From assembly GCF_009389715.1 (NCBI RefSeq), contig NW_024068034.1, forward strand, positions 62,001 to 126,000: a stretch of DNA of 64,000 nucleotides, in the 5' to 3' direction. Source of the DNA: Phoenix dactylifera (taxonomy: Eukaryota; Streptophyta; Magnoliopsida; Arecales; Arecaceae). The translations under genes were made by a program, and so were the position numbers. The notes under the pieces are model-generated. The model was not told where the DNA came from, searched no databases, and saw only the letters and a program-made list of their open reading frames with translations. This document shows, in pieces, positions 1-64,000 of this stretch. Position 1 is the first letter of the stretch, and every line of letters begins with the position of its first letter.

Positions 1-251
1 AGAAGCATTGTACAAGAGTTGTACACTCATCCATTTATATGTCACCAATAACTGTTAGGTGGGGCGGCATGTAAATCGATGAGACCGCAGTACCCACTAG
101 AAATCCTAGTCGCGTAGGGTTTTCGTTTCTCCATCAGGGGAGTATGAGGGATTCGAGAAAATAGTGGGAGCATATTTGTTTTAAAAGTCCCTAGAACAAA
201 TTAAGTTCAAGTACAAAGTCTAACTAGAATCTTTACTCTCTACAGATCACA
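1..251 (+). other. 5' untranslated leader of the copia element
   Basis: This stretch precedes the gag start codon and contains no long open frame. I looked for the usual initiator-Met primer binding site (TGGTATCAGA) and did not find it, so the leader is longer than what is visible here. Confidence 0.5.
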
Positions 252-3200
252 ATGTCAGCTTCAAACCCTTTGACCCGAATTCTTGAGACCAACAGACTGA
301 CCGAAACCAACTATAAAGACTGGCTTAGGAACTTGAAAATTGTTCTGAATTGTGAGAAAATAGGGTATGTGCTCGAGAATGATATCCCTAGGCTACCAGC
401 ACGTCCTACTGATGATCAGTGTGAGACGCATCAGAAGTGGACTGATGACGACATTAGGGTCAAGTGCTACATCATGGCATCCATGACTAATGAACTTCAA
501 TGCCAGCATGAGAACATAAAGACTGGTAGGAAAATACTGGCTCATCTGCAAGAGTTGTATGGTGAGCAGAGCCGCACTGCACGCTTTGAAGTGTCCAAGA
601 GGCTCTTCAAGGCAAAGATGCGTGAGGGGCAGTCTGTCCACGATCACTGTTTGACTATGATCAAGGACCTCGAGGAACTTGAGAAGCTCGGTATGTCCAT
701 GCATAAGGAACTGCAGATAGATCTGATCCTGCAATCCCTTCCTAATTCATTTGGTCAGTTTATAGTAAACTACCATATGAATAAAATTGAATGCACAAAG
801 ACCGAATTGTTGAATATGTTGGTAACTGCTGAAGGGGCCTTGAAAGGTTCAAGGGGCTCTGTTCTGGCTGCTGAGCTGACTTCTGGTTCCAAGAGAAAGT
901 CTACTTGGAAGAAAAAGAAGCCTGCTAAGAAGCAAAAGAAAGACAAGAAGCCTAAGAAGGAAGTTCACAAGAAAAGGGCTAATGAAAAGGGAAAATGTTT
1001 CCACTGCAACGTCGACGGCCACTGGAAAAGGAACTGCCCTTCATACCTCGAGAGCCTGAAGAACAAAAAGGCAGACACACCTTCTGAAGGTATGTTAGAT
1101 TTGCTCGTAATTGAAACTAATCTTACGGTTTCTTCTACTTCTAGTTGGGTTATAGATTCTGGTTCTAGTGCTCATTTGTGCACTACTATGCAGGATCTAA
1201 AGAAAAGTAGGAGGCTGGCGGAAGGTGCAGTGACCCTTCGGGTTGGCAACGGGGCAAGAGTTGCTGCTGTAGCTGTGGGCACCTACCCTCTGCGATTACC
1301 GTCTGGATTTAGTTTATTGTTTAGAGACTGTTATTATGTCCCTACTGCTAGCAGGAATTTGATTTCTGTTTCGTGTTTAGCACAGGATGGTCATGTTTTG
1401 ACCTTTGACAAAGACTGCTGTTCTATTTATTTCAGAAATAAATTAGTTGCACGTGGTTTCATGATTGATAGTCTCTATCACTTGCATATTGATGTGTCTG
1501 TGAATGTGTCTGAGCAAGTAGTGAGTGCCATAGGATCTAAAAGATCCAGAGATGAGATAAACCAGAAGTATTTGTGGCACCTCAGGCTTGGCCATATTGG
1601 AGAGGACAGAATGAACAAAATGGAGAAAGATGGGCTTCTTGGCCCATTGACTTCCGAGTCATATCCAGTTTGTGAGTCCTGTCTTCAAGGAAAAATGGCT
1701 AGATTACCCTTTGTAGGTCATGGGGAGAGGACCACTGAAATACTTACCCTGGTACACACTGATGTGTGTGGCCCATTCGATGTGCTAGCCAGGGGTCGTT
1801 ATTCATACTTCATTACCTTTACCGATGATTATTCACGATATGGGTATGTGTATCTTATGAGATACAAATTTGAGTCTTTTGAAAAGTTCAAAGAGTTCAG
1901 AAATGAAGTAGAAAAACAGACTGGAAAAACCCTTAAGGTTCTTCGATCAGATCGAGGAGGAGAATACCTTAGTGGGGAATTCCGGGATTATCTCAAGAAA
2001 AATGGCATAGTCTCACAATGGACACCTCCGGGTACACCTCAACTCAACGGGGTGTCAGAAAGGAGGAATCGGACTCTATTGGATATGGTCCGATCCATGA
2101 TGAGCTTCACTGATCTACCTATGTTTCTTTGGGGAGATGCCTTATTATCCGCAATTTATTTATTGAATAGAGTTCCCTCTAAATCCATTCCTACCACACC
2201 GTATGAGATATGGCATGGTAAGAAGCCGAGTCTTGGTCATCTCAAGATTTGGGGATGTCCGGCCCACGTTAAGCGACTACAGGTGGACAAGTTAGAGCCT
2301 AGGACCATAAGTGCTCGTTTCATTGGATATCCTAAAGAGTCATTAGGATACAATTTTTACATCTCAGAGGATCACAATGTGTTTGTGAGCCGACATGCCG
2401 TCTTTCTGGAAAAACAGTTTATCCTTGATAGAGGCAGTGGGAGAAAAATTGAGCTTGAAGAGAGAGTCTCTGAAAAGCAACGAGTCATGGATCCTATAGA
2501 ACCTATTCATACAGAGCCAGTACACGTAGTACCTCCTCCACCTCGTAGATCTAGTAGGGTCTCCCATCCTCCCGATAGATACTTAGGTATACTAGTAGAG
2601 GACACCGAGGAAATGTTCCTCATGGGAGATAGGGAACATGTACAGGATCCCAATACCTACGACGAGGCGATATCTGATATCGATTCCGAAAAATGGCTGG
2701 AAGCCATGAAGTCAGAGATAGACTCCATGTATTCCAACCAAGTCTGGACCTTAGTAGATCCACCAGAAGGTATAGTACCTATTGGATGTAAATGGATCTA
2801 TAAAAGGAAGATAGGTTCGGATGGAAAGGTAGAGACCTATAAGGCAAGGCTAGTAGCGAAAGGGTATAGTCAGCGCGAAGGCATTGACTATCAGGAGACC
2901 TTTTCACCTGTAGCCATGCTGAAATCCATTCGAACATTGCTTGCTATTGCAGCATTTCATGATTATGAAATATGGCAGATGGATGTGAAAACTGCTTTCC
3001 TGAATGGATATCTTGATGAAGATATCTATATGGAGCAGCCTTTGGGTTTCACTTCCAGTGATGGTGATCACAAGGTCTGCAAGCTGTGAAGGTCCATCTA
3101 TGGACTAAAGCAAGCATCTCGGAGTTGGAACACTCGTTTTAATGATGCGATCAAATCATTTGAGTTCATCAAGAACGAAGAGGAACCGTGTGTTTACAAG

Positions 3201-4220
3201 AAGGTTAGTGGGAGTGCTGTCGTGTTCCTCGTACTGTACGTGGATGACATCCTCCTGATAGGAAATGATATTCCTATGCTAACCTCGGTCAAGGTCTGGT
3301 TATCAAAAGAGTTCTCCATGAAAGACCTTGGGGAAGCATCCTACATTTTGGGGATAAAGGTCTATAGGGATAGATCTAAAAGATTGCTTGGCCTATCACA
3401 AAAGATGTACATAGAGGAGGTACTGAAGAGGTTCAGTATGGAAAACTCCAAGAGGGGTCTATTACCCCTTAGGCATGGGATTCATCTCTCCAAAAAGATG
3501 TGCCCCAACACATCTGAAGAGATTCAACGCATGAGCAGGATTCCTTATGCTTCTGCAATAGGAAGCCTCATGTATGCCATGCTGTGTACACGACCTGATA
3601 TAGCCCTTGCTGTGAGTGTCACTAGCAGATATCAGTCGAATCCAGGTGAAGAGCACTGGACAGCTGTGAAGAACATTCTTAAGTACTTGAGAAGAACTAA
3701 AGATTTGTTCTTGGTCTTTGGAGGAGCATCAGAGTTAAAGGTAGAAGGATACACAGATTCAGACTTTATGACTGATATTGATTATAGAAAATCTACATTT
3801 GGATATGTGTTCTTGTGCAATGGTGGTACGGTAAATTGGAAGAGTTCCAAACAACCGATCATTGCTGATTCTACCATGGAAGCTGAGTATATCGCCGCCT
3901 CTGAAGCTGCAAAGGAAGCCTTCTGGTTCAACAAATTCATTGCAGAGCTAGATGTAATGCCATCGGATGCCATCACGCTCTACTGCGATAATAATGGCGC
4001 CATAGCTCTTGCTAAGGAGCCAAGGTCTCATCAGAAGTCCAAGCACATAGAGCGGCGCTTTCACCTCATACACGAATACCTCGAGAAGAAATATGTCGAG
4101 GTGCAGAGAGTAGACTCCGCGGACAACGTGGCAGACCCGCTCACTAAACAGTTAAATCAGCAGAAGACAGAAGCCCACCTTGAGAAGATGGGACTTAGAT
4201 ATATGTCTGATTGGCTTTAG
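252..4220 (+). pseudogene. Copia gag-pol polyprotein with one in-frame stop
   Basis: A single frame runs from ATG 252 to TAG 4220 (1,323 codons) broken only by TGA at 3087-3089, inside the reverse transcriptase. Visible in order: gag (about residues 1-230); a lysine-rich stretch; a CCHC zinc knuckle starting near residue 249; protease with the D-S-G catalytic triad near residue 302; integrase with an HHCC zinc region and D-D-E core with a GxSERRNR motif (about 440-690); reverse transcriptase with the YVDD box at nucleotides about 3240; RNase H with TDSD, EAEY and CDNN motifs. The frame reopens straight after the stop, so nothing else is lost. The stop separates the N-terminal RT part from the YVDD box, so the product is probably inactive unless the stop is read through. 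Confidence 0.93.
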
Positions 4221-4234
4221 TGCAAGTGGGAGAT

Positions 4235-6563
4235 TGTTAGATGTATGCCCTAGAAGCCAATCTGGCGGACACATTATTAATTCTAGGACATAAATTTGTA
4301 CTTGACTTTATTATTATTGAATAATAAATGGGCATCTTTTTCATTCATATTGTTTATGTGTCTATGAATCGTCCAAGGAACTAATAAGATGATGATACAT
4401 ATTCTCAAGAGTTGAGAATTTGAGCCATGTATCATTGGTGATTAATTTCTAAATGCTCCTGATCAATGGATCATCACGAGGACGGTGATCGATCCTATCA
4501 GTGCATAGATCACTTTTCTTCTGGATGGACGAGACTCGAGTCCACAGTGTAGGGACACTGAAGTGATAGTGCAGGTGCTTGTTAGAGAACAAGGGTACTG
4601 AGCGTGACCAAGACAAAAAGTCACTTGGATGTCTATCCACTCGTCAGTGACTTGCTTGATGTTGCAGTAGTATGACTGGTCCTTTGACTTGCGGTGCTTC
4701 GGCTACTCACAGTGAGGTTATTGTAGTTTGACTACACGTATACATGGTCTCTAGCCATATGGGTCCTTGTAGTGTAGATTGGCTGCAGTAAGTTCACTGT
4801 AGGAGTAGGGTATGCACTTACATGGAATCTATCGACCTTGATAGAAGAGGAGTGATCCTATATGATTTGTTAGACTGAGTTCTAAGACCTTGGCCAGGGC
4901 AGAAATATAAAGTGGAGAAAGAGTTTTTCACTATCGAACTCAAGTCAAATAAATCTAGACATATGACAGACGACGGGGTTTGACGAGTTCTCCATGACCT
5001 CCGATCTGTAGGGATCCATGATAGAAGGACTGTATCATACGATAACTGCACCTAGAGGTTCATCATTCTATTCTGCTGGGTGGCCACTATATACTGCTAG
5101 GTGTCACTGGTGGATGGTGAGACTCACAGGGATCATCTTGATGGTCGATAAACCCTGATGAGTTGAGTTGAAATTGTTTCAACCCATTGAAAGGAGTTTT
5201 CAATGATATTGTGATAGAGATCGCAATATATCTCACTACCAGTTAGAATAGAACCTATGGGGTCACAAACATTAGAGGTATTGACCGATCCAATGGTTGA
5301 ATGTGATTAGGAATCACAAATAATCAATTAGATTGATAAATGAAAACCCGCTAAGAGTTAGTGGCTAGAAGAAGGAACAATTGCAATCGAATTGCAATTT
5401 AATTTAATTAATTAGATTTAATTAATTGGACTTGATCATGAGTCCTACTTGGAGTGGGAATCATGGAGTCCTAATTGGATTAGGATTTCAAATTAAATTA
5501 GAATCCTATTTGGAATAGGATTTCTAAAGTCCAAATTGTCTTAGGGCTGAAAATTGAACAAGTCCTGATTAGATTAGGATTTTCTTAAGTCCTAATTAAT
5601 TTTAATTTTAATCTAATTAATTTCATGACTCCTAATTGGATTAGGATTGAAGAGTTCAATAGAGTCATGGCTCAATTAAATTCTAATTGGATTAGGAATT
5701 GGAGGAAATTGAAATGGGTTCACAAAAATCCTATTTTGACTAGGATTGGACTCAAACAATGGACCCAAATTAAAACCCCCTTTAATTTATTTAAATAGTA
5801 GATTTAAATGAACTTGAGGGAGGGGCCCACGCCCCTCCCCTTGGGATGTGCGTGGGAGAAAGAGGAGGGGCGCACGCCCCTCCTTGTTAGCCAAAAAGAA
5901 GAGATAAAGATGAGTTCCTAAAAAATAGGAACTCATCCTTATCTCTTAACTAATTAAAAGGGAGCATGGAATTTCGAAAAAGATGGATGTTTTTCTCCTC
6001 ATTCCAGCCGTGAGCACGCTCCTGCATCTTCCTCCTTTGAGCCACAATCAAGAGAAGAAAAAGAAAAGCTTGGGACGCCCTCTTCCTTCTTCATCTTGGT
6101 TCCAAAAAGGAAGAAAAAGAGAAAGGCTGCGGGTCTTGTTTTCTTCTTCCTAAATCCGTCCTTCTTCTTCTTCCTCTCAAGCCAGTCAAAGGTTGATTCA
6201 AAGGAGAGGACTTCAGCCATCAATAGCCATCTCTGCAAGGGAGCTAGCACCCCGGTGAGATCCAAAGGCTTCGATCGAGTCAGTACTTCGTATGGATACC
6301 TGTAGAGGCCGGACGCGTGTGCGGCTTCCACTGAGCCTTGATCAAATACCACGTAAATCAGATTTGCGGAGACCATCTACCCGCACAAGGTGAAGATCTG
6401 ATCTTCTTAATGATTTTAAAATGGTTTAAAATAATTTAATTCTAATCTATCTACAAACGAATGGTTTTAAAATACGTTCATGCGATGAACGGATCCCGCA
6501 TAGTTTTTCCGCTGCAATCTGAAAATTATTTCGAATTTTCATGGCATATGTGGGATCCTAACA
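4235..6563 (+). repeat. 3' LTR of the copia element
   Basis: 2,329 bp bounded by TGTTAG and CTAACA. An AT-rich part at about 5395-5765 holds several diverged copies of a near-palindromic motif around TCCTAATTGGATTAGGA. A GC-rich patch with repeated CACGCCCCTCC lies at 5824-5884. Short open frames inside it show no conserved domain. It supplies promoter and polyadenylation functions for the element; no precise TATA box could be assigned. Confidence 0.9.
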
Positions 6564-6568
6564 GCTCT

Positions 6569-7065
6569 CTTGTTATTAGGTTTACGTGTATATTTTGGTC
6601 TTTGAGCCCTGCTCTGAGTCTGTTGCAGCGTTTAAAGGATCATGTTAAAATTGCCCAAATCTAAATATACTAGCAACAGCAAAAATAGAAACGACATTTT
6701 TGATGCACCTCAAAATCTACTACAACTAACATGGCAGACCGACCAATAAAAATTAGCCACATAGCTAGCCACAAAAGTGCATGCAGAGCCATTTAAACTC
6801 TTCTCTAGTTATTGACAACTTGGACCGCGATTGCATGTGATTTCCTTACGTCTGTAACATGCGATGCACGAGCATGATGCTCGGGCGAGATATGCAGGCT
6901 GTTACTAAAATGGCCAATGCACACGCATGATTTGCTGATCGACGGATGCCGATCTTCGACTACATAAAACACACCTCGGGAGACCCTTGGGTAAGTTCCC
7001 TAAACTCCATTATCATGCTGCCATTCTACTATCTCTAAAGCTCTACTATGAGATCAGTGCTTGAC
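6569..7065. other. Intergenic, nothing recognised
   Basis: No coding signal, RNA gene or repeat that I recognise between the copia LTR and the next transposon. Confidence 0.4.
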
Positions 7066-7068
7066 TTA

Positions 7069-8376
7069 AGCCCTGTTTGGAGGAGCTGTTGGCAGTAGAG
7101 CTGTTGGAAGTAGAGCTGTCTGAAGTAGAGCTGTTATAAAAAGTTGTTTGCTGTTTGGTAACTACATTTCTAAAGTGTTGTGGCACTTTAACATGTGTTT
7201 GGTAAACAAACTAAAAAAGTACTTTTGTGTGACAAAATGACCATAAAGGACATTACTAGTATTATAAAACAAAGCATAATAAAATATAATATGTATTAAT
7301 ACATAAAAATATGATATAGTATAATATTAATATAATATAATATAATATTATTATAATATAGTACTATAACACTGTGTACTATAGAATAATAATTTAATAT
7401 AATATTAAATTATTTAACATAACATATTAATTTATTATGGTATAATGTAATATAATATTATATTTATAGTATAATAAATAATAATGTATAAAATATTATA
7501 ATTATTAGTGTAAATTCATTTTTCATTCTTCTGATGACCATTTGCAGTTAGCCAGCGGCAGTCTCGACGGAAGAGAGCCAAGGTGGACGCACGTGGGCGG
7601 CCGCCGCCGCCCAAAAGGGCACCTCACGATTTCCAAGATCATCAAAAATATGAGCATAAATTAATTTTTCATAATATAACATAATATTAAATTATTTAAC
7701 ATAATATATTAATATATTATGATATAATGTAATATAATATTATATTTATAGTATAATACATAATAAAGGTATAAAATATTATAATTATTAGCATAAATTA
7801 ATTTTTCATAATATAATATAATATTAAATTATTTAACATAACATATTAATGTATTATGATACAATATTATATTATATTTATAGTATAATACAATAATAAA
7901 AATATAAAATTTTAATTATTAGCGTAAATTAATTTTTACTCTTCTGATGACCATTTATCTCCCTAACAAATTTTCTAGCTAGATGATAAAATTGATTAAA
8001 CAATTACTAATATTTTTATTTATTTATTTATTTATTTTATCTTCTCTATTTTTTTTCATTTCCTTTTCTTCTTTTCTTTTTCTTTTCTTTTCTTTTTTTT
8101 TCCTTTTTCTTTTCTTTTCTTTTCCTTCTCTTCTTTCTTCTTCCTCCTTCCCGAAGAGGAAGAGGCGGTGGATGGGCCACTTTGGGAGGAAAAAAGGATT
8201 TTTAAATGAGGGTACTTTTTGGTAAAATGACAGCTTTCCAAAACCTATTTTCAGCTTTCCGCAAAAGCTGAAACAGCTTTTCAGAAATTTTACCAAACAC
8301 CCTTTTTTGTCTAAAAGTACTTTTGGATGGCCAGAAAGTGCTTTTTGGCCCTCCAAAAGCTCCCCCAAATAGGGCC
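7069..8376. mobile_element. PIF/Harbinger-like non-autonomous DNA transposon
   Basis: The ends are imperfect inverted repeats: left begins GCCCTGTTTGGAGGAGCT, and the reverse complement of the right end begins GGCCCTATTTGGGGGAGCT. TTA lies immediately outside both ends (7066-7068 and 8377-8379), the target duplication typical of PIF/Harbinger elements. There is no transposase. The interior holds AT-rich direct repeats of about 135-150 bp (roughly 7390-7520, 7665-7800, 7800-7935), a GC-rich patch near 7550-7630, and a long polypyrimidine run at 8040-8150. At 1.3 kb it is long for a MITE, apparently through internal duplication. Confidence 0.72.
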
Positions 8377-8379
8377 TTA

Positions 8380-9007
8380 GGCATTGGAGGATTCTTCGTC
8401 GTACACTCTCCGACAAATGGACTTTCATATTTTTGCTGTCACATATTTGATCCTGCACAGAAGCCTCTATCCAAGTGCAACAACGATCATCCATCTCTTT
8501 TATTTCAGAGATCAGCAACAAGCTCGGGCCGATCTTACTGGCCCGAACAGGTAACTATGTATCTTCCACAACTGTCCAGTTTAGTCAGCATCAAAATTGG
8601 GCTGGATTTCAACGGCAACTGTATCCAACTAGATATTTTAAAAATGTCTCGAGGATATTAAATTTGCAATCCTGTTAGGTTCCAAAAAAAATTGACCTGA
8701 ATTCGAATCCGGTACACAAAGACACTATATTGATGTAGCCATCATACACATATGTGTGCATGTATGTCAGAGTTAGCCATTAAACATAGAATAATCTCAG
8801 TATTAAAATTTAACGAAAGAGTGGACTAAGAGGTCAAATTCAATTATTATACACCAAGCTTTATATAACTGACCAATGCACCTAAAGAAGATAAACAACT
8901 GAATCAGCTCGGTGTCACATGAGAAATGTTAACCTAATGGCTAGGGAACGTGGGGACTAGAAGTAAAACATCTTGCTGCATCATTGATTTATAAAAATTA
9001 GAATTTT
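8380..9007. other. Intergenic, nothing recognised
   Basis: Short open frames here have no recognisable domain and no splice context; no repeat seen. Confidence 0.35.
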
Positions 9008-9440
9008 TTGTATGAATACCCTCCTAAATATCAAATTTTGCATGAATACCCTCCTAAAAATTGATATTTTCATGTAGACCTTCGTAGAATATTTATTTTG
9101 CTATTCTGTCCATTTTTATCCTTATTTTTACATTTGTATCCACGCCATTTAATGTCATTAAAAAATTAATGATTTTAAATTAAAATGACTAAAATATCTT
9201 TAATGAGTAGATGTGCAAAAAGAAATATTTATAAGGCGATCGCGATGAAAAACAAAAAAATAATTTCGCAATCTATTTTATTTTTAATTAAAATAAATAT
9301 GGTTTTTATTAATGGTGTTAGAAGAACCGTTATATTAGGAGTATTTGTTCAAAAATAGTGTTTTATGAGGGCACAGAAATAAATATAAATTTAAAGAGGG
9401 TATTCACGCAAATTTGAATTTTTATAAGGGTATTTATGCC
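9008..9440. mobile_element. Inverted-repeat element, copy 1
   Basis: The left end carries GTATGAATACCCTCC followed by a second GCATGAATACCCTCC; the right end, reverse-complemented, reads GGCATAAATACCC then GCGTGAATACCCTC. This gives terminal inverted repeats of about 45 bp. A second, more decayed copy in the same orientation lies at 43809-44236. No coding capacity and no clear target duplication, so the superfamily is open. Confidence 0.55.
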
Positions 9441-9602
9441 AAAAAAAAAACCTTAAAAATTATAACCTAGCAACACTAATGCAGATTTTTAATCAAAATG
9501 GAAAAATCATACACGTTCACACAATTGTCAAACAATTGATGGACCACGAAAAGGCTCATGATACGCCAAATTTGAGATCAAGTAAAGCCAAGCGAAGCCT
9601 CG

Positions 9603-9812
9603 GGCCATTGAATAGAGGAATGGTTGTCACAAAAAGAGTTCGGAGAATGAGATAAGAAGAGAAAATGGCATCCCTGGCGACTGGCCAGAGCACAAGGAGA
9701 GGAACTAGGCCACTGAATAGAGGAATTGTTACCACAAAAAGAGTTCAAAAAACAAGACAAGAAGAGAAAAGGGCATACCTTGCGAGTGGCCAAAGCGCAA
9801 GGAGATGAACGA
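9603..9812. repeat. 105-bp tandem duplication
   Basis: Two diverged copies begin at 9603 and 9708 (GGCCATTGAATAGAGGAA and GGCCACTGAATAGAGGAA). They lie about 600-800 bp upstream of the polyubiquitin TATA box. No coding signal; effect on the promoter unknown. Confidence 0.6.
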
Positions 9813-10399
9813 AGGACTACGATCCTGCTGTGGAAATCAGGTCCGGGGACGAGTGGCCCCTACTTCGTCTTGTTCTCAGGCCTAGCTAGTAACGGTACAG
9901 ACTATACACTGGGCCCAAGTTAGGGTCGTGGGCTGGGCCTGATCTCGTGGACTCAGGTTTGGCCCGAATCACGCTTAAGTATAAACTATTTTGAATAAAA
10001 CTTTAATAAGCAGTACTCGATTTAATTTTTATGCTGTCATCCTTTTGGTGTCAGTGTACCGTTCGATGCTTATAACGATCATACTGATTGCCATATCGCA
10101 GCCGTTCATCAAGTTCCTTCTGGTCACGTGCCCCTCTTGTGTAAATTGCTAAATTAACATACAGCCTCTAAACGGCTGTTAACACTATTGATGACCTACT
10201 CACAGCTAATCTCGTCAGTATCTCTCGGCGCGTCCACACAATCCAAACAAAATAAAGAGGAAAAAAAAATAATTAACCTCTTTCGTGCAGGGCACGTCTT
10301 TACAGCTTTGAGCGCGTCCGTGTTCGACTAATTGGTATTACTTTTCTTGGTGGTTTCGTCGGCCGTCCCAATTCGTTGAACCTAGTCGGCAATCTCAGC
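9813..10399 (+). promoter_or_regulatory. Upstream region of polyubiquitin
   Basis: Non-coding stretch directly upstream of the polyubiquitin core promoter. No discrete element could be assigned beyond the TATA box that follows. Confidence 0.4.
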
Positions 10400-10407
10400 T
10401 ATAAATA
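10400..10407 (+). promoter_or_regulatory. TATA box of the polyubiquitin gene
   Basis: TATAAATA lies about 30 bp before a pyrimidine-rich probable start region (about 10430-10445) and about 75 bp before the splice donor of the 5'UTR intron. Spacing and context fit a plant core promoter. Confidence 0.75.
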
Positions 10408-10482
10408 TGGCCCCTCCTCCGCTTCCCCTTGCATCCCATTTCTCTAGACCGAAAGGAAAGAGTCCTAGGCTAATCTCTCAAG

Positions 10483-12938
<2,456 letters not shown>

Positions 12939-13170
12939 ATCGTCGGCTGTTGATCTCGTGGTTCTCGTCATTGTCGTTGTGTCGGTCCATTGTGTCGGTG
13001 TCCGTCCGTTTTAAGTGTCGTCTAATATGTGTCCCGTTTTAAGTGATTGTCGTGTGCCGGCTTAATGTGGTCGTGCCTTCGACCGTCTCCTCGTTCGTTT
13101 GCTTCTTCAATAGTTATGTGCGCCTAAGTTTGATAATAAAAATGTGACCGTCTAGTATCTATAATCTTTT
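12939..13170 (+). terminator. 3'UTR and poly(A) signal of polyubiquitin
   Basis: GT-rich untranslated sequence follows the stop. An AATAAA at about 13135 in TTTGATAATAAAAATG is the best polyadenylation signal. Confidence 0.55.
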
Positions 13171-16100
13171 CTTGCGCTATTTTAAGTTTAGTATCAGTAT
13201 TTTTGATTAGGATCCACAGTGTGTCAGGCCAAGGCTTAATCATATGAAAATCTGTTTCTCTTGATCAAAAACTAAATCAAGGATGCTCCATCAGCTGCAT
13301 GCAACTGCTTGGGCCCAATATCTTAGCCTGGCTTTAGCTTCTTGGGGATGGCCACCTTGAAGCATAGAAAAAATGAAAATCACATAAAATGTTACCAATC
13401 ATGAAAATATGAAGGAAAAGATATGAGCTCTTTAGCCGAATTGAATCCAGCAAAAAAAGACTAATCTATAAAGCAAGTTTTATATCAAATTTGAAGTCAC
13501 AACTTTGCAAAGCAGATCCGTTTGTGGAATGCAGGTAGACAGCAAGAAAAGCGGTATCAAAAAATTCAGGTAGACATTGTCTCTTTTATGTAATAAAATT
13601 CTTTCGTATAAGTAAACATCATCTCCTTTTCAATAAAGCACGGGCCGTATGAGAACACCGATTATCAAATACTGATAGCGATCTTTCACATAAATAATTT
13701 ATCATGGCTTCAAAAAATTTTAAAAAAGAATTTAATATAAAAATAATCTTTCCCCCGTTAGAACAGAACAAAACAATTTTTACCCGAAATCTTCTCAAAG
13801 ACATGAAAAAAAATGCTTATTTTTTATAAACATAGGAAATGAGATTGAATCAAGATACTCTGTTGCTGCATCTCACGATGCTCAGACAATTCTCACTGGA
13901 AATAAAGAAGATGATGAAGGATGAAAGAAAGCGTAGATTGGCGGAGATACAGTAGAGATCCAAAAAAATAGGAGAGGGATTGGCGAAAATAACAACGGAT
14001 TATTGGCGTAGATACGGTGGAGATCCGAGAAGATAGGAGAGGGATGGGCGAAAATGACAAAGTAAAAGAAGAAAGAGTGCGAAGGACATGGGAGTTGGGA
14101 TGTAGCACAGAATCCACCCCTTTTTCATAAAAATACTGATTAAATATTTTTCCTAAGGCTGTAAATGGGTTAGGTTGACCCATAACCTGATCCAACCTAA
14201 TCTACTTAAAACTCTACATGGACCAATCTAAAGATCTGTAGGGCCGGGTCAAATTCCAAATCTATACCCATTTTGCATTCCAATCATAGTCTGGTTTATT
14301 GAATTATGACCATACTCTATACATAATTGTTATTTGGGCCTAATTTGGGTCATTTGATCTATTACTTGACATGAACCCGGTATACCCGTTAACTCGAAGG
14401 GAAGGGGAGATGTTAAGTCGATCTTAACTCTTCCAATTCCCTTAACCCCAAATCCCAGAGCCTCTTCCACCACCCAATATCCCCTTCCACTGTGGAAATC
14501 GATCGATCTTACTGTTGGACGATATCTATTGGTTCGAGCTTTCATGACAATTCTCGAGTTATCCTCCTCTTCCAAGTTCCACCACTCGGCATGCTTCCAC
14601 CACTCAAGTGGTTTAGCCTCTCTCATGGCGGATCCCTCTCCTCCACCATGCTGGCATGCTTCAAACCCTAGATCCTACCCTCCACAATGATCTTCCAAGT
14701 ATTATATAAGATGAAGGCCTACCTTGCACTTCTCCATCTTCCTTCGTTCTCCTTTAGATAGAAGCAAAGCAACCTCAAGGAAATTGTAAATCGAATAACC
14801 CTAATGCTTCATCTTTTAGTAGTGATAGAAGTATAGCAAATTGCAATCCACTTATTTGCACCATACTCCTAACTGTTGTGTAATCCCAAGAGATTTGTAA
14901 GCCCTAATCCATCATTAAAAGCCTAGCCTTGAAGCCTTAGGCATTGAGTTGGCATATGATTTTTGATGTCATGCTCGAGTTGTCCAAGATCAAAAATTAG
15001 CTTTTCTGGTTTTTAGTCTCTAATTCTTTTTCTATTGAACGGTGAAACTTTTTCGGTGCAACCCAAAAGCCATAAGAATGATGGGTTTTCTCTCTTCTGA
15101 TGCATTAGCATTTGCAAGACTTATAACTCATGAACTGATAACATAATAATTACATTTTGTTTGTTGTATAGAAACAAGTCCAACCCATACCCTATTTAGA
15201 TCTGATCTGAATTGATTTTTTTTAGTTGGGACTAGGTTATACCTGAACCCAACTAGACCCAAATGACCTCTTGGGTCCAATTTAGGCTACAGTCCCAACC
15301 TGATCTGATCCGATATTCTACAAAATTAGATCTTGGCCTAACATTAGAATTCTAATAGGGAATCAGGTCAGGCTATAGACCCGACCTGATCCGACATTAT
15401 CTTCACCCTTACACACCACTCATGATCCGGGCGTGGCTCGGGATTCCTTGGCTCTGTAAAAGATCCGTCAGGAGTCACGTGATCGGTTTGACTGGTCTCG
15501 CTGAGACCGAGCCACGGTAAAAAAAAGAGGCTTTGGGCGCTTAATTCCGGATAAGGAACAAAGTGAGGTCCACCACGTGGAATCCAAACCCACAACCCAA
15601 TGCGATGAAGTGGGACCCCTTAAAGCTGTTGGAGATTTGAAAGGCTCTGAAGCTGCCGCGCCTGATGGGATTTTTTCAGAAGCATCAAGTGGGGCCCTGT
15701 TTAATGAGTGGACGAGAAGCACGTGTTTTCTGATCATTTCTAGGTCCGAATGGACCAGGTTACAAGTGACCCTAACCCAATCCAATTTTTTATTTGAGTC
15801 CTAATGTTGGCCCAAGCCTAATCCAATAGAAGATCGGATCAGCTCTGGCTAAAATTTTTGATCCAATGAGTTATTCGGGTCGGATTGGGTCCATGTATAA
15901 CTCAGTCCCAACTCAAAAAAAATCGGATTCGGATCGAATTTAGATTAGATCCGGATCGAGTCCAGGTGGATCCCTATGCATATCAGTTCCTATGTTTTGT
16001 TTCTTTTGCAATGAGTGAAAACTATAGAGAATAGGTTATGCAGGACTATATAAGTGAAAGTTTCTAAGTATCGAGAATTGATGCCATTACAAACTAACCT

Positions 16101-16467
16101 AATAATAATAGGCTCAACCTTATTAGCTACGAGAAATTTTTTTTTGTTCATATATGCAATATTTTTTTTGAGTAGAAAAGAATTGCATGTATGTTAATCC
16201 TTTTTACGCAGCAGTGATAATCCATGAATTTTTTAGAATGCATATACTACTATTTTTTCTAAACATATCGCAAGAAATGTATATATAGGCCAAGATAAAG
16301 AAAGTAGTTTTGATAATAACATATGACAAAGTTCAATTGCTATAAAGGACTCATCATGAATTCATCTTCTTCTACATGGCAAAATTATATTCTATTTTGT
16401 CTTCATTAGTCTGAACTTTCTTCTTAGGAAATAGTGTTTCCATTTAATGTAATCAACCTAAGCCCTG
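13171..16467. other. Intergenic, decayed repeats, no gene recognised
   Basis: Several stretches (14155-14300, 15170-15415, 15780-15975) carry recurrent phrases such as GGGTCGGATTGGGTC and GACCTGATCC, often seen in old hAT-type plant elements. One candidate runs from TAAGGCTGTAAATGGG at 14155 to CACCCTTA near 15413, but no target duplication was found. No coding exon could be supported. Confidence 0.35.
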
Positions 16468-16943
16468 GGGCTCGTTTAGTTTGCGAGAAAAGAAGGGGGA
16501 AAAGTATGGTCAACGAAAAAGTAAAGAGATGTCTCTTGTTTGGTTGGAGTTTTCAAATGAGAGAAATGGAAAAGTTGTATTCCCATGGGAATATGATTCC
16601 CACATTTTATGGAAAAGTCTTTTCTATAAGAAACATGAGAAACTTACTTTCCCGTGAGCCGGAAATCGAAATATTTTTTTTCCAAAAAAGACCCTTCAGC
16701 TATCCTTATTTCATCCAAAGCATTTAAGATCTAATTTTTATTAAGGGTATAATAGGAATTACATATAACTTTTCCAAGAAAGTGGATGGTCAACTAAACA
16801 TAAGCACTCTGGAAATCCGTCACTTTTCCATGGCCAACCAAACATGCCAAAAGTACTTTTTCAGGTATCCTCTTCCTAGGAATATGCTTTCCAGAAATCA
16901 TATTCTTATAAGTAAAAATGCTTCCTGCGAACCAAACGAGCCC
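16468..16943 (-). mobile_element. Tourist-like MITE, copy 1
   Basis: 476 bp bounded by GGGCTCGTTTAGTTTGCGAG and the inverse of GGGCTCGTTTGGTTCGCAGG. TTA follows the right end (16944-16946); the left flank lacks a clean TTA. It matches the element at 33220-33700 along its length in the opposite orientation, so the two are one family. Strand is given relative to that copy. No coding capacity. Confidence 0.7.
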
Positions 16944-16946
16944 TTA

Positions 16947-18155
16947 ATAGAAACTTCATGTCATTCGATAGTACACAAAAATAGTTTCTTCCATTCCTCT
17001 CATTCTCAAACACAAGAAAAAATTAAAGGAATAGAGAGTTAGAGACCGTTAAGCACCCCAGCAGGCTCTAGCAGTATATCAGGCTCGGGTCGAGTCGTAG
17101 GATAGAAAACCCAAAATTGCACCAAAAATAAAACAGATAGGATGAGTATTTAGTAACTGAAATCTAACTCGAAAAATAAAACTGGTCTAAGTTTAGAACC
17201 CGACTCAGCCTCATGGATCCTTTAAATTAGGTCAGATTAGGTCTAAAGGGTCGAGTCGAATCGGATCATAGGTTAATCCGGCCCATTTGCAGCCTTAGTG
17301 ATCCTACAATATCCCCTTCAAAAATACTCAAGTAACTCAAAACATCACGTGTGATGTATTCTCGCTGGATCCCTTGAATCGGCATCGTGAAATGTACCGT
17401 ATAATGAACCACCGTGAGTGGTGCAGAGCACTTGAGTAATTTTGTTGAGTGATATTCCTCGGTTACCATAGCATCGCTCTCTCTCCGTACGACTGCTTTA
17501 AGTCAAGTTGCAGCATCGAGGAATATCAAGATCAGATAATAAGCAACCCAATTGGGTGCGTACCAATCATAATTTACGAACAAAAGGTGGTTTTATCCTG
17601 ATTGATAGCCCAACAAGAAATACAGCATGCGTTAGATGAATATGCCCATATTTGCCTTTTAGATTCAAAGAAACTTTTTGCCGGAAGGTGGCTTCAGTGA
17701 TTCCTTTGCTGTCTTTTACCACGTAATTAACCATTACGTGGTTAGATCTATCCATGTCCTAGATATTTGGATTATCTCGAACAGAAATGATATGGGATGA
17801 GCATGGGAGAAGAAAATATAGAGTGGACTTCCTATTTTTCCATGTGTCCCCTGGTGAAGAAATCCAAAAGTCAGGAACTTGGTCATGTGTCCCAAAAACT
17901 AAGAAGAAAAGAAAATCATGCTCGGCATCCTTTTTCTTTCTCATCAAGTCTCACTATCCGTCCTCTTTTCGTCAAGCCATCTCTCCCATTGATGAGATTT
18001 TTTTTTTTTTCAAGTTCTTTTCTCCTCCAAATTTCTCTTCTTTTTTCAGAATCTTTATACTGAAAAGTTCATAAATTCTAAAAAATGGTATGTATATAAT
18101 TTTTTATGTTAGACAAAGCTAAAAAATAATGTACTATCTAATAGTATGGACGAAC
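16947..18155. other. Intergenic, nothing firm
   Basis: Phrases at 17070-17300 (GGGTCGAGTCG and a right end resembling CATTTGCAGCC) suggest an old hAT-like remnant. A polypyrimidine run lies at 17995-18045. No gene seen. Confidence 0.3.
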
Positions 18156-18159
18156 ACCA

Positions 18160-18635
18160 TACTTTGGAAATTGTACATTGATTTGCTTAGAAGTGTGTAT
18201 TGGCTTAGTAGACGATTAATTTATTTGGTATATATCACCTGGCTATATAGTGTGTATTAGTAAAAAGTATGTTCTGAAAATTATGAATCGATTTATTTAG
18301 AGGTGTGTTTTGGATCACTGTTATATGTGTATCAAAGAAGCTTATAATATTCTTTAGGAAGTCAATGAGTGTGTATCACCTAGCCATATAATATATACTA
18401 GTAATATAATGTTCTGAAACTGTTTATCAATTTACTTGGAGGTGCGTATTGAGTTGCTAGACGACTAATTATTAAGTATATATCACTTAGCTATATATTA
18501 TGTACTTGTGAATATCATTTTCTGAAAATTATGCATTGATTTATTTAGATGTATGTATTAGCTTGCCGAATGATTAATTTGTTCAGTGCATATCACTTGA
18601 CCATGTAGTCTGTATTCGTAAAAAATATATTATAA
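18160..18635. repeat. Diverged tandem repeat, about four units
   Basis: Units beginning near 18163, 18271, 18410 and 18520 share TTCTGAAAATTATG, TGATTTATTTAGA, GTGTGTATT and TATATCAC-GCTATATA blocks in the same order. Spacing is about 108-139 bp. No coding capacity. Confidence 0.6.
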
Positions 18636-19524
18636 AAATAAGAAAGAAAGAGAATGCCACATGCAAGTTGTTTTTTTATTTTTTTATTTACGATAATGAG
18701 GACTTCATTAATAAAGTTTCTAACTTTTTTTTTTTTTAAGATGGATGCTAGGATAAACATAGCAAAATAGAAAATCCATATTATATTTTATTCTGTGATG
18801 GCCTTCCCATATAATTTTTGTTCATCTCGAAGCCTCTCATCTCATCTAAAGCCTTGCAGAACTCTCATGATGCTGCATGGGCATAATGCAGACAATAGCC
18901 ACAAGCGTAATGGTAGCCAAAACGGCACGTTGCCTTTAGATTATGATCTTGTCATCTTCTCGCAGGAGTATTCATAGGTGAACTCTAGAAGACCAAGCCC
19001 TGCCCTCTTTACTGACGTCACCTACACCGTCATGGCTACGTGTCCGCTCCTCCGTGGATTCCTTGTAGCCCGTGTTTGCATGGGTTCCGCCGTCCTCCAA
19101 AGGGCACACGGCTCCAGCGATGCCCACGTTTCTCCGTAGCGAAAGTTGGCACACGAGTCGTCCTACGATACCGACATGGCCAGTGAGAGAAAGAGACTGT
19201 GAGTGTGTGAGAGTAAGAGATTGAGGCCGAGGGGGGCCGGGGGAGGGAGAGAGGGGAAGGGGGTTGTGCAATGAGAACAGTGAAGGCGTATGAATCCGTC
19301 ATGTGGCTTGATGGCAGTGGAGAGAGAAGAAAGAGATATTCTGCAATCTCCCCTTCAACTCTATCCCTTCCCCACCCCCCACCGTGCATCATTCCTTGGC
19401 GCCCTCTCATTTTTTCTCTTTATCTCCTCCCAGTATCTATCTAATCACTGTAGCAAAAATTTAATCTCCATTTCCTTTGATACTCCGTCCGGAAACGTGT
19501 TCTTCTCAACAGCCAGAAACAAGC

Positions 19525-19630
19525 AATTGGCCAATGCTTGGTCGGCCATCTATATAAATATTCTAGCTCCACGTTGGTTCTTCCCACTCCTGCTCCCACT
19601 GTGTGCTCCCTCCTCTCTTCTCCAATTAGT
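19525..19630 (+). promoter_or_regulatory. Core-promoter-like site with splice donor, no gene found
   Basis: TTGGCCAATG (CCAAT box) at about 19528, TATATAAATA at 19551-19560, a pyrimidine patch at 19570-19620 and a strong donor GTAAGT near 19628 are spaced as in a plant gene start. No matching coding exon was found downstream before the repeat element at 20.5 kb. Confidence 0.35.
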
Positions 19631-20440
19631 AAGTTCTTCCAATCACTTCATGCTGCCTTTTTGGTTTTAACTTGCGTAAGAGCTCTTATTCTATCTTTAA
19701 GTTTAGATAAATAAGGTTCCGTGATATGTTTATTTGCTTGAATATGCATGTGTACATTTTTGCTTGATGCATCAACCATTACATGAGAGCATATACATAT
19801 ATATATATATAGCTAGTCTGTTAGTTTTCAAGTGATTTGGGATTAGCTTGGCCCCACATGCATGATATTATCTTGCTAAAGTCTGATTTTATATAATATA
19901 AACTTTGTTTGAAGACTTAGACCACTAGAACCCACTTAGTTGGAATATCAAAGTTGATTGAAGTTATAGTTATGCCAACAGGCTGATTGACACCCTCTCT
20001 TGAGGACAGGTCCAGATCGAGCTCAATCTTGGGTGGTGGCATTTTACCATCTTATTTCTGAAAAAAGAAAAAGAAGAAGAATAGGTTTATGAAACTTTCT
20101 ATAATGATGTTAATTTAATACATACGAAAACATAATCTATGTTACATATAGATATAATTTTCATCCTGTAATTATAGTTATGCTCGTTCTAGCTAATTGA
20201 TCTGAAAGGCCATTGTTTTAACATGGTTTTATTCAAGGCTCAGGCCTTAAATGTAGGCCAAAATGTTCTATTCAAGCTTAATAATTTTTAATAACTCTCT
20301 CTTGGCCAGCTATGAGAGCGTGCGATCTAGGTTGGCTAAGTGACACCCCTAGCTAGGAGTTATAGCTCTTTACCATTATATTCCTATGGCTCGTTGGTTC
20401 TTCTCCCTGGACAAGTGATTACGACTCAATAAAATGGACA
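19631..20440. other. Intergenic, nothing recognised
   Basis: AT-rich DNA with a short TA microsatellite at 19795-19810. No coding or RNA gene seen. Confidence 0.3.
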
Positions 20441-20454
20441 ATTAATACACGGGA

Positions 20455-21665
20455 AAAATGCAGTAATATCCTTCAATTTCGGACAGAAAACATTTCAATT
20501 CTAAGAGTTAAAAAATTTCCAACTAATTTATACCCTTTTTTTTGTATCAATATGGTCCAGCCGCCCATCTCCTATTAAGAAAAGTTATCACGTGATCATC
20601 GCATGATAACTTGATAACCCTGCCTGCCTCTCTGCAATGCCCCTGGCTTTCATTTCTGTGCAAAGGAACATATGTAAATCAAGTGATTCTCTTCTCCAAT
20701 TAACCTTTCGAGCATGCGAAAGAAAGTTTTTTTTTCTTGACCTTCTTCATCATTGCTATTCCCATTAACGGCCATGTAAAGCAGCTACTTCACTTTGGCA
20801 ACCACTGCGATCGCCACCCGGTTCGAGTCCTCGATCTGGCTTTGACCTGATCAAAGCCTGGAAGTCCGACTAGTGTTGTGCCAAGAGGGTGGAGCTTCAT
20901 TCTCATGTCCTACTTCACCTCGATAGCCACCTGGTTCGAGTCGTCAAACAAACCCTGGAAGTTCTATGATTCCATCCATGCCAGAGAAGTCGAAGCTTCG
21001 GTGCCATATCCCGTTTTGCTTTCATTGCCGCTCGATTTGAGTCCTCTAGTGAGAGGTCGAACATGGCGATGGACATGTTCTCCTGCACCATTGGGTCGAT
21101 GCTCCCGAGGTGGGGGATTGGAGCCAGGATCGGCCCCAAGGACCCAATCAAAGTTCAGAAGTTTGATAGGTGATACGCCAAGAACCCGAGTCCTAAGACC
21201 AATGATCCTCAGTGTCACTACCACCAGCGAGACTCTAGTGGGGTTGTTGGGAGCTGTTGGTATGAGGGAGCCACAGCCATGGTGCTATATAGCTCACTGG
21301 AGATGTTGGAGTTGAAGCTGGAGAAGTCGGAGAAGTCGTGAGAGAGCTCTAGAGTCGCTACAATGGAGGAGCCGGGACTGGCAGTGGACGAGCTCCTGGA
21401 GTTGGAAGTCGATGATGGGGTCAATTAATTCATTTGAGACGGCAGTTGAATTACCGAGTTTGGTGGAGGGGTTTTTATCAGTATCATGACCCCCCATATT
21501 TTTACTATTTCTATTTTTCAATCAATATTAAGTATATTTTTTATCATTTGATACCCCCAACTGGACCATATTGATATAGAAAACTATTTTTCAGAGGCTA
21601 CTTAAAAATTTTCAAAATTTTAGAAGCGAAATATAAAATTTTCTTAATTAATCCAGTAATATTTA
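20455..21665. mobile_element. Long-inverted-repeat element with gene-like interior (Pack-MULE-like)
   Basis: TATCAATATGGTCCAG at 20545-20560 recurs exactly inverted at 21561-21576, and about 90 bp of weaker inverted similarity lies outside it on both sides. The interior (20780-21430) is much more GC-rich than the flanks. It holds short open frames on both strands, plus repeated phrases (CACCTGGTTCGAGTC and CACCCGGTTCGAGTCC). This arrangement resembles Mutator-like elements that have picked up gene pieces. No transposase or named gene fragment was recognised and no target duplication was confirmed. Confidence 0.42.
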
Positions 21666-21823
21666 AGGACAAGCTGTCTTGCGAGTACACAGCAATCATC
21701 CTTTGGCCTTCCTTTGAGTGTTCGTTTAGCCTCGTCGAACCGTGGGAATAGGAAACGGAGGTAACATGCCAATAGAATATTCTGTGCAGGAGATAAGATT
21801 CATATAATAATTCCGCCACAACC

Positions 21824-22780
21824 TAGATTTGATCACGGTTCCGGAACCGCCGGTTTCGGTTCCACAAAAATCTAGAACCTTAATCGGAACCGAAAATAGT
21901 CGGTTCGGTTCCGGTTCTAGAACCGTCGGTTCCGGTTTCGGTTCTAGGCGGTTCCGGTTCCGGTTCTAAATGGTTCCGGTTCCGGTTCCGGTTTTAAACG
22001 GTTCCGGTTCCGGTTATAAAATTTTGAAAAAAAATAGATTGTGTAATTAATTTGGAAAAAAATTAAATACAAATAGATTGTGTAATTAATACAACATGAT
22101 AATTTGTACCTCATTTTATTATTTACTCATCAATAGAGGGGGGTCGGTAATTTAGATCCCAAGAATTTAGGTTTGGAATATATATTTTTTGTGTCTTTAT
22201 TTGAGCAGGAGGAAGACATTTTTGATAATTGGATTGAAAAAAATGAAAATATGGGAAGGTTATGGAATGTGTAAAGAATTGGAATGATTGAATAATTGAG
22301 AGAGTGAAAATTGAGAGAGAGAGAGATTGAAAGATTGAGTGGTGTAGTGAAAAAATTGATTTGGAGAGGTATATAGTGTTGGGGATAATTTTCGTTTCCC
22401 AAAATGCCCCTCAAACTAGCCGTTTTTTAGTTGTTAGAAGGGGTAAAATAGTCATTTCCCAAAATGCCCCTCAAATTAGCCCTTTTTTAGTTGTTAGGAG
22501 GGATAAAATAGTCGTTTTTTTCGGTTCGAACCGGAACCGAACCGCTGGTTCCAGTTCCGGTTCCGGTTCGATTCCGGTTCGGTTTCGGTTCCGGTTCCTG
22601 TTCCGATTCGGTTTCGATTCCGGTTCCATCAAACCTGGAACCTTAACCGAACCATATTCCTTAAGGTTCCGGTTCGATTAAGAATCGTGAGACACGGTTC
22701 CGGTTCCGGTTCCGGTCCGGTTCTTTCCGGTTTGGTTTCGATCCGGTTTCTCGATTAGAACTGAACCGTGGTCAGGTCTA
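21824..22780. mobile_element. Non-autonomous hAT element rich in GGTTCC repeats
   Basis: Termini are TAGATTTGATCACGG and, inverted, TAGACCTGACCACGG. An exact 8-bp duplication CCACAACC flanks it (21816-21823 and 22781-22788), diagnostic for hAT transposons. Both subterminal regions (21840-22015, 22520-22750) are arrays of degenerate CCGGTT/GGTTCC hexamers. The centre has a duplicated block of about 60 bp (22390-22505, AATGCCCCTCAAA-TAG). 957 bp, no transposase. Confidence 0.85.
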
Positions 22781-22944
22781 CCACAACCTAATCTCAATAG
22801 AATCTTTTACATCAATCTTAAGAATATTTTGCATAAAAAATCTGCGAGGATGTTGGCCATGGTATTTTGTAGATAGAATATTAATGAAAAGTGCGGTGCA
22901 TAAGAGGTTCACACAGAACCTTTCAATGATTTGTATAATTATAA

Positions 22945-23703
22945 TCACACATCAAGATCATAGTTCAAAGATTGATATATGGGATTGAATAAAAATAAAA
23001 TTTAAAGTAATATACAGCTATGGCTATTATATAGAAATGGAAGAAAGCATAGTTATGGTTCTCATACAAAGATTAGAAGATACCAAAATATTTGGAAAAA
23101 CAAATAAGAACCAGTACGTGGAGATTCCTTTCATGCTGTTCCATACTACAGTAGTTAGGGCTGGAAGTGGGCTCGGGTCGGGCCGCCGCGGGCCGGGCTA
23201 TGGGCTAGGCCCAATGCATTTCGGGCCAGGCTCGGGCTGAATGATTAAGCCCATTTCTATTTCGGGTCGGGCTCGGGTATTTCATTGGCCCGGCCCGGGC
23301 CCGTCCCAGCCCGAATCGCGGTGACCGAACCAAATGTGTCTGGCTGTCTGCTGATTGCCGAATGGCCCGAATCGCGCCTAAACCCAGTTTGCCGAGGGAT
23401 TTGCAGAGGCACAGAGGGCCAGAGGTAGAGCGGACGAGCGGTGGAGGCGACGAGGCGTGGAGCTAGGGTTTCGCCGGTCGCCACTTCGCCGGTCGCCACT
23501 CGCCAATCGTCGTCGTCGACCGTGCAAGCTCGGCGAAGTGGTGAAGAGGAGTCCCGACCACCCTATCGTCGGCGAAGCTAGGTTTTGAGGGACGATGACG
23601 AATGATCTTCCTTTTGGATTTTGGTTGGGATTTGCAGAGGCGCAGAGTGGATTCCAGAATAATAGGGAAGATCCAATAAACTAATTCTTAAAATTTATAT
23701 TCA
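22945..23703 (-). repeat. 3' LTR remnant of the minus-strand copia, split by an insert
   Basis: 22945-23150 and 23660-23703 match the 5' LTR at 29622-29829. Boundaries are approximate because both copies have diverged. Confidence 0.55.
23155..23658. mobile_element. GC-rich insertion, probably a hAT-like fragment
   Basis: Starts TAGGGCTGGAAGTGGGC, the kind of end seen in plant hAT elements, followed by GGCTCGGGTCGGGC-type repeats. The interior has two TTTGCAGAGGC(A/G)CAGAG copies (23399, 23632). The right terminus and a target duplication were not found. It is absent from the other LTR, which supports a later insertion. Confidence 0.4.
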
Positions 23704-23999
23704 AATGCAAAGTCAAATACCAGTATACCACAGTTCCACAAATTGATGAGCCGTTTGAGAAGTTTGAAGTGCGGAGTAAAGATATCTGTAGGCTGATCTT
23801 AATTAGGAACATATTGCACATCAATATCCTTCCAAACTCTCTCTCTCAACATGACACTATATTTCGATGTATTTAGTGTACACATGAAAAATAGAAATGG
23901 AGGCCAGAGATATGACACATATTCAGACCAAAAAATAGGAGCTGATGATATAAATATATGCAATTTTGTAAGCAACTGAATAATCCAAAATAATTTAGT

Positions 24000-25010
24000 A
24001 GTACTATGAGCTAGAGTGTGATATTCGCCTTCAATAGAAGAATGGGCTATTGTTGGTTGTCTCTTAGCAGTCTATAAGATAGTAATGGAAATACACTAGC
24101 CATAAGCATTGGGTATCCAAGTCACTAGCCCAATCGACATCACAAAAGGTTAAAGATCCAAGGTACGCCAAGAAAATGCAAGATTCTCTTTACAACAATA
24201 AGATGATCGCATGTTGAGGCATGCATTGACTAGCAAGCTTAATTTACTTCAATGCACCAATGATACTTCAATATTAAAAGAATCCGATAGTGGATCACCA
24301 AACAAAGAGCATAATTTGTGAGAAGCACCATGGTAGAGCTGTATGATTTGAAATTAACTATAGTGGCTCAGTGGAGAAGATCCAGAGCTGCATATTTTGT
24401 TTGAGATAAAATAGTCCATCAACCATTGGTGATTTCAGTCCCCTGAAAATAGTGTAGAGGACCAATATCCTTTATGAAAAATTGAGAGCCAAGTTGACCA
24501 ATTAGATGGGTGATATAAGACCCATCATCCCCCATGGTCATAATATCATAAAATAGATTAATTAAATAGTTTTGTTTGATCGTGCCACCGAGCAAAAAGA
24601 ATTGATCAACATGAGTATCAGAGAAACCATGTTCAAGATAAAATTTGTGAGACAGTCGTACCAAGCTTATGGCATGTGCTTGAGATCATAGAGGGCTTTG
24701 TGAAGATTGCAGATATAATTAGGGTATTGGAGTCAACAAATCCTGGTGGCTGTGAAGAATGACATTAGGAAAAGTATTATTAACGTCAACTTGATGAATT
24801 GTCTCGCCAAATTGAACAACCAAAGCAAGTACCACTCGAATGGTAAAAGGTTTCTAGGATGAAAGTTTCGGAGTAGTCTAACCATATTATTGATTACAGC
24901 CTTCACAACAAGTCTAACCTTGTACCATATTAAAGTATCTTTTTTCTCGCCATTTAAGGCGATACACCCATTTACATCCTACTAAGCTCATATCTGGCAA
25001 GTAGAACACA
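24000..25010 (-). pseudogene. Copia reverse transcriptase / RNase H remnants
   Basis: Minus-strand frames encode RT pieces: a region with DVNN (about 24785-24800), an ALYDL region, and a 24419-24664 piece with HGFSDTHVDQF, FFIKDIGPLHYF and GTEI. Further along comes an RNase H piece (24000-24160) with CDVDWASDLDT and IEGEY-like parts. The catalytic YVDD box is degraded and several stops are present. Non-functional. Confidence 0.8.
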
Positions 25011-25558
25011 AGTGACTAACTACTATTTCATTGCAAAGCATTGAATTCTTCTATCATAGTAGAGCGCTATTCTGAATTCATGTTAATTGTAGAGAAGTAG
25101 ATGGGTTTAACCAAATTTGTAGTGGCTTGTATAGCAGAAGGTAATGGATGTTTTGTCGAGAAGACTTTCTTCTTACTAATGCCATACTTAGAGTGAGTGA
25201 TCATGGGATTTGCATTGGTAGCATGAGAGTGATGCAATTGTAACTTTTGGTCTGCTATTGGGATTATCGTAATCATGGGGAGTGGACTTAGGAACGGGGT
25301 TTGCAGCTATTCTGAGGGAATAGGAGGAATGGTACCTTGGCTAGAAATAGAGTGCCCAAGGAGGGCAAGAGATATGGGAGAAGTACATTAACTCGATCTA
25401 GCAATCATACCGCGATGACATCAAGTTGGTGATTGAGTTTTCATTGAGAGGTTCAGTAGTAGACTTCTGGAAGGCAAAGAAATACTCATCAAAGATAATG
25501 TGACATGAAATATAAATGCAACTAGTGGTGGGATCAAGGAAGCAATAGATTTTATGAT

Positions 25559-26173
25559 TCAAATTGTAACCAATAAAGACACACAGACGAGACCGAACTC
25601 CAACTTATGATTATTATGTGGCCTTAGCCAAGGAATGTAGGCACAGCCAAAGAAACGAAGGGAGGTGTAGTTTGGAGTGCAATGGAATAGTAATTCCCAT
25701 GGAGATTTCAATCCAAGGTTACATGGAGTCAAATGATTGATGAGATAAACCACTGAACTAAAGACATTAACGCAATAGAACAAGGGAATACAAGAATGAG
25801 ATAATAGAGCAAGATCAGTTGCAACATGATGCCTATGTTTACATTTAGCTTGAATGTGAAGACACAATAATTGATGGCTAATACCATGTCAAGAAAGAAA
25901 TGACCGAAAAGGATTACTGAAAAACTCTTTCCGGCAGTCTAATTGCAAAGTTTTAGTTTTGGTTTAAGTTGATTCTCAACTTTAGCTTTGAGTCTATAAA
26001 AATAGAGAAGACATCAGATTTGGCACATAAAGGAAACAACCAAGAATATCCCGACTTATCGGTGAAAAGGATATGATATCTAGAAACATCATCTGATAAA
26101 ATAGTAGCAGCACTTTGTTTAAATAATCCTTCAATTGAAACAGGTCGATTGCGAGTGAATAGCAGCTTTAAAT
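25559..26173 (-). pseudogene. Copia integrase remnant
   Basis: Minus-strand pieces at 25953-26173 (DDVSRYHILFTDKSGYSWLFPL-type core, KSDVF) and 25559-25867 (VYLINHL, SPWELLF, LRFFGCAYIPWLRP) match the integrase core and its C-terminal end in copia elements, separated by stops. The TRIM array cuts its upstream side at 26174. Confidence 0.8.
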
Positions 26174-28440
26174 TGTCACGCCCCCGCCTCTGCGAGGCAC
26201 GTGAGGCACCTAGTGCCCACGTGGGGGCCACATGAGGGGGGAACACGGGGCTCCCCTGCCAGATATTGTTCGGCTCTAGGGCTTCACGCAAGCGTCCTTC
26301 ACCCCTCCCCGGTTTTGTTTTCCACCCAAAACGCGTCTGCAGGATTTGGAGACACCCGCCTCATATGTCCAGGCTCTGGAACGAGTCTTTCCGATGTGGG
26401 ACTATTGGGCCTCACACCCTTCCCACCATCGGACAAGAGCCGTCCTCGGCTCTGATACCAAATGTCACGCTCCCGCCTCTGCGAAGCACGTGAGGCACCT
26501 AGTGCCCACGTGGGGGCCACATGAGGGGGAACACGGGGCTCCCCTGCCAGATATTGTCCAGTTCTGGGGCTTCACGCAAGCATCCTTCACCCCTCCCCGG
26601 TTTTGTTTTCCACCCAAAACGCATCTGCAGGATTTGGAGATACCCGCCTCATATGCCCAGGCTCTGGAAGAAGTCTTTCTGATGTGGGACTATTGAGCCT
26701 CACACCCTTTCCACCATCGGACAAGAGCCGTCCTCGGCTCTAATATCAAATGTCACGCCCCCGCCTCTGCGAGGCACGTGAGGCATCTAGTGCCCACGTG
26801 GGGGCCACATGAGGGGGGAACACGGGGCTCCCCTGCCAGATATTGTCCGGTTCTGGGGCTTCACGCAAGCGTCCTTCACCCCTCCCCGGTTTTGTTTTCC
26901 ACCCAAAACGCGTCTGCAGGATTTGGAGACACCCGCCTCATATGCCCAGGCTCTGGAACGAGTCTTTTCGATGTGGGACTATTGGGCCTCACACCCTTCC
27001 CACCATCGGACAAGAGCCGTCCTCGGCTCTGATACCAAATGTCACGCCCCCGCCTCTGCGGGGCACGTGAGGCATCTAGTGCCCACGTGGGGGCTACATG
27101 AGGGGGGACCACCGGGGCTCCCCTGCCAGATATTGTCCGGTTCCGGGGCTTCACGCAAGCGTCCTTCACCCCTCCCCGATTTTATTTTTCTCCCAAAACA
27201 CGTCTGCAGGATTTGGAGACACCCACCTCATATGCCCAGGCTCTGAAACGAGTCTTTCCAATGTGGGACTATTGGGCCTCACACCCTTTCCACCATCGAA
27301 CAAGAGCCGTTCTCGGCTCTGATACCAAATGTCACGCCCCCGCCTCTGCGAGGGACGTGAGGCACCTAGTGCCCACGGTGTGAGGCCCAATAGTCCCACA
27401 TCAGAAAGACTCGTTCCAGAGTTTGGGCATATGAGGCGGGTGTCTCCAAATCCTGCAGACGCGTTTTGGGTGGAAAATAAAACCGGAGAGGGGTGAAGGA
27501 CGCTTACGTGAAGCCCCAGAACCGGACAATATCTGGCAGGGGAGCCCCGTGTTCCCCCCTCATGTGGCCCCCACGTGGGCACTAGGTGCCTCACGTGCCT
27601 CAGAGAGGCGGGGGCGTGACATTTGGTATCAGAGCCGAGGACGACTCTTGTCCGATGGTGGGAAGGGTGTGAGGCCCAATAGTCCCCCAAATCCTGCAGA
27701 CGCATTTTGGGTGGAAAATAAAACCGGGAAGAGGTGAAGGACGCTTGCGTGAAGTCCCAGAACCGGACAATATCTGGCAGGGGAGCCCCGTGTTCCCCCC
27801 TCATGTGGCCCCCACGTGGGCACTAGGTGCCTCACGTGCCTCGCAGAGGCGGGGGCGTGACATTTGATATCAGAGCCGAGGATGGCTCTTGTCCGATGGT
27901 GGGAAGGGTGTGAGGCCCAATAGTCCCACATCGGAAAGACTCGTTCCAGAGCCTGGGCATATGAGGCGGGTGTCTCCACATCTTGCAGACGCATTTTGGG
28001 TGGAAAATAAAACCGGGAAGAGGTGAAGGACGCTTGCGTGAAGTCCCAGAACCGGACAATATCTGGCAGGGGAGCCCCGTGTTCCCCCCTCATGTAGCCC
28101 CCACGTGGGCACTAGGTGCCTCACGTGCCTCGCAGAGGCGGGGGCATGACATTTGGTATCAGAGCCAAGGACGGCTCTTGTCCGATGGTGGGAAGGGTGT
28201 GAGGCCCAATAGTCCCACATCGGAAAGACTTGTTTCAGAGCCTGGGCATATGAGGCGGGTGTCTCCAAATCCTGCAGACATATTTTGGGTGGAAAACAAA
28301 ATCGGGGAGGGATGAAGGACGCTTGCATGAAGCCCCAGAACCGGACAATATCTGGCATGGGAGCCTCGTGTTCCCCCCTCATGTGGCCCCCACATGGGCA
28401 CTAGGTGCCTCACGTACCTCGCAGAGGCGGGGGCGTGACA
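26174..28440. mobile_element. Palindromic tandem array of a TRIM (miniature LTR retrotransposon)
   Basis: Nine LTR copies of about 243 bp alternate with a 46-bp internal segment. Minus orientation: LTRs at 26174-26416, 26463-26704, 26751-26993, 27040-27283 and a truncated 27330-27377. Plus orientation: 27379-27621, 27668-27862 (internal deletion), 27909-28151, 28198-28440. In element sense each LTR starts TGTGAGGCCCAATAGTCCCA and ends GCGTGACA. The internal segment has a canonical initiator-Met primer binding site (TGGTATCAGAGCC) and a polypurine tract (GGTGGGAAGGG). TAAAT flanks the entire array on both sides (26169-26173, 28441-28445). No coding capacity; movement would need enzymes from another element. 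Confidence 0.9.
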
Positions 28441-29039
28441 TAAATGACCTTGTTTACCCTATAGATCATACAATAAACAATACCATTTGGCACATCAAGA
28501 GGCATTGATGAGTAATATTAGTAAAATTGGCTGATAGGTAATGTTAATAAAGGTAGGACGATGGATTCTGGCTATAAAAGGTTAAGGTATAAATAATCCA
28601 AAAGAAAGTGTTGTACCATTAGGATAAAGAAGGATGAATAGTTGTATCACCAAAATCCAATCTTATACAAATTGATGAAGTTACAAAGGGCTGAAATTGG
28701 TTTATGTGTCGTCATGCTGCAAGTGAACATAGGCAGTTAATGAAGAGTCAAAGAGAGATTTCGAATTTGAAATTAAAGCTCATAACTGACAAGAGAAATA
28801 AAATAGTAATGTTAACCAACCATGACACATGGCGAAGATGGGAATTCAGATGCCTCCTAGCAGTTAATGGTAGAATGTGGAGAGGAGAGTATAAAGATCA
28901 TAAATTGTAAAGAACAAAGGCTTCTTTTCGAATATCATTATGAATGAATCTTTATTTCTGATATTCAATATTTTTATTTCCTCTTTGTTATCTTTTAATT
29001 TTCAGTAGTATAGGTAACATTCTACTAATCAAAATCCTT

Positions 29040-29569
29040 CGAGCTCAAGGCATTCATCCTCCTCTTCCATCTGCTTTTGATAAAAAGAGTGAAACAAACT
29101 CGCACTCACCATGTAAGCTATTCAAATTGTGGAAAATTAAGTTGATGTTATCAATTGGTTTGCCTATGGCGGCAAGACAATCAGCAAGGTGCTTGATACG
29201 CTGGAGATAGGCAGTCAGAGAGTATATCTTCTTCTCTGTTCCTTGTAGATCATATTTTAGTTGGATAACGTGAGAGGCTGAGAGGGATAAGCATTGTTGC
29301 TCAAATGCAAGCCAAACTACGTGACCAGTGTTGCATTAAACCAAGAGGAGTTAATCTTGCTTTCCACTCTTTATACTTCAGATTTTCATCAAGTTTTCCA
29401 TTGGAGCTTTTAACATATTCCTCCGGACATAGGAATGTGCAATCAATGAATCCCAAAGACTTGTGGGATCAGAGGACTGGAAGAAACAGAACTGCCGAAA
29501 AAGATAGCTGTGGTTATCCAATTTAATGGAAACAAAATGAGAGATATTAGAGACGGTGAGCAGGGACAA
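29040..29569 (-). pseudogene. Copia gag remnant
   Basis: Minus strand 29378-29569 encodes a gag N-terminus (ISHFVSIKLDNHSYLF). 29040-29330 encodes the later UBN2-type gag part (LRLQGTEKKIYSLTAYL-like, then DCLAAIGKPI). The two parts are in different frames. The 28441-29040 stretch between here and the TRIM array is the decayed remainder. Confidence 0.75.
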
Positions 29570-29609
29570 GGTGGAAATATGGAGGACTATTGGCAGGCGT
29601 CAGTTGATG

Positions 29610-29621
29610 TCTGCTCTGATA
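29610..29621 (-). other. Primer binding site of the minus-strand copia
   Basis: On the minus strand the site reads TATCAGAGCAGA, matching the initiator-Met tRNA primer site used by copia elements. It lies just inside the 5' LTR and upstream of gag. Confidence 0.65.
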
Positions 29622-29829
29622 CATATTTCTAGTCGTATAACATGATCATATTCTCAAGATTGATGAGATCGAAGAAAAGCAAAATGGAAAGTAATGGAAA
29701 AAAGCACCACTATGGTTATTATACAAGGATGGAAAGGCATCAAGATATTTGGAAGAAAAGATAAAGTTGGTAATCTATAATAGTAAGAAAGATCCAATGA
29801 ACTAATTTTTAAAACTAAATCCGAATTCA
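29622..29829 (-). repeat. 5' LTR remnant of the minus-strand copia
   Basis: Shares ordered blocks with 22945-23150 and 23660-23703. Ends are estimated from the primer binding site on one side and loss of similarity on the other. Confidence 0.5.
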
Positions 29830-30235
29830 AGGCTTACGTACCCTTAACAGGGACTTTGATAATCCACTCTCCTTGAGATGAAGTAGAAGTGGTAGAGAAG
29901 CTGCCATGGTCAATTTGTCGAACAGTCAAATGAAGTGATGCGTTTGCCCACCTTTGCTTCAGAAATTTGGAAAAGAAAATGTTGGACTGTCACTGTTAGT
30001 GGTTCCATCACCTCTATTTTGTCCAGATAAAAAGAGTAGCTTTTGACTAGTTCTTGGGTTGTCTGGCATCTGGCCACAAAATTTTATCTAAGGGTACAGC
30101 ATTTATGGATTTGCAAGTCACTGCAAGCATACCCATCATCTACTTTAGGAAGTCGTAAGCACCAAATTGGCCACAAGTTAATGGCTTTTATTGTTTCACT
30201 AATTCTCCTAGGCTCCATCTGCCCATTGGCGCCAC
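29830..30235. other. Intergenic upstream of the GA 2-oxidase gene
   Basis: No gene or repeat recognised. It would be the promoter of the upstream exon proposed at 30473 if that exon is real. Confidence 0.35.
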
Positions 30236-30242
30236 TATAAAA
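30236..30242 (+). promoter_or_regulatory. TATA box, probable distal GA 2-oxidase promoter
   Basis: TATAAAA followed by GC-richer leader-like sequence to 30470. A short upstream frame starts at ATG 30331. Support comes from the in-phase exon that follows. Confidence 0.4.
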
Positions 30243-30472
30243 CCAGCAGTGCTCCTTTGGACGCAGCGGCGAAGCCGTGGTCTAAGCGTGTGGAAATTAA
30301 GTCTCAGGCGACGTGACCTCGGCGCCTCGCTCATGAGTGAGGGGGTGACAGAGGAGAGACAGCTCTCAGGGGTTTTGCCACACATATTACGCGTGGAGGA
30401 TTAATTCTATCACTGCCATAAATCTATAAATTGTTAAGCTCTTTGATACTACCACTGCAAGGGGTGAAGAAC

Positions 30473-30532
30473 ATGTCAAGGGAGGAATTGATGGAGGAGT
30501 TGGGAAAGACTACAGAAGCATTGCCGTCTCAG
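30473..30532 (+). CDS. GA2OX8: Possible upstream first coding exon of the GA 2-oxidase gene
   Basis: ATG at 30473 opens exactly 20 codons (MSREELMEELGKTTEALPSQ) ending CAG/GTACCG at 30532. A strong pyrimidine-rich acceptor ends at 33788 (CATTGTCTTCCAG). Joining the two keeps frame for nine more codons into the methionine at 33816, adding 29 residues. No TATA box lies just upstream of 33789. The peptide itself is not a known domain, so the alternative is a non-coding leader exon with translation starting at 33816. Confidence 0.4.
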
Positions 30533-33216
30533 GTACCGAAAACTCTGTTTTTGTTTCCTTTATCTTAATTTAAAACTGTGAAATAATTACATGTCTGCTA
30601 CGTGATATGGTGCAAGGCAAATACTGTTGTTATCATACAGGTGAATGTGTACATATGATGGGAAAAGATCTTTGATACATTTTTAAGCGTATTTTATTTG
30701 TGAGTTTGTCTTTATCCTTTTTTTTTCTTTCCTTTAAATAAAATTTGGCCTTTTATCGGACATGCTAACTTTTTGCTCTTGAACATTTTTAACTGGATAA
30801 ATATTAAAATATATTTTAAAAGCATAAATCAATAACATGAACCAAGGATTTCGGGAGTCGGGAAATCAAGATTAATCGAAATGTTAGTTATATAACTTTA
30901 AAACTATGCCAAAAATATTCATATTATCGAATATCATGCTTTCTCTCTATTGTTTGCTATTGTTTTTCAAGTAGTTTTTTTGCCGTCATCTTAGCTAAGG
31001 TTTTCATCAAAAAAAAAAAAAAAAAGACTTACATCATAGAAATAGAGAAAGGTATCCCCATAATTACTCTTTTCGCCTTCGATCATTTTCTAAAATATAT
31101 AAAGAGTAGGAGAGCAATTTCATCGCTGTGATAAAATTTAAATCATTGTGAAACTCAATATAGATTAGATGCGTGCACTTATTCCTTCCACCTATCTCTC
31201 CAACCAAATATCTGAAAAAACCCTGACCCATGGAATGGGTCCTATCCCTCTAATAATATCTGCATAAGTTCTATTCATCCTTTCAAGTTTTATTCTGCAA
31301 CCAAATGTACCCTAAATTCCAAAATCATTCGATGTAGGAGTTTCTTAATTTAGCCATTATTACTAAATTTGGGATGAGGATACATCAATTTGCAATATGT
31401 GTAAAATGAAGACTTCTTGGCTGTGTAAAATGAATAAAAAGCGGCAATATAGGGGACCCCAAAGAGTAATTACGCACAGAAAAGTTATGCACGAGGGTTG
31501 TATATTTGCGGTTTCCTGTTAGACACCAGCTATATCTAAATTTTGTTATGTTTTATTTGCTCATTGTTTGATGCCAAATTACCGGTCAACAATTATTGAA
31601 ATCAATCATAAAAGCATAATACTTTCCGTCAATAATAACCCAATATAAAGTAACCATCAATGAACCTCAATTTCCTCATTTTGCTAGGCTTGAAAAGCTC
31701 CATTGGTAAAAAATCTAAATAGGGAGCGCACCAATATTTAAATTGCATGCCATGGGGCCGATTTTGATGCAACGATTGGAGCCCATAGCATCACTCACCC
31801 CCAAAATATAAATAGTGTTCATCTCGAGGACTTAACAGTAGTGGCTGTCATTAGATAATCGCTATGGTCACCATGTTCTTTTCCGTCAGGTCTAGCCAGC
31901 CGTATTTAAAAATTACCATCACCATTCCACCACCCGAGGAAGATGGCAAAAACCTGAGTAGAAAATACTCCGCCGGGACGGCGCGTTCGCCCAAGACACG
32001 CCCGGCCCGCCCCCTAAATCCGGAGACGTTCATGCGGCTCTGCTCCTATCGAAAATGACACAGGAAAAGCCTCTTGTATTCGCCTCAAAATCCAAATGTC
32101 CTCGCTTATTCCCTCCTGTTCCATCTTTTGTCTCCAAATTCAGATCTAATCACCGCGTGTGAGGAGGTGACTTGCTCCAAGATTCTTATCCTAAATTAGA
32201 GCATCAGTCCTTTAGGGTGCTGTGTTTGGTAGCCATCCATCTCCTGATGGCAGTTATTCAGTGTTGCATAGCACTCTGCAGTGCAAATCATACACCATAG
32301 AGATTTTTGAGTTCCTAAATTAATACGCATCCGAATATTTTCCATGTTTCTATCAAATTCTATTTGCCTTGATTCAGTGGAATTTACGTTGCAAAATTTG
32401 TTGTCGAAGACCTTTTATTTTTTTCTCTTAAATTGATTATTAAAAATTTTGAAAGCTAGACTTGGATGTAGCTCATCAAATACTAGGATTAGATGATGTT
32501 GGATTGCGTTTGCTCTGCCAGCAAGCACTTGGTAAGTTTAGAAAGAACATCCTTCTAAAAATAGATATTAACAAAATAATTATACATCAATCCTAAATTT
32601 GTAATTATTATTGTTTATAAAAAATCCATCCCATTTGTTTTTTATATGGTATCTTGCTTTACAAAAACGACAAAGGTACAAGGATTATGCAATAATAGAA
32701 GCAGATTTAGTGCACATGCAAAATTGTTATACTACTCCATTCATAGTTCTTACTTGATTGTTGGCAACATAGCAATGAAATAGTGATTGCTTGTGACATT
32801 GTCTTAACATTCATATACAAGAGTTCATGTTAACCTCGCAACCCATAAAGGTCCTAGATCCTAAATTTCGATTAGTAATTAGCGATACGTTGGAACTAAT
32901 TTGGATCAGGTTTTAATTGGATCCAGATAAAGAGATCTGGTTGTATCCTTCGCACAAAAAAAAAATTCATCTTTTTTTGGCACGAAACTACGGTTGGATC
33001 ATCCATTGCGCAGATCTTAAAAATCTCTAAACCATTTTATTTATTTGATAGCATAAATTTTAAAATAAGCAGCTCATGGTCGGTTCGTGCCAAGTAATGT
33101 CTAGTTGAAAAGGGCGGATCTAGCCGCGCGTACCATCCAGCCCACTTGTAAGTTAATTATGCCCCCATGAGGTAAGCCTACCCAGTCACCTCTGCGGGTG
33201 ACAGGATCCCAAATCC
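30533..33216. other. Probable long first intron / upstream region
   Basis: AT-rich with poly-A at 31010-31025. It has a GC-rich patch at 31960-32040 that looks promoter-like but has no clear TATA box. No other coding signal found. Confidence 0.35.
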
Positions 33217-33219
33217 TTA

Positions 33220-33700
33220 GGGCTCGTTTGGTTCGCGGGAAGTATTTTCCCTCCTAGGAATATGATTCCTGGGAATCAGATTCCTAGGAAGAGGATACCT
33301 AGGAAAGTACTTTTGGCATGTTTGGTTAACCATGGGAAAGTGACAAATTTCCAAAGTGCTTATGTTTGGTTAACCATCCATTTTCCTAGGAAAGTTGTGT
33401 ATAATTCCTATTATGCCCTTAATAAAAATTAGGTCTTTAATGCCTCTTTAATGTTTCTTTAATGCTGAAGGGTCTTTTTGGGAAAAAATAAAAAAGAAGT
33501 GATTCCCACCTCATGGGAAAGTAACTTTCCCATGTTTCTCATGGGAAAGACTTTCCCATGAAATGTGGGAATCATATTCCCATGGGAATACAACTTTTCC
33601 ATCTCTCTCCTTTGAAAACTCCAACCAAACAAGAGGCATTTCATTACTTTCCCGTTGACCACACTTTCCCCCCTCCTTTTCCTGCGAACCAAACGAGCCC
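33220..33700 (+). mobile_element. Tourist-like MITE, copy 2
   Basis: 481 bp with near-perfect terminal inverted repeats (GGGCTCGTTTGGTTCGCGGG / GGGCTCGTTTGGTTCGCAGG) and the TTA duplication on both sides (33217-33219, 33701-33703). PIF/Harbinger superfamily. The interior has many TTCCCATGGGAA-type palindromic pieces. It sits about 115 bp upstream of the GA 2-oxidase start codon, so it may influence that gene. Confidence 0.9.
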
Positions 33701-33815
33701 TTAGTGTACAACCCGACACCTAGGCACCTAGCTAGTATTGGTGACGTCTACTAAGAAGTAACCTCGTCTCATTCTCATTGTCTTCCAGAGTGTCGAAGAC
33801 CAGGGTACTGTGCTA

Positions 33816-35779
33816 ATGGACCCCGATCCACCATTCCTCAAAACATACAAAGCGCTCTTCGACAGCCAACCAGAGTCGTCCGATACTGATCAAGCGGCGG
33901 AAGCCGAGGAGTGTGAGCTCCCCCTTATCGATCTCAGCCGTCTAAATGGCGAGTCCGAGGCGGAGCAGTGCAAGAGAGACATCATGGCTGCTGCTTCCGA
34001 GTGGGGCTTCTTTCAGCTGGGGAACCATGGCGTCTCCAGTAGTCTCCTGGACAGGATACGCGAGCTGCAGGCTAACGTGTTCCGGCTCCCGTTCGAGAAG
34101 AAGGCCAGCGAGAAGGTAATGGACTTGTCGCCCGAGAATTACCGCTGGGGGACGCCGAGGCCTATCTCCCTCAGGCAATTATCATGGTCCGAGGCGTATC
34201 ATATCCCTCTCACGCCGGCCACCTCTGTCACCAAAACCAGCACCAGGTACTTATTTTTATTTTTACTTTTTTTTCCTAGGCTGAGGTATTTTGGCTGAAC
34301 AAATAGGGCTTTTTTTAAAAAATGCACTTTTAGTGTACATCGAAAAATTATTTTGATTTATAATTTTTTTTCCAAAATATTCATGATAAAATATTATAAT
34401 TACAGAAAATATTCAAAAAAATAAAAAAAAATCAAAAATTAATTTCTAAAAATATTATATTAATAAAATATTAATATATAATAATAATAATAATAATTTA
34501 TATCTATAATATTGTATTATGCTATAAATATTACATTACTCTAGCTGAAACCAGCACCAGGTACTTATTCTTTTTTTCTAACCGAAGGTGCTTAGTCTAT
34601 TCTTGAGCGCGTCTTAAAATCATATATGGATTGATACAAGAGCAGGATAAGAACATACTACCTCCGACATTGAGGCAATGTTAACCTGCAGTCTGGCACC
34701 TCTATCCTCGGTGCCATGAAAGAGTCCATGCTTCATTCTCCTACTGGAGTCATATTTTTATCTCTAAAATCTCTTACGCTTCTAATTCTGATCTCTTCCC
34801 TGCTTCTTTAATCCTAGATCTCTTGTACTTTGTTTTGTTCAGATCTTTTTCTGTCTGCAATTGCTTCCCTGCTTCCTTTGTTCGGATCTTTTTCGTTTGA
34901 TACAGGCACATAATGGAGGAGTTCTCAACGGCAATGTCGTGGTTGGCACATCTACTAGCGGGGATTTTAGCTGAAGGAATGGGCCATGATGGCACGTATA
35001 TAACGGAGAATTGCACGTGCGATTCTAGTTATTTACGGCTGAATCGCTATCCTCCCTGCCCAGTAAAAGATCGAGTCTTTGGTTTGGTCCCTCACACTGA
35101 TACTAGTTTCCTGACCATAGTACGCCAAGATCAAGTAGGTGGGCTGCAATTGATGAAGGATGGGAGATGGATCACTGTTAAACCCAATGCTGATGCATTA
35201 ATTGTCAACATTGGTGACCTGTTCCAGGTATATAAACCTTCAAATGCCATAGCTTTCTACTATGGTGATCTCCTAAGAGAACTGTGGAGATTCTGCTTTA
35301 AAAATAAGAGTTACTGAGGACAATTATATTGGTAAAACATAAGGTGGCATGACTCAAGGAGTAAAATTTAGAGGAGGAACCATGCTTTAACACGATCTTG
35401 TTTAAGTACGGCATCTTGTAGGATTTTTGCAGTACCGACATAGCTTGTTTTAAACGATTAGATTCCCACTGAAGAAATGGTTAAAGTTGATTTTAATCAC
35501 TATGGTTTGTCGTTCATTTTGATTTTTGAACACATGCAGGCATGGAGTAATGGAGTGTACAAGAGTGTGGAACATAGAGTTATGTCCAACCCCCAACAGG
35601 AGAGGTTCTCAGTGGCATACTTCCTCTGCCCCTCCTATGACACTGTGATACGGAGCCTTGCAGAGCCTGCGATCTATAGAAAGTTTAGCTTTGGGGAGTA
35701 CAGACAGCAAGTCCAAGAGGATGTTAGAGGGACAGGTCACAAGGTTGGGCTTGCAAGGTTCCTTGCTCAAAACACATGA
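33816..35779 (+). CDS. GA2OX8: Gibberellin 2-beta-dioxygenase 8-like
   Basis: Exons 33816-34246, 34906-35227 and 35540-35779 join in phase to 330 residues. The enzyme is a cytosolic Fe(II)/2-oxoglutarate dioxygenase that inactivates gibberellins by 2-beta hydroxylation; similarity is to the GA2ox8 group acting on C20 gibberellins. Seen: N-terminal dioxygenase domain (LPLIDLSRL; EWGFFQLGNHG), iron ligands H207, D209 (VPHTDTSF) and H263 (SVEHRVM), and the 2-oxoglutarate site R273-x-S275. ATG 33816 starts MDPDPPFLKTYK, the usual family start; a codon upstream (GTG 33810) is not a start. All splice sites are GT-AG. Intron 1 contains a copy of its own donor region. Confidence 0.93.
34247..34905 (+). 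other. Intron 1 of the GA 2-oxidase with duplicated donor
   Basis: A 22-bp block spanning the exon 1/intron 1 junction (34234-34255) recurs at 34548-34569, 314 bp downstream, separated by very AT-rich DNA. The second copy keeps the GT donor. Use of it would retain a stretch with early stop codons. Confidence 0.7.
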
Positions 35780-36499
35780 CCATAGAAGGGCCGGTACTCA
35801 TAAGAAGATAAAATGGCAAGAGCTTTTTTCTTTCTTTCAGACCCCCTCACTTCTTGCGGGTTCTCCTATTTCCCGTTTTTAGGCCAAAAGGCTAGATTTT
35901 AATATTTCATACAGAAAAAGAAGCAGCAAATATTGTAATCAAAACAGGTTTACAGCATTTGAGATGGCATCTTAAAAATTACAGAAAGGAAATAAAAGTT
36001 ATGTAAGTGGTTGTTAACCACCAATGCAAGCGATTTTGCTTGGTGAAATTAAGTCTAGTGTTTGGTTTGCTCATCAAGAAAGGGTGTGTTTCTGTGCTAT
36101 GTATAATCATTTTTAAAACGTTCTTCCAACTGTCATATTTCATGCATTAACCTTAACAAAATATGGCAGATCCCAATAAGCATTTGTTTAGCTTCTCAAG
36201 AATCTTTACCTTCTGTTTAGGGAAGTCATAATCAAATTAACAATAATAGTCTCCTTATGCTCAGGTGGACTAGGTTATAAGTATCATCTATGAAAGCAGT
36301 TTCTGCAACTTATTTATCTTTCAAAGCAATGCAGTCAGAAGTTATTGACTGGTGATAAATAAATCACAGGGTAAATCATCTCTCGCAAATACTCATCAAG
36401 TGATAAAAGGGTTGCAATATATATATATCATCCTCATGTATAGAGCCAGTAATCAAGCAACAAGTAAAAGAAAACAAGTAGATCCAAGCAACATAGGAA
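35780..36499. other. GA 2-oxidase 3'UTR and intergenic DNA
   Basis: Untranslated sequence follows the stop. A plausible polyadenylation region (GAAATAAAAG) is near 35990. Nothing else seen. Confidence 0.4.
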
Positions 36500-36978
36500 G
36501 GTAGCCATTTGTTTATAAGATGTCCATTTTCAAAAAGCATCTGGTCTGCCATCAAGAAAACGCAATTGAAGTTGAAGGGTTGGCTGACAAATCTTCATGA
36601 TCTTTGGACAATTGAGAAGAAAGAACAGGCATCTGGTGAATGGAAGGGCAGGGAATCAGCTTCTAGCAACCATCTGTTCAGAAATCTGGAGAGAACGGAA
36701 CTCGCAGATTTCTCTGAGAAGGCCTCACTCAATACATGCGACTCTCCAGAAGACTTCAACTAAATTTCACAGTTGGGAGTGCCTCTGTAACCAGAACACT
36801 GAGAAGCAGCATAAGAATCTTTGGAAGAGTGTGATAACTTTGGCATCTTGTGTGCAACAGCATTCTTACTCTTGTCTCTCCCTTGTAAATTCTTTTTCTT
36901 CTCACTATGTGAATACTTTCTGATCTGAATAAATTCTGGGGCTGCTCCTGGCAACCTCCATTCTTACCAAAAAAAAAG
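36500..36978 (+). mobile_element. 5'-truncated LINE fragment
   Basis: 36509-36600 encodes a zf-RVT-like piece (MFIRCPFSKSIWSAIKK, DLWT). After a frameshift, 36655-36720 encodes ATICSEIWRERNSQI, the usual C-terminal pattern of plant LINE reverse transcriptase ORFs. The fragment ends with an A-run at 36968-36978. No target duplication identified. Confidence 0.7.
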
Positions 36979-37745
36979 GACGTAGGGCACCGGTTAACTT
37001 TTTTGGACATGGAAATTTGGTTAACAACATTGAAAGAACAAGCGAAAAAGAAGGAAGCTCCTCTCAGCCAATATACGAAGCATTTAGAAAAACAGAGTAG
37101 GCATTACTAAATCTTATCTTTTCCTGCATTCAGCTCTAACTGTTTGTTCTATTGGAAGAAGAGCAACAAATTGAGTTTGCTTTCAATCGGTGGATTAAGA
37201 GTCCAAAATTAAAAATTACTCAATCATAAATGAATAATTTGGAAAAGCTATGTTGCTAAGGCCAGACTGTAGGCTATCACAGGCTTAGCCACAGGTGCAA
37301 CATACAGCTTAAGTGGCCTTAGCAATATCGTGCAGCTTGATGAAAATTATAAAGCATACAAGCAGTAACAGGATGTGAACTTGTAAATTGTAATTGGCTG
37401 GAATCTGAATTAAGTGAATTGATGATTTGTGTTTTAAAGCTTGAATTAAGTTTCAGAAATTGACCATTTTCCGAACCGTAAGGGAAAGCTTTTGAAACTG
37501 AACAGCAATGGGTGCGCTTGCACATGAAAAAGTATTGACATCCCAATTTTGATTACTAAATTTGATTCAAATTTAGATCACCTTATCACCTTAGAATCTA
37601 TTTTAACGTTTCTTCTTGAATTCTAAATCATAATGGAAGTGAAATAAAATGAAATGGCACCAAAGATAGGATGAACTCTATTCTGTTGAGTGTCAAAGTA
37701 ATTAATTTTTTATAGACTCAATCATTCAGATGAAATATCATATAT
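36979..37745. other. Intergenic, nothing recognised
   Basis: No coding or repeat signal that I can support. Confidence 0.35.
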
Positions 37746-37750
37746 ACATA

Positions 37751-38584
37751 TGTTGCTAGAAATTAGACCCGGGGGCGGCTGTCGGCTGAGGAGGAGGAGC
37801 TCCGGCGCGAGAATGGTGGGTGGCGGTCCGTCGACGGGTGGCGTCCTCCGGGAGACCTGCAAAAATGCCGGTGGCCGGGGTTTCCGGTGCCAGCCCTCCG
37901 ATGCTTAAGTCAGAGGGGGGCTTAATTTTGGAGAAGGAGAGGGACTGTATTTCGAAGTCCGAAACCCTCCCTTGGGAGGAAGAAGCTCCTTTTTTAGAGG
38001 GAGAAGCTCCCTTTTTATAGGAAAAGTGACACGGTTACCTGTGATGTGACTGGGCGAATTAATGGGTTACCGTCATGATTCGACGTGGGCGTGGAAATAA
38101 TGAGTTGCCGTGGATGGTCCGTTCCCATCATGGGAGAAGATGGCGTGCAGCCAGAGCTTACTTGTGGCGCGCAGTGCAGTACATTCTTAGGAATGGTGAG
38201 ACGTTGACAGTCGTAGCAGGGCATGGTCCCTGGTTAATATGTCTTTTAGCGTGGCCGGCAAGTAAAGTATGGTGCGGTGAGGCTGCTGCACGGCATGGTT
38301 GCAGCAGGTGGACGACGAGGTCGGCCTTCTGAGGTCAGCTCGGCCTTCTGAGCTCAGCAGCCTTCTGGTCTCGGCCTTCTGAGCTCGGCAGCATTTTGGT
38401 CTCGACCTTCTGAGCTCGGCAGCCTTCTGGTCTCGGCCTTCTGAGCTCGGCAATCTTCTGGTCTCGGCCTTCTGAGCTCGGCAGCCTTTTGAGCTCGGCC
38501 TTCTGAGCTTGGCCTGGATGAGCTCGGCCTTGCTGTCGGATTTGGGTGCTTTAATTTGTGGGTGGTCCATTTTTCCCCCCAACA
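37751..38584 (-). repeat. 3' LTR of the gypsy derivative
   Basis: 834 bp, with a short minisatellite of CTCGGCCTTCTGAGCTCGGC-type units at about 38329-38530. Confidence 0.85.
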
Positions 38585-38769
38585 CTACCCTCCGATTTCC
38601 GAGTTCGAGCTGCTTTTTGGCTCGGGCGAAGGAAGTAGTCCAGTCGTCTATCATCTTGTAATATAGCTAAATATCTATGGAGATGTGCATGCTAAATAGG
38701 GTGTACCTCTTATGCAGTTGGAGTTAAGTGCTTCAGGTCGACTCAGCGGCCTTCTTTGGCCTTGTCTGT

Positions 38770-38975
38770 TGGCGATCGAGCCGAGCTCGATAGTTGATGG
38801 AGATCGAGCCGAGCTCGATTAGTTGATGGAGATCGAGCCGAGCTCGATAGTTGATGGAGATCGAGCCGAGCTCGATTAGTTGATGGAGATCGAGCCGAGC
38901 TCGATTAGTTGACGGAGATCGAGCCGAGCTCGATTAGTTGATGGAGATCGAGCCGAGCTCGATTAGTTGATGGAG
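38770..38975. repeat. Seven-copy 29/30-bp tandem repeat
   Basis: Units of TTGATGGAGATCGAGCCGAG followed by CTCGAT(T)AG; the core GAGCCGAGCTCGAT is near palindromic. Copies differ mainly by one T (29 or 30 bp). It sits between the gag remnant and the left LTR of the gypsy derivative. Confidence 0.9.
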
Positions 38976-39183
38976 GCGGCACAGGAGGGGCCTCCACTTG
39001 TTGCAGGCTTTGGGCTGCAATGGCTAGCGCTTGGACTTGCTGCACTAGCGCATCGAAGTGCTCGAGTTGGACTTGTAGAACTTGATCTACCGGAGATCTT
39101 GGTGGTGAATTCTGAACTGAGCGTTTGGGACTTGGAACATGATGCTGAGAGGCGTTAAAGACTCCTCTGCTCCTTAGTTTCAT
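38976..39183 (-). pseudogene. Gag N-terminus of the gypsy derivative
   Basis: The minus-strand frame starts at ATG 39183 (MKLRSRGVFNASQHHVPSP) directly after the primer-site region, with a glutamine-rich middle (LVQQVQALAIAAQSLQQ) as in gypsy gag N-termini. The frame runs into the tandem repeat and stops at 38905; the rest of gag-pol is deleted. Confidence 0.6.
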
Positions 39184-39216
39184 GGCCGCAACTCGGTCCC
39201 TTCCTCTAGCGCCAAC

Positions 39217-40329
39217 TGTTGCTGGAAATTAGACCCGGGGGCGGCCGTCGGCTGAGGAGGAGGAGCTCCGGCGCGAGAATGGCGGGTGGTGGTCCGTCGA
39301 CGGGCGGCGTCCTCCGGAAGACCTACAAAAATGCCGGTGGCCGGGGTTTCCGGCGCCGGCCCTTCGATGCTTAAGTCAGAGGGGGGCTTAATTTTGGAGA
39401 AGGAGAGGGACTGTATTTCGAAGTCCGAAGCCCTCCCTTGGAAGGAAGAAGCCCCTTTTTTAGAAGGAGAAGCTCCCTTTTTATAGAGGAAGTGCCAGGG
39501 TTACCTGTGATATGACTGGGCGAATTAATGGGTTACCATCACGATTCGACGTGGGCGTGGAAATAATGAGTTGCCGTGGATGGTCCGTTCCCATCATGGA
39601 AGAAGATGGCGTGCAGCCAGAGCTTACTTGTGGCGCGCAGTGCAGTACATTCTTGGGAATGGTGAGACGTTGCAGTCGTAGCAGGGTATGGTCCCTAGTT
39701 GATATGTCGTGGCGTGGCCGGCAAGTAAAGTATGGTGCGGTGAGGCTGTTGCAGGGCATGGCTGCAGCAGGTGGACGACGAGGTCGGCCTTTTGATGTCA
39801 GCTCGGCCTTCTGAGCTCGGTAGCATTCTGGTCTCGGCCTTCTGAGCTCGGCAGCATTCTGGTCTCGGCCTTCTGAGCTCGGCAGCATTCTGGTCTCGAC
39901 CTTCTGAGCTCGACAGCCTTTTGAGCTCGGCCTTCTGAGCTCGGCAGCATTCTGTTCTCGGCCTTATGAGCTCGGCAGCATTCTGGTCTCGGCCTTCGGA
40001 GCTCGGCAGCCTTCTGAGCTCGGCAGCATTCTGGTCTCGGCCTTCTGAGCTCGGCAGCCTTCTGGTCTCGGCCTTCTGAGCTCGGCAGCCTTCTGTTCTC
40101 GGCCTTCTGAGCTCGGCAGCCTTCTGTTCTCGGTCTTCTGAGCTCGACAGCATTCTGGTCTCGGCCTTCTGAGCTCGGCAGCCTTCTGGTCTCGGCCTTC
40201 TGAGCTCGGCAGCCTTCTGGTCTCGGCAACCTTTTGAGCTCGGCCTTCTGAGCTCGGTTTGCATGAGCTCGGCCTTACTGTCAGATTTGGGTGCTTTAAT
40301 TTGTGGGTGGTCCATTTTTCCCCCCAACA
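39217..40329 (-). repeat. 5' LTR of the gypsy derivative, expanded minisatellite
   Basis: 1,113 bp, 279 bp longer than its partner LTR. The minisatellite at about 39783-40262 has roughly 15 units of about 31 bp; the difference equals nine such units. Confidence 0.85.
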
Positions 40330-40334
40330 ACATA

Positions 40335-43300
40335 TATATGTGTATGCCCGTGCGTGTGTATTTCAAAATAACATCCACTCGATCAGACCATGCTGTAGTC
40401 CAAGGGAAGCAATTAGATTTGCAAGATTAATTTAAGATGTGCTCCTCAATGAATTGAAAACAGAGTGATGATCATGGACATAACCATTTACAAAAAGATA
40501 ATATATCAGCTAGAGAGAAAAAATTCTTTTGAAAACCAAGATATGACAAAGGACATACATCAATGTGATCTTGCCAGAAGAATGGATTCTCACGATCAAG
40601 AGTCAAATATACGTGGTCACTAAAGTATCTTTATAGGTTGAGACGAGATCCAAAGTCGCGGTGTAAGAGTTTGTATGACCATGTTTGCTCAAACTAGTAA
40701 ATAAATAAAGATTAAAGAGTTCGCTCTTACATAAAGGAAGAACTGAAAGAGGACTTGGTTTCAATCCATAAAGGACACTTAAGAGCACTAATAATTACAT
40801 TTTCTGAGAAAGAAAGAGGTCTAACTACTATTTATCCTTATCATGATCACCATCTAAGCACCCATAAAAAGAGGAGAGAAATGGAATGTAACTTCAAGTC
40901 ATGAAGACTCCATGCAAGTCTAAGCAAATTGCGATGATTAGATGTCAACATAAATTCTCTGAAAATTGATGCTCAATTTCTAGAAAGTTACTAAGAGACA
41001 AATCTAACAGGAAATTTAGAAGGCAAGTTAGTGGCCAGGGAGGATTGCCTAATATTGATGAATCTAGTAATTGGTTGAAGACGAACAATGTGAACCTAAT
41101 GAGCAACTAGGACAGTCTAGCATTGATAACTAATGAATGCAATAAGTTATAAAAGATCTAGCACAGCCAATCTTGTAGGTTTATTTGAGTACATCTATTT
41201 ACAATCCTAATAGAGCCCAATGGTGCATTATCTTTAGGGCCAAGAGATTTTTAAGGGGCACCATCGATCATGCATTGCATTTCCTTGTTTCTCAGCTCAG
41301 GTTATGTGTATCTCAAGGGTTATTTCATATTTAAAGGATGATCTAGATATTGTATCCTGCTGATCATGTACAAGATCAATTCAAATTCAGATGATAAAAA
41401 AGTTCAGAAAATGTGTTCTCAAAGACAAGGAAAGCATAACACTGCAGCTACTCTTAACACTCTTTCACATATAATTTTTTCCCTCTTTGAGGACACAAGG
41501 ATTTCATCATGATCAGGAATTCCATGGAGCCAACAAAACCTCCATTTTCATAGCACAATAAAAGCAAGCAATAACCATAAAAATAACAAATATTAAATAG
41601 CCATCAGCAGCAGGTAGCACAATTTTCGCACATATACTTAGAATTTTAGTTATCAACAAATCATAAAAATCATTCTATGTTGCAGTAAACTGGATCATAA
41701 GACATGATAAATTCAAAACTTTAAGCTAATTTACATCTCATTCAATAATAAGTTTCCTTTCAGCTCTTCCCCTGTTCAAGTTCTTGGATACCTAACTGCT
41801 ACTAGCTTTCATAAGACTTTCAAATTCAAATCCACTAATATTAAAATCTGGAATTATATATGCTAAAGGGAGGGGAAAAGGTGAATAGGAACAGAAAAAG
41901 ATCTTATATTCCTCAACGGAAATAAAGGATTAGAGCAAGATATAGGTACCATACCTTGCCAACGAAGGTGGTTTCTTGGTAAGGTCAGAGAAGAATGAAG
42001 ATATACCAGGAAATGAAGGGAGCTTTTAAGGACGAGTTGGGCCGGAAATGGGGCCAGGCCCGGGTGGCTTCTGATCGGGGTCATGGCCTAGAGACGAGTT
42101 AGTTTGTGTAGGACTTTCGCCTAACAATAAGATCTGAAGCAATTTTGGACCAGGGACGATGCTAGGCCTAGCCCGACCCTGCCCCGAAGCCCAAACCTGG
42201 ACCTGGCCCTACCCCTTCCCCCTCCTCCCTTTCCCCAACATTCAGACCATTAACCCACCGAGCAATGGAGGAGAAAATAATCTGGCTGCAGATAAGGATG
42301 GCAATTTTAGCTGATTTATCAAGTACCCGATCCGACCCGACCCATTTAAACCCAAAAACGAGTATGGGTTTAGAGAAGAAGGGCATATTTTTTCATGTGA
42401 TCTATATAGCCAATATATATATATAGTTCATTGGAACTTTGCTTTTTTTTTTTTTTGGGAGGAGGGGGTGCGGGAGAGGAAAAAAATTTTCTTTCATTTT
42501 TGTTGAGAAAAACTTTTAATCATATATAATGCATATTATTTTGTTTTTTAATAATTTTTTTCCTCTTGCAGTGTACATCCCTTCATTCAGAATTTTTTCA
42601 GAAAAACACTCTTACAAAAATGTCACCAAGCACAACTCGGTAATGTACTTTTACTATTAACTTTCTTTCCCAATTATTTCCTATGCAAAAAGAAAAACAA
42701 AACTAATATAACAATGCATAGCGAGCATAGAGAGTGGCAAACAATACCACCTGCAAAAAAAACCACATACTAGGTAACTTTTAAGTGTTGTTTTTCCTTC
42801 TATTCCATTCACTATTTCTATTCCATTACCAGATAATAATAACTGTATAATATTTTAATCCAACATTTTTTTTTCCAGTACAAGTGAAGAAACTACACCC
42901 CCAATGAAATTATTGTCCATGTAAGTTTGATCATATTTCAAATATTCTTCTTTATTATGCTCAAACCCTCGTGCAGTGCGGTTCCCATGCTATTAGCCAT
43001 CAAAGTTCTCCACATTAAGAGATGCGGGTATCCAAGAGACTGGAAAGCAGAGGAAGCCGGAGGGCTTATTGAGCCTAGAATATCCTAATGCCTTGAAATC
43101 GTAATGTGTATGGTCTCTAAGAATTGATGAATTCATACACAACTCTAATAGCCAAGTTAATAGTATATACAGAAGGCCTTCTTTGTTGCTAAAATACCCT
43201 TTAATTTCTCAAGTTATGACGTGGCCATTCATAACAAGATATGATGAATTTTTGTAAATTTTAAATTTGGATCAATCAGTGGACGATAAAAAAAAAAAAA

Positions 43301-43808
43301 TCTTGGTCTAAACTCTACCATATTAAAAGAATGCTTAATCTTTTAGGAAAAGTTATAGAATATTTGCACTATCGTTTATGTATAAACAATCGCTGGCATC
43401 GCCTTAATTATAAGAGATCATTACATTTATCCTGTTTAGTCTAGGTTTAGAAACGGTTAAGTTTTGCTCCATAACACATATAGCATGCAACTCAGATGGT
43501 CACAAAGCATTATAATGTAAACTATTTTTAGAGGAATTTGATTCTCTTGTGAGCTCGCAATTGTGCACTTTTTTATTTATTCGCATAAAAACTTTTGCAT
43601 TGTATTGATGGGAAAGCTGACGATTTCCTCATTTTTTTATGCTCGGAAGCATGTCTACAATAAAATCAAATTAAAAAATATTTATCTATACAAATATTTA
43701 ATATCAGTTAACAAAATTATACTTACAGCTAAGGAAGAGCAGAGATAATTAAAAATACTTACTATGAATTATGAGTGATAAAGATATAACAACATTTCTG
43801 GAAAAAAA
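40335..43808. other. Long AT-rich intergenic stretch, no gene supported
   Basis: No protein domain, RNA gene or named repeat found. Three short AG/...GT-bounded pieces at 42572-42639, 42731-42773 and 42879-42920 look like small exons but have no recognisable product. GC-rich GGCCTAGCCCGACCC phrases at 42160-42230 and 42320-42360 resemble old hAT-like ends. Poly-T at 42442-42456 and poly-A at 43288-43299. Confidence 0.35.
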
Positions 43809-44236
43809 ATATATATGAATATCCTCTTAAATATCAAATGATGCATGAATACCCTCCCAAAATTGATATTTGCATGTATACCTTCGTAAAACACTTGTTT
43901 TGTTATTTTATCATTTTTTTACTTAGTTTTTGCATATGTACGCATACCATCTAACGTTTTTTTAAAATTAACGGTTTCAAATTAAAATGACAAAATAATC
44001 TTAATCGATAGATGCGCAAAAAAAATTTTTATAAGTCTACCGCAATGGAAAAAAAAGTAATTTCGAAAATTTATTTTATTTTTAATTAAAATAAATATGA
44101 TTTTTAGAAATGGTGTTAGAAGAATCATTATATTAGAAATATTTATAAAAAATAATATTTTATGAGAATAAAAAATAAATATAATTTTTTAAAAAATATT
44201 TAAAAATTTTAAATTTTTGGAAAATTATTTATAAAA
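43809..44236. mobile_element. Inverted-repeat element, copy 2
   Basis: Same order of blocks as 9008-9440 (GCATGAATACCCTCC, then AATTGATATTT, GTATACCTTCGTAAAA, TTTTTAATTAAAATAAATATG). It has more C-to-T and G-to-A changes, so it is the more decayed copy. Confidence 0.55.
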
Positions 44237-44423
44237 AAATCGAAAAAATAACAACATTCCACAAAACGACACCAAACTTTGAAATCTTCCTTTTTCCTGC
44301 CGCAGATGTCCCACCCCTCGCTCTCCTGTCCAAAGGTTTTCAGAGACAAGTGGGATTGAAAATCCTGCTTTCTTGGTATCTTATTTTGTTTAGATATTAT
44401 ATTTTAGAAAGCAATACGGCCAG

Positions 44424-45065
44424 AGGCATCTGGGGTACTCTTTCCGCTATTATAGCGCCCAGGTTCGTCCTTATTTCTTGGGTACCCCCACCTCTTGGTC
44501 ATCTCAAAGTGAATTTCGATGGTGGTATGTTGGTGGATGGTGTAGTTGGAGGTATCGAATTCGTGATCAGAGATTCTTTTAGTAGACTAGTAGCAGCCGG
44601 AGGACGGCGCATTTCTAGGATTACTGTTGTTGGGGCAGAGCTCCAGGCTGCAAGGGAGGGGCTGACATATGCGAGGAGGACTCTTGGAGCCGAAAGGGTA
44701 TATCTCGAGGGGGACTTTTCTGTGGTGATTGACTGGATCCGAGTTGTGGATAGATACGAGGATGGCCATCCTCTTATCGGAGAGACTCGCAGGATGGTTA
44801 TGGAAATGGGTGGGTTGGCTGTTCATGTGTTTTGGAAGGCAAACGGGGCAGCAGACTGGGTCGCCTCCTTCGTCGCTAGGCACTCCGGAGATTTCTTATG
44901 GACATTTGCAGGAAAGATTCCCTCTCCTTGTACTCTTTACTTTCTCATGACTGGGTACTCAAGTTAGAGCTATATAAACTGCCGTATTAAAAAAGAAAAA
45001 AAAAGAAAAAAAAAAGAAAAAAAAAAAAAAAAAAAGGAAGAAGAAGAAGAAGAAGAAGAAGAAGA
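44424..45065 (+). mobile_element. 5'-truncated LINE insertion with RNase H domain
   Basis: Flanked by an 18-bp target duplication, AGAAAGCAATACGGCCAG (44406-44423) and AGAAAGCAATACGGTCAG (45066-45083), one mismatch. The inserted part encodes a plant LINE RNase H (RVT_3 type: LKVNFDGG, GGIEFVIRDSFSRLVAAGG, AELQAAREGL, LEGDFSVVIDWI) up to the stop at 44967. It ends in a long A-rich tail and a GAA microsatellite (45039-45069). The open frame begins at 44350, outside the insertion, so its first 25 or so codons are host DNA. The right end is about 210 bp from the resistance gene start. Confidence 0.88.
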
Positions 45066-45291
45066 AGAAAGCAATACGGTCAGCTCTTGAAGGCATCGAG
45101 GCACAGCATCAGGCCAAGGCCAGCATCTCTCCTTCCTTCTGAGACGCTAATGTAGAATCCCAGCATCTCTCCCTTTCTGTTAGAAAAAGAAAGGTATAAT
45201 CTCTGCCCGAAGCAACCTCCCAGTTCTCTTTCCTCCCTCCAAGCCCCCATTTCTCCCTCTTAATCCGCCCAAGAAGAGTGCCACCTTCGCC

Positions 45292-48200
45292 ATGGCTTCG
45301 CCCGCAATGCCACCGCTCCCTGGGCTCTTCGCACCTCCCATCCTCCACTCCACCCTCGACCGCTTGGCCTCCCACCTAAACACCCTTCCCCCCTCGTCCT
45401 CCGGCCTCGAGCAACCACTCCAAACGCTGCACTGCGCTTTGCTCCGCGCCACGGAGACGATTCCAACCAAAACCCCGTGTTCGCCCGACCTCATGAGCCA
45501 ACTCAGAGACGCTGCCTACGCTGCCGACGACTTGGTTGACGAGCTCGAGTACAGAGCATTGCAACAACGAGTGGAGGAGATGGCCAAAGCTTCAGCCGAC
45601 CAAACACCTGGTGGCCTCAATCTCTCTGTATTCAAAGGCTTCCAAACCGGCGAAGAAGACGCCGTGTATCAGCCTGTAATCCCAAGCCAGGCTAGTGGGG
45701 AATCCTCGGTCACCGCGTCTGGTGGCTCTGCCGTTAACCAGGCTGGCGGCGGATCCTTGGCGCCGGTATCCGACGGTACCGGCACCGGCACTGGCGGCGA
45801 AGGTGAAGGAAACCAAACAAATCGTGCAACCGGCAAACACGGCTCGCATAAGAGAATCAGTGGATCCTTGTCAACTCTATGCAGCTGCTTTCATGGTAGA
45901 GATGGTCTCACAGATCGAACAGTCGGTGCATCCTCTAATTCTATTCAAGCTGGAGAGCATGCTGACAAACGGTCAAGCAAATCGATTCGTAAAATTTTCA
46001 AGTGGAGGCGCAAGGAAGTTGTCCGCCATCAAGTTGGTGATGATGCTATGAACCAGAAAGTTGGATCCCCTGCTACTTTGCGAGATGATGCCAACAAGAA
46101 CCGCTTCAACCAGGGAAAGGATGATCCAAGTTCTACTCAAAACAATGCCAATTTGCAGGCTGATGGTGATGCCATGAAGGAGGCAAGTGGCTCCTCAGAT
46201 TCGACGCACAAGGATGATGAAGGTACCACCGACCAGGTAACCGATTCTAAGCTACCAGAAATTTCTTATGAAAAAGTCATTGCAAAAAGGATAGAGAAAA
46301 TTACAGGGCAACTAGACCTTATTTCTAGTCAATGGAAGGATGCCTTGAACATTCCAGGAATGGATAGTGATCTTAGAGGACCACCTGAGAAGTCGAACGG
46401 CTGTAGGATTACCTCAACCGTTAAGCAAGGGGAGGTATATGGTCGCGATGGTGAGAGAGAGCAGTTGGTAAGGATGTTGTTGGATTCGGGAGATTGTGGC
46501 GAGAATGTACCTGTCATTCCGATATTTGGTGCGGGGGGTGTGGGCAAGACAACTCTTGCTCAGTATGTGTATAGCGATAAACGAGTCGAGAAATATTTCC
46601 ATTCAAGTTTGTGGATTTGTGCCTCCGATGATATTAATGTGATGAGGATTGCAGGAGTGGTTTTGGGGCCTTCTCCCACTTCTAGAGCCAATGAAGTCTC
46701 TCAACTTGAAAAGCTAGACTTCCTGGAAGGGATTCTAAAGGAGGAGCTGAAAGGAAAGAGGTTCTTGCTTGTGCTCGATGATGTTGAGAGCATCGAGTGG
46801 ACAACGCGCTTTGCTGCTATAAAATCTGGTCAAAGGGGTAGCAAGATTGTGATGACAGCGAGAAGGGAAGAAGTGGTAGATGAGGAAGTTAAGAGGAGCA
46901 AAATTGTTTTGGAGGGTTTAAAAGGGGATGATTTTGGTTACTCTTCAAGAAATGTGCATTTGGTGATGAAGACCCGGATAAACACCTAGAGTTGCAGAGG
47001 ATTGGGAAGGAAGTAGCTGAAAAGCTGAAGGGCTCGCCGTTGGCAGCAAAGGTGGTGGGAGGGCTGTTGCAAGTTGATATGGATGCTGGCCACTGGACAA
47101 ACATTTTAGGAAGTGACTTATGGGAGTTAGGAAAGGACCCCCATGACATTATGCCATCTCTGAGATTAAGTTATCAATACCTACCTTCTCATCTCCAATG
47201 GTGCTTTGCCTATTGTTCAGCATTTCCCAGAGGTTACCCATTTGATGTCGACAAGTTGGTCAACATATGGATCGCCCAGGGATTAATTCAATCAAAGAAC
47301 ACGAACAAGAGACCGGAGGATGTAGGACGAGAGTACCTCAGTGACTTGGTATCCAGGTCTCATTTCGAAATCCCCAACTATAGGAAATCTTACTGGCAAG
47401 GAAGATACCATGTGATGCATGATTTGATGCATGAATTGGCAGTATCTGTTTGTTTGGATGAATGCCTCATATATGAAGGTAAGGAGTTAGGAATCATGCC
47501 AAAGACAATTCGCCACTTATCTGTATCTCATTGGGCTGGACCTGATTTCCTTTCTGAATGGGAGAGCTTGCGAACCCTCATGGTTAACTCCATGCATGGC
47601 ATAGATTTTGGAGCACTGAGAAGCATCCGGGTGCTAGATATATCTTACAGCTACATGAGGCAGCTGCCGGATGCTGTCAGTCATCTGATACATCTTCGAT
47701 ACCTGGACCTTTCAGGCAATAATATTTACAGTTTACCTGAATCACTGTGTAGGCTCTACCATCTACAGTCACTGATAGTACCAAATACATGTCGCAGATT
47801 ACCTAAAGGGTTGACCAGTCTGATCAACTTGCGGCATCTCAGCGCAAGTGATGAAGCAGTTTCTTGGATAGCTGGAATTGGGAGGCTCACTTGCCTTCAG
47901 GAATTGAAGGAATTTCATGTCAGAATTGTCAGAGGACATGACATCGGACAGTTGAAGAACATGAGGGAGCTTAGAGGCCAGCTTTGCATTCAGAGTCTCG
48001 AAGATGTGGGAAGCAAGGAAGAGGCGATTGAGGCTAACTTGAAAGATAAAATCCATATTGAAAAGTTGCAACTGAAATGGAGCCGGTGGATGCGGAAGAA
48101 GGTCAGGACTGATGCGCAGGAGATACTTGAGTGCCTCCAACCACCACCTCTTGTCAAAGAGCTGGAGCTCCACTGGTTCAGAGGTGCCCAGTCTCCGAGT

Positions 48201-49142
48201 TGGCTAGCAGCACAATCTCTCCGGTCGTTGCAGTCTATTCATCTAAGAGGCTGTGAAAGGTGGCGGCGCCTCCTGCCTCTTGGGCAGCTGCCTGTTCTTG
48301 AGGTTCTCCACATGGAAAATATGGATGTGGTAGTTGATGGAGGTGATGCGGTCGTTGAGATGTTTCCATCCTTGAAGGAGCTATGGTTGGTTGACATGTC
48401 GGTCTTGTTTGAGGGCATCTCATTTGAAGACCAAGGTCGCAAGTTTTTTCACCACCTTCGAAGGTTAAAAGCTCTGAATTGCCGTAAGGTGAAAGGATTA
48501 CCCCCACTTTCCATGCTTTCATCACTAGAAGAGCTTGAGGTGAAAACGTGTCCGGATCTTGAAAGTGAGCTGCCTGAATGTTTGAAGGTCCTCACTTCTC
48601 TTTCCTCACTAAAGATGTCAGCACCAAAGCTAACATACTTCCCAGGGGAGGTAATGCAGTACCTAAAACAGTTGGAGGTTGATGGATGTTCAGATCTCTC
48701 GTCCTGGTTGGTTGAGGAGAAAGATGAAGCTGGAAGGTCATCACTCATCTCTCTGAGCATCATTGAAACACCCCTGCCCACAGGACCAATCCTCATGAGA
48801 TACCTCACCTCCCTCAGAGAGTTGAAAATTGACCGTTGCTCCAAACTCACATCCTTCACCACCGAGCAGAAAGAGTGGTTTAAAGGCCTCACCTCACTCG
48901 AGGAGCTATGCATCTCCAATTGTAAGAATCTCATGTTCCTTCCTGTGGAGCTTCATGAACTTCCCTCTCTGGAGAAGTTGGCCATAACATATTGTCCTAT
49001 GATACGAGCTTTGCCTATTGGCTTGCCTACCTCATTGAAAAAGTTGGACATTTGGGGATGTAATCCGGCATTGATAGCACAATGGCAACATGAAGGAGCT
49101 CCTGATTGGGTCAAACAAATTCCTTACAAATCTATTTATTGA
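45292..49142 (+). pseudogene. CC-NB-LRR disease resistance gene with one frameshift
   Basis: An intronless gene for an intracellular immune receptor of the RGA/CNL class. Seen before the break (45292-46934): Rx-type N-domain ending LRDAAYAADDLVDELEY; a long low-complexity linker (about residues 105-330); P-loop GAGGVGKTT near residue 413; kinase-2 FLLVLDDV; RNBS-B GSKIVMTA. After the break, in another frame (46935-49142): GSPLAAKVVGG, RNBS-D CFAYCSAFP, MHD (HVMHDLMHELA near 47410) and about 15-20 leucine-rich repeats to the stop. The break is a one-base loss in the T run 46932-46935. Everything else is intact, so it is a young null allele, a polymorphism or a sequencing error. Confidence 0.92.
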
Positions 49143-51420
49143 GCAAGGAAGAAGGTAAAGAGCTCGAGAAGAAAGGTAAAGCAATTGCTTTTTTCATGGT
49201 GGTATGAATATGATTCTCACTCCTCTCCTCTCCTCTATTGATCTCACTTTGCTGACAACTTAATCACTTTTGAAAGGTGTTTGGTAATGTCTTAAAAATG
49301 AAATTATAGCAAGGCCTGACCGATTGATTCTTGCTAGTTGAATTCTGATCTGAAGGCCCATGGCATGTCATTTTTAACCTCGTAATAAGGGGCTAGCCTC
49401 GTATCCAAGTCCCAATAGTTCTCAACTCTATTTCTATTTTAAATTTCTAAGATTATGCCATTTTTATGAACTTTGCTATTATTTTGCATGAAAGGGAGAT
49501 CGTAATTACTGAATAAATATGGCCAATATGGGCTATACAAGCGACCTTTATCAATGCTCTACTTAATTTCTAGAGAATAACAGCATTGATTCAATATGAT
49601 TTGCACTTTTATATTCATGAATAGGGGATTTCAATCATTCTAAGTGGTTTTATCGATGTTGTTGCAATTTCCTCAGGTAATTGGGAGAATGAATTTACTG
49701 CTGCTTGAAATGTTAGCTCGGGTATGATTGAAAGTACTTTCCTTGTGGAGGATGGCAGTTTTTTTACATTCATGGGAAGGAATATGGTGGTCTTAGTTAT
49801 GTCATAAAGCTTGTGTTTTGAAATTTGTTACCTGGTTACCTGCCTGTACAAATTAGATCTAAAGATGTTTGGAATATGTTTCATCTTCTTCATCTTTTCT
49901 GCTCCAGTTATGTCATTTCAACGTGCTTTTCTAAGGGCTTTACATGAAGGTCTGGCATGTATATCAATGTTTCAAGGTGATTGAACTATATTATCATCAT
50001 CTTTTGTTGCATGAATCACTTTCAGTTTGTGTATTAACTTGAGGAGATTTAGTGACCATGCATTCCCCTCTATGCTGTATGGTTTGTGGATAATCATCAA
50101 TATTCTTCTGGTATCAGTTGGGGATCTATGATGACTTGCAAATTGGGAACTCTTTGTATCGTAATGATAATTTCGTACAAAAGTATCGAAGAGCGCATGT
50201 ACCGCACCATTATCGCAGAGTCCATGTGTCTGTCTGTTTAGTAATGCATGTTCTCATCTCAAGTTCAATGAGGTATCATTATTTGTTGCAGGAGCTCAGG
50301 AGACTGGGGAAGGTTTTTCCTACACTGATAATGCCCTTATAATTGATACTTAAGGTCTGGACCTAAAGATTAGATGGTATGTTTCTCATCTACTCGATTG
50401 TGCTTCATGAAATTTGGAAGGCTTTTACTTAGCACCTTTGTACCAAATATGTATATCTAATAATGTGGGTTTTTACCATTTATGCTCAAGATCTGGAGCG
50501 TAAGATGGTAGGATTGGTGTAGTTTGTTGATTGGTGTTTTTATCCTCTACTTGATTGTGCTCCATTTAAACTTTGGGAGGCTTTACATAGCACCTGTGCA
50601 CCTAATATGTGAACAACTTGCAGATTGTATAATATCTAGAAGATGATATTGTAGCAGCCCAGCTTTCTTTGTCCTTGTGGGCTGGCCTCTTCATGTCTCA
50701 TGATGCAGGCAAAGAAGAAGATTCCTATCAACTCAGATAGAAGTCTTCTTCCTCCTCTAATTCCCACAGAAATTAGAGACTGCCAGAGCAAATCTGAGTT
50801 CTTCTAGAACTCGGGAACCTCCTCTATTTAATCCTCCTTCTCCTTTTGGCTCTATTGATAATGATCGAAATCTAGCCACCGATTTCAAGTTCTAATTCTG
50901 AATTTCTTTCTTGGATTATCGCCGGAAAAAACTGCCGGAACTTTGCAGGCAGAGAGGTAATGAGTCAAGCCTCTTCTTCCTTCTAGTTTTCTGGTTCCAT
51001 GACCGTTGCCGCCGCTTGATCTAGGATCGGCGAGCCACCATATCACATGAAATATGATAGTCCCTGTTTCTCTTCCTCTTCCTTGGTTTGCCGACCACCG
51101 GCCGCCAGTTCAGGTCGGACTTCACTATCTCTTAGGATCTCCAAGATTGCCGATTGGGCAAAGTGACCCCCACTATTTAAACCCAACATACAAGACCCTT
51201 TCATAATATTTACACTATTTAGGCCATCATATGCAAAACTAGATGGGCAAGATTATTGCATGAATCCTTTGTAAGTGTTTTTTCTTTTGTGTAAAAATGA
51301 ACGTGAATCATCATAGCAACTCTTTTGTAGTGGTTGATGAGCTAAGGGTTATATAAAGATACAAATGAAGCGTTATTGCATGCATCCCCTTGTACAGAAT
51401 TATTATTGCACTAAGGGGCT
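49143..51420. other. 3' flank of the resistance gene and intergenic DNA
   Basis: No coding domain seen. A GT donor-like site at about 49174 and acceptor-like sites further on suggest non-coding 3'UTR exons, common in CNL genes, but none is certain. 50655-51180 is somewhat GC-richer and starts with GTAGCAGCCCAGC, which might be an LTR remnant. Confidence 0.35.
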
Positions 51421-51952
51421 TTATGTAAAATTGCTCCAAATTTTGCCATAATCGGCATAATGCTTCAAAACGAGTGGCTTTCCTGCGTGCCCCTGGAGAA
51501 ACCAAACGCCTCTTTTCCTTCTCGACCCTTTCCTATCGGTCTTCTGGCGAATCGAACGAAGCTTTCTTCCCTTACTCCCTCTCATCCACCTCCGGCCCGT
51601 CGTTCCCCCGCCGACCACCGTCCCTACCGCCGTCTGCGCCATCACCGTCCGGCCGGATCGCCGGTCCGAACCCTGCATCGCTCGGATTACATAGCGGCAG
51701 GCAAACGAGAAGGAGGCGGCGTTGGAGTTTGAGGGAAAAGAAAAAAAGAAGAAGAAACAGATCGTTGCCGAGTCCATCTGGTGGGTTCTTTTCCTTTTGA
51801 TCTTCTTCGTTTTTCCTCCCGCTTTTGGATTCTTTTAGCTTGATATATCTCGGGAAAAACCGTTATTTGTGATTTATTTTAGGTTTCACTACATTCCTAA
51901 GGTTCGATTAAGAAAATTGTACCCAAATTTTAGGATCTCTCTCCTTGGAAGC

Positions 51953-52387
51953 ATGGAGCCAAAGGCTAGCGATACCGATGACTTCCTTGAATCCACGGTG
52001 CTTCTGGACGAAGCACAGTATGAGGAGGGATTCAAAGACGGGTATAATGATGGCTTGGGCTTGGGAAAGGAGGAGGGCAGAGAAGTGGGCTTGAAGCTGG
52101 GATTTCAAGTTGGGGAGGAGCTGGGCTTCTATCGGGGCTGCGTCGATGTGTGGAGCTCAGCGATTCGGGTCGACCCAGGGGCGTTCTCAGCTCGGCTTCG
52201 AAAGAGCATTGAACAACTGGGAGAGCTGGTGGATAAGTATCCCCTGTCAGAGCCAGAGAATGAGCAGGTTCAAGAGATGATGAACACCATGAGGCTAAAA
52301 TTTAGGGTTATTTCGGCGATGTTGGGGGTGAGGTTGGAGTATGAAGGCTACCCAAAATCATCGGAAACAGATGTGGTGGATTTTTAA
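51953..52387 (+). CDS. LTO1: LTO1 homolog (ORAOV1/Yae1-domain protein)
   Basis: 144 residues. Residues about 22-62 hold the glycine-spaced signature YEEGFKDGYNDGLGLGKEEG and onward to GEELGFYRG, typical of LTO1. In yeast and human, LTO1 pairs with YAE1 as an adaptor that brings the Fe-S cluster machinery to the ribosome-recycling protein ABCE1/Rli1 in the cytosol. The start chosen is MEPKASD at 51953. An in-frame ATG at 51869 lies before a likely acceptor (TTTTAG, ending 51882) and is in a 5'UTR intron. The protein ends VVDF, close to the C-terminal acidic-aromatic signal of Fe-S targeting adaptors. No intron in the coding part. Confidence 0.92.
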   Translation: MEPKASDTDDFLESTVLLDEAQYEEGFKDGYNDGLGLGKEEGREVGLKLGFQVGEELGFYRGCVDVWSSAIRVDPGAFSARLRKSIEQLGELVDKYPLSEPENEQVQEMMNTMRLKFRVISAMLGVRLEYEGYPKSSETDVVDF

Positions 52388-53764
52388 TTTCCAAGGACTT
52401 GCTCCATAGTTTGTCATCTTGCTGGGCTTGTCCTTTCTGTTTTCTTCTTCCTTTTCTTCTTCAAGGAGTTTGGCGATTTTAGTTTTAGCTAAGAAGACTC
52501 ATTTGCTTTTGCTATTCTCTCAGGCGGAAGTAATGGAATTTAATATTTATTGAAGAATAAGAATCATGGTGTCATAATATGATGGCTATTCTAATGTATC
52601 TTAACATGTTTGTAGCTTAAGTCGGAGAATCAGGCAATTATATTCTCAGTTATGGAGTGAAGTCTCTCATGATGTTTAGAAGAACAATGTGTTGTCTCAT
52701 CTTCGGTTTTTGTTAATTTTTGCTTGCAAAATTTATTTCCTTGTTGTTCGGTGAAATGGTAGCATGTAAATTTAACCAAGGCTTTAAAATTGCGGTATCG
52801 TTTTCTGGGGAGTTTGAGATCTGCCTTCAACGACGGATACTGAGATTTATTAATGAATGATGACTTTTAGTTGCCTTTGATGTGCTTCTGAACTTGTTTG
52901 TACTAACTGGTAATATGGCTGATTGCATTGTAATTCACAATGGTTGCATGCATCCTCTGGGTTTTACTGTTCTCTGTCATGCTCGGAAGTATGCATTTCT
53001 TTTTCGCTAACGACAGTGACTAAGAAGTTGAAGTCTGATGTTAGTGATTTAAAATTGATTAGATTGGATTTTTTTTTGTCAGTTTAAGAGGTACAGAATA
53101 TGTGGATACTTGATACTCATCAAAATGTTTATTGATACCCATTTTTATTAGTTTTTAGTTCTAATTCATTTTTTTTAATCATCAAAATTACTACATGGCA
53201 AACGGAGTGAAACTATATTGCAGGCATGAACAACTGGGAAGGGTGTCACAGGATTTGTTTTGTAAGCCACATATACTTAATCATTAATTCTCTTTCCCAT
53301 GTTTAATTGGTTTGAAATTTGGAATTAGATATTTCTTATGTGCTTTCTTATTGTTTTGTTCTGTTTCATTTTCTTTTTACCGCTTTTGATTTATCCCTTT
53401 CTCTTTTTGTCTGGGTAAGGGTAGGGTGTAGGTAGGAAAGAAAAACCGGTGGATACCTATGGTTCCATGTTGAGTTTGAGAATGAACATTTTTTAAGATT
53501 TGTCTTGACGAACAACTCAAGACATTTTGCAGTAACTGCCCTCCCCCAACTCCTCCAGCACTCAATGAATTGTTAATTTGATGGCATTTGTTCTACCTCA
53601 TGTTTTTCTCCCTTTCTGCTGTGGAGATTGCCCATTCATGTCCATTTCTATCGCCAATCAATCCTGTCTATGCGTTGAAAAATCCTGGCCACAAAAGTTC
53701 TTATAGATAAGATGAGGATATTTTTGTTTAGTTCTATATTTTATCATGCACCTTTTTGAAGCAG
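52388..53764. other. LTO1 3'UTR and leader region of the next gene
   Basis: The LTO1 transcript probably ends near 52560-52620 (GAAGAATAAGAATC). The rest is intergenic or leader intron of the formiminotransferase-like gene, ending at acceptor GAAGCAG (53764). No coding exon recognised. Confidence 0.45.
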
Positions 53765-53781
53765 GGCGAGAGAAACAAAAA

Positions 53782-54828
53782 ATGCTGAAATCAATGCTTG
53801 CTTGCTGCAAGCTCTATATATCTGAAAGCCGTAACTCTCTTGCGCTGGAATCGATTGAGGTGGCTGCAAAATTATACCCGGAAGCTGTTGTCATCAACAA
53901 ATTCAAGGATGAGGCCTACAACAGAGTTGGCTATACACTTGTCTCATGCTTTGATACCACCTCATCGCCTGATGTTGCCCCCTTGAAGAATGCAGTGCTC
54001 AGCATGGTTAAAGCAGCTTTTGAAACCATTAATCTTGAGTTACACTCTGGAACTCATCCTCGGCTTGGAGTTGTCGACCACATCTGCTTCCACCCTCTGG
54101 TTCACGGTTCGCTGGACAAGGCTGCAGGGATCGCAAAGTCTGTGGCAGCTGATATTGGCCGAAAACTCCGAGGTAGGCACTTTTTACTCATGATAGAAGT
54201 TCTTTTTCTAGTTCTATATTGGCTGGAAGAAATTTAAACTTGTGGTTTGCTATGATCTCTGCGGTTTTTGAGACATTACCATGCTAACTTGATCATATTG
54301 GCATAATACAATGCAGTCCCCACCTTTCTCTATGGAGCAGCTCATGAGGGAGGTAGGACTCTTGATTCTATAAGAAGAGAGCTAGGCTATTTCAAACCAA
54401 ATTCAGCTGGCAATCTATGGGCAGGAGGGCTTAGATCAGAGGTTTTGTGTCTGAAGCCTGATGCAGGCCCCCTCCAATCAGCGCCAGCCAAAGGCGTTGT
54501 GGCCATTGGGGCAACCAGGTGGGTGGATAACTACAACGTACCCATCCAGTCTACTGACATCAAAGCTGCTCAAAGGATTGCAAGGAGGCTGAGCGAGCGA
54601 GGCGGTGGGCTTAAATCGGTGCAGGCTATGGGGCTAGCCCATGGTGAGGCAATGACAGAGGTGGCATGTAATTTGCTGGATCCAAGTAAAGTTGGAGCTG
54701 ATCAGGTACAGATCGAAGTCCAGCGGCTCGCTTCAGAGGAGGGATTGACTGCAGGCCAAGGTTATTTTACCGATTTTTCACAAGAAAAGATTGTTGAAAT
54801 GTACATGAGATCCATTGCATCTGATTAA
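53782..54828 (+). CDS. FTCD: Formiminotransferase-like protein (FTCD transferase domain)
   Basis: Exons 53782-54172 and 54317-54828 join in phase to 300 residues. Animal formimidoyltransferase-cyclodeaminase moves a formimino group from formiminoglutamate to tetrahydrofolate. Plants keep only the transferase half, whose substrate is not firmly known. Seen: N-domain start MLKSMLACCKLYISESRN, the conserved GTHPRLGVVDHICFHPL block, VPTFLYGAAHE, and KGVVAIGATRWVDNYNVPI in the second subdomain. There is no cyclodeaminase domain. The acceptor at 53764 lies 17 bases before the ATG, so a non-coding first exon is likely upstream. Donor and acceptor are GT-AG. Intact. Confidence 0.92.
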
Positions 54829-55418
54829 AATTGCTTCTTAGCAAACAAGTTGATTGTGGTCATCATCTTATAGTTCTAGAATAATTTGTTTTGACTACAT
54901 TATGCTTAGTTCTGTGCGTGTTGATGCATAATTCTCTGTATAGGCTGCAAATCTGTTGAAGTCAGACCTAAACCAGCACCCAAAAGTCAAGTCTAGAACT
55001 CGAAGCATTATTCCCAAGACCAGGCCTCTTGTATGGTTCTTTAAGAATTGAACACGACTTTGATGAACTCGGATGGACCTAGTTTGGTCAGACAAAAAAA
55101 ATAGTTCAAACTGTTTAAACTCACACAATGTTACTTTTTCAATAGTATGAAGGGTCTCCTGAGAAAATGACCAATTTTTACATCCTGTATTTTGTCAATG
55201 AAGATACAACCCAGGAAAAAGTGTTTTGGCAATTAAGATAGACAAATTTTGACATCGAGAGAATGCTTAAGGAACAATAAGGCATGGTTTCAGATTTTTT
55301 TCCCTCCTTTACCTGTATTTTTTATCTTCCCTACATTGTAATTTCGTTTCCTAGCACAAAGCATGTATGATCACAATCAACTTAATTCGACAATTTCATG
55401 TGGCTGATCTTCCTCAGT
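54829..55418. other. 3' flank of the formiminotransferase-like gene
   Basis: Untranslated and intergenic sequence; nothing recognised. Confidence 0.35.
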
Positions 55419-55795
55419 TTGAAGATGTGGATATACTGATGGAGCTAATAAAATAAGCTGCAATGGAAGGTGCTGTGCTTGTCCACACCCTTGCAGCTCC
55501 TCCCATGGCCATGACTGCAGAATAGGCCTGCAAACTCGGGGGCATTCCATTCATTGACATAGTATGACGGACCACTGACGCTGTTGCTTCCCATCCTGGT
55601 ATTCCGCTCTCTGGGATGCCCCAAGGTACACCAGGCAGAAAGGCTCCAAGGGACTTCCGACGTACTGAGAGCCATTGATTTCACCATCAAACAGGATGAT
55701 GGAGCACAGTGTGCTGCGCCCGTCATCCTTTTTGGCGTTTCACGCACCTGGAAGACACCCTTGTCAGTATATTTAGCTAAAAAAAAGGATAGAAA
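55419..55795 (+). pseudogene. RP1: Fragment of a pyruvate,phosphate dikinase regulatory protein gene
   Basis: Across shifting plus-strand frames one reads FEDVDILMELIK, a stop, AAMEGAVLVHTLAAPPMA, then [15 protein letters not shown], then [12 protein letters not shown] and [19 protein letters not shown]. The order and motifs match the DUF299 bifunctional kinase/phosphotransferase (PDRP1/RP1) that controls PPDK in plastids. The P-loop-like GVSRTGKT motif has W in place of G. Stops and at least two frame changes make it non-functional. TCTTCCTCAG just before it looks like the old intron acceptor, which points to an unprocessed duplicate rather than a retrocopy. Confidence 0.78.
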
Positions 55796-57943
55796 AATCC
55801 AAAAGAATTAGGCTGGACTTTTCATAGGTTCGTGGATTGCATCATCTATTTAAGTAAACCCGATATCAACCTAAGAAAAAAGAAAAGCTCCATTGGTTTT
55901 TTCTTTAGCCTGCAGTTCAACAAGGCCATAGATGGGAAACAGGCCGAATGTGGGACGGGCCTTTAGAAGAAAACAGGTGGAGCAGGCAAACAGTCCCGAT
56001 TCCTAACGAGGATTGGGCTGAAAATCTTATTGCATTTGTAGATTGGGCCACTACGACGAGCACAACCATAGAATTACTGATTGGACTAGGTTTATATTTA
56101 TATGTGCCTAGGAATAGCTTTGGAGTAGGCCGGTCCAAAATCTATAGGGGAAAAAAAGATCTCACCCTTTCTTAAATCAATCAAGAGAAGGTGTTTGGAT
56201 GGACAGTAAATCCAGTTGTTCTGCAGTCCATTAGAAAGGCAAGGGCGAAGAGTCTTAAGGGTTTGGCAGTGAAATGAGGAGCAATTATCCAGAGATGGGC
56301 CACTTAAGAGAAGAGTTGGAGTATACCAACAGAATTTTCAAGCAAAATTCTGTTTGGCCGGTCATTGGTAAGTAGGATTCTACATGATTACTTCATGGTT
56401 CGTAAGAACTGATGAGGTTGGTGGCTTATTCTGTTGGTTTTCAGTCCTTGTCATGATCGCTCTTTTTAAATGCAGAGGTAACTGGAAAAGCAATAGAAGA
56501 AATTGCAGCAGCTGCGGTAAGGATATAGCATGGCGGGGCAGAAGCGCTGCTCAATGCGACGCATTTCCAAACGATACTAGAATGTGTGTGCAAATATTTG
56601 TAGCTAGGTCTTAAATATGCATGCCTCAGAGAACATGAATATATTCTTTAGATGTGGAGGTTGATTTTCCTTGATATTATGAATATATTGATGCACTTTC
56701 TTCTTCTCTTTTTTTTCAACTTTTGCTGTCAAAAAAAATTATGAAAACAACATATTGCGTATGACCTTGTCACTTGCATCTTTCTTGTTAGAATCCATGA
56801 ATTTGTGGTTGATTGTGCCAACTTAATCGGTCTTACCAAACTTCGTCAGCCTTCTAATTCTATATAAAAACTGCTTCTGTACATTGTAATTAACAGACAA
56901 AAATACAATTCTCTTTTCCTATTCTTCTTTTTCAACATTTCTTATAATCTTTTATTGTATTTGTCATTATTTAATTCACAAGGTGGTTACCTTATGAGTC
57001 ATGCTGTTTTATTTGAATTTGATGAACATGAACCGATAATCAAATGAGTTTTGAATGAAGAGATCCTCTCTCTACTCATTCATCTTCATGGATTTTATCT
57101 TTATTCCTTTATTTCAACGAACATCTATTTTGCTTTAGAAGCCATAAGATGCTAATTACATTCTCAAAGAACATATTGCATGTTCTAACTTTTAAAGCTA
57201 CAACGGGGAAATCCTGTCCTGCAAAACGAAAACCAGGTCTTGCAAATGGGTAGGGAAATACCATTTTCAGGACGGGACATGGATATGGCCTGAGAAAGTC
57301 TCTGACAGAACCTTTGCTCGGCCTGCTGCTTACACCCATATTTAGACCACCACACTACTGTACAAAGAAATTTGCTTTTCATTAATCTTAGTTATTTATT
57401 CCTCTGGGCTTTGCCTCAAAAGCCACTAGCCTTTCAAGCAAGCAGGCGCAGAGGTCACTATGGCCCCAAATAAACAAAGCCCACTTATGACATGCCACCC
57501 ACGCCAAGTACTCCCAAGATTATTCAAAACAAAAAGAAAGGAAGAAGTGGAGAAGTTGCATCAAGCCAGTCCACTATAAACCGAAGAAAGGAAGAAACTG
57601 ATGAACCATGGACCTCGGTCGGGACAGGCACAAAAAAAAAAGAAAAAAAGTACTATCAACAACATACTGTAAGACATTTCCATCTCTCCATCTCCTTTCC
57701 TCCTACCCATCTCTTTCTCATGCTGCGTCTCTTTCTAATACTCTCGCCAAAGTACACTACTTTTTTTTTTCCCCCACTGTTAGTCTTCTACTTTGTCTCC
57801 ACCTTTTGGGTTCATTTCGTATATTCCATATCTCCTTTTGAACTCCATCGTATCTGTGGAGTGGGATGGCAAAATTCCAAGGCTGAAGAAAATATTTTTG
57901 TTGAGCAGTAGGTGGAACACAGCGTGGAGCGGTGGAGGTCACA
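55796..57943. other. Intergenic and 3'UTR of the minus-strand gene
   Basis: No further coding exon recognised. The lower-coordinate side of 57944 should be the 3'UTR of the minus-strand gene; poly-T at 57762-57771. Confidence 0.35.
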
Positions 57944-60900
57944 TCACCGGGCGTTGGAGTCACTGCCGGCCATCTTGCCCATAGAGAGTGTGAAGTACAG
58001 CAGTATCAGCGTTCCCATGCTGGACCTAGAGCCAAAAAAAAATACCACGTAAGCCTACTTCAAGTTCTTTCTTGTGATTTATAACACTGGTTAGTAGAGC
58101 AATGCTTTACAGGTGTCGCATGCATGAGCACATGCGATCCATTGTCCAGCTCCCTCTCAGACCATCCGGAAAACAGAAATTTTCAGGCATATATAATATA
58201 TAAATAGACAAATAGATAGATATATCGCACATATTTAGGGTACCATACATCTCCAAAAATAAAAAAACCTAACATGATGAAGAAATGAATCAAGTGGAGG
58301 CCAAGCAAACGTAATGGACGTATATAACATAAATTTATTCATCGCCGCTTGCGAGAACACCATCATTGGACTCTGCAACCATCAAGTTGATATTGTTGCT
58401 TTGTAAAGAAATATAGAATATTTTTAACAAAATAGCAAGATTTGAACGATATACAGTAGAAATATAATCGTCGGCAGGCTTGTATGGCCAGAAAGAAATT
58501 CAATCACATACGGTCAAAAGTAGAGACGTCATATACCTATAAACCCAGCAGCTATATAATAAACAAACAATTATGTCATGATATACTGACAGCGACGGGG
58601 CCCACTAGAGCAAAGGAATCTTCTCTTTATGGGCATCAGTATTAGACATGTACTATTTTTGATGTCACCCTAAATTGTGAAATTAACTGATCTTCGAGAG
58701 AAATCTTGAATGTTTCATCATTTACCTTCCCTCCAATCTTAGCAGATTCATAAACTACTAGTCTAAAGTCTATATCATGCACAAATTTATTTCATTTGCG
58801 TCTCTAATTGTGTTGTGCACAAGAACATCCCAAAAAGTGGAAGCATCTTCAGGGGTTGGATTTAAATATATACCTATCTATCTTGCCTACAATCTTTGTT
58901 TGGCCTGGATTTAGTCATGTACTTTAATTGTAAGAATCTTCCACTACTTAGATTTAAAGGATCTGCTAACATACCATCAATATCACCACCTAACAAGGCA
59001 CTGACCTTAACCAAAGGTTACGCGACGGCATCAATTGACAAAGAGTAACTGGAATATTGTTATAATGTCAAACTTCAAGAGAAATAAAATTCTCAAAAAC
59101 CCACCCTCCAAAAGAAATATCACCTTCATAGAAAAAAGAGTTTCTAGAAAGATTGTAGCATCTTTATAATTATTTATGCTGAAATCATCCCTTGTTTATA
59201 GATTACATTATACTCATGCCTTTCTTTCTACATGGCATGCCAGTTTAGAAATAATAAAAAAGAAAAATATATAAATTTTAAAGTGATTAGGAGAACGGTG
59301 AGAGGAGGTGAAATTATGGGAACTCTAATTAAGTTGATGATGTTAGAATAATGGGGAAGGGATTTGGAGGAGTTGATAAAATTGATATACAATGTACAAT
59401 ACATGAAAAAAAAAGAGCCCAAATCACATAGTATTAGCAAAACCAATTGATTCAATGTTACCATACCTAAAGATAATACAGAAGCATCAACAAACAATTA
59501 TAAAATATAATATTACTATAATGACAAGCTTATTAATTTTAAAACTCTAAATCATACAAAAAGAAATATCACCTACAAAGAAAGGAGAAATCTGAAAGTT
59601 ATTCATTTTGTTTTACCTGCAAAGTTTGTTATCATAACTTCCTAAAATAATTTCTTCTAAAAGTGTCCCATTCTCATAGATTGAACTTCACTCATCCTCC
59701 CTATAATTGAGTTCATCATGCATGCATTCTATTTTCTCTACATATTTATAATACTAGATGGATGTAATTCCATAGGACGACGCCTTTTTTTTTTTTTAAT
59801 CTCCGTCTGGATCCCGATAATTTTATTCGGATTCACAATTTGTGCATTGCACGAATTATACTAATTTTTTTTAAAAAAAAAAAATCCCAGAACGCCAGTT
59901 GGGGTTCCCGTTGGTCCCAGGTGTCAACTCTCAACCGCGTCGGATGACGACCACCGTGGAACCGGTCCACCACGTGCCCGGTCGCCCAGCCCGAAACGCG
60001 TCAGGTCCATCGATCGGACTGTCGCAATTGATGGACCCAATGGACCACAAAACGGCCACACTTGGGCGTGTCGTTTCGTCCAAGACTTCTCCGAGACGTG
60101 GCCCACGGCGTCACGGGCTTCCCCTGGGCCCACCAACCGATCACCATCAACGGCCGTGCGATCGGTGGACCCACCGCGTAGGTCCCACGCGCGCGCCGTC
60201 CCACCATTACGCTTTTAACCAGACTCAATGCCCAAATTACTTGTCCGTCAACATCACGAACTCCTTGGCATTTCGTAATTAACGTAAAAAAATAAGGCCA
60301 TTTTGGTCATAATGGAAACTTACAAGCTGGCGAAGAAGACTAGAACCCTCCTCGGGTCAAGCCACGGGGTCTGCCGCCTCCCGAGTCTCCTGCTCCTCCC
60401 TCCAGCCGCCGTTGGGGTCGCCGCCGATTGCAATCCGGAGGCCTCCCTCTCACCCGCCACGTGCACCCAAGCTGCGGGTTTCTCACCCCCACCGGGCCCA
60501 CCTGCACACGTATACGACCCAGACGATTCATCAGACCCGTCCAAAGGGGACGACCGCGTCGAGGATTTCACCGTTGAAAGAGTCCGCGCAAATCGAGACA
60601 AAATTACGGTTTAGTGGTTTAAAATCACGAAAACGTCAATTCCCGCATTACGTCACGACACGATTCTTATAACAAAGTTACATCCCTCTTTTCTTATAAC
60701 AAATATTTTATTGTCGCCGCTGACTCGGGCGAGTCGGTGACTGGGAGAGGAATCGGACTCGGGGTGGGGAACTCACCAGGAAACGAGTTGGCGGTCTCTC
60801 CCTCCGCCGCCTTCCGCTCTAAGCCTCCACCGCTTCTCTGGGATCCTTTTCGCGAAAGGCTTTTCACCATCTAAATTTAAACCCCAACAAAATCAATCAA

Positions 60901-61446
60901 TAAATAGAACGAGTGCTTTCTTAGAATTTATTTTCTAGTTCTAAAATTTACACAGAAAATAGAGGAAGATGATGAATAATATTAAATACCCAATCCGAGA
61001 GAAGCGGAAAACAAGGTATAGAGGAGGGGGGAAGAGAGGAAAGAGAGTTACGGAGACTCGTGGGCTGGAAGTGGAGTCCTTATCGTTGTTGGCGGAGAGA
61101 GCCGAGAGGGCTCCGATATCGATGGCGACGAAGCCGTCGGACGCCTCCACCTTGCTCCCATCGCCTTCTTGATAGGCGAAACTCATCGCTGGAGCGCTCG
61201 ATTTCACTTCTCCAAAACCCTAAAAAACCGAACTAGAATCAGAACAGAGGTTTTGTTTTTATCCACCTACTCCAATAGAACAGTCTCCCAACTAAAAAGT
61301 TAAGTAAGCACTCTCTTCAATCAGTTGGATCAATTTCTTTAATAAATCGGGGGAAGCATCTTGCTTCCTCCATCTTCCATACAAAAAAAAAAAAAAAACA
61401 GAAAAGCAATCGCGAAGAGACTCACTGGTTTTGGAAATTCCGCCAT
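57944..61446 (-). CDS. Conserved small plant protein of unknown function, five exons, C-terminal membrane segment
   Basis: Reconstructed on the minus strand: exon 1 61426-61446, exon 2 61052-61219, exon 3 60777-60870, exon 4 60324-60501, exon 5 57944-58025. All four introns have GT-AG borders and all joins keep phase, giving 180 residues. It starts MAEFPKPGFGEVKSSAPAMS, has SDGFVAIDIGALSAL and SLSRKGSQR stretches, a disordered Gly/Ala-rich middle, then one hydrophobic helix near the end (RRVLVFFASL joined to SSMGTLILLYFTLS) and a short tail ending SNAR. This suggests a tail-anchored protein. I recognise the pattern as a plant-specific family but know no function. Exons are too short or split to appear as long open frames. 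Confidence 0.82.
58026..60323 (-). other. Intron 4 of the minus-strand gene
   Basis: 2.3 kb. It is mostly AT-rich but holds a sharply GC- and CpG-rich block at about 59890-60235 with CACGTG and CGCGCGCG. No coding exon or transposon end was recognised inside. Confidence 0.6.
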
Positions 61447-61640
61447 GAGTTCTTCCCTGGAAGTCTTCTTTCTTTCTCGGGCGCTACGGAGCGATGGAGG
61501 CGGCCTCAAACGTCAGTGGATTTAGCAAAAGATCACGTATTCGGTCTGTCAAAGGGAAAATGTTCTGAGGCGGAAAAAGGACCAGTTCTCCAATCCATCT
61601 CTCTTCTTCAAGGAAGACATCTCTTTATAATAAGTTTTGA
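61447..61640 (-). promoter_or_regulatory. 5'UTR and promoter of the minus-strand gene
   Basis: On the minus strand TATAAAG lies at about 61623-61629, some 180 bp before the ATG, followed by a purine/pyrimidine-rich leader. Confidence 0.4.
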
Positions 61641-62700
61641 GAGTGGAGAGACGCTTATGGATATCAACACCGTGAGAAAGGATAGGAAGACATGGTAGGG
61701 GCCGCGTGGGAATTCTAATATAGTTATTGTAAAAATTTTATTTTTCAGTAGAAGGGACCCACCACGACCCTTTCAACCTCGTTTTTTTTTTTCTTCTTTT
61801 TTTCCATGGCGTGTGCCTTACATAATCTCGTTTTTGTTTGGTGTGGTCATGATCTTGCTCTCAACCTTGAAAATTTTGTTTTACATATCTATTTTATATG
61901 TCTAAAATAAAGAATTATATATACCTAAAACAAAAGCTTGGATATTATACAAAACTTTCTTGTTGCCGCATGGACTCCGGTATTAATAATATTGATATTA
62001 ATATAATTAAGTATTATTAAAATTTATTATTTAAGATATAATATATATTAATGATGATATTAATATGATCAACCATCATTAAAATGTGTTTCTTAATATA
62101 TAATAGAAATCTATTTATTAAAATTTTTTATTTACTAATTTTTTTTGCTTTATTATATTAAATTTTAAAATTAGTTTTAAAAAAGAAGAAAAAAAAAATC
62201 ATGCCTTATGCATCATGCGGAGTTAATATTTTTGGCAGGAGGTTCTATAGGAATGCTAAGCTTGGATAGACTTCTTTGTTTTCTATGTAGATGCTGGTAT
62301 TGATGACTATCATATTGATATTGATATAGTGATTGCTAAGTGGATATGAGTATTAATCATGAAGATTTTTTTTTTGGTAATCATAAAGTTATTGCTTAAT
62401 GTGCAATAAAATTTGGTTATTAAAATTTTGTATTTATTATATCTTATTAAGATTTTGCTTTTGTGCTCTGTCCTATCTTATTAATTATGTAATCTACATA
62501 ATTGATCTGACAATAGATAGCTTGCAAAGTATTGAAAGCAATGAATTAGAAACCATTTGGCCTGGTAGTATGTGTATACTCTATGTTGGTTTTCTATATT
62601 GCCTTATAGTATCATCTATGTCTTCACTTTCTGTGGTCTAATAAGAGTTGCTCTTTAGCTTTTGGAGCGTTATTCTTTTACAAGATTTGCTAGAGTGTTT
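61641..62700. other. AT-rich intergenic DNA with a diverged duplication
   Basis: Two loosely similar blocks (about 61970-62165 and 62285-62460) share ATTGATATTAATAT, ATCAT(T)AA and TTATTAAAATTTT order. No gene. Confidence 0.35.
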
Positions 62701-62702
62701 CG

Positions 62703-63300
62703 TGTTGCCGCGGAATTCAGGCCGAGGTGAGAGTGCAGTTGGACGACTTTGAGGTCAGCTAGAGACGAGCTGCACAGGCTAGTTGAGGTGTTGGGTGCTG
62801 GTTTGCTCTGCTAGGTGGCACGCAAGAAGTTTACTTACTAGAGAGTTTTCAGCGGAGGAATCTCCGATGCCTAAGTCAGAACAATAAAGCAACAGTATGG
62901 AAGGAAGAGAGTTTCAGTAGAGGGTCACTTTGTGAATAGGGTTGCACGTATATTACATACCTGAGGTCTTTTAGGTTACTTTTCTTATATAGAAAAACTA
63001 GTTTACAGTTATTTGGGTTGACATGGCGTGCAACGATGGCTAGGTAGTAACCGGTGGTACGACCACAGTATGGGTGCTAATCCACGTGGGCAGTAGAGTG
63101 CACTAGTAGGGCACAAGATATGATGTCATCGTGACTACGGATTGTCAGAACTATCAGTTATTGAGATTGTGAGTTCTTGTTGACTCGTACCAATTGTCCT
63201 ACTTGGGCAATGACTTCTTCGTCGATCAGTTCTTCGGCTAGAGTCGAAAAGCTTATGTTGGATGATCAGTTGCTTGGTTGTGGCCGAGGTAATTCTTTTT
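62703..63300 (-). repeat. Probable decayed gypsy-type LTR
   Basis: Begins TGTTGCCGCGGAATTCAGG, comparable to TGTTGCTGGAAATTAGACC of the LTR at 39217, and has CCGATGCCTAAGTCAGA about 160 bp in, at the same relative place as CGATGCTTAAGTCAGAG in those LTRs. The other end was not defined and no internal domain adjoins it. Confidence 0.35.
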
Positions 63301-64000
63301 AGTTTACATACGAGATAAAAAGAAAGATTAAGCTTGAAGTTGAGGTATCAAATATTTTCTCCCTCGCTTTGTAACTAGGATGATAAAGGGGGCGCGGGGG
63401 CGCGGCGGAGAAGGACTTAAGAAAATAGGCCAACGAGTCTGGGGCAGCCGGTACAGGGGGCGGGGGTTCCAAGATGGAAAAAGTCAAACGAGGAAGGGTG
63501 GTGGACTGGTGGGTGATGGGATTATAGGATGGTTTGAAGTTGAGAAGATAGCTTGAGCTGAGAGGATAACCCTATGGACATCGATTATTCTAAATTTTCA
63601 ATTATGACATCAAATAATTAATAGCTAAAATTAATTTTGTTTTTTTAAAAAAATATTGTATTCCTAACTTATTATATTTTTATAGTGTATTTCAGAAAGT
63701 TGGAGAATCGGAGAAAATATTATACCCGGCGGAACAAGCATGTTGAGAAGAAGAGTGGAGACAAAACTGGATGAAAATATGAAAAAATAAAAAAGTAGAG
63801 AGCAAACTTTTTATAAAAAGAATTATAAAATATTCTAAAGAGGAAGCTAGCATAGATAAAAGAAAGAAAAGGGTCGTCATCTTGAAGCCTATTCATTAAT
63901 TATTTTGGCTGAAGTTGTTCGAATCCTCCTTTAGAAAAATAGTTTTTTTTCTTAATTCTCGCATGGATATTATCGTCGAGTCAACATTTTCAATATTATT
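63301..64000. other. Intergenic, nothing recognised
   Basis: AT-rich with a short GC-rich patch at 63385-63475. No coding signal. Confidence 0.35.

Follow-up and report, generated by a model that had tools for sequence, protein, structure and literature searches.

A palindromic TRIM array in Phoenix dactylifera, probably integrated as one pre-formed cDNA, and its recurrence at other loci

Arrays in which LTRs and internal segments alternate and neighbouring elements share LTRs are known from maize Wukong (PMC4528315), Cassandra (PMC7215508), tandemly arrayed TRIMs (TA-TRIMs; PMC4717578) and tandem LTR retrotransposons (PMC11899658). In the parts of these reports available to us a single orientation is the rule, with the LTRs of Wukong arrays usually pointing one way (PMC4528315) and Cassandra arrays running head to tail (PMC7215508), unlike the palindromes described here. 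The accessible text of the last of these reports does not settle the way in which arrays of tandem TRIMs and LTR retrotransposons arise; complex insertion and recombination were indistinguishable for the case at hand (PMC11899658). The closest described system is maize Zma-SMART, where one inverted TA-TRIM with a single target duplication, CTTCA, was validated by PCR and sequencing; one inverted tandem TRIM flanked by a duplication has thus been published before (PMC4717578, available part). The family studied here resembles it in that two TRIMs are inverted as one unit with one duplication; the available part of that report (PMC4717578) gives one example, with no junction, polarity or mechanism, whereas the present family has nine such loci, which follow a polarity rule, differ in their junctions and often have longer arms.

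A search of titles and abstract openings in the open-licence literature returned no earlier report of recurrent palindromes with the U5 end outermost on both sides (hereafter U5-out). Two further systems offer points of comparison. In retroviral two-LTR circle junctions, where cDNA ends are joined, the LTR ends keep unprocessed bases; the joints described here differ in lying inside integrated elements and in many of them running U3 side to U3 side. Retroviral minus-strand strong-stop DNA can prime itself by folding back at self-complementary sequence, giving a side product, and a similar priming from a 3' end is proposed here to yield integrated palindromes.

The palindromic block and its TRIM family

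The window, the whole 64,000-nucleotide stretch analysed, contains a block with exact bounds at 26174..28440, made of nine LTRs (five minus, four plus) and seven 46-bp internal segments. The original prediction had described nine LTRs of a 243-bp class alternating with 46-bp internals, arms meeting at 27377/27379, TAAAT on both flanks of the whole block and mirror-image outer LTR ends, and every part of it is present at the coordinates it gave. The count of nine takes in one 48-bp stub and one deletion derivative. The features are as follows.

26169..26173, no strand: target duplication TAAAT, left copy, from the sequence
26174..26416, minus: LTR m1, its outer end the U5 end (TGTCACGCC...)
26417..26462, minus: internal m1/m2, 46 bp, PBS-like TGGTATCAGAGCC and a purine tract
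26463..26704, minus: LTR m2
26705..26750, minus: internal m2/m3
26751..26993, minus: LTR m3, reference copy for later comparisons
26994..27039, minus: internal m3/m4
27040..27283, minus: LTR m4
27284..27329, minus: internal m4/m5
27330..27377, minus: LTR m5, a 48-bp stub of the U5 side alone (LTR positions 196-243)
27377..27379, no strand: head-to-head junction, 1-bp overlap, extra G at 27378
27379..27621, plus: LTR p1
27622..27667, plus: internal p1/p2
27668..27862, plus: LTR p2, 195 bp, with a 48-bp internal deletion
27863..27908, plus: internal p2/p3
27909..28151, plus: LTR p3
28152..28197, plus: internal p3/p4
28198..28440, plus: LTR p4, its outer end the U5 end (...GGGGGCGTGACA)
28441..28445, no strand: target duplication TAAAT, right copy, from the sequence

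At the junction, position 196 of the minus-side LTR meets GG-TG of the plus side, with one G common to both, and the plus side starts 1-2 nt ahead of the LTR's TG; we take this GG to lie where a U3 cDNA end would be expected before processing. Mean divergence among the LTRs of the block is ~6%, and the insertion therefore looks old. A second contig (C662, locus L009) carries the same block, flanks, TAAAT duplication and joint; the two copies align over 6587 bases with 97% identity and 9 gaps, and the 48-bp deletion seen in LTR p2 of the window is missing from L009. The palindrome therefore predates the split between these two copies.

The 243-bp LTRs read TGTGAGG...GTGACA. In the internal segment, the PBS-like TGGTATCAGAGCC begins two bases after CA and presumably fits initiator tRNA-Met, and GGTGGGAAGGG precedes the next TG. 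The repeating unit of 289 bp (243-bp LTR plus 46-bp internal) leaves no room for gag or pol, and the open frames in the block, taken from the ORF list by direct reading rather than by protein-family search, run through the repeat itself. A TA-TRIM is defined by at least three LTRs, at least two internals and one duplication, and the block has nine, seven and TAAAT. Identity with Cassandra, whose LTR carries a 5S rRNA-like sequence, was rejected, with no 5S Rfam match in 25000-30000 up to E 1. The weak Rfam matches in that interval, MIR7724 (E 0.06; 27251-27411, across the joint) and RFPL3-AS1_2 (E 0.7), are far under their gathering scores and were taken as chance.

The internal-domain pattern has 944 matches with at most two mismatches in the genome searched (G000; 773 Mb, 2391 contigs), 451 forward and 493 reverse, against 0 for the control. 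Two sequence variants were seen along the way. An LTR subfamily with a different middle (a GC-rich stretch near 116-135) and otherwise like this TRIM occurs at L029, L035, L036, L042, L043, L052, L064 and L067-L069, and the LTRs of the L012 array largely alternate between two sequence types, like a repeated dimer.

Recurrence, outer polarity and joints

We examined 61 loci of the family, counting the window and L009 as one. The 100 listed places of the internal pattern are exact matches on contigs C1-C4. The sample consists of 20 regions chosen among listed matches with preference for multi-copy and mixed-strand ones, 20 loci formed by the listed C1 places, two regions chosen for mixed strands, and 19 further loci on C2; systematic fetching covered C1 and C2 to 26.42 Mb, the exact-match loci of C2 beyond that point and of C3 and C4 lying outside it. 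Orientation switches at 13 of the 61 loci. In the systematic sets the figures are 1/20 on C1 (L032) and 6/22 on C2 to 26.42 Mb (L014, L050, L055, L057, L066, L069), the 22 including three loci fetched earlier, of which L015 is the third. The switching loci are listed below with their outer ends, duplications and head-to-head joints, the joints being given in coordinates of the unit (LTR 1-243, internal 244-289), some of them read by eye.

Window: U5-out; TAAAT, perfect; joint 196/288
L010: U5-out; ATATT, perfect; joint 131/121
L011: U5-out; AATCA, perfect; joint about 16-28/268
L013: U5-out; ATATT, perfect; joint 242/10
L014: U5-out; GTACG, perfect; joint 22/21, filler bases
L050: U5-out; GCAAT, perfect; joint 29/8 around a 1.39-kb insert, counted by hand
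L057: U5-out; CTCAG/TTCAG, 4 of 5 bases; joint about 194/214
L069: U5-out; CATAC/CATAT, 4 of 5 bases; joint 289/about 110-128, filler
L049: U5-out; no duplication; joint 164/about 268, filler
L012: normal outer ends, inverted inner piece; ACAAA, perfect; joint 21/287
L032: normal outer ends, inverted inner piece; CTTTT, perfect; joint 210/54
L055: normal outer ends, inverted inner piece; GTGGG, perfect; joint 79/112
L066: normal outer ends, inverted inner piece; AAAAT, perfect; joint 1/50

The palindrome is thus not unique to the window locus in this genome: a survey for other inverted multi-LTR arrays, suggested with the original prediction, yields eight further U5-out loci, all with different junctions. 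Nine of the 13 switching loci are U5-out, four have normal outer ends and none is U3-out (nine against none, two-sided p 0.004 if treated as coin tosses). U3 at both ends was found neither among these 13 nor at any other examined locus, and U3-out palindromes should have been equally visible to the same searches; some one-way blocks among the 61 loci end truncated or foreign. A perfect 5-bp duplication flanks 10 of the 13 switching loci; among the nine U5-out loci six duplications are perfect, two match at 4 of 5 bases and one is missing.

All 13 head-to-head arm-end pairs differ from one another, so the palindromes arose independently and repeatedly. (Of 14 head-to-head rows found automatically, the window and L009 share one joint and L029 is a chance short match; L050 is absent from them because of its insert.) Arm ends fall at LTR 16-29 in 5 of 26 cases (P 0.007) and at the U3 terminus in 4 of 26 (P 0.0004), both landmark windows having been chosen after the joints were seen. 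The four arm ends at the U3 terminus are those of the window, L012, L069 and L066, the last being the first base of the LTR, without the extra G. LTR 16-27 is the 3' side of a predicted stem across the purine tract (PPT) and the start of U3, which is as stable in 0 of 100 shuffles when the 532-nt LTR-internal-LTR RNA is folded, and in 13 of 200 when it is folded locally. In this fold the L011 joint would match a minus-strand 3' end that paired with its stem partner and was then extended, bar one mismatch. Overlaps at the joints measure 6 in L032, 6 in L057 (by eye) and 4 in L011, and 0-2 or filler elsewhere; random joins of the unit give at least 6 in 0.27% and at least 4 in 2.1%. The L057 overlap, CACGTG, rests on reading by eye, and the reference copy differs from L057. 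The plus arm of L014 is a single LTR ending at position 21, and in L057 the minus arm consists of 50 nt of U5 that fold back at CACGTG, as would be expected of unfinished minus strands. Loop asymmetry compared with random reaches P 0.05 only.

Ends of a second kind occur inside the arrays. Among 27 kept head-to-tail or tail-to-tail joints, 11 have their U5 side at CA-TT within one base (P ~3e-12), or 10 of 26 when distinct joints are counted; 62 rows with a gap >3 or a shift <20 had been dropped, the foreign-LTR rows of L021 and L030 falling under the shift rule, and the 14 head-to-head rows were listed apart. The TT consists of the bases before the primer site and is missing from the outer integrated ends, and the CA-TT joints therefore look as if they were made on linear cDNA. 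The CA-TT end is joined to three different partners at L010 and meets an inverted LTR at L032, and at L023, L033 and L059 two LTRs are joined head to tail through ends that are still unprocessed, CATT-GGTG. The unprocessed end is missing from the tail-to-tail joints of L055 (CA, no TT) and L066 (CA-T). CA-TT is also native LTR/internal sequence, so internal deletion at GG could account for some TTTGG-TG joints. What an unprocessed cDNA end looks like is taken here from general background.

Arm kinship and age were compared at nine switching loci (the window, L010-L014, L032, L049, L050) and L009, leaving out L055, L057, L066 and L069. The two arms are mutually nearest, at rank 1 of 43 sampled loci from both sides, at L011, L012 and L014; those of L013 rank 1 and 3, and those of the young L010 rank 4 and 6, of 43. 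At older loci the ranks are 29 and 23 of 42 (window), 30 and 26 of 42 (L009), and, of 43, 35 and 29 (L032), 24 and 23 (L049) and 19 and 23 (L050). The arms are thus close relatives at four of the five youngest loci tested, which is not demonstrable at the older ones, where private mutations dominate the comparison. Measured against the low-divergence copy L026, the arms lie at 0.030/0.037 in the window, 0.013/0.012 in L010, 0.017/0.018 in L012, 0.046/0.044 in L049 and 0.032/0.027 in L050, with the least even pairs in L013 (0.025/0.015; one and two LTRs) and L032 (0.032/0.046; ten and one). Judged by these distances, the two arms are of similar age at most of the nine loci compared.

At L050, a single GCAAT duplication bounds both arms and, between them, 1.39 kb of foreign sequence, with many copies in the genome (best other 98% among the matches listed, 40 of 825 first-look candidates). 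Its open frame matches Integrase_H2C2 and SH3_Tf2-1, with RT_RNaseH just under the cut-off, and we read it as probable Ty3/gypsy pol. Followed along one strand, TRIM minus sequence gives way to the insert, which reads as minus-strand cDNA, and then to TRIM plus sequence, the arrangement to be expected if synthesis had switched to a co-packaged RNA. This foreign pol insert, the polarity rule and the truncated junctions are additions beyond the earlier reading.

Formation of the palindromes

We consider it highly probable that the window block represents one integration of a pre-formed palindromic TRIM cDNA. In this model, two multi-LTR cDNAs, at least one of them incomplete, would have been joined at their U3 sides before integration, so that each tip of the resulting linear duplex was a normal U5 end. 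Integrase would then have trimmed these two U5 ends and inserted them together in a single event, leaving the TAAAT duplication. Such an integration would explain the ends, the duplication and the polarity together. The original prediction had favoured a pre-formed palindromic molecule integrating by LTR ends at both sides, and this reading gains support from the eight further U5-out loci with no U3-out counterpart, from perfect duplications at 6/9, and from similar arm ages at most tested loci. Against a single integration count the lack of a duplication at L049 and the arms that are not mutually nearest at the window, L009, L032, L049 and L050, with ranks of 4 and 6 at L010.

For the joint itself, the route we prefer, at roughly even chances, is reverse transcription: a minus strand left unfinished would anneal through its 3' end, over a short stretch of self-complementarity, to a second minus strand within that particle, or would fold back on its own sequence, and this 3' end would then be extended back to the U5 end. 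We prefer this origin because U5 is the start of the minus strand and always intact, and unfinished strands stop at the U3 side. The anatomy, the recurrence, the U5-out polarity, the duplications, the differing joints and the unprocessed ends within arrays are observed; that the joint forms in a particle, which enzyme makes it, and that mutual priming rather than end joining is at work, we infer. Weighing against a reverse-transcription joint are the post hoc landmark windows, the presence of overlaps of at least 4 at only 3 of 13 head-to-head joints (one by eye), and the filler bases. More broadly, we tentatively propose, at somewhat less than even chances, that palindromic two-U5 cDNAs are a regular reverse-transcription product of this family: co-packaged unfinished minus strands would prime each other and might take up helper pol RNA (as at L050), integrase would accept two U5 ends, and tandem as well as inverted TRIM arrays would be built before integration rather than afterwards.

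The main rival to joining by reverse transcription is that two finished linear cDNAs were end-joined in the nucleus at their U3 ends, with only the U5-U5 dimers integrating well. The CATT-GGTG joints of L023, L033 and L059, the filler bases at L014, L049 and L069, and the position of the window, L012 and L069 joints at the U3 terminus all speak for it; we nonetheless hold it rather unlikely, since only 4 of 26 head-to-head arm ends reach the U3 terminus, most being truncated, and since nine U5-out against no U3-out loci need a separate reason. Autointegration, in which a cDNA end that had already been processed would attack a second cDNA, or its own molecule, ahead of integration of the product, would account for the L066 joint at the first LTR base without the extra G and for the L055 tail-to-tail U5 end at CA without TT, both as processed ends, yet the other 12 of 13 head-to-head joints are truncated or carry extra bases, and we regard this route as very unlikely.

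Other readings dispense with a pre-formed molecule. Recombination has been proposed for the maize Wukong TRIM arrays (PMC4528315, available part), and one ordinary insertion might likewise have grown by unequal crossing over and been partly inverted in place, which L012, L032, L055 and L066, with their normal outer ends and inverted inner pieces, would fit. By our reasoning, though, a simple inversion would leave a broken LTR at the duplication rather than a complete U5 end; complete U5 ends lie on both sides at nine loci, and the L050 insert goes unexplained. Growth by recombination alone was rejected on the outer ends, and we think growth with inversion improbable. Two independent adjacent insertions in opposite orientation, with flanks alike by chance, would suit L049 and its lack of a duplication; a 5-bp match by chance has a probability of ~0.0014 per locus (rounded base frequencies), yet is seen at 6/9, arm ages are similar at most tested loci and arm sequences are similar at four young loci, which together leave this reading with minimal probability. 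Equally slight is the chance of an assembly artefact: assembly is difficult where nearly identical copies form arrays, but the same block stands on two contigs at 97% identity with small gap differences, which argues against an artefact, and target duplications flank palindromes on several contigs.

For this TRIM family, the joints help decide between complex insertion and recombination. U5-out palindromes with a single duplication, and unprocessed cDNA ends at joints, are marks not expected from post-integration recombination. They also suggest that integrase is able to insert molecules whose two ends are alike. Each palindromic locus holds a long inverted repeat, a putative source that could give rise to double-stranded RNA. 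Self-silencing through stronger methylation-type mutation was considered and set aside, with no clear difference in CHH between switching loci (0.38; nine of them and L009) and the rest (0.35), six loci being left out.

Chimeric junctions and neighbouring features

Junctions with foreign sequence occur at further loci. At L052:1604, a diverged TRIM LTR runs straight into the RNase H part of the L050 pol family (90% identical). Near 2487 in L039, a TRIM array of five LTRs has its U3 end fused to a foreign LTR-like end (GTGACATTTAGGG), with pol of the L050 family at a distance of 3 kb. In the fetched stretches, a search for outer ends that would share a joint duplication around these TRIM-Ty3 chimeras gave no clear match. 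There are also TRIM internals whose primer site TGGTATCAGAG adjoins the end of another LTR-like sequence, of which at least three kinds occur (L021, L030, L040, L018, L065; also L033, L051, L053), as if elements packaged together had undergone a plus-strand transfer from one to the other.

Elsewhere in the window, 228-4220 holds a Ty1/copia-like polyprotein in two adjoining frames split at 3089/3090 (named by reading the translation), and 11565-12925 a polyubiquitin gene of six head-to-tail units (named by reading), with four 247-bp tandem repeats ahead of it at 10588-11575. At 45184-49142, two overlapping frames read like a coiled-coil NBS-LRR disease-resistance protein.
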